DNA from: Trichocoleus sp.
Lineage (GTDB): Bacteria; Cyanobacteriota; Cyanobacteriia; Elainellales; Elainellaceae
Assembly: GCA_036702865.1 (NCBI GenBank)
Contig: DATNQD010000064.1
Span: forward strand, 186,001 to 250,000
Direction of reading: 5' to 3'
DNA: 64,000 nucleotides
A model generated the notes under the pieces. It was not told where the DNA came from. It searched no databases and saw only the letters and a list, made by a program, of their open reading frames with translations. The position numbers were made by a program, and so were the translations under genes. Numbering within the stretch: the stretch's first letter is position 1; each line of letters begins with the position of its first letter. Positions 1 through 64,000 of the stretch are shown one piece after another.

Positions 1-525
1 TTCTGGCGAAGGCGTGAATTCCATATCAAACGCAGCAATTTGAGGCAGCATGGGATTCTTCATCTGAGACAGAAATTGCGACGTGAGGCGAGAAAACTCT
101 GTCAGCTGCTCCACTAATGGAATCGATCGCTTGGCTGGATAGTTATTAAACGAAATTAAAATATTTCCGGCTCGCTCCTGCGGAAACAGGCTGCCAATCA
201 GCAAATGGAGCTTACAGCCCATGCTGTGCCCAATCCCGTAGATCGGCAGAGAGCGGTTGCGAAGAATTTGAGTCTGCACCTGATCGATCGCCAGATTCGA
301 GAGCCGCAAAACCCGCTGCGCGATCGTCGTATGATCCATTGTGTTTACAAAAGGCGTTGCGATAATCACATAGCCCTGCATTGCCAGAAATTCCAGCAAA
401 CTCCGATAAGTGACATGGGGAGCCGTTGCCACAAATGCCCCCCCCAAAAAATGAATGATGGCGATCGGTCGGGGTGGAACCAGAACCCAGTTGCCGTAAA
501 TTTCTTGCCACTCCATACGATTCAT
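1..525 (-). CDS. DUF1350 family alpha/beta-hydrolase-like protein (3' end outside window)
   Basis: Reading the minus strand from an ATG at 525 gives an uninterrupted frame to the window edge (175 codons, C-terminus missing). The start region reads MNRMEWQEIYGNW. The segment PIYGIGHSMGCKLHLL (residues 95-110) holds a GHSMG nucleophile elbow (Ser101), and the strand IAIIHFLGGAF precedes it as in alpha/beta hydrolases. This combination is typical of the DUF1350 family of cyanobacteria and plastids, whose substrate is not known. An alternative ATG lies three codons in, at 516. It is followed on the same strand by nothing visible in the window; the gene upstream (569-1207) is co-oriented, 43 bp away, so the two may be co-transcribed. 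Confidence 0.8.
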   Translation of the reverse strand, partial: MNRMEWQEIYGNWVLVPPRPIAIIHFLGGAFVATAPHVTYRSLLEFLAMQGYVIIATPFVNTMDHTTIAQRVLRLSNLAIDQVQTQILRNRSLPIYGIGHSMGCKLHLLIGSLFPQERAGNILISFNNYPAKRSIPLVEQLTEFSRLTSQFLSQMKNPMLPQIAAFDMEFTPSPE

Positions 526-568
526 GCCTTGCTTCACATCTCTTGATGGTATATCAGGAGACAGGATG

Positions 569-1207
569 TTAGGTGCCCCACGTCTCTTCTTTTGGCCACC
601 GCCAGTTATAGCGATTCCACTCATACACGCCCTGAATCTCGTACTCTAAGCCATTGCTGAAGCGAACCGTGCAACTCGTTTGGGAGGAATCAGCACCAGA
701 AGCACTGCTGCCACCAGACAAAGCCACCACCGTACAGGGAAACCATTCGCGGCTACAGGGTCCATCGTCCTGCACCCATTCCCAAAGCCCGTTGGAAACT
801 TCCACGCGATCGCCCACCGATAACATCATGCTGATCTCGTCAGCGTAGGCGGCGATATGAACGGGTTGAACCTGCTCTAGCCACTGCAAGCCATAACGCT
901 CGCGGATAAACTGCATTTCGCCAGAATCATTGCCCTGAAGCCAGTCATTGAGGAGTTGGGCTTTCCACGATCGATTTTGCTGATTTTGCGCCTGGATGAA
1001 GCGAAGAAAGGATTGTCTTTGGCTGCGGGTGAGATCGTTGAGTGGATTGGAGCTAGTTGAGCCGATCGCTTCAGAAGCCGATTGTGGCAGGGGGTTCAGT
1101 AAGGCTTGGAGCAGAATTTGCTGCTGTGCCGCAGTCAGGGGGCATCCAGCATTTACACATTCGCCAAATGCAGTTCTTAAAGCAGCCTCTAACTCCAAGG
1201 GGGACAT
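569..1207 (-). CDS. conserved hypothetical protein with C-terminal Tudor/SH3-like segment
   Basis: A 212-residue protein I do not recognise by name. The N-terminal half is helical and glutamine-rich and looks like a small helical bundle. The C-terminal part (about residues 130-205) starts VGDRVEVSNGLWEWVQDDG and ends in a Trp/Tyr-rich stretch with EIQGVYEWNRYNWRWP. The VGDRVEV...W.. pattern resembles small beta-barrel (SH3, Tudor or KOW-like) folds, which is inference. No signal peptide or membrane segment is present, so it is probably cytosolic. It lies 43 bp upstream of the DUF1350 gene in the same orientation. The start at 1207 is the first Met; no strong ribosome binding site is visible. 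Confidence 0.65.
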   Translation of the reverse strand: MSPLELEAALRTAFGECVNAGCPLTAAQQQILLQALLNPLPQSASEAIGSTSSNPLNDLTRSQRQSFLRFIQAQNQQNRSWKAQLLNDWLQGNDSGEMQFIRERYGLQWLEQVQPVHIAAYADEISMMLSVGDRVEVSNGLWEWVQDDGPCSREWFPCTVVALSGGSSASGADSSQTSCTVRFSNGLEYEIQGVYEWNRYNWRWPKEETWGT

Positions 1208-1341
1208 AGCTTAATCGATCGTCACATCTGAATAGCTTAAGCTTAATTCTCACTTAACCCGCTTCATGGTTGCTACTCCAATCGGATGCAAGATAACGGT
1301 ATGCTAATTTTTATGAAGATCCTTCGTTTCTCTCACACGCT

Positions 1342-1818
1342 ATGAGCTTTGAAATCCCAGAGTCGATCAAGGTTTGGAGTCAGTTTGGACATCCGGTGCT
1401 GATGTGGGTTTTGTTCGCTGCCACGATTTATGCTGCCTATCTTGGCTTTCAGTGGCGGCGTGCCCGTACCTCAGAGGGTGATGCGAAAAAAGAACTTTTA
1501 AAGGGCAGATTCAACATCCGGCATCATCAACTCGGGGCAATTCTGCTGGCAACGATGGTACTAGGGACGATCGGCGGTATGGCAGTCACCTACATTAATA
1601 ACGGCAAGCTGTTTGTCGGTCCACATTTGCTGGCAGGGTTGGGGATGACAGGGCTAATTGCCACTTCCGCTTCCCTGACGCCGTTTATGCAAAAGGGAAA
1701 TGATTGGGCAAGAGTAACGCATATTGCGCTAAACGTGGTGCTGGTGGCTCTGTTTGGCTGGCAGGCAGTCACGGGAGTGCAAATTGTGCAGCGGATTTTA
1801 GAACGGATGGCAGGTTAA
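1342..1818 (+). CDS. DUF4079 domain membrane protein
   Basis: A 158-residue integral membrane protein with about four hydrophobic helices (around residues 18-34, 60-80, 90-110 and 125-148), separated by a basic loop (WRRARTSEGDAKKELLKGRF). The pattern FNIRHHQLGAILL, GPHLLAGLGMTGLI and a final helix with HIALN matches the DUF4079 family, found in cyanobacteria and plastids. Several conserved His residues on the helices suggest a heme- or cofactor-binding bundle related to cytochrome b561-like folds, but this is inference. The function is unknown. A TATGCT element about 40 bp upstream (near 1299) is a possible -10 box. Confidence 0.8.
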   Translation: MSFEIPESIKVWSQFGHPVLMWVLFAATIYAAYLGFQWRRARTSEGDAKKELLKGRFNIRHHQLGAILLATMVLGTIGGMAVTYINNGKLFVGPHLLAGLGMTGLIATSASLTPFMQKGNDWARVTHIALNVVLVALFGWQAVTGVQIVQRILERMAG

Positions 1819-1929
1819 GATCACGCTTCTTCTAAATTTAGTTGTAATATCCGGGTAGGTTTTGCAGAATGTGATTCTGGTTGAGCCTGCCCGTTTGCTT
1901 TCGCTAAAAACTGTTCTCCGAGAAAAGAT

Positions 1930-2730
1930 ATGCAGGATGAGATTTTAAGAAAAGAGCAGGAATTTCACGATCGCTGGGCATCCATCATTGATGTGGAGGG
2001 CATTCGCGTTCGGGATTATTTTGAAGCCTGCACTGCTCCCGAAAATCGATTTATCTTGCAGCAGTTGGGGGATGTTCGCGGCAAATTACTTTTAGACTTA
2101 GGCTGTGGCGCAGGAGAAAATAGCGTTTATTTTGCCAGCAAAGGTGCAAACTGTATCGCAACCGATTACTCTCCGGGCATGGTTGAAACGGCGCTCAAAT
2201 TAGCCCAAACCAATGGGGTTGAAGTCGAGGGACGAGTCATTAATGCAATGGCGATCGACTTTCCTGACCAAACGTTTGATATTGTCTACGCTGCCAATTT
2301 ATTACATCACTTACCCAACCCCAAACTTGCCATTCGAGAGATGCATCGTGTGCTGAAACCAGGCGGACTCATGTGTTTTTGGGAACCGCTCAAACATAAT
2401 CCGATCATTAATGTTTATCGGCGCATTGCGACCAAAGTTCGCACCGAAGATGAGATGCCGCTTGATATCAATATGGTCAACTTTGTGGAGTCGCTCTTTG
2501 CAAAAACAACTGCTGATACCTTCTGGATTGCGACCCTCTGGATTTTCTTACGCTTCTATTTAATTGAAAAAGTGAATCCGAATGAGGAGCGCTACTGGAA
2601 GAAGATTATTGTTGAACATCAGCGACTCGAAAAAGATTATTTACGCCTCGAACAGATCGATCGCTTCCTCAAGCAAATTCCGGGCATGAAACGGTTTGCC
2701 TGGAATCTGGCAGTTGTTGCAATGAAGTAA
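1930..2730 (+). CDS. class I SAM-dependent methyltransferase
   Basis: A 266-residue soluble protein with the Rossmann-type methyltransferase core. Motif I is LLLDLGCGAGEN (residues 53-64), followed by the acidic residue of motif II in IATDYSPGMV, and a motif-IV-like DIVYAANLLHHLPNP (about 118-132). The C-terminal third is helical and aromatic, as in lipid or glycan methyltransferases of the ubiE/UbiG type. The substrate cannot be read from the sequence. A purine-rich GAGAAAAG precedes the ATG by a few bases. The next gene, a glycosyltransferase, begins 18 bp downstream, so the two are probably one operon acting in cell-envelope glycan or lipid-linked sugar metabolism (inference). Confidence 0.88.
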   Translation: MQDEILRKEQEFHDRWASIIDVEGIRVRDYFEACTAPENRFILQQLGDVRGKLLLDLGCGAGENSVYFASKGANCIATDYSPGMVETALKLAQTNGVEVEGRVINAMAIDFPDQTFDIVYAANLLHHLPNPKLAIREMHRVLKPGGLMCFWEPLKHNPIINVYRRIATKVRTEDEMPLDINMVNFVESLFAKTTADTFWIATLWIFLRFYLIEKVNPNEERYWKKIIVEHQRLEKDYLRLEQIDRFLKQIPGMKRFAWNLAVVAMK

Positions 2731-2748
2731 TAATGAAGTAATAAGTTT

Positions 2749-3780
2749 ATGCCTCCGAAGTACTCCTTTGTTGTGCCCATTTACAACGAAGAAGCCAATC
2801 TTCCAGAACTCTATCGCCGCCTCAGCGCTGTGATGAATCGTTTGGATGGTGCATCAGAGTTGGTGTTGGTGGATGATGGTAGCCGCGATCGATCGATCCT
2901 CCTGCTGCGAGATCTGCATCAACAAGATTCGCGTGTGTCTTACCTCAGCTTTGCTCGCAACTTTGGACATCAGATCGCCGTTACTGCCGGACTCAACTTT
3001 GCCAGTGGTGAAGCAGTCGTTGTGATGGATGCCGATTTACAAGACCCGCCCGAACTGATTCCATTCATGGTCGATCGCTGGCAGCAGGGCTATCAAGTCG
3101 TTTACGCGCAACGAACTCAACGCCGTCGTGAAAACTGGTTTAAGCGGCTAATGGCTTACGGCTTTTACCGGGTGTTGCGGCATTTAGCAGATGTCGAAAT
3201 TCCCACCGATACAGGCGACTTTTGCCTGATGGATCGACAGGTCGTGGAAGTGCTGAATGCGATGCCAGAGCGAGATCGTTACATTCGTGGGCTACGGGCA
3301 TGGATTGGTTTTCGCCAGGTTGCCATCCCCTTTGAGCGAGATGCCCGCTTTGCTGGAGAAGTGAAATATACGTTTGGCAAATCTCTGGCACTAGGCATCA
3401 ACGGGCTTGTTTCTTTCTCCAAAGTCCCCCTGCGGATGGCAACTTATCTGGGTTTGGTTGCCGCCACTCTTGCCCTGCTGATGGCAGTCCTCGTCCTCTA
3501 CTGGCGATTTTTTGCGCCGAATTCTCCCCTCACAGGCTACGCCACTATCACCGTCGTCGTCTTCTTCTTGGGAGCTGTCCAACTAATCAGCATCGGCATC
3601 CTGGGTGAATATGTGGGGCGCATCTACGAGGAGATCAAAGGCAGACCACTTTATACGCTGGCAGAAGTCGGCGGCTTTCAACACCCCAAAACCACCACAA
3701 TCGATCGCCCCTACCGCAACGGTAAAAGCCAATTCACCCATGAGGTTCCATCTCAAAACCCCCCAGATTTAGGGATTTAG
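2749..3780 (+). CDS. GT2 family polyprenyl-phosphate glycosyltransferase (DPM1/GtrB-like)
   Basis: A 343-residue protein with an N-terminal GT-A domain: [15 protein letters not shown] (6-20), [10 protein letters not shown] (40-49) and the metal-binding VMDADLQDP (92-100). Two membrane helices follow (about 225-250 and 260-285), then the [15 protein letters not shown] motif (about 289-303), characteristic of dolichol/undecaprenyl-phosphate sugar transferases. The likely role is to load a nucleotide sugar onto a polyprenyl phosphate at the cytoplasmic membrane; the sugar is not identifiable. It sits 18 bp behind a methyltransferase. The last codons (after HEVPSQN) run into a CCCC...GGGG intergenic-type repeat, so the C-terminal tail may be a recent extension. 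Confidence 0.9.
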
Positions 3781-3801
3781 GGGACTAGATTGTCCAAAAC
3801 T

Positions 3802-4323
3802 TCAGACCTTCGCCTCAGTCAGCGACTTCAGATATTCCGTATTGACGCCCGACTCGCGTACTAGGGCAATTTTGCCTGTCCGAGCGATTTCCCGAATCCC
3901 AAACTTACCGAGCGACTGCACAATCGCCACCATCTTACCGGGATCACCCACGACCTCGATCGTCAGAGAATCTTCGCCGACATCCACCACTCTGGCACGG
4001 AAAATTTGCGCCAGTTCAATAATTTCATTGCGGTTAGAGCTATTGGCATTCACTTTGAGCAGCATCAGTTCACGCTCGACGCAGGGAACCTCAGTGATGT
4101 CCTGCACTTTGATGACGTTGATTAGCTTGTAAAGCTGCTTCGTTATCTGCTCAATCACCTGATCATCGCCAGGGACGACCATCGTAATCCGCGAAATGCA
4201 ACCCTGCTCCGCTGGACCAACTGCCAGACTTTCAATGTTGAAGCCCCGGCGGGCAAATAATCCGGCAATGCGGGTCAGCACTCCCGCTTCATCTTCAACT
4301 AATACCGATAGTGTATGTTTCAT
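3802..4323 (-). CDS. ilvN: acetolactate synthase small (regulatory) subunit IlvN/IlvH
   Basis: The 173-residue product starts [19 protein letters not shown], the standard start of this family; an upstream in-frame Met at 4371 would add 16 residues with no family match, so 4323 is preferred. Residues 1-75 form an ACT domain ([19 protein letters not shown]), followed by the C-terminal ALS_ss domain (about 80-160). The protein binds the catalytic subunit and confers valine feedback control in branched-chain amino-acid synthesis. Length matches the family (about 160-175). The gene is convergent with the GT2 gene, with 21 bp between the stops. No catalytic-subunit gene is in the window, which is normal for cyanobacteria. 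Confidence 0.95.
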
Positions 4324-4621
4324 AACGAAATTTTCCCTCGATCGGAGCCTGGGCGATCGGCAGAACGACAACTCCCCCTGAAATGGGAGCTAGGACAATC
4401 CTCTATCATAGCCTGAGTCCGGATACCTGACTAGCGATGCATCATAAGCTACAGCGGTTTTCTCAGACTACATTTCGTCTGAAATTGTACAGAGCTAGGT
4501 GGGTAATCTCTAAGTAGGGCATCTGCCTTTTGCTATCCTTATGTCACAAATGACTCCCTGTGGTAGTGTCATGCTTTTGACAGGGTAGCCGTCCAGCCGA
4601 GTTGCAAGCGAGACAACGACC

Positions 4622-7600
4622 ATGCCAGCGAACCCCGGTAATGAATTTCTGGTCAATAGCCACACCCCCCTGAACCAGCGAACCTACGCTGGGGGAACGT
4701 CAGGCACCTTCTTTGATTCGTTTGGGGATGGTGCTCGCTCGATGCGATCGATCGCAATGGACGCAAATGGTAACTTCGTGGTTGCCTGGTCGAGTGTAGG
4801 ACAGGATAATCCTGCCTTCGATCGCCAGTGGGGAATTTATGCCCAACGCTTCGATAAAACTGGCGCTCCCAACGGTAGCTCATTCCTCGTCAACACAATC
4901 ATTTCGTTTAACCAGGTAGCGCCTTCCGTCGCAATGAATGCAGCAGGCGATTTTGCCATTACTTGGTCGAGCAATGCAGGCAGTAATCAGGACGACACCA
5001 ATGGGTACGGGGTTTATACCCGTTTCTATAGTGCAGATGGCACCGCCAAGACGGCTTCAGAAACCAGGGTAAACACCGTCACGACAGCCAACCAGTTCAA
5101 CTCCATGATCGCCATGGATGCGGACGATGATGCGACATCCGCGAATGATGGCGGCTATGTGATTAGCTGGACGAGCCAAAACCAGGACGGGGACGGGAAC
5201 GGGGTCTTTGCTCAGCGATATGACAAGAATGGCGCCAAGGCAGGCAGCGAGATCACTGTCAATACGCTGGGAGGACAGATAACAGGCGCGCAGCAGAACT
5301 CAGCAATTGCCATGGCAGATGATGGCAGCTTTGTTGTGGTTTGGGAAAGTGATCAGGGCAGTTCTCAGGGGGACGCTTCCGGCTGGGGAATTTTTGCTCA
5401 ACGATTTGATGCCCTAGGAAATGCTCAGGGTTCAATTATTTCGATCAACCAGTACACCACTGGAGATCAGCGGCTACCCAGCGTTGCGATGAAGTCGGAC
5501 GGATCGTTTGTCGTTGCCTGGACGAGCGTTGACCAGATTGCAGGCGGCGGTCAGGATATTTTCTACCGTCGATTTGATAACCAGGGAAATGCGATCGATT
5601 CTACCGACATTTCCGCCAATGGGATTTCTAGCACTTCCCCCTATGGTCCAGATAATACCTTCGTCCCTGGAGCCCAGACCGATCCGATCGTTTCCATGTC
5701 TCCGAATGGAGATTTTTTGATCTCCTGGTCGTCAAACGATGCTGCAGCACCAGGGGTTTACGTCCGGCGGTTCAGTGGCTCAACCGGAAAACCGCTATCG
5801 GGTGGAGATGGCGATCTAATCCACGTCAATACTGCCCTTTATGGGACTGCTTCCACACCTTACAGTTCAGTTGCCGCTTCAAATAACAGCTTTGCGGCAG
5901 TTTGGACGGTTGACAGTGATGGGGATCAGCAGGGAGTCGTGGGGCGGGTTTATACAATTCCTGACGCTGCAAACCGGGCACCCACTGATCTCGCAATTAC
6001 ACCTGCCCAAGTCAATGAAAATACTGCCACTGGCACCGTCGTCGGGACGTTTGGGACAACAGACCCAGACAGCGGCAATACCTTTACATACAGCTTTGTT
6101 ACAGGCACAGGTGACACCGACAACGGTTCATTTACGATCGACAACACAACAGGGCAATTAAAGCTCAATGTTGTTCCCGACTTTGAAACAAAATCCAGCT
6201 ACTCGATTCGGGTTAGAACCACTGATCAGGGCAATCTCAGCTTCGAGAAAGTTTTGACGATCGGGATTCAGAATATCAACGAAGCGCCAACGGATATTGC
6301 ATTAAGCGCCAACAGCGTTGATGAAAATTTGCCGATCGGCAGCGTGGTCGGCGCATTTAGCACTGTTGATCAAGATGCTGGAGATAGCTTTACCTATAGT
6401 CTAGTTACAGGCACAGGCAGCACTGACAACGGTTTATTTACGATCGATAACACCACTGGGCAACTAAAGCTCAATGTTGTTCCCAACTTTGAGACGAAAA
6501 ACAGTTACTCGATCCGAGTTCGCTCCAGAGATCAGGGCGGACTAACCACAGAGAAAGTCTTTGCAATCACGGTCAAGAACGTTAATGAAGCGCCATCTGA
6601 CATCACACTCAGCGCCAACAACGTTGATGAGAATCAGCCGATCGGTACAGTGGTTGGTACGCTCAGCACAGCCGATCCAGATGCGTCGAGCAGCTTTACC
6701 TACAGTCTCGTTACTGGAACCGGAAGTACAGACAACAGTTCGTTTACGATCGACCCCACAACAGGGCAATTAAAGCTCAATGCTATCCCTGATTTTGAAA
6801 CAAAATCTACCTACTCAATTCGGGTTCAATCAACCGATCAAGGTGGGCTTTCGACTCAAAAAGTCTTCACGATCAACATTAAAGATGTCAATGAAACCCC
6901 CACCGACGTCGCCCTGAGCGCCAATCGCGTTGATGAAAATGTGGCGATCGGCACAGTGGTTGGCACCTTAAGCACAACCGACCCCGATGCAGGTGATAGC
7001 TTTACCTACAGTCTCGTTACTGGAACCGGGAGTACAGACAATAGTTCGTTTACGATCGACTCCACCACCGGACAACTCAAAATTAACGTCGTTCCTGACT
7101 TTGAGACGCAGCCTACCTACTCGATTCGAGTCAAATCAGCCGATCAGGCAGGTCTTTTCACAGAAAAGGTTCTGACAATTGCCGTTAATAACCTAAATGA
7201 TGCCCCGCAAGACATTAGCCTCAGCTCTACCAACGTTAATGAAAATGTCCCTGCGGGTTCACTGATTGGCACATTCAGCACAACTGACCCAGATCCATCC
7301 AATACCTTTACATATAGTCTGACTGCTGGAACAGGCAGCACTGACAACGGTTTATTTACGATCGATCCCGCCACCGGACAGCTCAAGATCAGTGCTTCGC
7401 CCAACTTTGAAACGAAGAACAGCTATGCGATTCGGGTCAGAAGTACCGATCAGGATGGAAAGTTTTTTGAGAAGACTTTTACGGTCGGCGTAAATGATGT
7501 CAATGAAATTCCTACAGGCCTGAGCCTCAGCCCAACCAACATTCAGGAAGGGGTCGCAATTGGTTCGATCGTTGGGGCGTTTAACACAGCTGATCCTGAT

Positions 7601-10600
7601 ACCTCTGACAGCTTCACCTATAGCCTTGTGAGTGGCACAGGCAGTACAGATAATAGTGCCTTCACGATCGATCCGGTCACTGGACAACTGAAAGTGAATG
7701 TTGTCCCTGATTTCGAGACCAAACCAAGCTACTCGATTCGAGTCAAAACCACTGATCGCGGCAACAATACCTTCGAGAAAGCTTTTACCATCACGATCGA
7801 TGATCAACCGGACATACCAACTGATATTGGTCTGAGTCCGAGCAGTGTGGCTGAGAATACGGCGATCGGCACTGTGGTGGGCACGCTTAGCTCAACCGAT
7901 CAAGATGCAAATGATACCTTCACCTATAGTTTAGTTACTGGAACAGGCAGCACCGATAACAGTGCCTTCACCATCGATCCCGTCACGGGGGAATTGAAGC
8001 TGAATGTTGTTCCAAATTACAGTAACAAAAGCAGCTATTCCATCCGCGTTCGCACAACAGACTCAACCAACCTGTCCTATGAGAAGGTTCTGACGGTTAC
8101 CGTCATTGATCCAAACAGCACAAATCGCCCTCCCACGGATCTCAGCCTCAGCCCCACTGCAATTAATGAAAACAGTCCGACTGGTTCTCTGATTGGGACA
8201 GCCAGCACAACAGACCCCAACAGCGGTGATAGTTTCACCTACAGCTTAGTCAGCGGCGCAGGCAGTACAGATAATGGCTTGTTTACGATCGATCCGACAA
8301 CAGGACAACTGAAAGCAAACTTCGTTCCAGACTTTGAGACGAAGAGCAGCTACTCCATTCGCGTCAGGACAGCCGATCAGGGAAATCTGACGTTTGAGAA
8401 GTCATTTACCATCAACGTTAACAACCAACCGGATGCGCCGACTGATATTAGCCTGAGTCCGAGCAGCGTGGCTGAGAATAAGGCGATCGGCAGCGTGGTG
8501 GGGGCGTTTAGCTCAGTTGATCAAGATACGGGTGATACTTTCACCTATAGTTTGGTGACGGGAACAGGCAGTACTGATAACAGTGCCTTTACCATCGACC
8601 CCACGACCGGACAATTAAAACTCAATGTCGTCCCTGACTTCGAGGGCAAGCCAAGCTATTCGATTCGAGTCAGAACAACTGATCAAACGAATCGAACCTT
8701 CGAGAAGCAATTCACAGTCAACATTACTGATCAGCCCGAGCAGCCAACTGACCTGAGCTTAAGCGCAAATACTGTCAACGACGGGGCTACGGTTGGTTCG
8801 TTGGTTGGTACAGTCACAACAGCTGATCAAGACACGGGTGATAGCTTCACCTATAGCCTGGTTTCAGGGACAGGCAGCACCGACAATAGTGCCTTCACCA
8901 TCGACCCCGCTACTGGACAGCTAAAGCTCAACACGACCTCAGACTACAGCAGCCAGAACAGCTATTCAATTCGCGTTAAAACTACAGATTCAACGAATCT
9001 TTCATTCGAGAAAGTATTCACCATTAGTGTTTTAGACAATAGCGCGAATAGACCGCCGACAAATATCGGTCTAAGCACGAACACAGTTAACGAAACCAGT
9101 CCGGTTGGTTCTCTCGTTGGTACGTTCACAACAGATGATCCCAATGCAGGTGATAGCTTCACCTATAGTTTGGTGACGGGCACAGGCAGTACAGATAATA
9201 GTGCCTTCACGATCGATCCAACGACTGGACAATTAAAACTGAATGTTGTCCCTGACTTCGAGACAAAGAACAGCTATGCAATTCGCGTCAGAACGACCGA
9301 TCAAGGCAACAAGTTCTTTGAGAAGGCATTCACCGTTAATGTCAATGACCTACCAGAGGCACCAACCAATCTCACACTGACGCCAAATCAGGTTGATGAA
9401 AATGTCACTGCAGGGACGATCGTTGGTACGCTCTCTAGCACTGACCCTGATGCTGCTGGCTCCTTCACCTATAGCCTCGTCACAGGCACTGGCAGCACTG
9501 ATAATAATGCCTTCACCATCGATCCAACGACTGGACAACTCAAGATTAATGTAGTTCCTAACTTCGAGGCTAAACCAACCTACTCCATCCGAGTCCAAAC
9601 AAAAGACTCAACCGGGCTCATCTTCGAGAAGGCTCTAACCGTTGGCATCAAGAACGTTAACGAAACGCCAACCAATCTTAGCCTCAGTACCACGAATGTG
9701 GATGAAGGTGTCCCTTCTGGAACCGTTGTTGGCGGATTTGCTACCACTGACCCTGACACGGGCAACACCTTCACCTATAGTCTCGTTACAGGCACAGGCA
9801 GCACTGATAATAGTGCCTTCACCATCGACTCTACTGGACAACTAAAGGTTAACTTCGTTCCTGACTACAACACAAAGAACAGTTATGCAATTCGAGTCAG
9901 GACAACTGACCAGGGTGGCTTGTTCTTCGAGAAGCAATTCACCGTTAATGTTGTTAATCTGCCAGATGCCCCAACTGATATTAGTCTGACCCCAAATCAG
10001 GTTGATGAAAATGTCACTACAGGGACGATCGTCGGTACATTTGGCTCAGTAGATCCAAGTGGCGGTACGTTTACCTATAGCCTCGTCACAGGCACAGGTA
10101 GCACTGATAATAGTGCCTTCACCATCGATCCAACGACTGGACAACTCAAGATTAATGTAGTTCCTAACTTTGAGGCTAAACCAAGCTACTCCATTCGAGT
10201 CCAAACAAAAGACGACACAGGGCTGACTTTTGAGAAGGCTTTAACTGTTGGCATCAAGGACGTTAACGAAACACCAACCGATGTCAGTTTAATCTCAAAT
10301 AGCGTTAACGAAAGAGTCCCTGTCGGTACAGTTGTGAGTGGCTTTAGCACCACTGACCCTGACACTGGTAATACCTTCGCCTACAGTCTCGTTACAGGCG
10401 CAGGCAGCACTGATAATAGTGCCTTTACTATCGATCCCACGACTGGACAATTAAAGGTTAACTTCGTTCCTGACTACAACACAAAGAACAGCTATGCAAT
10501 TCGAGTCAGAACAACTGACCAGGGTGGCTTGTTCTTCGAGAAGCAATTCACGGTTAATGTTGTTGATCTGCCAGATGCTCCAACTGATATTAGTCTGACG

Positions 10601-13600
10601 CCAAATCAGGTTGATGAAAATGTCACTGCAGGGACGATCGTTGGTACACTCTCTAGCACTGACCCTGATGCTGCTGGCTCTTTTACCTATAGCCTCGTCA
10701 CAGGCACTGGCAGCACTGATAATAGTGCCTTCACCATTGATCCAGTCACAGGACAACTCAAGATTAATGTTGTTCCTAACTTCGAGGCTAAACCAACCTA
10801 CTCCATCCGAGTCCAAACAAAAGACTCAACCGGACTCATCTTCGAGAAGGCTCTAACCGTTGGCATCAAGAACGTTAATGAAACGCCAACTAATCTTAGT
10901 CTCAGTACCACTAATGTGGATGAAGGCGTCCCTTCTGGAACCGTTGTTGGCGGATTTGCTACCACTGACCCTGACACGGGCAACACCTTCACTTACAGTC
11001 TCGCTGCAGGCACAGGCAGCACTGATAATAGTGCCTTCACCATTGATCCAACAACTGGACAGCTGAAGGTTAACTTTGTTCCTGACTACAACACAAAGAA
11101 CAGCTATGCAATTCGAGTCAGAACAACTGACCAGGGTGGCTTGTTCTTCGAGAAGCAATTCACAGTTAATGTTGTTAATCTGCCAGATGCCCCAACTGAT
11201 ATTAGTCTGACCCCAAATCAGGTTAATGAAAACGTCACTACAGGGACGATCGTCGGTACATTTGGCTCGGTAGATCCGGATGGCGGTAGCTTTCTCTACA
11301 GTCTGGTCAGTGGCACAGGCAGCACCGACAACGGCTTATTTACGATCGACTCTGCTGGACAACTCAAGCTCAACTTTGTCCCCGATTTCGAGACGAAGAA
11401 CAGCTATTCGATCCGCGTCAGAACAACGGATTCAACCGGACTTTCCATTGAGAAAGCCTTCACGATTGGGATTAAGGATGTCAATGAAACACCAACTGAT
11501 ATCAGTCTCAGTCCTACCAGCGTCAATGAAGCCTCTCCGATCGGCACAGTCGTTGGTACGTTAGGTACAACCGATCCAGACAGCAACGATAAGTTTACTT
11601 ACAGTCTGGTTGCAGGTACAGGCAACACCGATAATAGCAGCTTCACGATCGACCCAACGACCGGACAGCTAAAGCTCAACTTTGTGCCCGATTTTGAGAC
11701 GAAGAACAGCTACTCGATCCGCGTCAGAACAACGGATCAGGGCAGCCTCAGCTTTGAAAAAGTTTTTACTGTCAATATCACAGACAAGCAAGAGACCCCG
11801 ACCGACCTTATCCTTGCTCCCAGCAGCATTAATGAGAATGTGGCGAGTGGCTCTTTGGTTGGAACGCTCAGCACGGTTGATCCCGATCGAGGAGATGTCT
11901 TCACCTATAGTCTGGTGACGGGCACAGGCAGCAACGACAATAACCTGTTTACGGTCGATAGCCAAACGGGGCAACTCAAAGTCAACTTTGTGCCCGACTT
12001 TGAAACAAAACCCACTTACTCGATTCGCGTCCGCACGACCGACTCTGCTGGGCTCTTCTTCGAGAAAGCATTGACCGTTAATATTGCCAACCTCAACGAG
12101 CCACCCAACAGCCTCACCTTAAGCAGCACCGCAATCGACGAAGAAGTCCCTGCAAATACGCTAGTTGGGACGATCAGTGCTAATGATCCTGAAGGTGGAA
12201 ACCTGACTTACAGCCTAGTGCAAGGATTTGGCGATAACGCAGCCTTCACCATTAACGGCAATCGCTTACTCATTAATAGTTCGCCTGACTACGAAGCAAA
12301 ATCTGCTTACTCAATTCAAATTGCAGTTACAGATGCAGGTGGACTCAGCCAAATCAAAAATTTTGCGATCAACGTCCGCAACGTCAATGAAGCTCCGACA
12401 GTTAGCACTACAAGCGGCTCTGTCTCTTACACCGAAAATGCAGCAGCTATCACAATCGACCCGACTCTCAACCTCAGCGACCCCGATAGTACCAACCTGA
12501 CGCAAGCCACTGTTTCGATTCAGGGCTACAACAATCAGCAAGACCAACTCAGCTTCACTAGCCCTACCGGAAGCGGCATCAGCGGCAGTTTCAATGCGAC
12601 GACTGGCATTCTCACGCTACAGGGCACTGCAACTCTAGCAGCCTATCAAGCAGCGCTGCGATCGGTTGTCTACAAGAACCTCAGTGATGCACCTAGTGCG
12701 ACTCCTCGCGCCATTCGATTCAGCGTCAACGATGGTTCTCTAACCAGTAACACGGCGGTTCGTACCGTTCAAATTATTCCAGTCAACGATGTCCCCGTTG
12801 TCACACCGTCGGTATCGTCGCTCACCGTGACGGCTGGAGAGAGAGTCACGCCACTCGATCCCAACCTGTCAGTTACAGATGTTGATAACACTCAACTCGC
12901 AGGTGTAACTGTCACGCTGAATGGATACATCGCCAAAGAAGACACTCTACTCTTTAGTGATCAGAGCGGAATTGTAGGCAGCTTCAACGCCATAAATGGT
13001 GTCCTGACCTTATCCGGTAACGCTTCCGTTGCAGCCTATCAAACAGCACTGCGATCGATTCTCTACCTCAACAGCAGCGATCGACCCACAACCACTCCGC
13101 GTCTGATTACCATCAGTGCCAATGACGGTTCGAGCAGCAGTGACCCTAATGCCGCACAGATTCCGATTCAGTTTAAAGAAGTCACTGCCGTTCCGGTTAT
13201 TGATTTAAACGGTGGGGGAGCCGGAAACGATTTCAGCAATACCTTTGTGATCGCGGGTCCAGCCGTTGCAGTCACTTCTACAGAGGCACGTTTGACGGAT
13301 ACGGGTAGCTCTGTTCTGACTGCGGCACAGGTCAAAATCTCGAACTTATTTGATCCGCAGAATGAAGAATTGCAGGTTGACCCTAGTGGAACGGGCATCA
13401 GCACAAGCTACGATCGCACCACCGGAACCTTAACCCTGACTGGAGCTGCACCACTCAGCAGCTATTTGAATGTCTTACGAAGCATCAAATATCAAAACCA
13501 CGCAGCAAACCCCGATCGCACAACTCGCGTCATTCTCTTCTCGGTTAGTGATGGCACAGGACGCAGCGAACCAGCACAGACCACCATCCAAATGACCGAT

Positions 13601-14737
13601 ATGAAGCTGAACGACGGTACAGACGGCAATGATCAAATGATCACAACGCCTGCAATCGATCGCATTCACGCTTTAGGCGGCGATGACAAGGTTACTTCTA
13701 TCCTGGCAAACCTTCAGCAAAACGATGTGATTGACGGTGGCGGCGGCAAAGATACCTTTGTCCTCACAGATGGCACAGGCAGTGCCTTGATTGATATTAC
13801 CAACCCGGTTAACCAGATCAGCGGCATTTTTACGAACAACACCACGATCGCTAACTTTGAGAACTTTGATTTTGCAGGCTTCCAGGGTAATGTCACGCTG
13901 ATTGGCAGCAATGACAGCAATACTGTGATTAGTGGTGCAGGAGGCGATAATTTATCAGGTGGGGCAGGGGACGATCGTCTCGTCAGCAATGCAGGCAGCG
14001 ACAGACTGGATGGCGGTTTGGGCAACGACGTTCTCGAAGGCGGTTTGGGGGATGACCTCTACATTGTTGATAGCCCGAATGATCAGGTCATTGAAGGACT
14101 CAACGCCGGGTTTGACATCATTTCTGCCTCAACCAGCTATACCCTGCCCAATCACGTTGAAGAGTTAGACCTGACAGGCTTTGCTGTTGTCGGAACTGGC
14201 AATGCCCTTGACAATACGATCGTTGGCAATGACGCAAACAACCTACTCAACGGCAATCTGGGGGCTGACCTGCTCATCGGTAATGCAGGCAACGATAGCT
14301 TATGGGGCGACAACGGTGATGATGAACTGATTGGCGGAACCGGAAACGATACGCTCGTGGGTGGAGATGGCAACGATCGCCTTGATGGCGGTCAGGGCAG
14401 AGATCGTCTGACAGGTGGCACAGGCAAAGATACTTTTGTCTTGAGCAGTTCCCAGAAACAGAGCCGCGATGTCATCACTGACTTTAACTCCAAGGACGAC
14501 ACGATCGTTATCTCTCGCAGCAGTTTCAGCAGCCGTCTCAAACGGGGCAAAGTTAGAGCTAATGCCTTTGCGCTAGGCAATCACGCCTTCGACACTAAAG
14601 ATCGATTCATCTACAACAGCAAAACCGGATCACTCTTCTTCGACATCGACGGCATCGGTGGAGCAAAACAAGTCCAGATTGCTCAAGTAAGCCGAAACGC
14701 GACGTTGAATCGATCGGATATTGTGGTCATGCCTTAA
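4622..14737 (+). CDS. giant secreted adhesin-like protein: propeller repeats, 21 cadherin-like repeats, RTX C-terminus
   Basis: One 10.1-kb frame (3371 residues). Residues about 30-450 hold seven repeats of the type AMDANGNFVVAWSS...GIYAQRFD, which fits a seven-bladed beta-propeller (inference). From about 454 to 2590 there are 21 cadherin-like repeats of about 102 residues, each opening like PTDISLSPxxVxEN and containing TGTGSTDNSAFTID and SYSIRVRTTDQ. Three different repeats follow (about 2590-2990; pattern LxLSDPDxxxL ... AAYQAALRSV). Residues about 3000-3371 carry RTX nonapeptides (GGAGDDRL, GGTGNDTL, GGDGNDRL) and a serralysin-type end with DVITDF. No N-terminal signal peptide is visible, which agrees with type I secretion from a C-terminal signal. 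No secretion genes lie nearby. The likely role is calcium-stabilised adhesion or surface-layer function. Some repeats are almost identical at DNA level, so length may vary between strains or assemblies. Confidence 0.93.
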   Translation: MPANPGNEFLVNSHTPLNQRTYAGGTSGTFFDSFGDGARSMRSIAMDANGNFVVAWSSVGQDNPAFDRQWGIYAQRFDKTGAPNGSSFLVNTIISFNQVAPSVAMNAAGDFAITWSSNAGSNQDDTNGYGVYTRFYSADGTAKTASETRVNTVTTANQFNSMIAMDADDDATSANDGGYVISWTSQNQDGDGNGVFAQRYDKNGAKAGSEITVNTLGGQITGAQQNSAIAMADDGSFVVVWESDQGSSQGDASGWGIFAQRFDALGNAQGSIISINQYTTGDQRLPSVAMKSDGSFVVAWTSVDQIAGGGQDIFYRRFDNQGNAIDSTDISANGISSTSPYGPDNTFVPGAQTDPIVSMSPNGDFLISWSSNDAAAPGVYVRRFSGSTGKPLSGGDGDLIHVNTALYGTASTPYSSVAASNNSFAAVWTVDSDGDQQGVVGRVYTIPDAANRAPTDLAITPAQVNENTATGTVVGTFGTTDPDSGNTFTYSFVTGTGDTDNGSFTIDNTTGQLKLNVVPDFETKSSYSIRVRTTDQGNLSFEKVLTIGIQNINEAPTDIALSANSVDENLPIGSVVGAFSTVDQDAGDSFTYSLVTGTGSTDNGLFTIDNTTGQLKLNVVPNFETKNSYSIRVRSRDQGGLTTEKVFAITVKNVNEAPSDITLSANNVDENQPIGTVVGTLSTADPDASSSFTYSLVTGTGSTDNSSFTIDPTTGQLKLNAIPDFETKSTYSIRVQSTDQGGLSTQKVFTINIKDVNETPTDVALSANRVDENVAIGTVVGTLSTTDPDAGDSFTYSLVTGTGSTDNSSFTIDSTTGQLKINVVPDFETQPTYSIRVKSADQAGLFTEKVLTIAVNNLNDAPQDISLSSTNVNENVPAGSLIGTFSTTDPDPSNTFTYSLTAGTGSTDNGLFTIDPATGQLKISASPNFETKNSYAIRVRSTDQDGKFFEKTFTVGVNDVNEIPTGLSLSPTNIQEGVAIGSIVGAFNTADPDTSDSFTYSLVSGTGSTDNSAFTIDPVTGQLKVNVVPDFETKPSYSIRVKTTDRGNNTFEKAFTITIDDQPDIPTDIGLSPSSVAENTAIGTVVGTLSSTDQDANDTFTYSLVTGTGSTDNSAFTIDPVTGELKLNVVPNYSNKSSYSIRVRTTDSTNLSYEKVLTVTVIDPNSTNRPPTDLSLSPTAINENSPTGSLIGTASTTDPNSGDSFTYSLVSGAGSTDNGLFTIDPTTGQLKANFVPDFETKSSYSIRVRTADQGNLTFEKSFTINVNNQPDAPTDISLSPSSVAENKAIGSVVGAFSSVDQDTGDTFTYSLVTGTGSTDNSAFTIDPTTGQLKLNVVPDFEGKPSYSIRVRTTDQTNRTFEKQFTVNITDQPEQPTDLSLSANTVNDGATVGSLVGTVTTADQDTGDSFTYSLVSGTGSTDNSAFTIDPATGQLKLNTTSDYSSQNSYSIRVKTTDSTNLSFEKVFTISVLDNSANRPPTNIGLSTNTVNETSPVGSLVGTFTTDDPNAGDSFTYSLVTGTGSTDNSAFTIDPTTGQLKLNVVPDFETKNSYAIRVRTTDQGNKFFEKAFTVNVNDLPEAPTNLTLTPNQVDENVTAGTIVGTLSSTDPDAAGSFTYSLVTGTGSTDNNAFTIDPTTGQLKINVVPNFEAKPTYSIRVQTKDSTGLIFEKALTVGIKNVNETPTNLSLSTTNVDEGVPSGTVVGGFATTDPDTGNTFTYSLVTGTGSTDNSAFTIDSTGQLKVNFVPDYNTKNSYAIRVRTTDQGGLFFEKQFTVNVVNLPDAPTDISLTPNQVDENVTTGTIVGTFGSVDPSGGTFTYSLVTGTGSTDNSAFTIDPTTGQLKINVVPNFEAKPSYSIRVQTKDDTGLTFEKALTVGIKDVNETPTDVSLISNSVNERVPVGTVVSGFSTTDPDTGNTFAYSLVTGAGSTDNSAFTIDPTTGQLKVNFVPDYNTKNSYAIRVRTTDQGGLFFEKQFTVNVVDLPDAPTDISLTPNQVDENVTAGTIVGTLSSTDPDAAGSFTYSLVTGTGSTDNSAFTIDPVTGQLKINVVPNFEAKPTYSIRVQTKDSTGLIFEKALTVGIKNVNETPTNLSLSTTNVDEGVPSGTVVGGFATTDPDTGNTFTYSLAAGTGSTDNSAFTIDPTTGQLKVNFVPDYNTKNSYAIRVRTTDQGGLFFEKQFTVNVVNLPDAPTDISLTPNQVNENVTTGTIVGTFGSVDPDGGSFLYSLVSGTGSTDNGLFTIDSAGQLKLNFVPDFETKNSYSIRVRTTDSTGLSIEKAFTIGIKDVNETPTDISLSPTSVNEASPIGTVVGTLGTTDPDSNDKFTYSLVAGTGNTDNSSFTIDPTTGQLKLNFVPDFETKNSYSIRVRTTDQGSLSFEKVFTVNITDKQETPTDLILAPSSINENVASGSLVGTLSTVDPDRGDVFTYSLVTGTGSNDNNLFTVDSQTGQLKVNFVPDFETKPTYSIRVRTTDSAGLFFEKALTVNIANLNEPPNSLTLSSTAIDEEVPANTLVGTISANDPEGGNLTYSLVQGFGDNAAFTINGNRLLINSSPDYEAKSAYSIQIAVTDAGGLSQIKNFAINVRNVNEAPTVSTTSGSVSYTENAAAITIDPTLNLSDPDSTNLTQATVSIQGYNNQQDQLSFTSPTGSGISGSFNATTGILTLQGTATLAAYQAALRSVVYKNLSDAPSATPRAIRFSVNDGSLTSNTAVRTVQIIPVNDVPVVTPSVSSLTVTAGERVTPLDPNLSVTDVDNTQLAGVTVTLNGYIAKEDTLLFSDQSGIVGSFNAINGVLTLSGNASVAAYQTALRSILYLNSSDRPTTTPRLITISANDGSSSSDPNAAQIPIQFKEVTAVPVIDLNGGGAGNDFSNTFVIAGPAVAVTSTEARLTDTGSSVLTAAQVKISNLFDPQNEELQVDPSGTGISTSYDRTTGTLTLTGAAPLSSYLNVLRSIKYQNHAANPDRTTRVILFSVSDGTGRSEPAQTTIQMTDMKLNDGTDGNDQMITTPAIDRIHALGGDDKVTSILANLQQNDVIDGGGGKDTFVLTDGTGSALIDITNPVNQISGIFTNNTTIANFENFDFAGFQGNVTLIGSNDSNTVISGAGGDNLSGGAGDDRLVSNAGSDRLDGGLGNDVLEGGLGDDLYIVDSPNDQVIEGLNAGFDIISASTSYTLPNHVEELDLTGFAVVGTGNALDNTIVGNDANNLLNGNLGADLLIGNAGNDSLWGDNGDDELIGGTGNDTLVGGDGNDRLDGGQGRDRLTGGTGKDTFVLSSSQKQSRDVITDFNSKDDTIVISRSSFSSRLKRGKVRANAFALGNHAFDTKDRFIYNSKTGSLFFDIDGIGGAKQVQIAQVSRNATLNRSDIVVMP
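9376..11288 (+). repeat. higher-order repeat block inside the giant cadherin gene
   Basis: Segments 9376-10070 and 10594-11288 match almost base for base at an offset of 1218 bp (four cadherin units). A shorter block occurs three times at 609-bp steps (about 9841-10034, 10450-10643, 11059-11252). The basic unit is thus a two-domain, 609-bp repeat that was itself duplicated. Other repeats in the gene are much more diverged at DNA level, so this block was probably copied recently or homogenised by recombination. Confidence 0.9.
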
Positions 14738-14807
14738 TGGGGGTAGTGGGTAGCAGATAGATAGTAGCAGATATGTATTTATGATTTGAGGCATCCAGTT
14801 GCATTAA

Positions 14808-15479
14808 TCACTCGATCGCCTCAATACAATCTGGGCTATCGTTTTTGGGACTATTGACCACAGAACTAACGGGATATCGAATCAAGGGAAGCTGATCGAT
14901 CGGTTGGAGAAGGGACTGTAATCGATCGCTGTCTTGTACGGTTGGGTCGAGCCAGAAGTCATAATCGGTGGGCTGCAGAATGACGGGCATTCGATCGTGA
15001 ATGGGTTGCAGGACATCATTTGCGGTCGTGGTGATGATGGTGCAAGATTCGATGGTGTCACCTTCAGCACTTTCCCAATGTTCCCAGAGCCCGGCGAATC
15101 CAAAGGGCTGATGATCTTCTGTACAGAAATAGTAGGGCTGTTTTTTGCGATCGACCTGGTGCCACTCATAAAACCCATCTGCAATGACGAGGCAACGCCG
15201 TTTGCGAAAAGCAGTTCGGAAGCTCGGTTTTTCTGGCACAGTTTCGGCTCTGGCATTGATCATTTTTGCCCCAATCGCTGGATCTTGTGACCAGGAAGGA
15301 ATTAAGCCCCAGTAAAGCAAGGTGCATTGTCGATCGTGAGTTTGCGGGTGAGAGCGAACCACCGGGATGGGTTGAGTTGGGGCAATGTTGTAACGAGGCG
15401 GCATCGAGGGCACATCAGCGACATCAAAGGCGGCAGCAATCCGTTCTGCGGTTTGAGCCAGGGTATATCGTCCACACAT
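14808..15479 (-). CDS. SRAP domain protein (YedK/HMCES family, abasic-site DNA-protein crosslinker)
   Basis: The chosen start at 15479 gives MCGRYTLAQTAERIA, placing the catalytic Cys at position 2 as the family requires; the upstream Met at 15506 would bury it. The 223-residue product has further SRAP motifs: PRYNIAPTQPIPVVR, GLIPSWS, NARAET, the FYEWH segment with the conserved Glu, and HDRMPVIL with the active-site His. In known members Cys2 forms a thiazolidine crosslink with abasic sites in single-stranded DNA and protects them. The C-terminus is slightly extended past the usual end (VVNSPKNDS..). It is convergent with the giant repeat gene, 70 bp away. Confidence 0.95.
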   Translation of the reverse strand: MCGRYTLAQTAERIAAAFDVADVPSMPPRYNIAPTQPIPVVRSHPQTHDRQCTLLYWGLIPSWSQDPAIGAKMINARAETVPEKPSFRTAFRKRRCLVIADGFYEWHQVDRKKQPYYFCTEDHQPFGFAGLWEHWESAEGDTIESCTIITTTANDVLQPIHDRMPVILQPTDYDFWLDPTVQDSDRLQSLLQPIDQLPLIRYPVSSVVNSPKNDSPDCIEAIE

Positions 15480-15566
15480 CGCGTTGATCTTCCTGAATCT
15501 GGGCAATCTATAGATTTAGGGTACTCAAAAAGCGTTGCAGATTTCTTGTGTAAAAGGAGAGACGAT

Positions 15567-16082
15567 ATGAACAAACGATCGGTTGCACTGATGATGGGAC
15601 TGGCAACCGTAACTTGGATGGGTTGCACCCCAACAGGACAGGCTCAAACAAACAATTATTATGCGGGGCAGTCAGTGGATGGGCGCAGCGTCAATGTAGA
15701 CCTCTCTTCCATTTCCAGAGCCAGTGAGCGCAGCATGAATTTCGTGTACTACCTGGGCAATGAGCGGGTGGAGGCACAGGCGAACTGTACAGCAGGCACA
15801 TGGACAACGTTTCCGGAAAGACAGGCGCATCGTCCGCAGTCGCAAGCAACGCAAAATATGGTGGACGAAGTCTGTAGCCGACTCACTTCAAACACACCCT
15901 CATCAAACAGGGCAGTTGTCTTCGCGCCGCCTTCTAACGTCAGAGTTTCACCAAATGGCGAAGTTCTTTGTGCCGTTCGCTCCCGTACCACAATTGACAC
16001 CTATGGTTCGATCGGCGATTGGTATTACACCAACGTCTGTGGACAGATGGGCGTCATCCACTCCAGCCAGATCCGGTTCTAG
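15567..16082 (+). CDS. exported protein with C-terminal SH3-like domain
   Basis: The start at 15567 is chosen because AAAGGAGA lies 8 bp upstream and the product then begins with a signal sequence ([20 protein letters not shown]...GQAQ). The Cys at position 20 is not in a good lipobox (Trp at -3), so cleavage by signal peptidase I after GQA is at least as likely as lipidation. The mature part (about 145 residues) has a short middle region and a C-terminal bacterial-SH3-like segment ([20 protein letters not shown]...VIHSSQIRF). The four Cys of the mature part may form disulfides. Function is unknown; SH3-like domains of exported cyanobacterial proteins often bind cell-wall material. Its stop overlaps the end of convergent hisC by 4 bp. 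Confidence 0.75.
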
Positions 16083-17236
16083 GAATTGGGCAACAAGCGA
16101 AACAACCGATCGCCTGTTCTCTGATTCTCTTCTGGTGTGCCGACTGTAATCCGCAAGCCATCGTTAATCTGCCGGACAAGCGTGCCTTCCACTTTAAGGT
16201 GATGGAAGAGGCGATCGAGGGCTACTTCAGGGGAAACTTGCCATGCTTCAGCAACCGCAGGTCTGAGCCGCACAAACAGAAAATTTGAAACGCTGGGGAA
16301 GACTTGCAGCATCGGGTGAGCGATTAGCCTTTGGGAGAGCCGATCGCGTTCTGCCAGGAGCAGGGGAATGACTTCGAGGAGCGCTTGACGGTGAGAGAGT
16401 GCCAGCAGCGCAGCGGTTTGGGTCGTGCTGGGCAAATTGTAGGGCAGACGGACTTTTTCCAGAGCCGCGATCAGTTCTGGTTGAGCGATTGCATAGCCGA
16501 TGCGATGTCCTGCCAACCGCAAAGCCTTGGAGAAGGTTCGCAAAACGATCCAGTTCGATCGCTGGAGTGCCTCACTAACCAGAGTCGATCGACTGAACTC
16601 AAAGTAGGCTTCGTCGATCACGACCAGAATATTTTCTGGGAGGCTCCGCAACCACTCAATTTCTGCATCTGTTAAGGGATTGGCAGTCGGTGAGTTGGGA
16701 TGCACGACAAACACGACCCGAATAGCAGGTTGCGCCTGTGTCATTGCCGCTGTTGCTGCCGCTAAATCCATCTCAAAAGTGTTGTCCGATCGCCCCACGC
16801 TGACAACTGGAACGCCCAATGTTTGAGCCAGAATGCGGTACATGGAAAAGGTGGGTTGTGCCACCAAAATTGAACCTTCGCCACCGAGACAAGTAGCAAT
16901 CAAAATCGATCGAATCAGTTCATCAGAGCCATTGCCAACTGAAATGTGTTCAGAGCTTACTCCCGCAAAGCCAGCTGATTCATTCACATAGGTCGCGATC
17001 GACTGCTTCAGATCTGCCTGTCCCCCGTCCGGGTAGCGGTTTGACTCTAGCTCATGCTGATATGCCCAAGCCAGCTTTTGCTTCAGTTCCTCTGGCAAAT
17101 CGTATGGATTCTCGTTCGTATCAAGGCGATCGAGCTGCACCTGATGGTCTGCTTCTGCCGGACTTCCTGCCGCTCCACCAGGATGAGGCGTGTAGGCAAC
17201 GAGTTGAGCCAGATCAGAACGCAGAAAAGACAGCAT
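16079..17236 (-). CDS. hisC: histidinol-phosphate aminotransferase HisC
   Basis: A 385-residue PLP-dependent class I/II aminotransferase that converts imidazole acetol phosphate to histidinol phosphate. Visible motifs are [11 protein letters not shown] (substrate/entry loop), ESNRYPDGG, the PLP-binding [14 protein letters not shown] in the ring-binding region, IDEAYFEF (the Asp that pairs with the pyridine N) and the Schiff-base lysine in [16 protein letters not shown]. The usual NPNNPTG is changed to HPNSPTA here, a mild departure. Length fits cyanobacterial HisC. It ends in a 4-bp overlap with the convergent SH3 gene and has no his neighbours, as is usual in cyanobacteria where his genes are scattered. 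Confidence 0.93.
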
Positions 17237-17320
17237 AGTCAGGCAAGGGTAGAAAATTGACAGGTCAACCCTCAGCAGAGAGTGACCTTATTTAGGATAC
17301 GCCCATTTGACCGGGGAGGG

Positions 17321-17503
17321 TTATTCTCCTGCCCCTTGATCTTTGTTAATGCAGCCTGGGTTTTGGCTGTACTGGCACACTTTCTGCCATAATCCGGCTC
17401 TGGTTCCCGGTGGTCCCACTGAGAATAAGACCCGATCGCCCCCTATCAACTTAATAATCTTAACGCCACAAACTGGACAAACCTGCATCCCGGATTCAGA
17501 CAT
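17321..17503 (-). CDS. small conserved Cys-rich cyanobacterial protein
   Basis: A 60-residue protein with a CPVCG pair near the N-terminus (residues 9-13) and a second Cys pair in KVCQYSQNPGCIN (43-55). Four spaced Cys suggest a zinc-ribbon-like site (inference). The sequence GGDRVLFSVGPPGTRA between the pairs is ordered rather than low complexity. From memory this resembles a small family found across cyanobacteria, but I cannot verify it here. It stands alone 84 bp upstream of hisC's start in the same orientation. Function is unknown. Confidence 0.6.
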   Translation of the reverse strand: MSESGMQVCPVCGVKIIKLIGGDRVLFSVGPPGTRAGLWQKVCQYSQNPGCINKDQGAGE

Positions 17504-17769
17504 CTTGTAATATCCAAAATTGAGTTTTTCCTATCATCAGCGATAGTGCGATCGTTTTCCAGTCCCCTCATGGGTCAAATTCTGCTGCATTGTTACAGGT
17601 CATTCATTAAATCGCAAAACCGTTTCTACAGTCTGCTTTCCTACCACCTATTTATTTAACAAAAAACTTAATAAAAAAGAGCCAAGATAGATTGTCTACC
17701 CTGACTCTAAAGTACACTCAACTTGAAGAAAGATAGTCCAGGAATCGATCGATGGATACCTCTAAAACC

Positions 17770-18147
17770 CTAGTTTTTACCGGGAAACTTGTCGGTAATT
17801 TTTTCTAGCGCCCGCTCAACTTGCTCTTCAGCAGAAACCGCTTTCTGAGAGGTTTCAGGACGATACATTTGATTGATATCAGCAGCACCCTGAACTTCAT
17901 TCAAGCCCTTGTTCGACTCTTCAATCACCTTATCTGCATTAAGATAATCGTCGGATTTCAGCGCATCTTCCGACTTCTCAAAAATTCCCTGGAGAGGCGG
18001 TTCGCCTTTACCCGCCGGACTGGTTTGTTGGCTGCTAATTGCTAGTGCGGGAGAACTGTTTGCAAAAAGCATCACTGCACAAGCAAAAGCAATCATCAAC
18101 ATCCGTACTGGACGCAGAACCGCTGCAATAAAACGCTGAAAGTTCAT
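17770..18147 (-). CDS. small exported protein, possibly low-temperature/stress-induced family
   Basis: A 125-residue protein with a good ribosome binding site (CGGAGG, 9 bp before ATG) and a classical signal peptide: basic RPVR, a hydrophobic core MLMIAFACAVMLFA and an ALA cleavage site near residue 36. The mature part is small, charged and helical, with repeated acidic patches (EKSEDALKSDD, EESNKGLNEVQG) and a helix EEQVERALEKITDKF at the end. It resembles small lumenal or periplasmic cyanobacterial proteins annotated as low-temperature-induced; the match is from memory and moderate. A promoter-region motif (18192-18209) resembles one upstream of the P-ATPase. Confidence 0.7.
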   Translation of the reverse strand: MNFQRFIAAVLRPVRMLMIAFACAVMLFANSSPALAISSQQTSPAGKGEPPLQGIFEKSEDALKSDDYLNADKVIEESNKGLNEVQGAADINQMYRPETSQKAVSAEEQVERALEKITDKFPGKN

Positions 18148-18738
18148 ACAAAGTGCCTCCGAATTAAATTTTGCACGTCGATTTATTTTTCAAAATTGAA
18201 CTCAATTCAGTTTAGAAACACGTTTTGTAGAAGACTTTAACCAGTAGAAACAATCGTTTTTAGTTGTAACTAGCCGTCGCTTCTTAAATCCTGCACTCCT
18301 GTACAGATGTGTTTCTTGAATTGTGGTTGTCTTAGTCGCTTGCTGTATTTAGTTTTACAGTAGATTGATTCAGAATCGAATCGTTCTTGAGGCTGACTTT
18401 TTGACTGTTTCTGCTCAAAGAAAAATCCATCGCAGGGTGGAGAAATGCTAGATCTTGAAGGAATTGGGCGATCGATTGACTTAAGCAAGATTAATTCAAG
18501 TACAACTACACTATGAGTACAGCAATGAGTGCAACAGGCGGGCTTGAAGAAGCGATCGGAGACGAATAAACATAACTACAATCCACTTCCTAAATTCCCT
18601 AAGTCTAAAAGATGGCGAATGATGAGTTTGGGCAGATTCGGAAGATGTAGTTTTCTTGAGACAGGCTGGCTATTTCTTGCTGCTCAATAAGTTCCTGAGT
18701 TAAGTTCGAGGCAGCAGAACTGGGAAGAGGCGATCGAC
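18148..18738. other. 591-bp intergenic region
   Basis: AT-rich spacer between the divergent exported-protein gene (minus) and the NACHT gene (plus). It must hold both promoters. It contains the motif AAAATTGAACTCAATTCA near 18193. A 72-codon minus frame at 18270-18488 has an unconvincing, low-complexity translation and is not called. No RNA gene or repeat is seen. Confidence 0.5.
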
Positions 18739-21498
18739 GTGCGGTTAGGCAAGCTGTTTCAAAATTTGTTTTCGATCGATACCCTTGAAGGCGTCAGTGA
18801 TACAACCAAAACGGTTTTTGAATTTGCTGAGAAACTTGAAAAGCCTGAGATTAAGCAGCTTGTACCGATCATAACGCAAGGAGCTTCGCTGCTGGAGGTG
18901 CTGAACTCGCCAATGGCAGAACTGGCAGAATCAACGCTGCCGTTTGTGAAGGTCGCAACAGGGCTGCTGAAGTTTTACCTGAAGGTGAGTCAGAAAGAGC
19001 CGACTCTAGCGGAAGAGGTGGTGCTGGTAAGCCAAGCAGCTTATCTGGAAAGTTTGCAGGCTACGATTCATAAATATCCAAAGTTTCAAGCATGGCTGAA
19101 GCAAAAGGGAAAAACTGGATCGACGCTCGTCAAACCTGCTTTGAAGCGATTAGCGGATCTGGAACTAGAAGATAAGACGGCTCGGATTGCACTGGTTTAT
19201 TTTCAGAACTCGCCTCTAGCACAAGCATACAACGATGTTTTGGCAACTTGTCTGGAAGGGTTAGAGTTCCCTGCAACCCAAATCAGAGAACTGACAGCCA
19301 GAGTGACGGCAGATACGCCGCAATATATGTTGAGTGCACTGGCAGAGTTGGGCAGTTCGGCAAAGCGATTACTGGTGTGGTATCAGGTTGGCGGACAGGC
19401 GACGCTGGAGAAATACCTCAGCATTGAGACTTATTTGGAAGAGCAAATCCGACCTCGTCCGCTGGAGCGAGTCTTTAGTGAGTCGTTTACGTTCCGTGAG
19501 ATCTATGTGCCGCAAGAGGCGCAATTGCTCCTGGCAAATGGAGAGCCGGATCAGGAATTTGTGATTTTGGAGGACTGGGCGATCGCCTCGCTCAACGATG
19601 ACAACAAAAAAGACCGGGTGCTGTTTGTGCAGGGTGGCCCCGGACGGGGCAAGAGTGTGTTTTGTCGGATGATTGCCGATCGTGTCCGGCAGCATGAGCC
19701 TGGCTGGATTCCAATTCTGATTCGGTTGCGCGATGTTCGATCGCTGGAGAAAGATTTTGAGGAGACGCTGCGAAAAGCAGTCGATCGAGATTTTTCCGAT
19801 AGTGATCCGGGTTGGCTGACCGATCGCAATTTGCGCTTTTTATTTGTGCTAGATGGCTTCGATGAACTGCTGATGGAAGGCAGAACCAGTGGCGGCTTGG
19901 AGGAATTTTTGCGGCAGGTCGGCAGATTTCAGGAGAGTTGCGCCCACAATTCTGAAAAACAGCATCGGGTTTTGATTACGGGTCGATCGCTTTCTCTCCA
20001 AAACATTGAGCGACTGATGCCGTCAAATCTAGAACGAGTTGAAATTCTGCCACTAGATAACGAACTGCAAGAACAATGGTTTACCAAATGGGGAAAACTG
20101 GTTCACGCTGATCCAATTTACCTTAAAGGAATTTTGAATGATGAGCGGTTGCCCGATCAGGTACGGGAATTAGCGCGAGAACCGTTGCTGCTGTATCTGC
20201 TGGCGGCAATGCATCGAGATGGTGAGCTATCGCTGGAGATGTTTGAAGGGGCAGAAGCGTCTCAGGCGAAGGTATTGATTTACGAAAAGGCGATCGATTG
20301 GGCACTGACCAAACAGCGTCCGGAATGGCTCAACCGCGATTTAACCGAACTGGAAACGGCAAGCTTGCGCCGAATTCTGTCAGAGGCAGGTTTATGTGTG
20401 GTGCAGGCAGGCGGAGAATGTGCGCCGATCGCCATGATTGAATCTCGGTTACGTAGCGACGATGCAGCAAAACAATTGTTGGAAACAGCACGCGATCGAC
20501 TCAAAGATAATCCACTGAGAAATGCGCTGGCAGCTTTCTATTTACAGCCCGGAAAAGGTAGCTCTGGCTCCGTGGAATTTGTTCACAAAAGTTTTAGTGA
20601 GTTCTTATGTGCAGAACGATTGAAAGAAGCGATCGAAGATTGGTCAACGACGATCGAAGTGAGGAATAAATCACAGGATTTAATTTCGGATGAAAAGTTG
20701 CACTGGCAAATTTATGATCTGCTCGGCTATGGTGGCTTGACGGTTGAGATTGTTGATTATTTATTTGCACTACTCAGTAAGAGCGATCAAATTAATTGGG
20801 TTCGGTTGTTTAAACGATTAGAAGATTTCTATTTTCGCTGGAGTGATGGCGAGTTTATTGATGCACCACCAGAGAACTTACCGCAGCAAAAAATGCGGCT
20901 GATGAAAGAGCAATTACCAACTTCCAAATCTCATCTAGGACTTAGACAAGTTGATGTTTATACAGGCTTAAATATTCTAATTCTCTTGTTCTCCTTACAT
21001 CGCTATGCTCAGAGCCATGATGACTTGCAAGAAAACATTCACTTTCATCCTTGTAGTCAAATGTTTGATGCTCAGGGTCTATTAAGGACGATCAGTTATG
21101 GTGATTGTGTGGTAGTAGGAACCTTCCAAGAAACAGTTTTGCAATTTCTTAGTAACGCAGACTTGACTGGCATAGACTTTCGCAGAGCAAACTTTTTTGG
21201 TGCAGTACTAAGTGATGTAAGCCTCCGTAGCGCAAATCTCTTTGGTGTAGATCTGAGTGATGCAGATCTCAGTAATGCAGACCTCAGTGGCACACTCCTC
21301 TACAGTACAGTCCTTCATGGTGCATCCCTTACTAACGCAAATATTAGCAATGCAAACATGAAAGATGTTCAATGGGATAAGGATACGAATTGGGAGGGAG
21401 TACGAGGTTGGAGAACGGCACAGAATTTGCCGGAGGCGTTGCGGCAGCAGTTAGAGGAAATGGAGCGGCAGCAGGGGGATGAATCGATCGAGTCTTGA
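18739..21498 (+). CDS. NACHT-domain STAND NTPase with C-terminal pentapeptide repeats
   Basis: A 919-residue protein starting at GTG. Residues 1-about 235 are all-helical with no enzymatic motif I recognise. The NACHT NTPase follows: Walker A GGPGRGKS (about 299-306), Walker B with LFVLDGFDELL (about 368-378), a sensor-type RVLITGRS, and the winged-helix/helical part to about 640 (EFVHKSFSEFLCAERL is typical of the NACHT-associated end). Residues about 802-888 are pentapeptide repeats (ANLFGVDLSDADLSNADLSG), likely a right-handed beta-helix. Bacterial NACHT proteins of this layout are signal-transducing switches, several of them anti-phage; here the defence role is inference and the neighbours are not defence genes. 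The N-terminal helical domain would be the effector or adaptor. It is a single-gene unit with long spacers on its 5' side. Confidence 0.92.
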   Translation: MRLGKLFQNLFSIDTLEGVSDTTKTVFEFAEKLEKPEIKQLVPIITQGASLLEVLNSPMAELAESTLPFVKVATGLLKFYLKVSQKEPTLAEEVVLVSQAAYLESLQATIHKYPKFQAWLKQKGKTGSTLVKPALKRLADLELEDKTARIALVYFQNSPLAQAYNDVLATCLEGLEFPATQIRELTARVTADTPQYMLSALAELGSSAKRLLVWYQVGGQATLEKYLSIETYLEEQIRPRPLERVFSESFTFREIYVPQEAQLLLANGEPDQEFVILEDWAIASLNDDNKKDRVLFVQGGPGRGKSVFCRMIADRVRQHEPGWIPILIRLRDVRSLEKDFEETLRKAVDRDFSDSDPGWLTDRNLRFLFVLDGFDELLMEGRTSGGLEEFLRQVGRFQESCAHNSEKQHRVLITGRSLSLQNIERLMPSNLERVEILPLDNELQEQWFTKWGKLVHADPIYLKGILNDERLPDQVRELAREPLLLYLLAAMHRDGELSLEMFEGAEASQAKVLIYEKAIDWALTKQRPEWLNRDLTELETASLRRILSEAGLCVVQAGGECAPIAMIESRLRSDDAAKQLLETARDRLKDNPLRNALAAFYLQPGKGSSGSVEFVHKSFSEFLCAERLKEAIEDWSTTIEVRNKSQDLISDEKLHWQIYDLLGYGGLTVEIVDYLFALLSKSDQINWVRLFKRLEDFYFRWSDGEFIDAPPENLPQQKMRLMKEQLPTSKSHLGLRQVDVYTGLNILILLFSLHRYAQSHDDLQENIHFHPCSQMFDAQGLLRTISYGDCVVVGTFQETVLQFLSNADLTGIDFRRANFFGAVLSDVSLRSANLFGVDLSDADLSNADLSGTLLYSTVLHGASLTNANISNANMKDVQWDKDTNWEGVRGWRTAQNLPEALRQQLEEMERQQGDESIES

Positions 21499-21552
21499 GC
21501 GAGATGATCGAGTGATTTGAGCAATCAATATCGATCGTTTGCACAGAGTAGG

Positions 21553-22473
21553 CTAATCGGTAGGGGTTGCATCCAGGCAAAAGCGACGGCAGGTCAGCAC
21601 TGGAGAATCCGATCGTCCGTGCATGGGGCAGTCTGCTGTGACACAGTGTACACATCTTGCCTGAGTCGGTAAGACAAGTTCGCTCGAAGTGTAAAGGCTA
21701 ATTCCCTGACTGACATAGCCCCTGGCTTCCAGATCAGACAATCGATCGCGGATTAAAACAGCTTTTTGAATCCCAAGTTGCCGCCGAGCCGAGTTGATAT
21801 GTTCTAGGGTTTGGCTGAAGTTATACGACTCATTCGCAATTTCGACTAAGACCTGTTGCGACTGACTTTTGTAGCAAGGAGGCTTGTCGTTCGCAAAAAA
21901 GTCTTTGTACTGAATCGTCACAGTTCCATCATGGAAGTGCAACGTCCGCAGCAGTCGCAAAAACGGTACAGTAAAAGCTCCCGACTCGTCCGTCATATAC
22001 CACCAGGACTGAAACCACCCATCCTGCGGCAAATGTAAGATCGATTCCATCTGTTTTTGCGTAAAGCCAGAATGACTCAGCAAAGACAAGGCTTGTGACA
22101 GCGGAATGCCCTGTCCTAAATTTCGGGTTTCTGCTTCACAGCGCGTCAAATCGAGATAGCCCCGGTGGTTGCCGTTGCGCTGAGTATATTCTGCGATGCC
22201 CTGCTCAATTTCATCTGGCGACTCAATCAAAATGCAGTGCGTTTCTTCAAACTCAATTAAGCCATCCACTGCCTGCCGTGACTCCAGTGGCACTCCGATC
22301 GTCACTCTAACACCGCCAATCTGATGCCCTAAAGCGATCGACGGCAGAGAATCGACTAAGAGAGACTTCACCAGCGTTTCATCTGCGATTGCCAGTGCAA
22401 TTTGGACCTGATCATGGAGCGACAGGGAATTGTCTGCTTCAGCGGTTGAGTAGGGTGACAGAGTGTGAGCCAT
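21553..22473 (-). CDS. hypothetical protein with Cys-rich C-terminal tail
   Basis: A 306-residue protein I do not recognise. The N-terminal third has alternating strands and helices (ALAIADETLVKSLLVDSL, VRVTIGVPLESRQAVDGLIEF). The middle (about 120-200) contains GFTQKQMESILHLPQDGWFQSWW, which looks like a small helical, winged-helix-like segment. The C-terminal 45 residues hold six Cys and one His, with CVHCVTADCPMHG followed by CRRFC, suggesting a zinc- or iron-sulfur-binding knuckle (inference). No signal peptide or membrane segment. It is convergent with the NACHT gene, with only 54 bp between the stops. Confidence 0.7.
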   Translation of the reverse strand: MAHTLSPYSTAEADNSLSLHDQVQIALAIADETLVKSLLVDSLPSIALGHQIGGVRVTIGVPLESRQAVDGLIEFEETHCILIESPDEIEQGIAEYTQRNGNHRGYLDLTRCEAETRNLGQGIPLSQALSLLSHSGFTQKQMESILHLPQDGWFQSWWYMTDESGAFTVPFLRLLRTLHFHDGTVTIQYKDFFANDKPPCYKSQSQQVLVEIANESYNFSQTLEHINSARRQLGIQKAVLIRDRLSDLEARGYVSQGISLYTSSELVLPTQARCVHCVTADCPMHGRSDSPVLTCRRFCLDATPTD

Positions 22474-22979
22474 CCTGTTAAACCTGGGTTACTAGCGGTA
22501 GCGCGATCGGTGGCTCGATCGATAAAGAATATCTGAATTTATCTATATCTGAACATTGTGATTGCCTCACCCCGATCATGGGTAAAATCTTTGCGCTTCT
22601 TCTTAATTCACCAATTCAATTGTTTAGGGTGAACATCTAGCAGCAGTGAGAACCCTACTTCTCTACCGATAGATAGAGATTTGCTGATGGAAGTTTATAC
22701 AAATCGATAGAAGTAATCTGACTGCAACTCCGTTAACTTATTCAAGAACGACTCAAGACTAAATGGGATGCAATCCTGATCACCCTTCCCCGGCTTTGGC
22801 TGGGGTTTCTGTTTTTGGGGGTCTTTGAGCACTGTCGCATAAGCGGTTCTAACGCAAACCATTAGATTTTTCTAGGGTCGAGCGCGCCTATCTCTCTCAG
22901 CAAGGAAGAATTGCAGCAATTGAAAGCGGTAAGATAAACAGAGAGAAATCCGACTGCACACCATTCGGGATAAGGCATT
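22474..22979. other. 506-bp intergenic region upstream of ndhL
   Basis: No protein gene is seen. The notable content is a strong plus-strand terminator hairpin (22788-22816) that has no plus-strand gene upstream of it within 1.2 kb, and therefore may end a small RNA. The remainder holds the promoters of ndhL and, on the other side, of the Cys-tailed protein. Confidence 0.5.
22788..22816 (+). terminator. orphan intrinsic terminator, candidate small-RNA 3' end
   Basis: A 7-bp stem (CCCCGGC / GCTGGGG, one G-T pair), a TTTG loop, and a TTTCTGTTTTT tract follow directly. It reads on the plus strand. The nearest upstream plus gene ends at 21498, beyond a minus gene. A TATACA element near 22696 could be the -10 box of an RNA of about 110 nt. 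Confidence 0.6.
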
Positions 22980-23198
22980 ATGACACTCCCTCTCGTTCCG
23001 TTGCTCTATCTGGCACTGGCTGGTGCTTATCTGGTTGTCCTTCCAGGAATTATCTTCTTTTACCTGAAAAGCCGCTGGTATGTTGCTAGTTCCGTTGAGC
23101 GACTCTTGATGTACTTCTGCGTTTTTCTGTTCTTTCCCGGTCTAGCACTCCTCAGCCCATTCCTCAACTTCCGCCCCGAACCGCGTCAGATTAGCTAG
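22980..23198 (+). CDS. ndhL: NAD(P)H-quinone oxidoreductase (NDH-1) subunit L
   Basis: A 72-residue thylakoid membrane protein with two hydrophobic helices (about 5-27 and 42-62) around the diagnostic [20 protein letters not shown] stretch and the ending [13 protein letters not shown]. NdhL is an oxygenic-photosynthesis-specific subunit of the NDH-1 complex, needed for cyclic electron flow and for the CO2-concentrating NDH-1 forms (older name IctA). Length matches. It is followed by a DUF3007 gene and trpA, an order I recall as common in cyanobacteria. Confidence 0.95.
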
Positions 23199-23388
23199 TT
23201 AGCGCGATCGGCTTCAGTAGATTAATTAGGGTAGGGATCTCGCTGCAATGATTGGAGTCAGCACAATCCCTGCCTTTTTGTTGCGGCGTTTCATCCTTTT
23301 CAGATATTCCCTTATCCCCATCCGCCACACAATCGCTACAACAAATCTGTCAGAATCAGGGTAATAGATTTCTCGATCGTGACTCTTC

Positions 23389-23706
23389 ATGCGACGCATT
23401 GACATTATCGGTATTACCCTCGGCATTTTTGCAGCAGGCGGAGTCGTTTATCTGATTCTGCAACAGCTTGGGCTAAACAGCATCAACGCAGGTATCTGGA
23501 GCCAAGTGCTGCTGGTGGGTGGCTTAGTGGGTTGGGTCTTCAGCTATCTTTTCCGCGTCGTTACTCAAAACATGACCTTAAATCAGCAGGTCAAAGACTA
23601 CGAAGATGCCTATCTCCAAAAACGCCTGGACGAAATGACGCCGGAAGAACTGGAGCAGCTGCAAGCAGAAGTTGAGCAAGAAAAGCAACGGTTTGCAGGC
23701 AAGTGA
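23389..23706 (+). CDS. DUF3007 family membrane protein
   Basis: A 105-residue protein with two membrane helices (about 7-27 and 38-58) and a charged, helical C-terminal tail (RLDEMTPEELEQLQAEVEQEK) that probably forms a coiled coil in the cytosol. The start sequence MRRIDIIGITLGIFAAGGVVY and the MTPEELEQL tail are typical of DUF3007, present in cyanobacteria and plastid genomes or nuclei of algae and plants. The conserved position beside ndhL suggests a link to NDH-1, but no function can be read from the sequence. Confidence 0.85.
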   Translation: MRRIDIIGITLGIFAAGGVVYLILQQLGLNSINAGIWSQVLLVGGLVGWVFSYLFRVVTQNMTLNQQVKDYEDAYLQKRLDEMTPEELEQLQAEVEQEKQRFAGK

Positions 23707-23802
23707 TCTAACCCTGCTTTTGCCCTTCGCTCAGCAAGGCTAACTGACCCCTGCCCCCGAATACCGTAGAATAAGAAACGGTCAAAACACAGCAGGTTTG
23801 GG

Positions 23803-24600
23803 ATGGTTTCTGTTTCTGGTTGCATGGAGTCGCTGCGCGATCGAGGGCAGTGTGCATTAATTCCTTTTATTACAGCAGGTGATCCAGATCTGGAGACCAC
23901 TGCGAAAGCTCTGCAAATTCTCGATCGCAGCGGGGCAGACTTAATCGAGCTAGGCGTTCCTTATTCTGATCCATTGGCAGATGGGCCCGTGATTCAGGCA
24001 GCCGCCACCCGAGCGCTGCAAAAAGGGATACGTCTGGAACAGGTGCTCGACATGGTCAAGACCGTCAGCCCAACCCTTCGCGCTCCGATCGTTCTCTTCA
24101 TCTACTACAATCCCATCTTGAATCGCGGCATCAGCACCTTTATGCAACAGGCAGCCGCAGCAGGAGTAAAAGGGCTGGTCATTCCTGACTTACCGCTAGA
24201 AGAAGTGCAAGAAGTCACCCAAGCAGCAGCAGCAGCAGGCATTGAAGTGACATTACTGGTTGCACCCACAACACCGAAAGACCGGATTGAGTCGATCGCG
24301 CAGCAGTGCCAGGGCTTTATCTATCTGGTCAGTGTGACTGGGGTAACAGGGATACGATCGGGCATAGAGTCTCGCGTTCAGGAGTTGTTGACGCAACTTC
24401 GCGAAGTCACTGATAAGCCAATCGGCGTCGGGTTTGGCATCTCTCAACCGGGGCACGCTCGTCAGGCAATGGAATGGGGTGCAGATGCCGTCATTGTGGG
24501 TAGCGCGTTTGTCAAACGGTTGGCTGAAGGGTCGCCAGAACAGGGTTTGCAGTCGATCGAGTCTTTCTGTCGCTCTTTGAAACAGTCGATCGCAGAATAA
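23803..24600 (+). CDS. trpA: tryptophan synthase alpha subunit
   Basis: A 265-residue TIM barrel that cleaves indole-3-glycerol phosphate to indole and glyceraldehyde 3-phosphate, with TrpB as partner. Signature [17 protein letters not shown] carries the catalytic Glu and Asp residues (about 47-63); [23 protein letters not shown] and [10 protein letters not shown] follow in order, and the phosphate-binding GVGFGIS and [12 protein letters not shown] complete the barrel. Length is usual. The start at 23803 gives [14 protein letters not shown]; the second Met at residue 8 is less likely. TrpB is not in the window. Confidence 0.96.
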
Positions 24601-24681
24601 AATCTCTGTAAAGTAAGCATCGGCTTGAGCAGATATAAAGCAGTCTGGGAGTAATTAGGAGGAGTTTGTCTGATTTCTCCT

Positions 24682-25149
24682 ATGGCTGCTGCAATTCGCA
24701 TCTCGTTTTCTGCCTTCGTTTATCTCTTGTTGCTGAGTTTGGGCTATGGCTCGATTGGCTGGTTGCTCGCTGCCTTTCAAGTCTCGAAATTGATTTGGCT
24801 AGGGACGCTGTCCATCACTTTTTATGTGGCTGCGCTTGGCACAGATGCCCTCCTGGTAGCGGTTGCCTGGGTGGTTAGTGTGGCAATGATCGGTGCGGTA
24901 GATAAAGCTTGGATTTCGATTTGGAATGCGAACCTGCCTTACGAAAACGCTCAGCTTTGGGCGATCGGGCTGCTTGTTTTCTGGTTCTGGGGGCTGGTGC
25001 TGACCAGTGGCTTAGCTTTTGCTCGTAAACCCGTTCAGGCGATCGGCATTCCCTATCGTCACATTTGCCTGACGCTATTAATTTTGACCTGGCTTGCACT
25101 CACTGCCGGTTCAATGGCTTATCACCTGACGGTTTCTCTTCCTCACTAG
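24682..25149 (+). CDS. hypothetical four-helix membrane protein
   Basis: A 155-residue protein with four hydrophobic segments (about 7-29, 36-72 in two parts, 93-113 and 128-148). No named family is recognised. It is a likely inner- or thylakoid-membrane protein. An AGGAGGAG sequence at about 24658 lies 16 bp before the ATG, too far for an ideal ribosome binding site, so the true start is not certain. The next gene starts 14 bp after the stop, suggesting an operon. Confidence 0.65.
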   Translation: MAAAIRISFSAFVYLLLLSLGYGSIGWLLAAFQVSKLIWLGTLSITFYVAALGTDALLVAVAWVVSVAMIGAVDKAWISIWNANLPYENAQLWAIGLLVFWFWGLVLTSGLAFARKPVQAIGIPYRHICLTLLILTWLALTAGSMAYHLTVSLPH

Positions 25150-25163
25150 CGCAGATAACGCAA

Positions 25164-25607
25164 ATGTCTCACGCATTCCCACCTAACCTCGATCCCCTGT
25201 CGCGCTATCACCCCCAACGCACCTCGTCTGATTACCTGCAACGAATTGATCCAGATGTCTTTGCGAGCTTCAGCCCCGAACAATTGGCAGCAGTGACCAA
25301 TGCGCTAGAAGCAGCGATCCCCAAATCTTCACCTAAACTGGTAGACCTGCGTTTTGGCGTTGATCTGCTGTTTTCTCGCTTCTATGTCGTTCTGCTTGTG
25401 GGTAAAGACCGCCGAAAACAAAGTCGCCCCTATCTGCCCAAACCTGTTTCTCGGATTGGCAACAAGATCGCCGCTGTCCTGCTCCTACTCACGATCAACC
25501 TGTTGATTAGCCTCTTCATTGCCCTTTTCGTCTATCTCGTTAAATCTGCGGTAGGCATTGATCTGTTCCCTCACTCCCATCTCACCGAGCAAGTGCATCA
25601 GTTTTGA
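25164..25607 (+). CDS. hypothetical protein with C-terminal membrane helix
   Basis: The start at 25164 (MSHAFPPNLDPLSRYHPQR) is preferred over an upstream in-frame Met at 25065 that lies inside the preceding gene. The 147-residue product has a soluble, helical N-terminal part containing DVFASFSPEQLAAVTNAL, a region of strands with DLLFSRFYVVLLVGKDRR, and one strong membrane helix (about 105-128) near the C-terminus. This looks like a small tail-anchored cyanobacterial protein of unknown function, probably co-transcribed with the membrane protein 14 bp upstream. Confidence 0.65.
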   Translation: MSHAFPPNLDPLSRYHPQRTSSDYLQRIDPDVFASFSPEQLAAVTNALEAAIPKSSPKLVDLRFGVDLLFSRFYVVLLVGKDRRKQSRPYLPKPVSRIGNKIAAVLLLLTINLLISLFIALFVYLVKSAVGIDLFPHSHLTEQVHQF

Positions 25608-25699
25608 AGGTGTTCTTCCTGAAATTGGTTCACTAAAACCTATCCCCAGAAACTCACCCTCAGGCTGTAAAATGGATCGGTTGAATTGCAAGACGAGCC

Positions 25700-26995
25700 T
25701 TGATTGAACGGTATACCCTGCCCGAAATGGGCGAGATTTGGACGGAAGCATATAAGTTAAGAACCTGGCTTCAGGTGGAGATCGCCGCTTGCGAGGCACA
25801 GGCAGAACTGGGCTACATCCCAAAAGAGGCAGTGGAAACCATCAAAGCGAAGGCAAACTTTGATCCGAAGCGGGTGCTAGAGATTGAAGCAGAAGTCAAG
25901 CATGATGTGATCGCCTTCCTAACGAACGTGAATGAATATGTGGGCGATGCCGGACGCTACATTCACCTGGGGATGACGAGTTCTGATGTGCTGGACACTG
26001 CGCTGGCACTGCAAATGGTCGCCAGTCTCGATATCATTCTTAGCCGCCTGGAAGACCTGATTCAGGCAATCCGCTATCAGGCACAGCAGCACCGCGATAC
26101 GGTCATGATCGGTCGATCGCACGGTATCCACGCCGAACCCATTACCTTTGGCTTTAAGCTGGCAGGCTGGTTGGCTGAAGTGCTGCGCCACCGCGATCGA
26201 CTCTCTCAGCTGCATCAGCGCATTGCTGTCGGTAAAGTCTCTGGGGCAGTCGGCACATACGCCAATGTTGATCCCCAAATTGAAGCGATTACCTGCCAAA
26301 ATCTAGGATTAGAGCCTGATCCCGCCTCAACTCAAGTGATCTCCCGCGATCGTCACGCTGAATTTGTGCAGGCATTGGCATTGTTGACTGCTTCGATCGA
26401 GCGATTTGCAGTTGAGATCCGCAACTTGCAGCGCACTGATGTCTTAGAGGTTGAAGAATTTTTCTCAAAAGGGCAAAAAGGCTCTTCGGCAATGCCCCAC
26501 AAGCGGAACCCGATTCGATCGGAGCGTCTGACCGGGATGGCAAGAATGGTGCGCGGCTATGCAGTGGCGGCTCTGGAGAACGTAGCGCTCTGGCATGAGC
26601 GAGATATTTCTCACAGCTCCGTTGAGCGGGTCATGCTGCCCGACTGCTGCATTTTGACTCATTTCATGCTGGTCGAAACCACAGATCTGATCAAAAATCT
26701 GCTGGTCTACCCAGAAAACATGAAGCGCAACATGAACCTCTACGGTGGGGTTGTGTTTAGCCAGCGGGTATTGCTGAAGCTGGTAGAAAAAGGCTTAGCA
26801 AGGGAAGAGGCTTATGCAGTCGTCCAGTCTTGCGCTCACACCGCCTGGAATCAGGAGTCGGGAGACTTTCACGCCTTGATTGCTCAAGATCCAAAAGTAA
26901 AGACGCATCTCTCTCCTGCTGAAATTGAGGAATGCTTCGACCCACAGCAACACCTCAAGCACCTCAACGCCGTTTACCAGCGGTTGAATATTTAG
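25700..26995 (+). CDS. purB: adenylosuccinate lyase
   Basis: A 431-residue enzyme of the fumarase/aspartase superfamily acting twice in purine synthesis (SAICAR to AICAR, and adenylosuccinate to AMP). The superfamily signature is GSSAMPHKRNP (about 263-273); TSSDVLDTALALQ and GRSHGIHAEPITFG carry the other active-site residues, including the His general acid of the GRSHG segment. The start codon is TTG at 25700, giving the canonical IERYTLPEMGEIW; no ATG is available in the right place. Length and motifs are normal. Confidence 0.96.
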   Translation: MIERYTLPEMGEIWTEAYKLRTWLQVEIAACEAQAELGYIPKEAVETIKAKANFDPKRVLEIEAEVKHDVIAFLTNVNEYVGDAGRYIHLGMTSSDVLDTALALQMVASLDIILSRLEDLIQAIRYQAQQHRDTVMIGRSHGIHAEPITFGFKLAGWLAEVLRHRDRLSQLHQRIAVGKVSGAVGTYANVDPQIEAITCQNLGLEPDPASTQVISRDRHAEFVQALALLTASIERFAVEIRNLQRTDVLEVEEFFSKGQKGSSAMPHKRNPIRSERLTGMARMVRGYAVAALENVALWHERDISHSSVERVMLPDCCILTHFMLVETTDLIKNLLVYPENMKRNMNLYGGVVFSQRVLLKLVEKGLAREEAYAVVQSCAHTAWNQESGDFHALIAQDPKVKTHLSPAEIEECFDPQQHLKHLNAVYQRLNI

Positions 26996-27029
26996 GGTTC
27001 TTCTGCCCGGGGGTGTTTCAGGCGATTGG

Positions 27030-27995
27030 CTACGAACTGCTGATAACCTGATTGCGCCCCTGTAACTTTGCTTGTAAAAGGCAGTCGTCTGCTCGTTGCA
27101 GCAGGCTAACCCCTTTCAGGTCATCGTCAGGGTTGAGGGTGGCAGTTCCGGCGCTAATGGTAATCCTCAAGTCAAGGGTTTCATTGATGGCGAAGGGCTG
27201 GGCACCGATTAGCTGACAAATTCGGTTGGCGATCATCTCGGCTTCTTGAGCGCCCGTGTCACTTAAAACCACGACAAACTCTTCGCCGCCATAGCGAAAT
27301 GGGGTGTCATAAAACCTTAAGTTATGCCGCAGTCTTGCTGCCAGCAGGATCAGAGCACGATCGCCCACCAGATGCCCGTAGGTGTCGTTAATTGATTTGA
27401 AGAAATCGACATCGAGCATCACGACACTAATCGGCATCTCGCGGCTACGAGCATTCTGAATCTGACGCGGCAGTTCCCATTCAAAGGCGCGACGGTTGTT
27501 CAGTTCTGTGAGCGGGTCGAGCAACGCAATCGCAGAGAGCACATCGTTTGCCCGGATGAGTTCTCGGTAGTTGTGAACTTGGCGCAACCCGGCATGCACC
27601 TGCGATCGAACGAGATAATGCTGCCAGCCTGAATGATCAGTAGGTTCTTCTGGCAAAGGCAAAACTAGACAAGCATCCGAACCGATTTCGAGTGCTTCTG
27701 CCTGGAATTTAGCAATCTGAGCTTGCTCCATCTGGCTGATTTCAGGGCGCTCATCCAGCATGATGCAGTAAATCCAAGCAAGGCGATTCTGAGTTTTAAC
27801 CTGACGACAGAGATCAAGGCTTCCGAGTTGACCTGCTTGAATGATCAGTAAATCAGGCTGCTGTGCCTGAATCAGCGGCATTGCCTCTAGCGGATCAGTT
27901 GCCACCTCGATCGATAAGTGTGCGATCTCCTCGATGAGATTGAGCAGGGAACCCCGAAATCGATCGTCTCCAACCAGGAGTATTGAAGCGTCCAT
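27030..27995 (-). CDS. GGDEF diguanylate cyclase with degenerate receiver domain
   Basis: A 321-residue protein. Residues 1-about 135 have a receiver (REC) fold: ILLVGDDRF with the acidic pair at the N-terminus and a strand PDLLIIQAGQLG where the phosphoacceptor Asp is expected; here that position is Gln, so phosphorylation is unlikely. The GGDEF domain (about 155-320) has DPLTELNNRRAFEWELPR, DVDFFKSINDTYGH and the signature RYGGEEFVVVL, with intact catalytic and metal-binding residues. The protein therefore probably makes c-di-GMP under control of something other than a phosphorylation switch. No inhibitory RxxD site stands out just before the signature. Confidence 0.92.
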   Translation of the reverse strand: MDASILLVGDDRFRGSLLNLIEEIAHLSIEVATDPLEAMPLIQAQQPDLLIIQAGQLGSLDLCRQVKTQNRLAWIYCIMLDERPEISQMEQAQIAKFQAEALEIGSDACLVLPLPEEPTDHSGWQHYLVRSQVHAGLRQVHNYRELIRANDVLSAIALLDPLTELNNRRAFEWELPRQIQNARSREMPISVVMLDVDFFKSINDTYGHLVGDRALILLAARLRHNLRFYDTPFRYGGEEFVVVLSDTGAQEAEMIANRICQLIGAQPFAINETLDLRITISAGTATLNPDDDLKGVSLLQRADDCLLQAKLQGRNQVISSS

Positions 27996-28407
27996 TAACG
28001 GCTGCGGAGACTCTTAATAATATGGAGACAGCTTGCAGTAGAAGAGCGTTGATTGAACGATGCCTGATGGTTTAGAACAGCGATCATAGCAGGCGGACTC
28101 TCCAAACTTAAGTATCAGGACAATTTCTACTGGATTACCGACCGATCGCGAAGTTTTCTCAGCTTACATCTGCCGTAAATAATCACGAAAGGGAGTTGCT
28201 CCGCCTTCTCCTGCAGATTGTTTCCTGCCTGATTTACCTCGCTCAACTCAATTGCCTCAACTAACTTCAGGTCGAATTCGGTAGGATGATTGAAAATAGA
28301 AGTTACCCAGAATTTTCTAAACGCAGTGGAGCCTGGTTCTGTTCCATCCTTTAGCAATAAGTTCTTGGTGTAACTTTGAAGTCTACAACCAGAGCAGTCG
28401 AAATTCC
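27996..28407. other. 412-bp intergenic region upstream of alaS
   Basis: Divergent spacer between the GGDEF gene and alaS. A minus frame at 28127-28357 has a fairly protein-like translation (VEAIELSEVNQAG) but would need a TTG start without a ribosome binding site, so it is not called. No RNA element was recognised. Confidence 0.45.
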
Positions 28408-31029
28408 ATGTCCACTCCTCTCAGCGGCGATCAAATTCGGCAAACGTTCCTCAACTTCTACCAGGAGAGAGGTCATCAAGTATTGCCCAGTGCCTCCCTT
28501 GTTCCCGAAGACCCAACCGTGCTGCTGACGATCGCTGGGATGCTTCCGTTTAAGCCAATTTTCTTGGGACAGCGCACTTCTGAATTTCCGCGTGCCACAA
28601 CTTCGCAGAAGTGTATTCGCACCAATGACATCGAGAATGTGGGACGAACTGCCCGTCACCACACCTTCTTTGAAATGCTGGGCAACTTCAGCTTTGGGGA
28701 TTATTTCAAAGAGAAGGCGATCGCCTGGGCATGGGAGCTTTCAACGCAGGTGTTTGGGCTGCCTGCCGAGCGACTGGTGGTCAGCGTGTTTCGAGAAGAT
28801 GACGATGCGTTTGCCATCTGGCGCGACCAAATTGGGGTTCCGGTCAAGCGAATTATTCGCATGGATGAGAAGGACAACTTCTGGCAGTCAGGCCCGACGG
28901 GTCCCTGTGGTCCTTGTTCAGAAATTTACTATGACTTTCATCCAGAACGCGGTGACGATGCGATCGATCTAGAAGATGATACGCGCTTCATTGAGTTCTA
29001 CAACCTGGTCTTCATGCAATATAACCAGGACGCTGAAGGCAAACTCACCCCACTTCAAGCACAGAATATCGACACAGGGCTGGGTCTGGAACGGATGGCG
29101 CAGATCCTTCAGAAAGTACCGAATAACTACGAAACAGATCTGATTTTTCCGATTATTAAAACTGCCGCGACAATTGCTGGCGTTGACTACGCGAAAGCAG
29201 ACGAAGAGACAAAGGTTTCCCTCAAAGTAATCGGGGATCACATCCGCGCAGTGGTTCATCTGATCGCCGATGGCATTACTGCCTCAAATGAAGGCAGAGG
29301 CTATGTGCTGCGTCGTTTGATCCGCCGAGTCGTGCGTCATGGTCGCTTAATTGGCATCGATCGCCCCTTCACGCCGGAAGTTGCCGAAACAGCGATTGCT
29401 TTGTCTGAAGCGGTTTATCCCACTGTACGGCAGCGAGAGAAGTCCATCAAAGCCGAGTTGCAGCTTGAAGAAGCCCGGTTCCGCACCACGCTCGATCGCG
29501 GTGAAAAACTGCTGGCAGAACTAATTGAAAAAGCGAAGGGCGAAATTTCGGGTCAGGATGCCTTTGTTTTATATGACACCTACGGTTTTCCGCTGGAGCT
29601 GACTCAAGAAGTAGCTGCCGAGAAAGGCTTAACGGTAGATGTTCCAGGGTTTGAAGCCGCAATGGAACAGCAGCGCAACCGCTCCCGCGAAGCTCATGAA
29701 ACGATCGATCTCACCGTTCAGGGCACGATCGACAAGCTGGCAGAAAATCTGCATGAGACGGAGTTTTTGGGCTATACGCAGGTTGCCAGTTCAGCAGAAG
29801 TTAAGCTGCTACTAGTTGAAGGGCAGCCAGTTGAGTCTACAGCAGCAGGGACTGCGGTACAGATCGTGCTGGATCGAACCCCTTTCTATGCTGAGTCTGG
29901 TGGACAAATTGGTGACAAGGGTTATCTGTCAGGCGGTGATGTCGTTGTGCGCGTTGAGGATGTCAAAAAAGATGGCGCAATCTTCGTACACTTTGGGCGC
30001 GTTGAGCGAGGGACATTGCAAGTTGGCGATCGAGTGACTGCTCAAATTGACATCTCCTGTCGGCGGCGAGTGCAGTCTAATCACACCGCAACCCATCTCC
30101 TGCAAGCAGCACTCCGCAAAATTGTGGATGAAAACATTGCTCAGGCAGGCTCTCTCGTGGCGTTCGATCGGCTCCGGTTTGACTTCAGCCTCAATCGAGC
30201 GGTGACTCCAGCAGAACTGCAACAGATCGAAGAACAAATCAACACCTGGATTGCCGAAGCACATGCGGCACAGGTGGCAGTCATGCCGATTGCAGAAGCA
30301 AAATCCAAAGGCGCAATTGCCATGTTTGGCGAAAAGTATGGGGATGAAGTGCGGGTGATCGACTTCCCCGGTGTTTCGATGGAGCTATGCGGTGGAACGC
30401 ATGTCAGCAACACTGCTGAGATTGGGTTGTTTAAGATTATTTCTGAAACAGGGGTTGCTGCCGGAATTCGCCGGATCGAAGCCGTTGCCGGAGCATCGGT
30501 ACTGGAATATCTCAATCTGCGCGATAAAGTGGTGCGTGATCTGAGCGATCGATTCAAAGTGAAGCCTGAGGAACTGCCCGATCGGGTGACTTCTCTCCAA
30601 ACGGAACTGAAAACGGCTCAGAAACAGCTAGAGCAATTGAAAGCTGAGTTAGCGCTGGCAAAATCAGATCAACTGCTGGGACAAGCGGAAGCGATCGGTG
30701 AGTTCAAAGTTTTGGTGGCTGAACTGGCAGGCGTGGATGCAGAATCACTCAAAACTGCCGCTGAACAACTCGTGCAAAAGCTGGGCGAGGGAGCCGTTGT
30801 CTTAGGCTCTGCCCCAGAACCGAATAAAGTCAGCATTGTGGCAGCCTTCAGCAAAGGCGTTAACAGCAAAGGGCTTCAAGCAGGCAAATTTGTAGGAACG
30901 ATCGCCAAAATTTGCGGCGGTGGCGGCGGTGGCAGGCCGAATCTTGCTCAAGCAGGCGGACGCGATGCTGAGAAACTGCCAGAAGCTCTCAAAACCGCAC
31001 AAGCGGAGCTGAAGACTGCGTTGAGTTGA
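28408..31029 (+). CDS. alaS: alanyl-tRNA synthetase
   Basis: An 873-residue class II synthetase. The N-terminal catalytic domain has motif-1-type [17 protein letters not shown] and the [13 protein letters not shown] segment; motif 2 and 3 regions follow to about residue 450. The editing domain carries the zinc-site [11 protein letters not shown] (about 558) and [13 protein letters not shown] (about 661), which remove mischarged Ser and Gly. A coiled-coil segment (about 715-760, [19 protein letters not shown]) and the C-Ala domain with the glycine-rich [16 protein letters not shown] complete the enzyme. Length matches the family. Start at 28408 gives [17 protein letters not shown]. Confidence 0.97.
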
Positions 31030-31049
31030 GTTGGGTGAAGTTGGTAATG

Positions 31050-31180
31050 GGTAACGGGTAATGGGTAATCGGTGCCCTGTAGCAGATGCCTTGTAGCAAA
31101 GGTGTTTCGCTCATCCCCATAGAGGTAGATAGTTTTGGCGATCGCGCTGCACATCGCGTTATTACCGATTACCCGTTACC
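31050..31180. repeat. imperfect inverted repeat between alaS and cobM
   Basis: GGTAACGGGTAAT at 31050-31062 is the exact reverse complement of 31168-31180, and GGGTAATCGGT near 31063-31073 also matches 31166-31176. The arms are built of degenerate ATGGGTAAT units, a repeat type common in cyanobacterial spacers; similar units occur at about 63660-63725. Located between two convergent genes, it may fold in either transcript. A mobile or regulatory role cannot be shown. Confidence 0.6.
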
Positions 31181-31188
31181 AGTTCACA

Positions 31189-31986
31189 TTACCCGCCCTT
31201 GACCGGACGGAACAAATGATCATGCTCCGGATTGTAGAGGCGCGATCGACGTTCACCCTGTTCTTTTACTTCTAAAGCAGGGCTGATCACATACATCGTG
31301 GTGCGAATCAGGTCTTCTCGTTCCGTCACTTCTGCCATCTGGCTCAGGGGCACAACCCAAATTTGTTCGTCAGGCCAGCCGATCCGGAAACAAATAGCAA
31401 CGGGAGTATCTGCGCCATAGTGCTCCATAAGTTTCGCTTGGGATTCGCGCACATGACGCGCACTCAGGTAAAGACAGAGGCTTGCCCGATGGGCAGCAAG
31501 AGAGGCAAGTTCTTCAGTTTCAGGAACCTGGGTTCTGCCACTAATCCGGGTCAGGATGATCGTTTGAACGAGTCCAGGTACGGTCAGTTCAACTTTAAGC
31601 TTGGCGGCGGCTGCCTGAAATGCGCTGATGCCAGGAATAACCTCAAACGGAATTTCGGCGCTGGCGAGGGCTTGCATTTGCTCATGGACGGCTCCATAGA
31701 GGCTTGGATCACCCGAATGTAAGCGAACCACTGATTTACCCGATCGCACCCGGTCGAGCATGAGCGGCAAAATCTCTTCCAGGGTTTTGTTTGCAGTTCG
31801 GACAACTTCAGCATCAGAGCGAACCATCTGAAGCATTTGGCGAGGGACGAGCGAATCGGCAAACAGAATTACATCTGCCTGGCTCAACAGCTTATATGCC
31901 TTCATTGTGAGTAGGTCTGGGTCACCGGGTCCTGCCCCAACAATGTAAACGCCAGGTGAAAGTGAGACAGTTTCAAGGTCAGTCAT
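31189..31986 (-). CDS. cobM: precorrin-4 C11-methyltransferase
   Basis: A 265-residue tetrapyrrole methylase of cobalamin synthesis. Visible motifs are YIVGAGPGDPDLLTMKA near the N-terminus (SAM binding), VRLHSGDPSLYGAVHEQ, VIPGISAFQAAAAKLKVELTVP and LTRISGRTQVPE, the last being the diagnostic region of CobM/CbiF. C-terminal SPALEVKEQGERRSRLYNPEHDH is also typical. It methylates precorrin-4 (or cobalt-precorrin-4) at C11. lgt lies upstream in the same orientation, 212 bp away. Confidence 0.94.
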   Translation of the reverse strand: MTDLETVSLSPGVYIVGAGPGDPDLLTMKAYKLLSQADVILFADSLVPRQMLQMVRSDAEVVRTANKTLEEILPLMLDRVRSGKSVVRLHSGDPSLYGAVHEQMQALASAEIPFEVIPGISAFQAAAAKLKVELTVPGLVQTIILTRISGRTQVPETEELASLAAHRASLCLYLSARHVRESQAKLMEHYGADTPVAICFRIGWPDEQIWVVPLSQMAEVTEREDLIRTTMYVISPALEVKEQGERRSRLYNPEHDHLFRPVKGG

Positions 31987-32059
31987 GGTTTTTACTACAA
32001 TTAATCGAAAATTTCAGAACTCATCATCTCCGTAAAGTCTTTGAGAAAACGGGGACGAT

Positions 32060-32175
32060 CGTAAAAAATGGATGAACTCCCTCAGTAAACCCGGACACTG
32101 AAGAAATTCTGCGTAAAAGTGGATGGTAGATGCACCCTGATTCAAGCCCCGGAGTTCGCTCTGGGGTTTTTCTTT
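32060..32175 (+). ncRNA. candidate small RNA in the lgt-cobM spacer (plus strand)
   Basis: A textbook terminator closes this stretch (see 32147-32175), but no plus-strand gene precedes it: cobM and lgt are both on the minus strand and alaS ends more than 1.1 kb upstream. A weak TTGAGA/TAAAAA promoter (near 32041 and 32062) would give a transcript of about 100 nt. The 5' end is a guess and no known RNA family was recognised. It would be antisense to the lgt-cobM spacer. Confidence 0.35.
32147..32175 (+). terminator. strong orphan intrinsic terminator (UUCG loop)
   Basis: An 8-bp stem CCCCGGAG / CTCTGGGG closed by a TTCG tetraloop is followed at once by TTTTTCTTT on the plus strand. On the minus strand the hairpin has no U-tract after it, so it does not terminate lgt. 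It therefore marks the end of an unannotated plus-strand transcript, or stops antisense read-through into lgt. Confidence 0.8.
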
Positions 32176-32198
32176 AAGCATCACTTCAGTATCTCTAC

Positions 32199-33086
32199 TT
32201 AAGCTTCAGTTTGGTCAGAATCAGTTTTAACCTCTCTGGTGCCGATCGTTCCTTCCACCGGGACAACATCCGGCAAGGAGCGTTGAAATCGATACAGCCA
32301 GATTAAACCGATCGTACCAGCGGCAATCCCTGCCAAACTGACCATTTGCGCGATCCGTAGCGGGCCCAGCATCAAGCTGTCCATCCGTAGCCCTTCAACC
32401 CAAAACCGCCCCAGACTATAGCCAATCCAATAAACCAGAAAGATTGTGCCCAGCTTGAGTGGTGGCTTGCCCTTTAGCCCCCGGAAGAACAAAAACATCA
32501 GCAGCGCAAATACGCTCACGTTCCACAAAGATTCATAAAGAAACGTGGGATGAAAGTATTCGTACTGGCTGTAGCCAGGGGGACGTTGAGCAGGCGGAAT
32601 ATAAAGTTTCCAGGGCAAATCAGTGGGGCGACCAAAGGCTTCTGAGTTGAAAAAATTTCCCCAGCGACCGATCGCCTGCCCCAAAATCAGGGATGGCGCG
32701 ACCAAATCAGCAAGCTGCCAGAAGGAAATCCTGTTCAGACGGGCAAAAATTAGCGTAGCCAGAATGCCCCCCAAAATGGCTCCATGAATCGCGATGCCAC
32801 CATGCCAGATGGCAAAGAGTTCAGTGGGGTTGTCTTTGTATTTATCCCACTCAAACGCAACGTAATACAGCCGAGCACAGGGAATTGCTGCCACAACAAG
32901 CCAGATTGCCAGATCACTAATGAAATCCGGATTAACGCCCCGCCGCTTTGCCAGATAAGTCGAGAGGGTGACCCCAATCAGCACGGCTGAGGCAATTAAA
33001 AACCCATACCAGCGAATGGGCAACGGTCCTATCATTGGTCCGGGAGAAGTGAACACTGCAAGCCAAGTCATACAATCCAGTAGCAT
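32199..33086 (-). CDS. lgt: prolipoprotein diacylglyceryl transferase
   Basis: A 295-residue membrane enzyme that transfers a diacylglyceryl group from phosphatidylglycerol to the lipobox Cys of prelipoproteins. It has about seven hydrophobic helices, the [14 protein letters not shown] segment, and the family signature [21 protein letters not shown] with the conserved Arg, Asn and Glu. The C-terminal region ([21 protein letters not shown]) is also conserved. The C-terminal tail after residue 270 is a charged extension. lgt followed by cobM in one orientation is a neighbourhood I recall from other cyanobacteria. Confidence 0.95.
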
Positions 33087-33280
33087 AATGCCTCATGTTC
33101 AAGGGGCAAGGAGCTGGAGGATTTAGGCAAATCCCTCCGCCAGCAGTTCCCACCCTTGATTGTATCGGCAGACGCGAGAAAGGAATGAGGCATGAGGAAT
33201 TGCTCCCTCCTCTACCCCGCATAGCGACAAAACCATTGCTCCCGGAAAAAGGCGATGCTAGGATTGGCTGAAATCGATAA

Positions 33281-33465
33281 GTCAGCCTAATTCAATAGCT
33301 TTGAAGAGATTATCAAGCTGTTGAAGCGGAGGAACCACTTTTTGGGGCTTGTCTGTGATGGGCCGCAGGAGTGAAGGTGGAGCTATCCCAATTCATCCCT
33401 CATCCTTCCAGAAGGGCATCTCCCAGTCCTAGCCCGTCAGCTAACTCCGTCGGCAAGGGGAGAAG
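33281..33465 (+). promoter_or_regulatory. c-di-AMP riboswitch (ydaO-yuaA type) upstream of ArsB/NhaD-type transporter
   Basis: The leader carries the hallmark segments of this class in the right order and spacing: CCTAATTCA at the 5' side (about 33286), GCGGAGGAACCACTTTTTGG at 33326-33345, GGGCCGCAGGAG at about 33359, and the strongly conserved CCGTCAGCTAACTCCGTCGG at 33434-33453 followed by a GGGGAG segment. In the family, c-di-AMP binding turns expression down, and the controlled genes are mostly for potassium, osmolyte or cell-wall functions. The aptamer is on the plus strand about 80 bp before the transporter start. I see no convincing intrinsic terminator after it, so the control may act at translation or by a weaker attenuator. 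Boundaries are approximate. Confidence 0.85.
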
Positions 33466-33547
33466 ACTGAGATGCAGCATTCAATTCACGTTAACGATTG
33501 GACGTTGACAAACATTTTGTGCTCCTCAGCTTCCCGATTCTAGTGCG

Positions 33548-34930
33548 TTGTCCTCTCACAAAGAAGCGAGAAAACCTGTGGAGAACTGGCAAGCGATCGT
33601 CGCAGGCGTCACGTTTTTGAGCGTTATTTTCCTGGTAATGACAGAGTGGATTCACCTCACGGTCGCTGCCTTTCTAGGCGCGCTGCTGCTGGTGTTTACC
33701 AGTGTGATGACGCTGAAAGAAGCGATCGGTTATATCGGCAATAGTTATGCAACGCTGGCATTGTTTTTTGGCGTGATGGTGCTGGTACGTGCCTTCGAGC
33801 CAACTAAAATTTTTGATTATTTAGCGACCCAGATGGTCATTTTGGCAAAGGGGCAAGGAAAACGCCTGCTGCTGGGGATTGTGGCAATTACGACTCCCAT
33901 CTGCGCTGTGTTGCCCAATGCTACAACCGTGATGCTGCTGGCTCCGCTGATTCCACCAATGGCAGCCGAGGTTGGCGTTGATTTTGTGCCGCTGCTGATT
34001 CTGATGGTATTTGTTGCTAATAGTGCAGGCTTGTTGACGCTTGTGGGTGATCCAGCAACCTTTATTGTTGGAGATGCCATCAATATTAGCTTTGTCGATT
34101 ATATGGGACGGCTCAGTTTAGGGGGAGTCGCTGCGATCGTCACGCTCCTGCTGCTGATTCCCTTCCTGTTTCCGCAGATCTGGCATAAGCAATTGCATGA
34201 TTTAGATCATTTGCCGCATCCCAAGATTAACCATCCTAGAGTGCTGGCGTTCGGTGGGTTAATTGTTGCAGCCGTTCTGATCTTCTTTGTGGTGGGCGAG
34301 TTTATGCCCGTTCCCGTGTCTCCGGCAGCAGCGGCTCTCTTGGGTGCGGCCCTGGCACTCTTGCTGGCCCATCAAAGCAAACTTGACACCGTAAACAACA
34401 TTCTGCGCGATGTGGACTGGAGTACGCTGCTCTTTTTTATGTGCATCTTTGTCCTAATTGGAGGACTGGAGAAAACCGGAATTATCAGCAGCATGTCTGG
34501 CGTTCTGGCAGTGCTATTGGGCAGCAATATTGTGCTGGGTTCGATCGCCCTGATCTTTTTCGTCGGTATCATTTCCAGCGTTGTCCCCAATATTCCTCTC
34601 GTGGTGGCAATGGTTCCCCTCTTGAAGCAATATGTGGTGAACGTGGGAATGGTTTCCCCCGAAGTGCTCAGCTCAGGCTATGAGGGGCAATTTCCACCCG
34701 AAGTGCTGCCACTGTTCTACGCCATGATGTACGGAGCAACGCTCGGTGGCAATGGAACTTTGGTTGGTGCATCTTCTAATATTGTGGCGGCAGGCATTGC
34801 TGAGCTTCATGGCAAGCGTATCTCGTTCCAGACATTCCTGCGCTACGGCATTCCAGTCATGATGATGCAGCTACTCACAGCAACAATTTATCTATTGGGT
34901 CGCTTCTTCCTGCTAGATGGCAGAGGATAG
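33548..34930 (+). CDS. ArsB/NhaD (SLC13-like) ion transporter
   Basis: A 460-residue membrane protein with about 11-12 helices in two inverted halves. Family motifs are PNATTVMLLAPLIPPMA (half 1), GDPATFIVGDAIN, and in half 2 VPNIPLVVAMVPLL and GATLGGNGTLVGASSNIVAAG. These fit the ion-transporter superfamily that includes NhaD Na+/H+ antiporters, ArsB and citrate carriers; the substrate is not fixed by the sequence. The first possible start is TTG at 33548; a GTG at 33578 (MENWQAIVAG) is a fair alternative with AAAGAAGCGAG before it. The c-di-AMP riboswitch upstream argues for a role in monovalent-cation or osmotic homeostasis rather than organic-acid uptake (inference). Confidence 0.9.
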   Translation: MSSHKEARKPVENWQAIVAGVTFLSVIFLVMTEWIHLTVAAFLGALLLVFTSVMTLKEAIGYIGNSYATLALFFGVMVLVRAFEPTKIFDYLATQMVILAKGQGKRLLLGIVAITTPICAVLPNATTVMLLAPLIPPMAAEVGVDFVPLLILMVFVANSAGLLTLVGDPATFIVGDAINISFVDYMGRLSLGGVAAIVTLLLLIPFLFPQIWHKQLHDLDHLPHPKINHPRVLAFGGLIVAAVLIFFVVGEFMPVPVSPAAAALLGAALALLLAHQSKLDTVNNILRDVDWSTLLFFMCIFVLIGGLEKTGIISSMSGVLAVLLGSNIVLGSIALIFFVGIISSVVPNIPLVVAMVPLLKQYVVNVGMVSPEVLSSGYEGQFPPEVLPLFYAMMYGATLGGNGTLVGASSNIVAAGIAELHGKRISFQTFLRYGIPVMMMQLLTATIYLLGRFFLLDGRG

Positions 34931-35055
34931 ATCCTGGGGGAATTGTTGGGAAACAAAAATACCCGAATATTGAGGCAGGCTTAGCCGCAATGGAATGATC
35001 TGACCGATCGCACTGTTGCAAAACCTGCCCTTACAGGTCATTTGCTGACTGGAAC

Positions 35056-35232
35056 TTAGTACAGCCCTAACCAGGAGAGTAGCCCCTGCCCGGTGACATA
35101 TTCGATCGCTAACGTAATCACAAACCCAATCATGGCTGCCCGACCGTTAAGCCGTTCTGCATAGGAATTGAAGCCAAACTTCGGCTCTTCCAATGTTGGG
35201 GAGATGGAAGGTTGAGGTTGAGAGGGAGTCAT
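35056..35232 (-). CDS. high-light-inducible protein (Hlip/Scp, single-helix CAB-like)
   Basis: A 58-residue protein read from ATG at 35232 to TAA at 35056. After a Pro-rich N-terminus comes FGFNSYAERLNGRAAMIGF, the chlorophyll-binding motif with Glu26, Asn29 and Arg31, then a single membrane helix (about 34-52) and the ending GQGLLSWLGLY. Hlips bind chlorophyll and carotenoid in the thylakoid, protect photosystem II assembly intermediates and are induced by high light and other stress. The gene is short enough to be missed by length-filtered gene finders. It stands alone between the transporter and the roadblock-like gene. Confidence 0.93.
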   Translation of the reverse strand: MTPSQPQPSISPTLEEPKFGFNSYAERLNGRAAMIGFVITLAIEYVTGQGLLSWLGLY

Positions 35233-35395
35233 GACTTTTGTTACAAAACTTCACTCTCTATTGTAGAGGATCGAGATCAGGCGATCGAAAGAGTCTGCTT
35301 CAATTTTTGCCCAGATTTTTTGATTCGTTTACCGTAGCCATTAAAATTGCAGCGATCGTTCTACTCTTCTGCCTTCAGTAATCGCCTGAAGGGGT

Positions 35396-35803
35396 TCATA
35401 CCGCACTAAATCGAGGGTCTGATTTAAGAGCCATTGGCTCAAATTCTTGTGCCCAGCGAATAAAGTTCTGATCGAGATGTTGCTCACTGTGATGGACAAG
35501 CAGCGCCGTGTAATGGTTTTTCTGCCGCACAACGATCGCCCGATACTGAGCGCCATGCACGATCGCGTGACGAAATCCTTCCAAACGCAGAGAAGACATC
35601 AGAAGGGATTGCAGCCCCAAAGCCTGAAAAATGGTTTGTACCCAGCTCACATCACTATTCTCAGCAGACGTGAAATACTCCTTGGGTAATCCACTTAAAT
35701 CAAAAATTGCTGCGCCTATAATAGCGTCGGTGTAAGACAGCACGTTAGAGTTCTCTGGCAGATGAGGGGAAGATTGGGTCCGAGAGCCAATAGTAACAGT
35801 CAT
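35396..35803 (-). CDS. hypothetical protein, roadblock/LC7-like fold suspected
   Basis: A 135-residue soluble protein. After about 25 residues the order of elements is strand (AIIGAAIFDLSGLPKEYF), helix (VSWVQTIFQALGLQSLLMSSL), strand (FRHAIVHGAQYRAIVVRQK) and strand (HYTALLVH), then a C-terminal helix. This beta-alpha-beta-beta-alpha order, with a GLP turn in the first hairpin, resembles roadblock/LC7 (MglB-like) proteins, which regulate small GTPases; the assignment is inference. No partner GTPase is adjacent. Start at 35803 is the first Met. Confidence 0.6.
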   Translation of the reverse strand: MTVTIGSRTQSSPHLPENSNVLSYTDAIIGAAIFDLSGLPKEYFTSAENSDVSWVQTIFQALGLQSLLMSSLRLEGFRHAIVHGAQYRAIVVRQKNHYTALLVHHSEQHLDQNFIRWAQEFEPMALKSDPRFSAV

Positions 35804-35924
35804 GGGGGACTTGTGAATGGATGAGGAAATAATTCGAGTGAAGCCTGAAGCGCAACAGCAATTACTGCTTCTCCTAGTTTAGGAAGGGAGACTTTGCAAG
35901 CGCGACCGTACAATTCCGCTGGAG

Positions 35925-37664
35925 TTGATAAAGGTTCAACCCGTTGCATCGATAGGTTTATTAAGTTTGAGGAAATTGCGTAGCTCTAATAGAGTCTCCC
36001 GTAAAGACTCCAGGCGGTTGTTGCGAAAGAAGCCGCTTATTTTAATTCTGATTACCTGCCTGACTGGGCTAATTTGTTTCAGAGTGAGAGCAACGGCACA
36101 GCCCAACCTGGCATCGATCGGCCTTGTGACATTGCCTGAACCAATCGGACAGATTTTGTCTTCCCAGGCTGCCCTTATTCAATCAGAGGTTACATCACCG
36201 AGCCTTCGTGCCAATTCTGTATCAAGTCTGATTACCCAAGAAAACCAGCTACCAGGAACTGAAGACTGGCAACTGACTAATCCGGCAATTCGCCATGAGA
36301 TTGAAGGCTATGCCTCTCTCACCAGCGTTAACCGGGGCGAGCAAATCCGCCTTTATGTCAACACCACGGCTCCTCAGTACAGCATCGAGATTTTTCGGAT
36401 GGGCTGGTATGAGGGCAAAGGAGCCAGACGCATGACAGGCCCGATCGTGCGAACCGGGATACAGCAGCCAAAACCCGCGATCGACCCAGTGACAGGGCTA
36501 ATTGAGTGTAAATGGCAAGATCCCTATGTCCTCAAGATTCCTGATACTTCGATCATTGATTGGCTTAGCGGTTTCTATCTCGCAAAGCTGACTGCCAGCA
36601 ACAGCGGCAAGCAGAGCTACATTATTTTTGTGATTCGAGACGACGATCGCCCCTCCGACTATCTCTTCCAGTCCAGCGTCACCACCTATCAGGCGTATAA
36701 CAATTGGGGCAATAAATCGCTCTATCAATGGAATAGTCGCGGCAGGAAGGCATTTAAAGTGTCCTTCAACCGACCTTATGCGCCAAGCCCTCATCGTGCC
36801 GGGGCTTATGGTGTGGGAGCAGGCGAGTTTCTGGTGAATGTGCAGCCCTATCCCCGTACAGCAAGTGCCGGATGGGAATATAACATGGTGCGTTGGCTAG
36901 AGCGGGAAGGCAATGATGTGACTTATGCCACCAATCTTGATACTCATGCCAATCCCAGGCTACTTCGATCGCACGCCGTTTTTCTTTCAGTGGGGCATGA
37001 TGAATACTGGTCGCGGCAGATGCGGCAAAACGTGGAGACGGCAAGAGATGCTGGGGTCAGCCTAAGTTTTTTCTCAGCGAATACCTGCTATTGGCAAATC
37101 CGACTTGAGCCTAGCCCCCTGAGCCAAGAACTTAATCGAACCATTGTTGCTTATAAAGACTGGGCAAGGCTTGATCCGTTGGTGCAAGATCGAATTCGAG
37201 GCAACGATGATCAAGCGACTGTACGCTGGCGCGAGCAACCTGTGAACCAACCGGAAGCTGCCTTAATTGGCGTGATGTATGACACTGATCCCGTTTTAGG
37301 CGACATCACAATTGCCCCTGATGCTCTCGCATGGCTTCTAGCAAATACCGATCTACAGCCAGGGAGTCGGTTAATCGGGCTGTTGGGCTATGAGGTCGAT
37401 CGGGTGACGGCTGCTAGCCCTGCAAATATCAAAACGATCGGTCATTCCCCCTATCAGTTTCATCGTCAAACTCGCTATTCTGATATGACCTTTTATCAGG
37501 CAAAAAGTGGGGCGATCGTGTTTGCAACGGGGTCAATCCAGTGGAGTTGGGGACTTGATGACTTTAATGCACCTCAACTGCGACCCTCCTATCTCAGTGC
37601 AGCGGCTCAACAATTGACTCGCAATGTTTTGGCAAGGCTGAAAGAATCAGGGAGACGAGCGTAG
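35925..37664 (+). CDS. exported N,N-dimethylformamidase large-subunit-like protein
   Basis: A protein of up to 579 residues. The basic stretch RRLLRKKPLILILITCLTGL (about 30-49) looks like a signal peptide or membrane anchor, so the bulk is extracytoplasmic. The segments YSIEIFRMGWYEGKGARRM, DYLFQSSVTTYQAYNNWGNKS, NMVRWLEREGNDVTYATNLD and FLSVGHDEYWSRQMRQNVE are those of the dimethylformamidase beta-subunit family domain, here without the small subunit. Real activity on formamides is not implied; many exported members are of unknown function. The start is uncertain: the first codon is TTG at 35925 with no well-spaced ribosome binding site, and later TTG codons are possible. Confidence 0.82.
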   Translation: MIKVQPVASIGLLSLRKLRSSNRVSRKDSRRLLRKKPLILILITCLTGLICFRVRATAQPNLASIGLVTLPEPIGQILSSQAALIQSEVTSPSLRANSVSSLITQENQLPGTEDWQLTNPAIRHEIEGYASLTSVNRGEQIRLYVNTTAPQYSIEIFRMGWYEGKGARRMTGPIVRTGIQQPKPAIDPVTGLIECKWQDPYVLKIPDTSIIDWLSGFYLAKLTASNSGKQSYIIFVIRDDDRPSDYLFQSSVTTYQAYNNWGNKSLYQWNSRGRKAFKVSFNRPYAPSPHRAGAYGVGAGEFLVNVQPYPRTASAGWEYNMVRWLEREGNDVTYATNLDTHANPRLLRSHAVFLSVGHDEYWSRQMRQNVETARDAGVSLSFFSANTCYWQIRLEPSPLSQELNRTIVAYKDWARLDPLVQDRIRGNDDQATVRWREQPVNQPEAALIGVMYDTDPVLGDITIAPDALAWLLANTDLQPGSRLIGLLGYEVDRVTAASPANIKTIGHSPYQFHRQTRYSDMTFYQAKSGAIVFATGSIQWSWGLDDFNAPQLRPSYLSAAAQQLTRNVLARLKESGRRA

Positions 37665-37849
37665 GACGGCAATACCCCATTCAGAAGGCGTAAACACCGA
37701 CCGATCGATCGCGTAATCCTTCATACAATAAATGCAATAGGCAGTCGGACTATGGACTGGTGGACAGTGTAACGATGGGCTGGATTGGCAGTCTTCACGT
37801 CCAGAGCCTACAGTTCGCTTACCCCAAGACCCAATTTCCTTATTTGCTT

Positions 37850-40474
37850 ATGCAACCGACAAACCCGAACCAATTTACCGAAAAAGCCTGGGAAGCAATC
37901 GCCCAGACCCAGGAAGTTGCGAAGCAGGCACAGCATCAGCAAATTGAATCGGAACATTTGATGCTGACGATGCTAGACCAGCCTGAAGGATTAGCAACTA
38001 GCATTTTTAACAAGGTGGGAGCCAGCGTCCAAAAAGTGCGCGGCTACACCGAAGAATTTATTAAACGACAACCTAAAATTTCTGGAGCAGGCGGTTCTTT
38101 ATACTGGGGTCGCTCGGCAGATACGCTCCTCGATCGGGCGGAATCGTTCCGCAAAACCTATGGAGATGACTATATTTCTGTTGAACACCTGCTTCTAGCT
38201 TATGCAAAAGACGATCGCTTTGGCAAAGGGCTGTTCCAAGAATTCAAACTCGATGAACGAAAGCTGAAAACGGTGGTGGACCAAGTGAGAGGAAACCAGA
38301 AAGTGACGGATCAAAATCCAGAAGGCAAGTATGAGGCACTGGAGAAATATGGGCGTGATCTGACAGAAGCAGCAAAGCAAGGCAAGCTTGATCCGGTGAT
38401 TGGGCGTGATGATGAGATTCGCCGTACCATTCAAATTTTGTCTCGACGCACAAAAAATAACCCCGTGCTGATTGGTGAACCCGGTGTGGGTAAGACTGCA
38501 ATTGCTGAAGGGTTGGCACAGCGAATTGTCCAGGGAGACGTGCCCGAATCGCTCAAAGACCGCAAGCTGATTGCATTGGATATGGGGGCGCTGATCGCTG
38601 GAGCAAAATATCGCGGTGAGTTTGAGGAGCGTTTGAAGGCAGTCCTGAAAGAAGTGACTGATTCTAGCGGCGCAATTATTCTGTTCATTGACGAAATTCA
38701 TACAGTGGTTGGGGCAGGCGCAACTCAGGGCGCAATGGATGCCGGAAACCTGCTGAAACCGATGCTGGCACGGGGCGAACTCCGCTGTATTGGCGCAACC
38801 ACGCTGGATGAGTATCGCAAGTACATTGAAAAAGATGCAGCTCTGGAGCGGCGATTCCAGCAAGTTTATGTCGATCAGCCGAGCGTGGAAGATACGATTT
38901 CAATCCTGCGTGGCTTGAAAGAGCGTTATGAGGTGCATCACGGGGTCAAAATTTCTGACTCTTCGGTGGTGGCAGCGGCAACCCTTTCCAACCGCTATAT
39001 CTCCGATCGCTTCCTGCCCGACAAGGCGATTGACCTGGTAGACGAGGCAGCCGCAAAGCTGAAAATGGAAATTACCTCGAAGCCAGAAGAACTGGATGAG
39101 GTCGATCGCAAGATCCTGCAAATGGAAATGGAGAAGCTGTCGCTTCAGAAGGAAAACGATCTGGCATCGCGGGAGCGCCTGGAGCGGCTAGAGAAGGAAC
39201 TGGCTGACCTGAAGGAAGAGCATGACACGCTCAATGCCCAATGGCAGGCAGAGAAAGAAGTCATTACTGAACTGCAAACGCTGAAAGAAGAGATCGATCG
39301 GGTCAACTTAGAAGTGCAGCAAGCCGAGCGCGACTATGACCTGAACCGGGCTGCTGAGCTGAAATATGGCAGAATGACGGAACTGCAACGCCAGCTAGAG
39401 GCGATCGAAAAGCGGCTGACCGAAACCCAGACAAGCGGTAAATCGTTGCTGCGGGAAGAAGTCACCGAGTCGGATATTGCTGAAATCATCTCCAAGTGGA
39501 CGGGCATTCCGGTGAGCAAGCTGGTTGAGTCTGAGATGCAGAAACTCCTGCACTTAGAAGATGAACTGCATCATCGGGTGGTTGGTCAGAATGAAGCTGT
39601 CACTGCGGTTGCAGATGCGATCCAACGATCGAGAGCTGGATTGGCTGACCCGAACCGACCGATCGCCAGCTTTATCTTCCTCGGTCCTACTGGAGTCGGT
39701 AAAACAGAGCTGGCAAAAGCTCTCGCCGCCTATATGTTCGACACCGAAGAAGCGATGGTGCGGATCGATATGTCTGAATATATGGAGAAGCACGCCGTTT
39801 CGCGCTTGATTGGTGCACCTCCGGGATATGTGGGTTATGAAGAAGGCGGTCAGTTAACCGAAGCAATTCGTCGTCGTCCTTATGCCGTGATTCTGTTCGA
39901 CGAGATCGAGAAAGCGCACCCAGATGTATTCAACATCATGCTGCAAATCCTCGATGATGGTCGCGTTACCGACTCGCAAGGTCGCACGGTAGACTTCAAG
40001 AACACCGTGATCATCATGACCAGCAATATTGGATCGCAATATATCCTCGATCTGGCTGGCAATGATGAGCTGTATGAGGAGATGCGGAGCCGCGTTATGG
40101 AAGCGCTGCGATCGAACTTCCGCCCCGAATTTCTCAACCGGGTAGATGAACTGATCATCTTCCACAGCCTGAACCGCTCTGAACTGCGGCACATCGTTCA
40201 ACTTCAGACCAACCGCCTATCAGAACGGCTCGCCGATCGCAAGATGGCGCTGCGACTCTCGGAATCTGCGCTCGATTTCCTGGCTGAGGTTGGTTATGAC
40301 CCTGTGTTTGGCGCACGTCCTCTGAAGCGGGCAGTTCAGAGAGAACTGGAAACGCCGATCGCCAAAGCAATTCTCAGAAGCGAGTTCCACAATGGAGACA
40401 CCATTTATGTGGATATCGAAAATGAGCGTCTGGCGTTAAAGCGACTCCCCTCTGAAGTGCTGACCACCCTGTAA
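37850..40474 (+). CDS. clpB: ATP-dependent disaggregase ClpB
   Basis: The start at 37850 gives [20 protein letters not shown], the conserved ClpB N-terminus; upstream in-frame Met codons add unrelated residues. The 874-residue product has the N-domain (1-about 150), AAA+ module 1 with Walker A GEPGVGKT (about 209) and Walker [13 protein letters not shown], the M-domain coiled coil (about 405-525), and AAA+ module 2 with Walker A GPTGVGKT (about 612) and Walker [15 protein letters not shown]. It rescues aggregated proteins with DnaK and supports heat tolerance. The N-terminal sequence is closer to cyanobacterial ClpB1 than ClpB2 (from memory). A terminator follows directly. Confidence 0.96.
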
Positions 40475-40498
40475 TTGCTGAAATTACTCACATTACAA

Positions 40499-40530
40499 CC
40501 CCTTGTCCTTAGGGCAGGGGGCTTTTTGTC
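40499..40530 (+). terminator. intrinsic terminator of clpB
   Basis: A 10-bp stem (40499-40508 with 40512-40521, including G-T pairs) with a three-base loop, followed by CTTTTTGT. It lies 25 bp after the clpB stop and ahead of the convergent pbp gene. Confidence 0.8.
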
Positions 40531-40568
40531 AGTTGATCAGAAAGAGCCAACGGGAACCTTCACCCCAA

Positions 40569-42665
40569 TTATGGAGTTACCGATCGATCGCCTGTCTGTT
40601 CCGTCACCGGCTCTACAGTTGGTTCTGTTGTTGGTTCTGTTGTTGGTTCTGCACTCGGTTCTACTGGTTCTGAGTTGTCTGTTGGTTCAAGTTCAGTTTG
40701 GGCGGGTTCTTCGATCGATGGTTCTGGTTCTCGCAGGGTAGTATCGATCGCGCCTCTTTCCTCAGGTTTGCTGGGCGGAATATGTTCCAGAGAGATCAGC
40801 GTCTCCATCACCGATTTGACGATCGGAGCAGCAACCGTTGAACCATAAGCATCATCCCCCTGAGGTTCATCCACCACCGACAGAACAACATAGCGAGGCG
40901 CTTCTAACGGCAGAACACCAACAAAGCTTGTAATTCTGGCACCGTCAATGTATCCCCCATCAAGGCTGGCTTTTTGGGCTGTTCCGGTCTTGCCCCCAAT
41001 CCGATATCCAGCAATTTGTGCTGGTTTTCCGGTTCCCTCTGCCACAACCTGCTCCATCATCCCCATGATCGTCTTTGTGGTTTGCGGTGAGAAGAGGGCA
41101 TGAGGCGCAGGTCGATCTGGTTGCCACTGAAGGTTGTGATGAGGATCAACGAGTCCCTTAACCACATGTGGCGTCACCAACTTTCCACCATTTGCCAAAG
41201 TTGCATGAAGCTGGAGGAGTTTGAGCGGCGTCAGTGAGAAGCCCTGCCCAAATGCAGCAGTTGCAGGTTCAATGGCGGTTCCAGTAAATTCCTTGTAGTT
41301 CTTCAACTGTCCAGCCGTTTCAAACGGTAAATCAATCCCCGTCAGCTGATTGAGCTTCAGTTTTTCCAGCCAGCCATAGAAGACACCCGGTTGCAAGGTT
41401 TGCATCAGATGCACCATGCCGACGTTACTGGAATATTGCAGAATTTCAGCAATCGAAATTTGTCCGCGTCCCCCCACACTGCTGAAATCCGAGTTTTGGA
41501 TCGGCCAACCGCCAATTTCGATCGCCCCCTCGTCATAAAAGCCATCTGTTGGTTGAACTGTGCCGGACTCTAGCGCGATCGCAACATTAATTGGCTTGAA
41601 GGTTGATCCAGGTTCATACACATCGGTCAACACCCAGTTGCGGAGCCGCTCCATATCCGCTTTGTAATACTGATTTGGATCATAGGAGGGTTCTGAGGTC
41701 ATCGACAGAATTGCCCCATCCTGTACATCCATCACCATAACCGTGCCGCGTTTGGCACTGTACTTCTTCATCTGCTGCATCAGCGCATAGCGGCTTGCTC
41801 GCTGGAGACGGCTATCCACCGTAAGTTCCAGACGCAAATCATCTTTTTGCTGCTGCAGGAAGTTGGGAGGGAGATTAATTGGGATAATGGAACCATCGCC
41901 CGATCGATTCAGCCGCATTGTCGCTACAGGCTGTTCCAGTTGAGGCTTCAGCGAATATTCCACGCCGGACTGCCCCTGGCGATCGAGGTTGACATAGCCC
42001 ACCACTTCCGAGAACAGATCTTGCTGCGGATAGAGCCGCTCCTGCTGTTGGATCAGTTCCAAGCCATCCAATATCAAATCACTGATGCGGTTTGCTGTAT
42101 CTTCAGAGAGGTTGTCAACAACACGAACGCCGCTTTTCCCTTCGCCTAGCTTTTTCAAGACTTGATCAACCGGCTGCCGCACGATCGGAGCCAACACTGC
42201 TGCCATTTCTTCTTTCGACTGGCTGAACATGATTGGATGTGCGAACAAGGTATAAACTGGCTGATCCAGCGCCAGCACATTACCATTTCGATCGACAATC
42301 GGACGACGCGGAGACACCGGACGCACATCAGTCATTTGCTGTGCTTTTGCCCGTTCTCGCAACATGGGAGCCTCAAAGATTTGAATCCGGATCAGATTCA
42401 GAATGAGCAAAAACATCCCCGTCAAAAGCACAATCCAGACCAGGAGGACTCGAAAGCGTGGATGGTTTGCAACCGATGGAGCAGGTTGAGGCGATCGTTT
42501 CTGCCAAAGCGTTTGAGGCGATCGTCTGGTCTTTGAAGATGAAGTGCGACGAGACGGTTTCGGGGCAGGAGCAGGGCGGAGGGGCGATCGGGCAGCAGTA
42601 GAACGACGACGTTGAGCCGATCGGCGGGGCGGACGAGAGGGGGGAAAAGAAATAGCCATTGGCAA
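40569..42665 (-). CDS. ftsI: peptidoglycan transpeptidase FtsI/PBP2 (class B PBP)
   Basis: A 698-residue class B penicillin-binding protein. The N-terminal 65 residues are cytoplasmic, Ser/Arg/Pro-rich and basic, then a single membrane helix (about 72-92), a dimerisation/pedestal domain, and the transpeptidase domain with SxxK in EPGSTFKP (about 354), SxN in QYSSNVG (about 415) and KTG in GGKTGTAQ (about 557). It cross-links septal peptidoglycan. The C-terminal tail (about 640-698) is a Pro/Glu/Thr-rich linker with short repeats such as PTTEPTTEPTVEP. The first Met is at 42665; a second Met is two codons in. Upstream, 31 bp away, lies an FtsL-like gene. Confidence 0.92.
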   Translation of the reverse strand: MPMAISFPPSRPPRRSAQRRRSTAARSPLRPAPAPKPSRRTSSSKTRRSPQTLWQKRSPQPAPSVANHPRFRVLLVWIVLLTGMFLLILNLIRIQIFEAPMLRERAKAQQMTDVRPVSPRRPIVDRNGNVLALDQPVYTLFAHPIMFSQSKEEMAAVLAPIVRQPVDQVLKKLGEGKSGVRVVDNLSEDTANRISDLILDGLELIQQQERLYPQQDLFSEVVGYVNLDRQGQSGVEYSLKPQLEQPVATMRLNRSGDGSIIPINLPPNFLQQQKDDLRLELTVDSRLQRASRYALMQQMKKYSAKRGTVMVMDVQDGAILSMTSEPSYDPNQYYKADMERLRNWVLTDVYEPGSTFKPINVAIALESGTVQPTDGFYDEGAIEIGGWPIQNSDFSSVGGRGQISIAEILQYSSNVGMVHLMQTLQPGVFYGWLEKLKLNQLTGIDLPFETAGQLKNYKEFTGTAIEPATAAFGQGFSLTPLKLLQLHATLANGGKLVTPHVVKGLVDPHHNLQWQPDRPAPHALFSPQTTKTIMGMMEQVVAEGTGKPAQIAGYRIGGKTGTAQKASLDGGYIDGARITSFVGVLPLEAPRYVVLSVVDEPQGDDAYGSTVAAPIVKSVMETLISLEHIPPSKPEERGAIDTTLREPEPSIEEPAQTELEPTDNSEPVEPSAEPTTEPTTEPTVEPVTEQTGDRSVTP

Positions 42666-42696
42666 CCTTCAATCATCTACTATCCAGTCAGGTCGC

Positions 42697-43248
42697 TTAA
42701 TAGCCCAGCGGACGGGCAGGGATTGGCTCTGGCGACGGCGAATCCACTTCGGGTTTCACAGTTGGACGCAGCGGCGCAGGCGAGAGGAAAATGGTGTCAT
42801 CTGGGTTTGGCAAAACTAAACCTGCCCCCGGAGCTTCTGACTGTTTCGCAATCTGATTTTTTAATACCTCATTCGCAGCAAGCAACTGGCGCTCTCGCTT
42901 TTGCAACTGTTCCAGCCGACCATAGGCATGACCCCATCGCTGCTGCGTATAGACCGTCCAGCCATAAACAGCCAGCCCACCTAGAACCAGTAGCAGACTG
43001 ACAACGGCACTACCTCGCTGCACAAACAGCAAACTCTTGACCCAAAAAGGCAGCGGCTTCGCAGCGGGGAGAACCTTGACGGAAGTGTTTCCTTGCCGGG
43101 ATGGTTCCGGCTTTCGGAGTGGCACAACTGCCGAACGCTGAGAACCCTGATTCGAGTTACTTTGAGTTTTACTTGACGTTCCCTTCCCCATCGCTTTAGG
43201 GCGGGACGATCGTTGTTGAGCAGCACTAGGTTTAAGCGCAGCCGTCAT
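42697..43248 (-). CDS. FtsL-like bitopic protein upstream of ftsI
   Basis: A 183-residue protein with a Ser/Lys/Pro-rich cytoplasmic N-terminus (about 1-70), one membrane helix (about 77-97), and an outer coiled coil (RLEQLQKRERQLLAANEVLKNQ), then a Pro-rich tail. Size, topology and its position 31 bp in front of the class B PBP match FtsL or the cyanobacterial divisome subunit occupying that place. Sequence similarity alone would not prove it, as FtsL is poorly conserved. It probably acts with the PBP at the division site. Confidence 0.7.
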   Translation of the reverse strand: MTAALKPSAAQQRSSRPKAMGKGTSSKTQSNSNQGSQRSAVVPLRKPEPSRQGNTSVKVLPAAKPLPFWVKSLLFVQRGSAVVSLLLVLGGLAVYGWTVYTQQRWGHAYGRLEQLQKRERQLLAANEVLKNQIAKQSEAPGAGLVLPNPDDTIFLSPAPLRPTVKPEVDSPSPEPIPARPLGY

Positions 43249-43527
43249 AAGCTCACACCTCTAGAAATATGCATAAACCCGCTATTTACAATAATTCTGC
43301 GCTAAATAGAGGGTTATGAGTCATCATAATTGCGGTTAATTGAGTTAACCGTTCCAAAAGTATAAGGGGGTAAATGGGGATCGTCACGCTCTCCAACAAA
43401 ATAAATTGAGTCAGAAGGCAGGGGGCAGATGAAAGGTTACGGTTGTGGTTCAGGCATCAACTCATCCCTCACCGTTTAATCCCTTCGCTGCATCCTTGCG
43501 TTTCCCCTCCCCCCTGTTTGTTTCCTT

Positions 43528-44835
43528 CTAGCTCATATAATCGTCCTGCGTTCCTTTTGCCCGAATTGCTTCACCCAATCGATCGAGCGCATGGACATAG
43601 GCAGCAGTTCGCATGGAGCAAGAATATTCTTGTGCAGTTGCCCAAGTTTTTTCAGTTTCCTGGGTCATTTTTTCCTCGAGGCGGCGGTTCACTTCTTCCA
43701 AACTCCAGTAAAGCCCACTGCGGTTTTGCACCCACTCAAAATAGCTGACGGTTACGCCGCCTGCATTGACAAGAATATCGGGGAAGACCTGAATGCCTTT
43801 GCTTTCAAGGATTTGATCAGCAGCAGAGGTAATGGGTCCATTTGCAACTTCAAAGATATAGGGAGCTTTAATGCGATCGGCGTTTTCTCCAGTAATTTGG
43901 TTTTCCAGGGCTGCCGGAACCAGGATATCAACGTCTAGTTCAAGCAGTTCTTCGTTTGTAATCATTTTGTGATCGATACCGCTGCATACGGTACCTTCGC
44001 AGTAAACCGCTTTGAGTCCGCGAGTTGATTCTTTGATTCGGCGAATGCTGGGAATATCTAAGCCCTTGGGTGCATAGATGCCGCCTTGAGAATCGCTAAC
44101 AGCGACAACTTTATAGCCCGCTCGCTGGAGAAGTTCAGCAATAACTGCGCCTGCATTACCAAAGCCCTGAACAGCAACGGTCGTTTCGGCAGGATGGCGA
44201 TCGAACTTGGGCATCAGGGTTTGAATCGAGAAGAACGCGCCCATTGCCGTTGCCGTTTCGCGTCCGAGGCTACCGCCCATGGTGATTGGTTTGCCTGTCA
44301 CTACCGCAGGGGTAATTTGGCGGCGAATGGTGCTGTATTGATCCATCATCCAGCCCATGATCATGGCATTGGTGTAAACATCAGGGGCAGGAATATCGAC
44401 ATCAGGTCCAATAAAGTCGGCAATGGCATCGATATAACCTCGGCTCAACCGCTCTAGTTCAAACTTCGAGAGTTCTTTCGGATTGACAGTAACGCCGCCC
44501 TTTGCGCCACCAAACGGCAGATTGAGCACTGCACATTTGAACGTCATCCAAAATGCTAGCGATTGCACCTCATCTAGCGTCACGCCAGGATGAAAGCGCA
44601 CTCCTCCTTTGGTTGGTCCTCGGCTATCGTCGTAGCGAACACGGTAGCCCTGGAAGACGCGCAGCGATCCATTATCCATCCGAACTGGAATAGAAACAGT
44701 GAGGCTGGCTTTGGGAAATTGCAGCCGTTCGATCGCATCATCGCAAATCGTGACGTAGCGCAATGCTTTCTCAAGCCGCGTGTTTGCATCCGAAAGAAGC
44801 GTCCCGGTGGGTCTACCGGACTGAATCTGAGACAT
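43528..44835 (-). CDS. gdhA: glutamate dehydrogenase (Glu/Leu/Phe/Val dehydrogenase family)
   Basis: The start at 44835 (MSQIQSGRPTGTLL) is chosen because AGGAG lies 9 bp upstream; a Met at 44889 would extend past it. The 435-residue protein has the substrate domain with RGPTKGGVRFHP, FGGAKGGVTVNP carrying the catalytic Lys, and PAPDVYTN, followed by the Rossmann domain with VAVQGFGNAGAVIAE. The reaction is reversible amination of 2-oxoglutarate to glutamate, or deamination. The length, and the absence of a long N-terminal arm, fit the class of hexameric GDHs used by bacteria and archaea. A GTAN8TAC sequence lies 88 bp upstream (see separate entry). Confidence 0.94.
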   Translation of the reverse strand: MSQIQSGRPTGTLLSDANTRLEKALRYVTICDDAIERLQFPKASLTVSIPVRMDNGSLRVFQGYRVRYDDSRGPTKGGVRFHPGVTLDEVQSLAFWMTFKCAVLNLPFGGAKGGVTVNPKELSKFELERLSRGYIDAIADFIGPDVDIPAPDVYTNAMIMGWMMDQYSTIRRQITPAVVTGKPITMGGSLGRETATAMGAFFSIQTLMPKFDRHPAETTVAVQGFGNAGAVIAELLQRAGYKVVAVSDSQGGIYAPKGLDIPSIRRIKESTRGLKAVYCEGTVCSGIDHKMITNEELLELDVDILVPAALENQITGENADRIKAPYIFEVANGPITSAADQILESKGIQVFPDILVNAGGVTVSYFEWVQNRSGLYWSLEEVNRRLEEKMTQETEKTWATAQEYSCSMRTAAYVHALDRLGEAIRAKGTQDDYMS

Positions 44836-45318
44836 GATCAATTGCTCCTGACAGTGAAGTGCCTGTAGCGGCAGTGGCGATCGCTTCACGCTGCTTTACT
44901 TTCTATGATTCCCCAGAAATCTGTAACAGAGGCTACAAATTAGAAAAACGTTGCAAAACTTACAGAAGTAGGAAAAGCGTCATGTTGGCAGCAGAGAGCG
45001 ACAAAACAACCCGGAAATTTGTTCGATCAGATTGCTTTAGCTTGAGTGACGACTGCAACAACCGTTTTGATTGTTTATTGAAAATTGAACTCCAATTCAA
45101 AAACACATAGAATTTGGTTTAAATCAACCGCTTTAAAAGTTATTTTTCCTTAATCTATCTTTGTGTAATTCCTCATGCCTTCTCTCTTTGCGAAGATGCA
45201 GGAGATCTCTCTCCAGGCATAGGATGTTTAAATCAAAATTGAAAGAGTCTCTGAATTGCTGACCTGCAAAGACAGCCTTCATTCGGTCAGTAACGTTAAC
45301 CCTCCTATGAGTTGATTC
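44836..45318. other. 483-bp divergent promoter region gdhA / P-ATPase
   Basis: The spacer holds the candidate NtcA box, an AAAATTGAACTCCAATTCAA motif at about 45081-45100 that resembles one at 18193, and AT-rich sequence towards the P-ATPase. The 45111-45318 part was checked for the manganese (yybP-ykoY) riboswitch expected before some P-ATPases; its GGGGAGTA and GAGACC marks are absent. Confidence 0.5.
44923..44936 (-). promoter_or_regulatory. candidate NtcA binding box upstream of gdhA
   Basis: GTAACAGAGGCTAC fits the NtcA consensus GTAN8TAC exactly. On the minus strand it precedes a TAGAAA -10-like hexamer after about 17 bp, slightly closer than the usual 20-24 bp, and the gdhA ATG by 88 bp. 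NtcA is the global nitrogen regulator of cyanobacteria, so the site makes biological sense. A short consensus can occur by chance. Confidence 0.45.
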
Positions 45319-48159
45319 ATGACTACAGATGTTCCGTCCTCTCAAACCGCGCTCTGGTATACCGTTGAAGCTGACAAAGCAGTGGAAATGCTCCAGAGCG
45401 ATCGACAGGCAGGATTATCACCAGAACAGATTGCCGAACGACGACAGCAATATGGCTTGAACGAGCTGGAAGAGACAAGAGGGCGAAGTTCCTGGGCAAT
45501 TCTGCTCGATCAGTTCAAGAACATCATGCTGATCATGCTGATCGCGGTAGCGCTGATCTCCGGTGTACTGGATTTGATTGATTTGCGATCGGGTAACCTC
45601 AGCCCAGGTGAGATTCCATTCAAAGATACGATTGCAATCCTGGCGATCGTCATTCTCAACGGCATTTTGGGCTATGTGCAGGAGAGCCGCGCCGAGAAAG
45701 CTCTGGCTGCTTTGAAAAATCTGTCATCTCCGAGAGTGCGGGTAATCCGCGATGGCAAAGTGGCTGAAGTGGATGCAAAAGAACTGGTTCCAGGCGATGT
45801 CATGGTTCTGGAAGCAGGAGTGCAGGTGGCGGCGGATGGTCGGCTCTTAGAAACAGCAAATCTGCAGATTCGGGAAGCGGCTCTCACCGGAGAAGCGCAC
45901 GCCGTTGTCAAACAGCCTAAGATTGCGTTACCGAGTGATGCGTCGCTGGGCGATCGGCTCAACATGGTGTTTCAGGGCACTGAAGTTGTGCAGGGACGGG
46001 GCAATGTCCTGGTGACATCCACAGGAATGCGGACAGAGCTAGGCAAAATTGCAACGATGCTTCAGTCGGTTGAGTCTGAGCCGACTCCTTTGCAGCAGCG
46101 CATGGATCAGCTCAGTCAGGCTCTGGTTACGGGTGCGTTGGTTTTGGTGGCGATCGTCGTCATTGGCGGCTTGATTGTCTCTGGGTTTGGGCAACTGCGC
46201 GAATTTTTAGAAGTCTCGCTCAGTATGGCGGTTGCGGTTGTGCCAGAAGGTTTACCCGCCGTGATTACCGTTACGTTAGCTTTGGGAACACAGCGGATGG
46301 TGCGCCGTCATGCCCTGATTCGCAAACTGCCTGCGGTGGAAACGCTCGGATCAGTCACTACAATTTGTTCTGATAAGACAGGCACATTAACGCAAAACAA
46401 AATGGTGGTGCAGTCGGTGCATCCCCTCTCTTCGTCGTTGCAGGTGACCGGGGAAGGCTACGTACCCGAAGGTCAGTTTTACCGATTGGGAGAAACCAAT
46501 GCCTCGCCGCAGGAAGCCCTGGATCTGAAAACACTCTTGCTGGCTTGCGTTCTCTGTAACGATGCCGCTCTGCAAAAAGAGCAAGGGGAATGGGCGATCG
46601 TCGGTGATCCAACTGAAGGAGCATTGCTTGTCGTGGCTGGCAAAGCTGGAATCTTGAAAACTGATTGGGATCATCAACTGCCGCGTTTGCAAGAATTTCC
46701 CTTTTCCTCAGAGCGGAAACGGATGAGTGTTGTGGTTCAGGATCAAGCAGGTATGCTCAAAAGCCAGTCGGCAGCTCTGATGGCTCCTGATACATCGCTC
46801 CTGTTGTTCTGCAAAGGTTCACCTGAATTGGTGCTAGAACGCTGTCAGCAAGTCCTTGTCAATGAGCAGGTTGAACCCCTCACTGAAGCACAGCGTCGTC
46901 AAATTCTCGGGCAAAATGATCAGCTGGCGGGACGAGGATTGCGAGTTTTGGGATTTGCCTATAAGCCGCTCACCCAACTTCCCTCGGAAAGCTCAGAAGA
47001 AACCGCTGAACAGGGGATGATCTGGCTTGGGCTGGTGGATATGCTTGATGCGCCCAGACCGGAAGTGCGCGAAGCCGTGGCGCGTTGTCGCTCCGCAGGT
47101 ATTCGTCCTGTCATGATTACGGGTGATCATCAACTCACAGCCAAGGCAATTGCCGAAGACCTGGGGATTGCTCAAGCTGGAGATGCCGTATTAATTGGAA
47201 AAGAACTGGAGCGATTCAGCCAGGAAGAACTGGAAGCAGAGGTCGATCGCGTTGGTATTTATGCGCGAGTTTCCCCAGAACACAAACTGCGGATTGTTCG
47301 GGCACTACAGCGACGCGGCAGAATTGTGGCGATGACCGGGGACGGTGTCAACGATGCACCTGCGCTCAAGCAAGCTGATATTGGCATTGCGATGGGCATC
47401 ACGGGAACCGATGTTAGCAAAGAAGCCAGTGATATGGTGCTGCTGGATGACAACTTTGCCACGATCGTCGCTGCGGTGGAAGAAGGGCGAGTTGTCTACA
47501 CAAACATTCGTCGCTTTATCAAGTACATTCTGGGCTCAAATATTGGGGAAGTACTGACGATCGCCGCTTCTCCTTTACTGTCAATGGGGGGTGTGCCATT
47601 AAGCCCACTGCAAATTCTCTGGATGAACCTTGTCACAGATGGTTTGCCTGCTTTGGCTCTGGCAGTGGAACCCGCTGAACCCAATGTCATGAAACGAGCA
47701 CCACATGACCCCAGTGAAAGCATTTTTGCGCGTGGGTTAGGACTGTATATGGTTCGGATTGGTATTGTTCTGGCGATCATTTCGATCACGCTCATGGTCT
47801 GGGCTTTCCACCATGCACATACCACCGGAGGCGACCCCGATCGCTGGAAAACGATGGTCTTCACAACCCTCTGTTTGGCACAAATGGGTCATGCGATGGC
47901 AATTCGATCGAACTCCCGTCTGACGATCGAACTCAATCCGTTTACCAATCCTTTCTTGCTGCTGGCAGTCGGGTTCACAAGCATTCTGCAACTGATGCTG
48001 ATCTACGTTGCCCCCCTCCGCGACTTCTTTGGCACACACCTGCTAGATTCCACTGAACTTATGGTTTGTATCGGCTTCAGCGCCCTCATGTTTGTCTGGG
48101 TGGAACTGGAGAAACTCTTTACGCGAATCTATTTCCGTAATCGGGCAAGGGCAAAGTAA
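45319..48159 (+). CDS. Ca2+-type P-ATPase (PacL/PMR1-like)
   Basis: A 946-residue P2-type ATPase. It has the cation-ATPase N-terminal domain, four N-terminal helices, the actuator domain with LTGEAHAV (about 189-196; the usual TGES reads TGEA), the M4 motif [11 protein letters not shown], the phosphorylation site [11 protein letters not shown] (Asp at about 352), the nucleotide domain, [11 protein letters not shown] (about 674) and M6 with [10 protein letters not shown], whose Asn and Asp are calcium ligands in SERCA/PMR1. This points to Ca2+ (perhaps also Mn2+) export rather than heavy metals, which need a CPx motif that is absent. The C-terminal domain adds four helices. Confidence 0.93.
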
Positions 48160-48325
48160 GGGAAGGGATGAGGGAAAAGGGGAGACGGAGGGAACGCAGA
48201 GCGGGAAAGAGACAGGGATAATGAGATGACGGTTTGGATGATGGATATTAAAATTCAAGTCTCTGCTCCCGACCGCTACCCTCTCTCACCTGCCCCTTAT
48301 CACCCCCTGCCCCCTGCCTTTCCCC

Positions 48326-49456
48326 ATGTATCTCAAAAGCCTTCAACTGAAGCAATTCCGCAACTATCAGGAACAGCAGGTCAGCTTTTCTGCGCCGAAA
48401 ACGATTTTGGTAGGAGATAACGCTCAGGGAAAGTCGAATTTGCTGGAGGCGGTTGAGCTGTTGGCAACGCTGCGATCGCACCGGGCATTACGCGATCGGG
48501 AACTGGTTTTGGAAGGAGCGCAGATTGGGCTAGTGACAGCCGTGTTGCAGCGCGAGGTGGGAATTGTCGATCTGGCACTGACGTTTCGCAGCAATGGCAG
48601 ACGGACAGTGAGCTTGAACGGAGAGGCGCTGCGGCGACAGCTTGATTTTCTGGGCATTTTGAATGCGGTGCAGTTTTCCAGCCTAGATTTAGATCTGGTA
48701 CGGGGAAGCCCGAGTGAACGGCGCAACTGGTTAGATACGCTTTTGACTCAACTCGAACCCGTTTACGCCTATATTTTGCAGCAATATAATACCGTTCTGC
48801 GACAGCGCAATGCCTTTCTCAAGCAGCGTAGTGACTCGATCGCCGGTGAACCTGCTTCATTGGAACCCACTCAACTCGCGATTTGGAATGCACAGCTGGC
48901 AGCGATCGGGTCGCGGGTGATTCGACGACGGGCAAGAGTGCTGGAACGGCTGGCTCCGCTGGCTCAAGCATGGCATGAGGCAATTAGCGACAGTAGAGAA
49001 GTGCTGGAAGTGCGCTATGCGCCCAATGTGCATCTGGAGGTGGATGATGCAGATGTGGTACAGCAGGCTTTCTTGCAGCGATTGGAGCAGCGATCGATTG
49101 CAGAGCAGCACCAGGGCACAACCTTAGTCGGGCCACATCGTGACGAAGTGGAATTTGCAATTAACCAAACGCCTGCTCGTCAATATGGCTCTCAAGGGCA
49201 GCAGCGCACGCTGGTCTTAGCGTTAAAACTGGCTGAGTTAAAATTGATTGAATCGGTGGTGGGAGAGCCGCCTTTGCTGTTGCTGGATGACGTGCTGGCA
49301 GAGCTAGACCTGAATCGCCAAAACAAGCTGCTTGAAACAATTCAAGACCACTTTCAAACCCTGATTACCACCACCCATCTCGGCTCTTTTGATGCCCAGT
49401 GGCTCAAGTCCTCCCAAATTCTCACCGTCGAAGCAGGACAAGTTATTGGCTTCTAG
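48326..49456 (+). CDS. recF: DNA replication and repair protein RecF
   Basis: A 376-residue SMC-like ATPase that loads RecA at gaps with RecO and RecR. Motifs: [13 protein letters not shown] at the start, Walker [10 protein letters not shown] (about 31-39), the signature-type [18 protein letters not shown] (about 290-307), and Walker [13 protein letters not shown]. Length is normal. The stop codon lies in an 8-bp tandem repeat (GGCTTCTA, three copies at 49448-49471), so slippage there would change the last residues. The gene is convergent with a GNAT gene, 12 bp apart. No clear ribosome binding site precedes the ATG. Confidence 0.95.
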
Positions 49457-49473
49457 GCTTCTAGGCTTCTAGG
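49448..49473 (+). repeat. 8-bp tandem repeat at the recF stop
   Basis: Three copies of GGCTTCTA in tandem, then GG. The first copy contains the recF stop codon (TTC TAG). It lies at the junction of two convergent genes. Confidence 0.85.
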
Positions 49474-49969
49474 TCTGTGCTGCCAACTGCTCGATCGCTT
49501 CTCCCGTCACCCGACAAATCCGCCAATCTGGTAGAACAGTTGCGCCCATCCGCTCATAAAACCCGATCGCTGATTCGTTCCAGTCCAAAACGCTCCATTC
49601 CAGCCGCCCACAGTCTCGCTTTCCTGCCAGCTTTGCCAGATACGAGAGTAAGGCTTTGCCGATCCCCTGCCCTCGATAATGGGGCAACACAAACAGATCT
49701 TCTAAATAAATTCCGGGCTTGGTGAGAAAGGTAGAATAGTTGGTAAAAAACAGCGCAAACCCAGCTGCTTGCCCTTCCACTTCTGCCAGCAATGCCTCAA
49801 CACAGGGTCGATCGCCAAACAAATGAGCTTGCAGGAGTTCGGGGGTTCCGGTGACGAGATGTGACAGCTTTTCGTATTCTGCTAAAGCTTTGATCAGCGT
49901 AAATAGCGTTTGCACATCAGCAAGTTGAGCCGGACGAACCAGGGGACGAGAAGCGATCGGGTGAGACAT
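49469..49969 (-). CDS. GNAT family N-acetyltransferase
   Basis: A 166-residue acetyltransferase with motif A LYRGQGIGKALL-type sequence (HYRGQGIGKALLSYLA, about 97-112) for acetyl-CoA binding, preceded by IYLEDLFVLP and followed by WNESAIGFYERMGA, a pattern shared by the diamine and thialysine acetyltransferase (SSAT-like) branch. The FALFFTNYSTFLTKPGIYLEDLFV stretch strongly resembles that branch. The likely substrate is a polyamine or small amine, but this is inference. It is convergent with recF with 12 bp between stops. Confidence 0.88.
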   Translation of the reverse strand: MSHPIASRPLVRPAQLADVQTLFTLIKALAEYEKLSHLVTGTPELLQAHLFGDRPCVEALLAEVEGQAAGFALFFTNYSTFLTKPGIYLEDLFVLPHYRGQGIGKALLSYLAKLAGKRDCGRLEWSVLDWNESAIGFYERMGATVLPDWRICRVTGEAIEQLAAQT

Positions 49970-50434
49970 GAGACTGGAGAGGCGGTAGCTAGAAGAACCA
50001 GCAGTAGTTTACAGCCATTCTCTCTATTTGCAGAAAGTTTGTGAAAGGATGAAGAGACAAATCTGCACCAGCGATAGCAACAGAATTATTCTAGTAAGGT
50101 AGTAAAAAATAGTTAAAATATTTTAGTGCTCTTTGTCAGTCAGCCCCACAGTTTAGACTAGCCGCAATGAGCAGCGATAAGAACGGGCTGAACGTTGTAG
50201 GCTATATTTCACAAGTTTTTAAGCTTATCTACGTCCGAAGGAGTATGGATTCACCCCATAGATTTGAGTAAATTAAAATCATCTGAGAATACGATACAAT
50301 CTGTTACAAGATCGGGTTACCAGGGTGCAGCTTCATACCAGGCTTGGCAAATTTGTTCAGGCTTGTTGACTACCAACAAATTGAGGATGTCGATCTCTAG
50401 ATGCGGTTCAATCATCTAAAGGATTAACGGCTTG
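49970..50434. other. 465-bp intergenic region
   Basis: AT-rich spacer with no convincing gene. It contains short A/T tracts and a CAAATTTG-like element, but no hairpin with a T-tract and no recognisable RNA. Confidence 0.4.
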
Positions 50435-50773
50435 ATGAACGCGTGTGTACCCCAGTTTTCAGACGAGTTGTTACTCAAAATCTGCGAGGTTTCTGATCAA
50501 ATTGATTGTGAGTGTCCCGCTTATTTAGTTGGGTTGTTGAGAGAAGTTCGCAAATTTCGTAACTATACAACGAACTGCAAGGTTCAACTGCCCGAAGAAA
50601 TAGCCACACACGAATGGCTCGCAGAAGAAGCTCTACAAGTCGAATTTCTATTATCAAAAATTGTTCACGAATTCATGCGACGGGAGAACCTGTTGAACGA
50701 AGCCGACGAACTAGATCTAGATAAGTTGGCAAGGCGCAGCTATCAAGCGGCTTTACGGCAGGAAAAGCTCTAA
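50435..50773 (+). CDS. small conserved hypothetical protein
   Basis: A 112-residue, mostly helical, acidic protein. AAAGGA lies about 11 bp before the ATG at 50435; a TTG three bases upstream is the other option. It contains the N-terminal segment ICEVSDQIDCECPAYLVGLLREVRKFRNYTT with two close Cys, then two helices. It resembles small cyanobacterial proteins seen in other genomes (from memory); no function is known. An inverted repeat follows 65 bp after the stop. Confidence 0.65.
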   Translation: MNACVPQFSDELLLKICEVSDQIDCECPAYLVGLLREVRKFRNYTTNCKVQLPEEIATHEWLAEEALQVEFLLSKIVHEFMRRENLLNEADELDLDKLARRSYQAALRQEKL

Positions 50774-50838
50774 CGTCAGGTGATTTACTTGAATTGAAAG
50801 ATCACGCCAATATCTTGGCTCAAACTAATTGACTTAAA

Positions 50839-50892
50839 CTAAGAGAAACCCACCCCTGGTTTAACCCATTCTGAACGGGAGATTTCTCTTAG
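50839..50892. repeat. 10-bp perfect inverted repeat
   Basis: CTAAGAGAAA (50839-50848) and TTTCTCTTAG (50883-50892) are perfect complements with a 34-base loop that itself has a CCC/GGG contact. It lies between convergent genes and may act as a bidirectional terminator, though there is no long T-tract. Confidence 0.55.
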
Positions 50893-50942
50893 CTCTGTTT
50901 AAGTCTATTGCTCTGTGATCAGCCAGACTGACAATCGATCGA

Positions 50943-51179
50943 TTACCCCATTGCAGGTAATTCTTGACGATAGCCGTTTTGAGGAATACAAACCGGAGGA
51001 GCAGCTTGGACTTCTGGCTCCAGGTACAGGTCAGGCTCCAGATAGATCGGGAACTTCTGCTTCACGCAAGGAGCAGGACGAACCAGCACATGCGGCTCCA
51101 GGAAGATCGGTACATTCAGCTTAATTGCGATCGTGTATTCGCAAGCGGTTTCGTAGTAATGATCAAATGATTGAGACAT
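50943..51179 (-). CDS. small paralog A of a tandem pair, unknown family
   Basis: A 78-residue protein starting at the ATG at 51179, 9 bp after AAGGGAG; longer in-frame extensions upstream lack similarity to its paralog. The protein is Pro-rich and has three Cys at 13, 38 and 64, about 25 residues apart, each near the repeated pattern [V/F]P[I/V][F/Y]LEP. It is over 95% identical over its first 70 residues to the paralog at 51353-51607. No signal peptide, membrane helix or known domain is visible. Function unknown; the internal repeat could form a small Cys-based metal site or be cross-linked (inference). Confidence 0.7.
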   Translation of the reverse strand: MSQSFDHYYETACEYTIAIKLNVPIFLEPHVLVRPAPCVKQKFPIYLEPDLYLEPEVQAAPPVCIPQNGYRQELPAMG

Positions 51180-51628
51180 GGTTTGAACTCCCTTGATTGT
51201 GGATTGGTTTAGTAATTTTTTGGGTGGTTTGAACTGAAAAGAAAAAGGGAAACGATCGCAACAGAAGGCTTCCCTTTGGGAGAGAGTGCGGAAAACGTAG
51301 AAGAATTTTTGAATTTTGAGCAATTGAACTAATTTACTCAAATCAACTCAAATTACGAATTTTCCATTATTTGATGCGATGGCAATTCTTCTCGACGATA
51401 GCCATTTTGGGGAATACAAACCGGAGGAGCAGCTTGGACTTCAGGCTGTAGATAAATGTCAGGCTCCAGATAAACCGGGAACTTCTGCTTGACGCAAGGA
51501 GCAGGACGTACCAGCACATGTGGCTCCAGGAAGATCGGTACATTTAACTTAATTGCGATCGTATATTCGCAAGCGGTTTCGTAGTAATGATCAAATGATT
51601 GAGACATCGTTTGAACTCCCTTGATTGT
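50950..51628 (-). repeat. tandem duplication, offset 428 bp
   Basis: The segments about 50950-51200 and 51378-51628 are near-identical direct copies, each covering the small gene and about 20 bp of its leader. The sequence between them (about 51200-51378) is not repeated. Confidence 0.85.
51353..51607 (-). CDS. small paralog B of a tandem pair, unknown family
   Basis: An 84-residue protein, with the same start MSQSFDHYYETACEYTIAI and the same ribosome binding site (AAGGGAG) as its neighbour 428 bp away. Only three conservative differences occur in residues 1-70 (I45V, L51I, E54Q); the C-termini then diverge (RREELPSHQIMENS here against RQELPAMG). The copied DNA includes the leader, so both genes probably share control. 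The lack of synonymous drift suggests recent duplication or gene conversion. Confidence 0.7.
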   Translation of the reverse strand: MSQSFDHYYETACEYTIAIKLNVPIFLEPHVLVRPAPCVKQKFPVYLEPDIYLQPEVQAAPPVCIPQNGYRREELPSHQIMENS

Positions 51629-51748
51629 TAGTTTGTTGAGTGGTTTGTGTTTGCTCTAAACAGAACTCCAACCAAAGAGAGATGTGTTTCGGAGTTTCGA
51701 TCGAAGAGTACCCGCGAGGGGAATAAGGCAGGTAGTAGACTCTTAACC

Positions 51749-52711
51749 CTATCCTTTACCGTAAGCGGTCATCGGCTCCTTAATAAACCGGATGTACAGA
51801 TGTCTAAATGTGGATTTGAGGACGCGCGGTAGCCCAAAATCGATCGGCACAAGTTTTTCTGGCAGTTTCCAGTTTGAGACGCGCAATTCAGACGGCATGA
51901 GCAGCGGAAACTCAATTTCACTTAACTCTGGGCAGAATCCTAAGCGCATTGAAGCCGCAACTGTAGGAATTTGTGCCGGATCAGCCCCCAACACTTCCAG
52001 CATTGCCCGATCGATCGCGAACACATTACCTGAAGCGCCCAGGACACCCAGAAGACGCGGCTCACCGTTGCTAGGCCCATTGCCTTCATGCCCAATAATG
52101 CCGTCCATAATCGTTAGTGTCGGGTCGATCGCTCTTGCGGTTTCTGCCAGCATATTGCCAAAGCGCACGACATCTTTTCCGGCTTCCATGTGCCACCAGG
52201 CTTTCATTTTGCCCGGAACGCAGCCAAACAGATTTTTGACGCCGAGCGTCAGGGTGAGTTGAACGTGAGACTTCACTTTGGGCAAATTAATAATCACATC
52301 TGCCTCCATTGCTTCTTTACTCAACAGCAGATGATTAAATGCCTCGCTCACTGTTTCGTAGCGTTTGCCCTCAAAGTCAACAATTGGTAAGTTCAACTCA
52401 TCCAGAATCGACTGGTAGCCGTTTGCGATCGCCACTCCCTTCGCACTACCAAACGCAGGGCTGTCGCCCAAAAAAGGAATGCCGCCTGCTTCCTGCACTA
52501 ATTTAGCGACGCAGTAAACCAACTCTGGACGAGTCGTACATTCTTTACCCGGACGGGCTCCCGTCAACAGATTAGGCTTGAGCAACACCCGATCGCCCGA
52601 TTTTACAAATGCCGCCATTCCGCCCAACGGCTCCAAAACCTGTCGCAAAGCAACTTCCAATGACGATCGCTCATACGACTCCTGCCGCACCAGGCTCACG
52701 GTTGCTGTCAT
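51749..52711 (-). CDS. DUF362 domain protein
   Basis: The start at 52711 (MTATVSLVRQESYERSSLEVAL) is supported by GAGGAG 6 bp upstream; an earlier Met at 52738 is less likely. The 320-residue protein has the DUF362 layout: VLLKPNLLTGARPGKECTTRPELV, GDSPAFGSAKG, and VDVIINLPKVKSHVQLTLTLGVKNLFGCVPG, with LTIMDGIIGHEGNGPSNGEPR in the C-terminal half. No CxxCxxC ferredoxin motif is present, so it is the DUF362-only type. The family has uncertain function. Confidence 0.9.
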   Translation of the reverse strand: MTATVSLVRQESYERSSLEVALRQVLEPLGGMAAFVKSGDRVLLKPNLLTGARPGKECTTRPELVYCVAKLVQEAGGIPFLGDSPAFGSAKGVAIANGYQSILDELNLPIVDFEGKRYETVSEAFNHLLLSKEAMEADVIINLPKVKSHVQLTLTLGVKNLFGCVPGKMKAWWHMEAGKDVVRFGNMLAETARAIDPTLTIMDGIIGHEGNGPSNGEPRLLGVLGASGNVFAIDRAMLEVLGADPAQIPTVAASMRLGFCPELSEIEFPLLMPSELRVSNWKLPEKLVPIDFGLPRVLKSTFRHLYIRFIKEPMTAYGKG

Positions 52712-52752
52712 GGTTTCTCCTCGTTGGGGTTGACTCATTGGGGTCGATAAGT

Positions 52753-53046
52753 TTAGCGGCTTCGATTCAACGCCGTCACTCGCTCCGCATTGGGGAACAC
52801 ACCCTCACCCTGGAGCTGTGAAATGACAGGTTTCACTTCCACCTTCGTTACATTAGCAATATTGATCATGACGGTCTGATCTGGCAAATTCAAAATCCAC
52901 CAATCGCGCTGAAGCAAATGCCGCACTTCTAGCTGCAATCCTTGTGTCGTCTGGGCTTCTAGTGGCTCAAAAATATTGAACGACTCACTCTGACCATTGA
53001 TGTAGTAAAAGGTCAATTGAGAATAAGTGTTATCAGAACCGTACAT
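52753..53046 (-). CDS. conserved hypothetical protein
   Basis: The start at 53046 is chosen because AGGAGA lies 9 bp before it; the upstream Met at 53082 is unsupported. The 97-residue protein begins MYGSDNTYSQLTFYYINGQSE and has beta-rich sequence with LEVRHLLQRDWWILNLPDQTVMINIANVTKVEVK, which looks like a small PH-like or LytTR-like beta fold; no family name is recognised. The DUF362 gene follows 42 bp downstream in the same orientation, so they may be co-transcribed. Confidence 0.6.
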   Translation of the reverse strand: MYGSDNTYSQLTFYYINGQSESFNIFEPLEAQTTQGLQLEVRHLLQRDWWILNLPDQTVMINIANVTKVEVKPVISQLQGEGVFPNAERVTALNRSR

Positions 53047-53159
53047 AAATGCTTCTCCTAATGCAAACAGGTACTTTGTCAATACCCTATCAATACCCTA
53101 ATTTTGGGGCGATCGAGCAGGGTGCAGGGGTTGGATGTCAGATGCCAGGGATTGACCGA

Positions 53160-53975
53160 TCAGGCTTTACCCTCAATTAGCTCTCCCCTTAAAACCGTCA
53201 CTGCCTGACCCGCCAGAAACACCCGATCGCGCTGGCTGTCCTTTTGATCGCGGTAGCGAACTTTGAGAATGCCACCCCTGGGGGAAGCCTGGTAGGCAAG
53301 AAATTCTGTTTTTTGGAGGCGATCGATCCAGTAGGGGGCGAGACAGCAATGAGCGGAACCGGTCACCGGATCTTCAGGAATGCCGATCGCAGGAGCGAAA
53401 AAGCGCGAGACAAAATCGTAAGGAGGGTTTGCGCGGCTGGTGACAATGATGCCGTGAACAGGGAACGTTTTGAGCTGAGCAAAATCTGGGTCTAGCTGCC
53501 GCACGATCGCTTCTGACTCAACTTCTACTAAATAGCCAAGCGAATTTTGGCTGACCTGCTGAATCGAGGTGCCAAGAGCTTCTGAGAGTCCAGCGGGGGT
53601 GGAAATGGGCGTGGAGAGAGTTGCCGGAAAGTTAAGCTCAATCCAATCCCCCTGACAACGGGCAGTGAGTAAGCCACTACGGGTTTGAAAGCAGGCTTCT
53701 GTTTCAAGGGGTAAATGCCCTTCTGTCCACAAAACATGAGCACTCGCCAGCGTTGCATGACCACAGAGATCCATCTCTACGGTTGGCGTGAACCATCGCA
53801 GACGAAAGCCATCTCCTTCGGGCAGCAAAAATGCCGTCTCCGATAGATTCATTTCTCGCGCCACATTCAACATCCACGCATCTTCTCTGGGTTCCGACAA
53901 CAGACAAACCGCCGCCGGATTCCCTGCAAATGGACTGTTAGTAAATGCATCAACCTGGACGATCGATAGCCCCAT
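53160..53975 (-). CDS. PhzF family isomerase/epimerase-like protein
   Basis: The start at 53975 gives MGLSIVQVDAFTNSPFAGNPAAVCLL, the family's N-terminus; the upstream Met at 54065 adds a foreign stretch. The 271-residue product has the two-domain diaminopimelate-epimerase-like fold with the catalytic Glu in MNLSETAFLLP, RWFTPTVEMDLCGHATLASAHVLW and GIPEDPVTGSAHCCLAPYW. PhzF proteins isomerise small carboxylic acids; outside phenazine clusters, which are absent here, the substrate is unknown. Confidence 0.92.
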   Translation of the reverse strand: MGLSIVQVDAFTNSPFAGNPAAVCLLSEPREDAWMLNVAREMNLSETAFLLPEGDGFRLRWFTPTVEMDLCGHATLASAHVLWTEGHLPLETEACFQTRSGLLTARCQGDWIELNFPATLSTPISTPAGLSEALGTSIQQVSQNSLGYLVEVESEAIVRQLDPDFAQLKTFPVHGIIVTSRANPPYDFVSRFFAPAIGIPEDPVTGSAHCCLAPYWIDRLQKTEFLAYQASPRGGILKVRYRDQKDSQRDRVFLAGQAVTVLRGELIEGKA

Positions 53976-54180
53976 GTTTGATTCCTCTGGTGCATCAACG
54001 TTCGCTATGGTAGCCCGGACGGGAGAAAGGGAGACAGGAGGACAGAGAGAACTCAGGATCAGCAACGAGTAACCTCTTGATCTTCAGCAACCTGATTTCT
54101 GCCCCTGATTCCCTACTCCAGCCCGAAACCCGAAAATGCTATAGTTTTTGGGTTGTATTGTCCGTTGGTTTAACTGGGTT

Positions 54181-54603
54181 ATGGCTGATACTGTAGAAGC
54201 CTTATTTGAAGAAGGGTTGAAGCGCTACAACGCGGGAGAATCGCCTGCAAGTTTGTTGCCTGTATTTAAGGATGTTTGCGATCGTTCCCCAAAGAGTAGC
54301 CCGGCATGGACTTGTCTTGCCTGGCTTTACCTCCTTGATAACAAACCCACTCAGGCAGCAAAAGCAGCCCAAAGAGCAGTGAAGCTGAATCCCCAAGATC
54401 CGCAAGCAAGAGTGAATCTAGCAATTGCGATGCTGGAGACGGCACAGAAAGGAGTGCGAGAACATATTGAAATGGCATCCCAACTCATTTCAGTTGTTCC
54501 CGAACTTAAAGAAGAAGTTGAGCGCAATTTTGAAGATGGATTAAGCAAAAAGCCCGAATGGAAGAGTTTACTCCGGGTAAAGCAATGGCTTTTTGAAGGA
54601 TAG
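54181..54603 (+). CDS. TPR repeat protein
   Basis: The start at 54181 (MADTVEALFEEGLKRYNAGES) is preferred to an upstream Met that adds a hydrophobic, unlikely extension. The 140-residue product is all-helical with about three tetratricopeptide-like units (SPAWTCLAWLYLLDNKPTQAAKAAQRAVKLNP and PQARVNLAIAMLETAQKG being the clearest). It is likely a protein-binding scaffold; partners are unknown. Confidence 0.75.
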   Translation: MADTVEALFEEGLKRYNAGESPASLLPVFKDVCDRSPKSSPAWTCLAWLYLLDNKPTQAAKAAQRAVKLNPQDPQARVNLAIAMLETAQKGVREHIEMASQLISVVPELKEEVERNFEDGLSKKPEWKSLLRVKQWLFEG

Positions 54604-54880
54604 ACCCCGGTAGCGATCGAGAAATTGACAACTGATTTCGTCTAGAACCCCTGCAAGACATCACCATTTCAACAATCGATCGCTGCTGGGCTCAGCAATA
54701 TGCAAGTAGAGGAATTTGTTTTCTAGAGTTTATAACCCGTAACGTTTGATCAAGATATTTAAAAATAGATCCGAAAATCTAATGATAAGATTTGATGAAC
54801 CAAATGATTAGGTTCAGTAATGCTTAGTCATTTGTACTAAGTTTTGGAGTCCTCAATTATTTTATCAAGGAGTGGGAACT

Positions 54881-55069
54881 ATGCAGGGGAATAACGTAGA
54901 TATCAAGCCAGAAACACGAAATCACAAGGGCTTTTTTGTACAGCAAGGTTCGTACAAGTTTGTGGGAGTGGATCAGTCGGGTTGGGCACTCATTTGCATT
55001 GATGAAGCAACTTGCCACTATGTAGATCCAGATAACTTGCAGGAAGTTGAGGAGCTTGTGGAAAGCTAG
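54881..55069 (+). CDS. small conserved hypothetical protein
   Basis: A 62-residue protein. AAGGAG lies 7 bp before the ATG at 54881; a GTG nine bases upstream is the other option. The sequence NHKGFFVQQGSYKFVGVDQSGWALICIDEATCHYVDPDNLQEVEELVES reads as a small beta-rich fold ending in an acidic helix. It is followed by an intrinsic terminator 43 bp after the stop, so it is a self-contained unit. Function unknown. Confidence 0.6.
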   Translation: MQGNNVDIKPETRNHKGFFVQQGSYKFVGVDQSGWALICIDEATCHYVDPDNLQEVEELVES

Positions 55070-55479
55070 ATTTGACTTGTCCCAGCAAACTATCATTCCT
55101 TTCTACCCTTGTGGCTGTCCTCCGTTATGGTACAGCCATATTTTTTTGTTCTTTAAGCGGTCATTGTCAGGCAGTAAGTGTTAAATGAAAGAGAGTTAGA
55201 ACAAACCATCCTCTGGCTCATAACTTCGATCGATCGCGTTCTTTAAGCTGGGTAGATTCATTAATTTTTATATCAAATCGGCAATTGGTTTCTAATTACA
55301 GCAAGCCGCTATATCTGGAAGGCAATGAGTTTAGATAGACTGCAATTTTATGGTAGTTTTCAAGAAGATAAGTAGCCGTTCGATCGCCTAACAGAACATT
55401 GGCACACCGCTATATCTACACTTGCTTCAACTCAAACAATTTTTGACCTTCCCTCCTGCCCCTGAACTAATAGCATCCT
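55070..55479. other. 410-bp intergenic region
   Basis: Apart from the terminator at 55112-55149, no gene or structured RNA is seen. The region is A/T-rich towards its 3' end, where the promoter of the next gene must lie. Confidence 0.4.
55112..55149 (+). terminator. intrinsic terminator after the 62-residue gene
   Basis: TGGCTGT (55112-55118) pairs with ACAGCCA (55132-55138), a 7-bp stem with a 13-base loop, followed by a TATTTTTTTG tract. Confidence 0.75.
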
Positions 55480-55731
55480 ATGAAAGACAAGCTTCTAGAG
55501 TGGCTAAACCTAGCTTTGATGATCAACATTTTCTTTGTGCTATTTAGCTTTTTCTGGTTCGCAATTGCGGTTGCCGGACGATCGTTTGGGGTATCCCTCG
55601 GGCTAGATCTCTGGTATAGCCTCTGGATGCCGCTATTTCAGCCTGCGATTGGCATTTTAATGGCAGGGGCGCTCCTGAGTGGCATTATTGGTTGGGTCAA
55701 CAAACGGTTTTTTACAAAGTCAACATCCTGA
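55480..55731 (+). CDS. small two-helix membrane protein
   Basis: An 83-residue protein with two membrane helices (about 12-34 and 52-72) and short polar ends; MKDKLLEWLNLALMINIFFVLFSFFWF is the first. It fits a type of small cyanobacterial membrane protein of unknown function. No ribosome binding site is clear. It could be an assembly factor of a thylakoid complex, but nothing in the sequence shows this. Confidence 0.65.
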   Translation: MKDKLLEWLNLALMINIFFVLFSFFWFAIAVAGRSFGVSLGLDLWYSLWMPLFQPAIGILMAGALLSGIIGWVNKRFFTKSTS

Positions 55732-55972
55732 CCTGCAAGTTGATCTACTCCAATTCATCTGCTCCAAACATTTCATTCATAAATTCTGCACATAGCATAA
55801 ACTGAAAATCATCGCGGTAAGATTTAGACAGATTGTTGCAGTTACGCTGCAATCAATATCCCGGACGCAGGCTTCAAGAACTTGAAAACTGTAAGGACAA
55901 AACAACGCTAGTCTCAAAGCAATGAACGGGTAGCCTGATTCATCTCTATTCTTTTTTCTTCCCTGCAATCCG

Positions 55973-57646
55973 ATGATTAACCTGGTTCAGTTGAGCAAAG
56001 AAAATTTGCTCCAGATGTCCATGCCTGCCCTGAAACAAGAACATATCCTTGCCGCAATCGATGTTGGAACCAACTCGGTCCACATGGCGGTTGTCAAAAT
56101 TCAGCCTGACTTGCCTTCCTTCACTATCCTCACGCGTGAAAAAGCCACAGTGCGGCTAGGCGATCGAGACAAGACAACAGGACGACTGACTCCTGAAGCG
56201 ATGCAACGGGCGATCAATGCCCTCAGACGCTGTCAAGATATTGCCAAATCACTCCGGGCAGATTCTGTGATTGCAGTCGCGACAAGTGCGGTGAGGGAAG
56301 CGCCTAACGGTCATGACTTTCTGGAAGAGGTTGAGGCAGAGCTTGGCTTAATTGTCGATTTAATTTCGGGACAAGAAGAGGCGCGACGGATTTATCTGGG
56401 CGTGCTGTCAGGCATGGAGTTTGGTGGACAGACGCACGTCATGATTGACATTGGTGGCGGTTCGACTGAACTGATTTTGGGCGATGGACATGAACCACGT
56501 ACGCTCAGCAGCACGAAGATTGGCGCAGTCCGGCTGACCTCCGAAATGATCAGCACTGACCCCATCAGCATCAGCGAGTTTAGCTATCTGCAAGCCTATG
56601 TGCGGGGCATGCTAGAACGATCGGTTGATGAACTGCGCGCCCACCTGCAACCGGGAGAAAAACCGCGAATGGTGGGAACTTCAGGGACGATCGAAACCCT
56701 GGCAACGATTCATGCCCGCGAAAAGTTAGGTATTGTGCCGACGCCACTCAATGGCTATCAGTTTAGCCTGCGCGACCTGCGCGAGATGACAAACCGCCTC
56801 CGCAAGCTCAACAACGCAGAACGAGCCGCCATTCCAGGCATGAGCGATCGACGGTCTGAGATTATCCTGGCAGGTGCGGTGATTCTGCAAGAAGCGATGA
56901 CCTTACTCGACTTAGAAAATATCACCATCTGCGAACGTGCCCTGCGAGAAGGGGTAGTCGTAGACTGGATGCAGACCCATGGCTTGATCGAAGACCGACT
57001 GCGCTACCAGAGTTCAGTTCGAGAGCGAAGCATCCTTAAAATTGCTCAGAAATATCAGGTTGATCTGGAACATAGCGAACGGGTCGCCAAATTTGCGGTT
57101 GACCTATTTGACCAAACCCAGGGTGTTTTGCATCAGTTGGATGAAGCCGAACGACAATTGCTTTGGGCAGCAGCAATTTTGCACAACTGCGGTCACTTTG
57201 TCAGCCATTCAGCGCATCATAAACACTCCTACTATTTGATTCGGCATGGTGAACTGCTGGGCTACACCGAAGTTGAGGTGGAGACGATCGCCAATCTTGC
57301 CCGCTATCACCGCAAAAACAATCCCAAGAAAAAGCACGAAAGTTATCGGAATATCACGAGCAAAAAACATCGACGCGTCGTGGAGCAACTCAGTCCCTTG
57401 TTGCGGTTGGCGGTTGCCCTGGATCGACGGCAAATTGGAGCGATCGAGCAGGTTCGCTGTGAATACCAACCGACACCACCCCAGATTCAACTTTGCCTGA
57501 AGGCTGCAAACCCAGAAGATGACTGTGCCTTAGAACTTTGGAGCCTAGATCAAAAGAAGAGCAGTTTTGAGGCAGCTTTTGGCGTAAAGCTTGCAATCCG
57601 GCTAGAGCATAGCAGTTGGGAGAGCAGCAACTCGATGAGAGGCTGA
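55973..57646 (+). CDS. ppx: exopolyphosphatase (Ppx/GppA family)
   Basis: A 557-residue protein of the ASKHA superfamily. The N-terminal phosphate-1 motif AAIDVGTNSVHMAV (about 26-39), the second nucleotide-binding loop MIDIGGGSTELILG (about 158-171) and MVGTSGTIETLATIHA (about 233) are typical. The C-terminal part (about 345-557) has HNCGHFVSHSAHHKHSYYLI, an HD-like segment found in the long Ppx branch. It degrades polyphosphate, or pppGpp in GppA-type members. The first Met is at 55973; Met15 or Met17 (56015, 56021) are possible starts. A PEP-synthase-like gene lies 239 bp downstream. Confidence 0.93.
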   Translation: MINLVQLSKENLLQMSMPALKQEHILAAIDVGTNSVHMAVVKIQPDLPSFTILTREKATVRLGDRDKTTGRLTPEAMQRAINALRRCQDIAKSLRADSVIAVATSAVREAPNGHDFLEEVEAELGLIVDLISGQEEARRIYLGVLSGMEFGGQTHVMIDIGGGSTELILGDGHEPRTLSSTKIGAVRLTSEMISTDPISISEFSYLQAYVRGMLERSVDELRAHLQPGEKPRMVGTSGTIETLATIHAREKLGIVPTPLNGYQFSLRDLREMTNRLRKLNNAERAAIPGMSDRRSEIILAGAVILQEAMTLLDLENITICERALREGVVVDWMQTHGLIEDRLRYQSSVRERSILKIAQKYQVDLEHSERVAKFAVDLFDQTQGVLHQLDEAERQLLWAAAILHNCGHFVSHSAHHKHSYYLIRHGELLGYTEVEVETIANLARYHRKNNPKKKHESYRNITSKKHRRVVEQLSPLLRLAVALDRRQIGAIEQVRCEYQPTPPQIQLCLKAANPEDDCALELWSLDQKKSSFEAAFGVKLAIRLEHSSWESSNSMRG

Positions 57647-57885
57647 AACCTTAAAGCTTCAGTGTCTCTTCGCAAGAAACAGAGAACAGGTTCGGTATGA
57701 TGCCTACAGGGCTTTGCACCGGAGAGAATTTCCCTTTGCCATCGATTAGTAACATTACTAACAGTTTGCGGCAAATTCAAAAGCGCTAAATCAAATTAAA
57801 ATTTTATTAAGAATCTTCTTTAGTAGTTCGCCTGGCAGGTCATCAGCCGAACTTTTAACTGGTTCAGCGTCCACCTGTTTCCCTG

Positions 57886-60276
57886 ATGCACTGCTTTATG
57901 TCCGTGGAGCACTTCTATTGGCTTGATCAGATCCAACCTTCTCATCGCGATCGGGTTGGGAATAAGGCGTTCTATCTCGCCATGTTGCAGCAGCGCGGCT
58001 ACCCAGTTCTGCCGGGGTTGGTTGTTGGAGCAGATCTGTTTCAGGCATTTTTAGGGCAGATTCGCTGGTCTGACCCAACCTTTACTGATTTGCCCCACTC
58101 TTCGCTTCACCTGGATGTGGATAATCCGCGTCAGCTCCAGCAAGTAGCACAACGAATTCGTCAGGCAATTGAGCTAACTCCCCTGCTAGAACCCTGGCAA
58201 TTATTCTTGACAGAAGCAGTACAAACCTGGCGAACAGATACGCTAATTTTTCGTCCTTCTCTAACCCTGCAATTAGGGCTTGATCCGATCGTCAGCTATC
58301 GCACGGTGGGGCTACTAGAAGCCAGAACTGGCTGGGCAAAGCCTGCCTCGATCGCCCTCACGCTAAAACAGGTCTGGTCAGAATTGTTCCGAGCAAGAAG
58401 CTTGCTTTACTGGCAACGCCTGGGCATTCAACCCCAACAAATTCATCTGGCAGTGTTGGTTCAACCCATCCGGTCAGCCATTGCGGCTGGAGATGTGCAG
58501 ATGGACAACGCCCGCTTGAAGATTCGCTCAACCTGGGGATTGGGGCAAGCCCTGGTAAGGGGGGAAGTCATGCCTGACCAATATGATGTCGATGAGTATG
58601 GCAAGTTGCAGGCGAGCCGTCCCGGTAAAAAGACGATCGCCTATGAGGTTGCTGATCGGGCTGCTCAAACTGTGAAAGAGGCTGGCACAAAAGATGCTGA
58701 CGCAAAAGACGGCTGCCTCAAAATCAAACTGCTCGACTTCGATCAGCAAACCCAACTGACCCTTAGCGATACCCAATTTCACTCATTGCTGCATCTGGTA
58801 CAACAAATCACCGCTGCGCTGAAAGTACCTGTCGAACTTGAATGGACTTTTTGCCAGTTGCCCGACCAGACCGAACCTGCCTTTTATGTGACCCAAGCAA
58901 TTCCTCAACTCTTGACCTCAAGCCAGCCTAAAAGGAGTGAAAGCTCAGACGATCGAAATCAGTCCTTCAGCCCTGCTCCCTTCTGGCTCAAAGGAATCGC
59001 CGCTGCTCCCGGCAAAATTGTAGCGGTTGCCTGGGTTCTCCAGCAAAATACAAGTCTACCGTTAGAAATCCCGCCAGATAGTATTCTTGTTGCACCTGCA
59101 CTATTACCAGAATGGATACTATCACTACGGCAGGTGGCAGGAATTATTACAGAGCAGGGAGGCGTAACGAGTCATGGCGCAATCCTGGCAAGAGAAAGTG
59201 GCATTCCGGCAGTTGTGGGGGTGGCACAGGCAACGAATCAGATCCATACAGGCGATCGAATTTTGCTGGATGGTGATCGGGGTGAAGTTCAACGGATGAC
59301 AGAGATGATCCAACCGAATTCAGAACCTGCGGCTAATGAATTCCAATCAACAGCAGAGAGCCCCAATCGAATTTATGCCAGCCGGAGTGCCACCCAGCTC
59401 ATGATCAGCCTCAGCCGCACAGATACCCTGACAGAAATGGCTGCTTTGCCAAGTGATGGTGTCGGTCTGCTACGATCGGAACTGCTAATGCTGGAAGTTT
59501 TAGAACAGCGTCCGGTTGATCAATGGCTGCAACAGGACAAACAAGCTTTGATCGATCGCCTGACGGAGCAGATCCAGCAATTTGTTTTTGCATTTGCGCC
59601 GCGTCCAGTGTTCTACCGCAGTTTAGATGTCCGATCGCACGAATTCCCGTCATTGCAAGGGTCAGAGGCAACTGAGCGAAACCCAATGATGGGGTTGCGG
59701 GGAACCTTTCGCTATCAGGTTAATCCTGCTTTATTTGAAGTCGAGCTGGCAGCTTTGCGACAAGTTCAGGAAGCCGGACAAAAAAATTTGCGTTTGGTGC
59801 TGCCTTTTGTCCGAACTGTGGAAGAATTTCAGTTTTGTCTGCAAAAAGTCGAGCAGGCAGGCTTAATTCAGCCTCACTTTCAACTCTGGATTATGGCAGA
59901 AGTGCCCTCGGTTTTGCTGCTGTTGGAAGACTACATTCAAGCTGGAGTTCAGGGAATCGCCATTGGCACCAATGATTTAACACAGTTTTTGTTTGGCGTC
60001 GATCGCGATCATCCTCAGATGGCAAACCACTTTGATTCTAGTCATCTCGCTGTGCAACGAGCGATTCAAGCCCTGCTGCAAACTGCTAGAACAGCTAACC
60101 TCCCCTGTTTGCTCTGCGGTCACATCCCGCACCATTTCCCCGAAATGATTGATTCGCTAATTCGTCAGGGCATTACCGCAATTTCTGTTGAACCTGGAGA
60201 TCTAGACTGGACATCAGAGGCGATCGATCGAGCAGAGCGACGATTATTGCTGGAAATTGTCAGAGGGAGAGAATGA
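57886..60276 (+). CDS. PEP synthase / pyruvate phosphate dikinase-like protein
   Basis: A 796-residue protein with three domains: an N-terminal ATP-grasp, pyruvate-binding-like part (1-about 355, with RVGNKAFYLAML in place of the usual GGKxASLGE loop and STWGLGQALVRGEVMPDQYDV), a swivelling phospho-His domain with EQGGVTSHGAILARESGIPAVVG (His at about 430), and a C-terminal PEP-binding TIM barrel with IAIGTNDLTQFLFGVDRDHP and LLCGHIPH (catalytic Cys kept). The enzyme would interconvert pyruvate and PEP. The altered first loop makes the exact reaction uncertain. ATG codons at 57886 and 57898 are both possible; neither has a good ribosome binding site. Confidence 0.85.
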   Translation: MHCFMSVEHFYWLDQIQPSHRDRVGNKAFYLAMLQQRGYPVLPGLVVGADLFQAFLGQIRWSDPTFTDLPHSSLHLDVDNPRQLQQVAQRIRQAIELTPLLEPWQLFLTEAVQTWRTDTLIFRPSLTLQLGLDPIVSYRTVGLLEARTGWAKPASIALTLKQVWSELFRARSLLYWQRLGIQPQQIHLAVLVQPIRSAIAAGDVQMDNARLKIRSTWGLGQALVRGEVMPDQYDVDEYGKLQASRPGKKTIAYEVADRAAQTVKEAGTKDADAKDGCLKIKLLDFDQQTQLTLSDTQFHSLLHLVQQITAALKVPVELEWTFCQLPDQTEPAFYVTQAIPQLLTSSQPKRSESSDDRNQSFSPAPFWLKGIAAAPGKIVAVAWVLQQNTSLPLEIPPDSILVAPALLPEWILSLRQVAGIITEQGGVTSHGAILARESGIPAVVGVAQATNQIHTGDRILLDGDRGEVQRMTEMIQPNSEPAANEFQSTAESPNRIYASRSATQLMISLSRTDTLTEMAALPSDGVGLLRSELLMLEVLEQRPVDQWLQQDKQALIDRLTEQIQQFVFAFAPRPVFYRSLDVRSHEFPSLQGSEATERNPMMGLRGTFRYQVNPALFEVELAALRQVQEAGQKNLRLVLPFVRTVEEFQFCLQKVEQAGLIQPHFQLWIMAEVPSVLLLLEDYIQAGVQGIAIGTNDLTQFLFGVDRDHPQMANHFDSSHLAVQRAIQALLQTARTANLPCLLCGHIPHHFPEMIDSLIRQGITAISVEPGDLDWTSEAIDRAERRLLLEIVRGRE

Positions 60277-60854
60277 CGATCGCCAGGAATACCTGGGCTA
60301 GACCGATTTCGAGCATGGCAACCTGCTGAATTTTTGTCGTGCAATACCATTTGCATCTACAACTGAAGCGTGAAGTGCATTCGCAAGCATGAAAATAAAC
60401 GTATCTGATTCTAATTCAATGTCTTCTCCTGCGGGAGTTAGCTTACCTTTCCTAGAAGTGACATTAACTGTTTGCATTGCGATTGGAAGGACGTTCCGCA
60501 ATATCTGTTCCTTTTGCCAAACGGAATAGTGTATCTTGACCGTACCGCTCCTTCAACATACTTTACTTAAAATACCTATTTTTGAGTATTCAAGTTTGTC
60601 CTGCAACTAAGTAAAAAAGGATTAAAAAAGAACTATCAGGCTATTATTTTAATTATTTTAATTCGTTCCTTCAGCCTTTTCTACAGAAAAAATAATAAGC
60701 AGCGTTGCCGTTGTCGCTTTTCTATCCGGTCAACAACCAAACTTGGTACCTGGAACTCTGTAATTGGATAGAACGCAGGCTCTCGATCGCTTCGTTAGGA
60801 TACTCAAACAACAAATTGAATGATGGATTGCAATTAATTTTAAGGAAAGCGATT
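60277..60854. other. 578-bp region upstream of the 60855 gene
   Basis: Very A/T-rich between about 60550 and 60720. A minus frame at 60298-60477 (59 residues) reads protein-like (see separate entry). No terminator or RNA was recognised. Confidence 0.4.
60298..60477 (-). CDS. possible small protein or gene remnant
   Basis: A 59-residue frame from ATG at 60477 (a TTG at 60501 would extend it by eight residues). The translation MQTVNVTSRKGKLTPAGEDI... FIFMLANALHASVVDANGIA has a balanced composition and codon use like its neighbours, unlike most antisense frames here. No ribosome binding site is visible and no family is recognised. It could be a small gene or a remnant of one. Confidence 0.3.
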   Translation of the reverse strand: MQTVNVTSRKGKLTPAGEDIELESDTFIFMLANALHASVVDANGIARQKFSRLPCSKSV

Positions 60855-61286
60855 ATGCCGGAAGTACAAAAACAGGGAAAACCCACGGATGCAAAAGCCG
60901 ATGAGTGGGATCGAGATCTGCACCCCAACTCAATGCCAGGGCAGAATCAGGGGCTTCGAGCCACTCAGAGCCAGAGTGGTAATTTTCCCACAGCCAACGA
61001 GATCAAAGATCTGACTCAACTGCTGCAAGACTTCACCGATGAGGAACTAAAGCAAATTTCTGTCGTGCCGCACGGAACTCATCTGGAGCAGGGCGCTACC
61101 TACGTTGATTTGCTTGACCCCGATCGCCAAGAATTTACCGCAATGGGCAACATGACCGCGATCGAAGGTCACTGGTACATCCCCAAATCAGAGGTGCATT
61201 ATGAGCTGTGGAACCGCCTGACGCTGGCGAACAATCCGCAGCAAACCGGAACCGGGGTCGAACAACCACCGATCGGGTCAGTCTAG
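60855..61286 (+). CDS. conserved hypothetical protein
   Basis: A 143-residue soluble protein starting MPEVQKQGKPTDAKADEWDRD, with AAGGAA 7 bp before the ATG; a start at 60705 would add 50 unrelated residues. The body has EIKDLTQLLQDFTDEELKQISVVPHGTHLEQGATYVDLLDP and ends with HWYIPKSEVHYELWNRL. This pattern (DLHPN near the N-terminus, DDEL...I, LEQGATY, VPKSEVxYxLW) belongs to a widespread bacterial hypothetical family I recall but cannot name. Function unknown. Confidence 0.7.
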   Translation: MPEVQKQGKPTDAKADEWDRDLHPNSMPGQNQGLRATQSQSGNFPTANEIKDLTQLLQDFTDEELKQISVVPHGTHLEQGATYVDLLDPDRQEFTAMGNMTAIEGHWYIPKSEVHYELWNRLTLANNPQQTGTGVEQPPIGSV

Positions 61287-61297
61287 TCAGAAATGAC

Positions 61298-61612
61298 TTA
61301 CGGAAACTGGGGATTATGCTGCAAGAACTCCACACGCGGAATCAGCGGATCTTGCACGATCCCCATTCCAGTAAAGCTCCAGCGCTTCATTAAACTGCCA
61401 AGTTGTGCCCTGGGGATGGTTTCAACAGCAAAGTGAGTGACCACATCTCCGGCGTGAGTGTTCAAATAGCTCAACGCATCAGCGTATTCCTTGAACAGCA
61501 AAATAAAGCCCGGATAGTTCTGCGGTTCCGGTTGTTCGGCAAGGCGGGGACGCGCAACGAGGTACTGACCGTCCTGCTTCGATCGAATGAGGTAAAACAT
61601 TTCAGAGTACAT
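61298..61612 (-). CDS. conserved cyanobacterial hypothetical protein
   Basis: A 104-residue protein starting MYSEMFYLIRSKQDGQYLVARPR; the Met at residue 5 (61600) may be the true start. It has ordered sequence throughout, with PGFILLFKEYADALSYLNTHAGDVVTHFAVETIP and the ending GIVQDPLIPRVEFL, which resembles a small cyanobacterial family (from memory). No signal or membrane segment. It is convergent with the gene before it (11 bp) and divergent from the TPR gene. Confidence 0.65.
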   Translation of the reverse strand: MYSEMFYLIRSKQDGQYLVARPRLAEQPEPQNYPGFILLFKEYADALSYLNTHAGDVVTHFAVETIPRAQLGSLMKRWSFTGMGIVQDPLIPRVEFLQHNPQFP

Positions 61613-61675
61613 AGTTTTGATTGTCGCATGAGTCGCATTGGAGGGAATAGGTTGCGCTAAGTTAAGGAAAGAGAT

Positions 61676-62248
61676 GTGGAGGACAAGGCGATCGTGACAA
61701 CAGACAACGCGGATAACCAGACAAACTTAGATTTGGCACAAGAGCAATATCGAGCCGGGCAGGCGGCTTTTGAACGAGGGGAATATCGCCAGTCGGTGGA
61801 GTATCTGGAAAAGGCGGTGAATCTGGCAGGACGCTATTCGGCATTGGGCGGCGAAGCACAAATTTGGCTGGTGACAGCATATCAGGCAAAAGGGGAGCAG
61901 GCAGAAGCCATTGCCCTCTGTGAGCAGCTAGAAAACCACCCTAATTTGAAGACACGCAAAGAAGGACGCAGATTGCTCTACATTCTGAAAGCGCCTGAAC
62001 TAAAACGTCGCCCCGAATGGATGACCGAGATTCCGGATTTGTCTGGGGTGAGTGATGCCAACACCAGCAAAAATACTCTCTCTGCTTATCCCCCACCGAC
62101 TGCTCGCTCTGCTCGTCCCAAACCCAAAGCAGACCCGGAGCCGATCGATCTGAGCCAGGTGGACACAAAAGATAATGGCTTTATCTGGGTCGCACTGGGG
62201 GCGATCGGGCTGGTGGTGGGCGCACTCGTTTGGCTCAGCCAACAGTAA
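61676..62248 (+). CDS. TPR protein with C-terminal membrane anchor
   Basis: A 190-residue protein from a GTG start at 61676; another GTG at 61694 is possible. Residues about 15-90 form two TPR-like units (AQEQYRAGQAAFERGEYRQSVEYLEKAVNL). A proline-rich linker follows (YPPPTARSARPKPKADPEP), then one membrane helix (about 168-187) at the C-terminus, making it a tail-anchored protein. It lies 54 bp in front of the TldE-type gene in the same orientation, so both may belong to one operon. Confidence 0.75.
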   Translation: MEDKAIVTTDNADNQTNLDLAQEQYRAGQAAFERGEYRQSVEYLEKAVNLAGRYSALGGEAQIWLVTAYQAKGEQAEAIALCEQLENHPNLKTRKEGRRLLYILKAPELKRRPEWMTEIPDLSGVSDANTSKNTLSAYPPPTARSARPKPKADPEPIDLSQVDTKDNGFIWVALGAIGLVVGALVWLSQQ

Positions 62249-62302
62249 ACGAGACAGTTAAGCTACGATGAGTTTTGGATTTTCCTCTACCCCCATCTCA
62301 CC

Positions 62303-63613
62303 GTGAACGATTCCATCCTCGAAAAAATCCTTTCGCTTGCTGCCAACCGCACCGATGCAGCAGAGGTTTACTATGTTTCCAGCCAGGATACGCCGATCGA
62401 GTTTGAGAATAATCGGCTGAAGTCTTTACAAACAAAGGCAGTCCAGGGGGTTGCGCTACGGGTGATCTGTAAGGGTCGTTTGGGTTTTGCCAGTTCCACA
62501 GATCTCTCGCGACTGGAAGATTTGGTCGATGCGGCAGTCCAAACAGCGGAAATTGGCAGCCCGGTGGAATATGAATTTGCCTCGAATTTCCATAGCTGGG
62601 ATGGCTCCGATCGCAGCAGCTTTACCCCACCCTCAACCGCAGAACTGGTCGAAGTGGGCGAGTTTTTGATGAGTGAGGTTCATAAATATAATCCTGAGAT
62701 CCTGGTCGATGTTGGCTTTCATGTGCGATCGGGCAATGTCAAAATCGCCACGAATCAGGACGTTTATGCTGAACGCGCCAGCCAAGTGGTCAGTGCCAGT
62801 ATTTCTGGAAACCTGGTCAGAGGCGAAGATTTTCTTCAAGCCTACAGCTATGATGTCGGGCGTGATCAGCTACCAAGTTACGATCGCATTTTGAGTGAAC
62901 TGCTGCAAAAATATCGTCGGGCTGAAGAATCAGCGCAGATTTCCAGTGGCTCCTATCCGGTTCTCTTCTTGCCCAGAGCCGTTGCCAGTACATTAGGCGG
63001 ATTGTTTGATACGGTGCTTTCGGGGCAGGCGATCGTCCAGAAATCCTCGCCATTGGTCGATAAAGTGGGCGAAAAGCTGTTTGATGAGCGATTGACGCTA
63101 TTTGAAGATCCCAGTTTGGGTGTATCTGCCTGCACCTTTGACGACGAAGGGACTCCCACCAGCCGCAAAGCCTTTATTGAACATGGGCGAGTGATGGGCT
63201 TCTACTGGGATCGACGCTGGGCAGCCAGGGCAGGGCGCGAATCAACCGGCAATGGGTTTCGAGGTGGCTTGTCTCGTCCGGCTCCCGATATGGTGAACCT
63301 CTGTATGGCTCCCGGCAATACCTCAGTTGAGTCGCTGATTGCCAGCATGGATGAGGGGCTGATTGTCGATCAAGTGTTGGGGGCAGGGCAGTCGAACCAG
63401 TTAGCCGGAGAGTTCTCGGTTAATTTGGATCTGGGATACAAGGTCGAGAAAGGAAAAATCGTCGGTCGCGTCAAAAACACGATGGTTGCAGGCAGCATCT
63501 TTGAAGCCTTCCAACATCTCGTCGATCTGGGCGATACGCCAGAATGGGTCGGCGGCGGTGCATATTTACCTTGTATTTTGTTTGAGGAATTGGGCGTTGC
63601 AGCCAGGAGCTAA
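62303..63613 (+). CDS. TldD/PmbA family metalloprotease-like protein (TldE/PmbA type)
   Basis: A 436-residue protein with GTG start. It begins with NRTDAAEVYYVSSQDTPIEFENNRLKSL, the usual opening of the family, and carries the C-terminal conserved part with GNGFRGGLSRPAPDMVNLCMAPGNTS, DQVLGAGQSNQLAGEFSVN and AFQHLVDLGD. The zinc HExxxH motif of TldD is missing, so this is the catalytically inactive PmbA/TldE partner type. In bacteria the TldD/TldE pair degrades proteins or trims modified peptides. No TldD gene is in the window. Confidence 0.88.
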   Translation: MNDSILEKILSLAANRTDAAEVYYVSSQDTPIEFENNRLKSLQTKAVQGVALRVICKGRLGFASSTDLSRLEDLVDAAVQTAEIGSPVEYEFASNFHSWDGSDRSSFTPPSTAELVEVGEFLMSEVHKYNPEILVDVGFHVRSGNVKIATNQDVYAERASQVVSASISGNLVRGEDFLQAYSYDVGRDQLPSYDRILSELLQKYRRAEESAQISSGSYPVLFLPRAVASTLGGLFDTVLSGQAIVQKSSPLVDKVGEKLFDERLTLFEDPSLGVSACTFDDEGTPTSRKAFIEHGRVMGFYWDRRWAARAGRESTGNGFRGGLSRPAPDMVNLCMAPGNTSVESLIASMDEGLIVDQVLGAGQSNQLAGEFSVNLDLGYKVEKGKIVGRVKNTMVAGSIFEAFQHLVDLGDTPEWVGGGAYLPCILFEELGVAARS

Positions 63614-63719
63614 GCAGGTGGCAGGTGGTAAGGGTGGGGAGAACGCAGGAATTGTGCTAGTTTTCTTTTGACCCATTGCCATTGCTGACTCATTACCCAT
63701 CACCCATTCCCACTTACCC

Positions 63720-64000
63720 ATGACCCGATCGCCCAAAACAATGAAGTACCAGAGCAAGACTTCTCCTTATTCTTCAAGATCTGGAACGCAAAGTTCTTCG
63801 TGGGGTTTGCTGCGATCGACGCTGCGGCTACTCGTCAAACTGCGAGTGCTGTGGATTATTTTAGTGGCGGTGCTGTTTCTTTCGGGTTGCGTCCGCTATG
63901 AAGTGGGAATGAATTTTGCCGATGCAAATCATGGGGAATGGGTGCAGCGAATTCGACTGGAAAAGCAAACAACTAGCCTGGGAGAAACGATCGCTACTGC
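63720..64000 (+). CDS. DUF3153 family lipoprotein (3' end outside window)
   Basis: The N-terminal 93 codons are present. The peptide has a basic, Ser-rich start, a hydrophobic helix LRVLWIILVAVLFLSGC that ends in a lipobox (LSGC), then VRYEVGMNFADANHGEWVQRIRLEKQ, typical of DUF3153 proteins of cyanobacteria. It should be a lipoprotein anchored to a membrane. The first ATG at 63720 lies inside a degenerate TTACCCAT repeat; the second in-frame ATG at 63741 is a better start, though no ribosome binding site is seen for either. Confidence 0.8.
   Translation, partial: MTRSPKTMKYQSKTSPYSSRSGTQSSSWGLLRSTLRLLVKLRVLWIILVAVLFLSGCVRYEVGMNFADANHGEWVQRIRLEKQTTSLGETIAT

What the first reader, a model, noticed from the sequence alone, without database searches (positions are those of the whole stretch)
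33281..33548. c-di-AMP riboswitch controls an ArsB/NhaD-type transporter
The leader carries the ydaO-yuaA hallmarks in order (GGAGGAACCAC, TTTTTGGGG, CCGTCAGCTAACTCCGT). Established knowledge: this riboswitch class controls ion, osmolyte and wall genes and is switched by c-di-AMP. The sequence-based substrate of the downstream transporter is open, and this leader suggests a monovalent-cation role. No obvious terminator follows the aptamer, so the control mode is also open.
Basis: partly seen in the sequence, partly recalled or inferred. Interest (0 to 1): 0.65.

Follow-up and report, generated by a model that had tools for sequence, protein, structure and literature searches.

The report
c-di-AMP riboswitch before anion transporter
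A cyanobacterial gene for a membrane transporter, most likely a chloride exporter related to Synechocystis slr0753, sits behind a genuine RNA switch for the signal molecule c-di-AMP that probably blocks its translation; this adds a new member and a likely control mode to a pairing already known in Synechocystis.

Summary
Rfam RF00379 (c-di-AMP aptamer) matches window 33274-33469 (+) at 57.4 bits (gathering score 38). The transporter ORF follows, with its best-supported start at GTG 33578.

The interpretation needs two corrections.

Substrate: the transporter is a one-copy, 71%-identical orthologue of Synechocystis-type proteins next to eno, i.e. slr0753. The literature calls slr0753 a putative chloride efflux transporter under a c-di-AMP riboswitch (PMC10117731). 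A monovalent-cation role is therefore not the best guess, and the pairing is already known. Of 41 related genomes with the transporter, 19 carry the aptamer directly upstream.

Control mode: no terminator was found here. Comparison with relatives shows three conserved leader blocks: an aptamer tail (33458-33470), a linker (33522-33535), and the ribosome-binding region (33563-33570). The linker is complementary to both of the others. Linker/ribosome-site complementarity exceeds that of riboswitch-free orthologues (Mann-Whitney p=8e-5). I infer a translational OFF switch, although the equilibrium folding test did not confirm switching in the window itself. The genome's second copy precedes an ABC-transporter operon. 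Relatives of that leader use a terminator with the same logic.

Ordinary kind, new member; moderate interest.

The parts
33274..33469 (+). c-di-AMP (ydaO/yuaA) riboswitch aptamer
   Evidence: RF00379, 57.4 bits, gathering score 38, full model 1-134
33420..33424 (+). 5' half (CUCCC) of the long-range helix closed by the aptamer tail
   Evidence: Pairs with GGGAG 33458-33462. Over 103 aptamers, own pairs average -10.0 kcal/mol against -9.07 +/- 0.15 for permuted pairs (minimum -9.51 in 300), so the two sides covary
33458..33470 (+). aptamer 3' tail GGGAGAAGACUGA: ends the long-range aptamer helix, or alternatively pairs with the linker
   Evidence: Invariant in the three closest leaders; a tail-linker helix is in the minimum-energy fold of tail plus linker for G000, G023 and G005
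33522..33535 (+). linker CUCCUCAGCUUCCC, proposed regulator segment (anti-ribosome-binding-site, or partner of the tail)
   Evidence: Invariant block in otherwise diverged leaders; best partner of the ribosome-binding region in an unbiased scan
33563..33570 (+). ribosome-binding region GAAGCGAG, complementary to the linker
   Evidence: linker:RBS duplex -10.3 kcal/mol, p=0.013 in the window with the chosen linker; -16.8, p=0.003 in G023; -16.2, p=0.033 in G005
33472..33543 (+). 23-codon upstream ORF (ATG 33472 to TAG 33541-33543) behind a GGGGAG; probably chance
   Evidence: Seen in the sequence; its ATG is absent from G023 and G005
33578..34930 (+). slr0753-type transporter (CitMHS/ArsB superfamily), start GTG 33578; the TTG at 33548 is the first mechanical start
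   Evidence: PF03600 CitMHS 204 bits, PF02040 ArsB 65 bits; relatives start with ATG/GTG at this codon; 71% identical to the eno-linked orthologue in a Synechocystis-like genome

Best explanation
This is a c-di-AMP riboswitch that represses a slr0753-type transporter, most likely a chloride (anion) exporter, mainly at translation initiation. With c-di-AMP bound, the aptamer's 3' tail (GGGAG) is held in the aptamer by CUCCC, leaving the linker CUCCUCAGCUUCCC free to cover the ribosome-binding region GAAGCGAG in front of GTG 33578. Without c-di-AMP, the tail GGGAGAAGACUGA pairs with the linker and the ribosome-binding region is exposed. Shown here: the aptamer, its conserved linkage to this gene, covariation of the tail helix, and excess linker/RBS complementarity in leaders of this kind. 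Inferred: ligand binding by this copy, the OFF direction, translational rather than transcriptional control, and chloride as substrate.
For: Aptamer at 57.4 bits. Aptamer directly upstream of the transporter in 19 of 41 transporter-bearing genomes (one of the 19 below the gathering score), over many families, and in 13 of 80 named cyanobacterial loci; in others it is about 1 kb upstream with a small gene between. Tail helix covaries. Three conserved blocks equal the three proposed segments. Linker/RBS complementarity: mean z -2.5 in 11 riboswitch leaders against -0.1 in 13 riboswitch-free orthologues, Mann-Whitney p=8e-5, and 4e-4 with one value per clade. In G054, G070, G096 and G008 the purine-rich tail itself lies in ribosome-binding position right before the start codon. 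No terminator at the window. In relatives' ABC-permease leaders the equivalent linker AGUGUCCUC also forms the 5' arm of a terminator GAGGGACGCU-U7 (reading), the same OFF logic. Literature: verified riboswitch on slr0753, putative Cl- exporter.
Against: Equilibrium folding of the isolated window leader shows only a small gain of RBS accessibility from a free tail (0.53 to 0.67), no larger than from shuffled tails (76 of 200 as good). In the window alone the unbiased linker test is not significant (z -0.89, p=0.18). The ribosome-binding sequence is weak. Leaders with 240-390 nt before the gene (G002, G084, G071) show no linker/RBS match, so translational control cannot be universal. Some 22 of 41 orthologues lack an adjacent aptamer. 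The chloride role rests on suppressor genetics and was described as putative.
Confidence: 0.6

Rival explanations
1. The riboswitch controls the gene by premature transcription termination or through RNA stability, as in the ABC-permease leaders, and the linker/RBS complementarity is secondary.
For: The same tail-linker alternative is tied to clear U-run terminators in ABC-permease leaders of relatives; long transporter leaders in Microcoleus-type loci contain a hairpin plus UUUU.
Against: No terminator-like site between 33050 and 33700; linker/RBS complementarity is enriched over riboswitch-free orthologues.
Confidence: 0.25
2. The transporter moves monovalent cations (Na+ or K+) or another osmolyte, and c-di-AMP limits it as part of ion homeostasis.
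For: c-di-AMP riboswitches often control K+ and osmolyte transport (PMC6488665; PMC3766115); in G097 the gene follows a riboswitch-led cation P-type ATPase; weak NhaD match (51 bits, cut-off 577).
Against: Orthology to slr0753, a putative Cl- exporter; NhaD and ArsB equivalog cut-offs not met.
Confidence: 0.2
3. The aptamer is intact in sequence but no longer a working switch in this genome.
For: Unbiased linker test and folding test are not significant for the window leader alone; one relative (G003) has dropped to 36 bits, below the gathering score.
Against: All hallmark blocks, the tail helix and the linker are conserved against G023 and G005.
Confidence: 0.1

Closest known systems
c-di-AMP riboswitch of Synechocystis slr0753 (Mantovani et al. 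2022, cited in PMC10117731; Kobayashi et al. 2006)
   Same: Same aptamer class upstream of the orthologous transporter; five genomes of one Synechocystis-sized genus carry RF00379 5' of it, four of them directly and one (G097) at the head of an operon with a P-type ATPase.
   Different: Different lineage, longer aptamer insert, and a shorter leader with a linker complementary to the ribosome-binding region; no ligand or expression data here.
ydaO/yuaA c-di-AMP riboswitches of Firmicutes (B. subtilis; B. thuringiensis kdp, PMC6488665)
   Same: Same Rfam family RF00379; the expected direction is OFF (established knowledge of the class).
   Different: There the target is K+ or osmolyte transport and, in the kdp case, transcription; here the proposed control is on translation of an anion transporter.
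ArsB / NhaD / CitMHS transporters
   Same: Same superfamily (PF03600 204 bits, PF02040 65 bits).
   Different: Below every specific NCBIfam cut-off; forms its own slr0753 clade. From memory it resembles the human P protein/OCA2; that was not tested.

Membership tests
RF00379 c-di-AMP riboswitch | covariance-model score above the gathering score | tested here: met
   57.4 against 38 bits
RF00379 c-di-AMP riboswitch | conserved sequence blocks and long-range tail helix | tested here: met
   alignment; covariation over 103 aptamers
RF00379 c-di-AMP riboswitch | binds c-di-AMP | not testable with these tools
   needs in-line probing
RF00379 c-di-AMP riboswitch | cis position 5' of an ion, osmolyte or wall gene | tested here: met
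   transporter starts about 108 nt after the aptamer; linkage conserved
slr0753-type transporter | orthology to the eno-linked Synechocystis gene | tested here: met
   single best hit, 71% identity; G144 has a ChlN-like gene - eno - aptamer - transporter; G141 the same order; slr0752 = enolase from PMC7885315. The species name of G144 is inferred, not given by the tool
slr0753-type transporter | chloride export | not testable with these tools
   literature only, called putative
ArsB arsenite pump | NCBIfam ArsB cut-off | tested here: not met
   99 bits, cut-off 457
NhaD Na+/H+ antiporter | TIGR00775 cut-off | tested here: not met
   51 bits, cut-off 577
transcription-terminating riboswitch | intrinsic terminator after the aptamer | tested here: not met
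   none at 33050-33700
translational riboswitch | segment complementary to the ribosome-binding site beyond chance | tested here: inconclusive
   as a group p=8e-5; window alone p=0.013 with the chosen linker but 0.18 in the unbiased scan

The most novel reading that the evidence does not exclude
Cyanobacteria use one c-di-AMP aptamer with a common three-segment logic (tail, linker, target) in which the target is exchanged gene by gene: a terminator for an ABC-transporter operon, and the ribosome-binding site for a chloride transporter. One signal thereby sets an anion/osmotic regulon by two different modes in the same genome.
Probability: 0.4. Interest if true: 0.5.

Novelty: new member of a known kind. 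Interest (0 to 1): 0.33.

Why it matters
It moves the gene from 'unknown substrate, perhaps a cation transporter' to an slr0753 orthologue with a testable chloride role. It gives a concrete, mutable model of how c-di-AMP acts in cyanobacteria, where few targets are known. The wider set (transporter, ABC operon, the small gene seen in Nostocales, and a glycosyltransferase that looks sucrose-related) suggests an osmotic/anion regulon.

Tried and rejected
Terminator in the leader: none. Translated 23-codon uORF as regulator: its ATG is not conserved. Start at TTG 33548: relatives start 30 nt later. Tail:linker duplex against shuffles: not significant one by one, because purine/pyrimidine composition drives the energy; 29 of 108 leaders at the 5% level over all, but cross-pairing was nearly as good (for single leaders). 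Equilibrium accessibility test: no clear switch. The primary papers Mantovani 2022 and Nelson 2013 were not held, so their content is cited through PMC10117731 and PMC5986932. The universal-stress-protein reading of the small Nostocales gene was not confirmed: no Pfam match at E<=1e-8. The linker segments were chosen by eye after complementarity had been seen, so its p-values are optimistic; one search is the unbiased repeat.

Full report
OBSERVATION. The whole-window Rfam scan gives one RF00379 match at 33274-33469 (+), 57.4 bits against a gathering score of 38, E=1.1e-10. The genome has exactly one further copy, on contig C24 (63.4 bits). So the feature is real.

GENE. The ORF after it matches CitMHS (204 bits) and ArsB (65 bits) in Pfam and fails all specific NCBIfam cut-offs, including ArsB, NhaD and MamN. 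Relatives start at the codon corresponding to GTG 33578, not TTG 33548.

CONSERVED LINKAGE. Of 98 related genomes, 64 have RF00379 and 41 have the transporter at E<=1e-40. Comparing coordinates, 19 of the 41 have the aptamer directly upstream on the same strand: 18 above the gathering score, plus G003 at 36 bits. In G097 it heads an operon with a cation P-type ATPase. Of 80 named loci, 13 have it directly upstream. In Nostocales it lies about 1 kb upstream, followed by a small gene and then the transporter (7 of 7 examined).

IDENTITY AND SUBSTRATE. In a genus with 3.7-4.0 Mb genomes (G097, G141-G144), all five members have the aptamer 5' of the orthologue; in four it is directly upstream, and in G097 the P-type ATPase gene lies between. 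In G144 and G141 the order is a ChlN-like oxidoreductase - eno - transporter. slr0752 of Synechocystis PCC 6803 is enolase (PMC7885315), so the gene beside it matches slr0753; identity to the window protein is 71%. A review states that a c-di-AMP riboswitch regulates slr0753, a putative chloride efflux transporter (PMC10117731). Suppressors of the chloride need of a photosystem II mutant map to slr0753 (PMC9896922). The chloride reading is therefore better supported than a cation, and the pairing is not new.

MECHANISM. (a) The aptamer tail pairs back into the aptamer. Over 103 aptamers the two sides fit their own partners better than permuted ones (-9.99 against -9.07 +/- 0.15 kcal/mol). (b) The window leader and its two closest relatives share three blocks in otherwise diverged sequence: tail GGGAGAAGACTGA, linker CTCCTCAGCTTCCC, and GAAGCG(A/G)G before the start. 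The linker can pair with either of the others, but not with both. (c) In an unbiased scan of whole leaders, complementarity to the ribosome-binding region has mean z -2.5 in 11 riboswitch leaders and -0.1 in 13 riboswitch-free orthologues. The best partner is the same linker in the window, G023 and G005. Clades G015/G037/G047/G092 and G079 have near-perfect UCUCCUGG / CCAGGAGA pairs, and in G054/G070/G096/G008 the tail itself lies in ribosome-binding position. (d) Against this: equilibrium folding of the isolated window leader does not show a convincing switch, and the window taken alone gives only p=0.18 unbiased. I therefore hold translational control at about 0.6.

REGULON. First genes after 108 aptamers cluster as 38 ABC permeases, 24 of a small stress-protein-like family, 19 slr0753-type transporters, 6 glycosyltransferases resembling sucrose enzymes, and 5 SucC-like (names beyond the Pfam matches are by eye). 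In ABC leaders of relatives the linker AGUGUCCUC is also the 5' arm of a U-run terminator (reading, not scored separately), so the same logic appears with another target. In the window's genome the second copy precedes an ABC permease, an NMT1-like binding protein and an ATPase.

VERDICT. Real and correctly named riboswitch; substrate guess revised to chloride; control mode narrowed to probable translational OFF; known pairing in Synechocystis; new member of a known kind.

Noticed in passing
window 32124-32175 (+): NsiR1 sRNA (RF02399, 52.6 bits) between a cobalamin-type methyltransferase gene and lgt. RF02399 rings in 34 of 40 related genomes, often with 4-10 copies; NsiR1 is known from heterocyst-forming cyanobacteria (from memory), and whether these genomes form heterocysts was not tested.
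   Followed up: partly
L132 (G000:C24:72000-76200): Second c-di-AMP riboswitch of the same genome, before an ABC permease, an NMT1-like substrate-binding protein, an ATPase and a small stress-protein-like gene.
   Followed up: partly
L163 1098-1757 and relatives: Small protein family next to c-di-AMP riboswitches (24 of 108 first genes) that looks UspA-like by eye but has no Pfam match at E<=1e-8.
   Followed up: partly
L240 3583-8234 (G097): Riboswitch followed by a cation P-type ATPase and the transporter, an operon that suggests paired cation and anion transport.
   Followed up: no
G016:C3:2587-3197, G026:C351:16898-17520: Two c-di-AMP aptamers in divergent orientation about 330-345 nt apart.
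   Followed up: no
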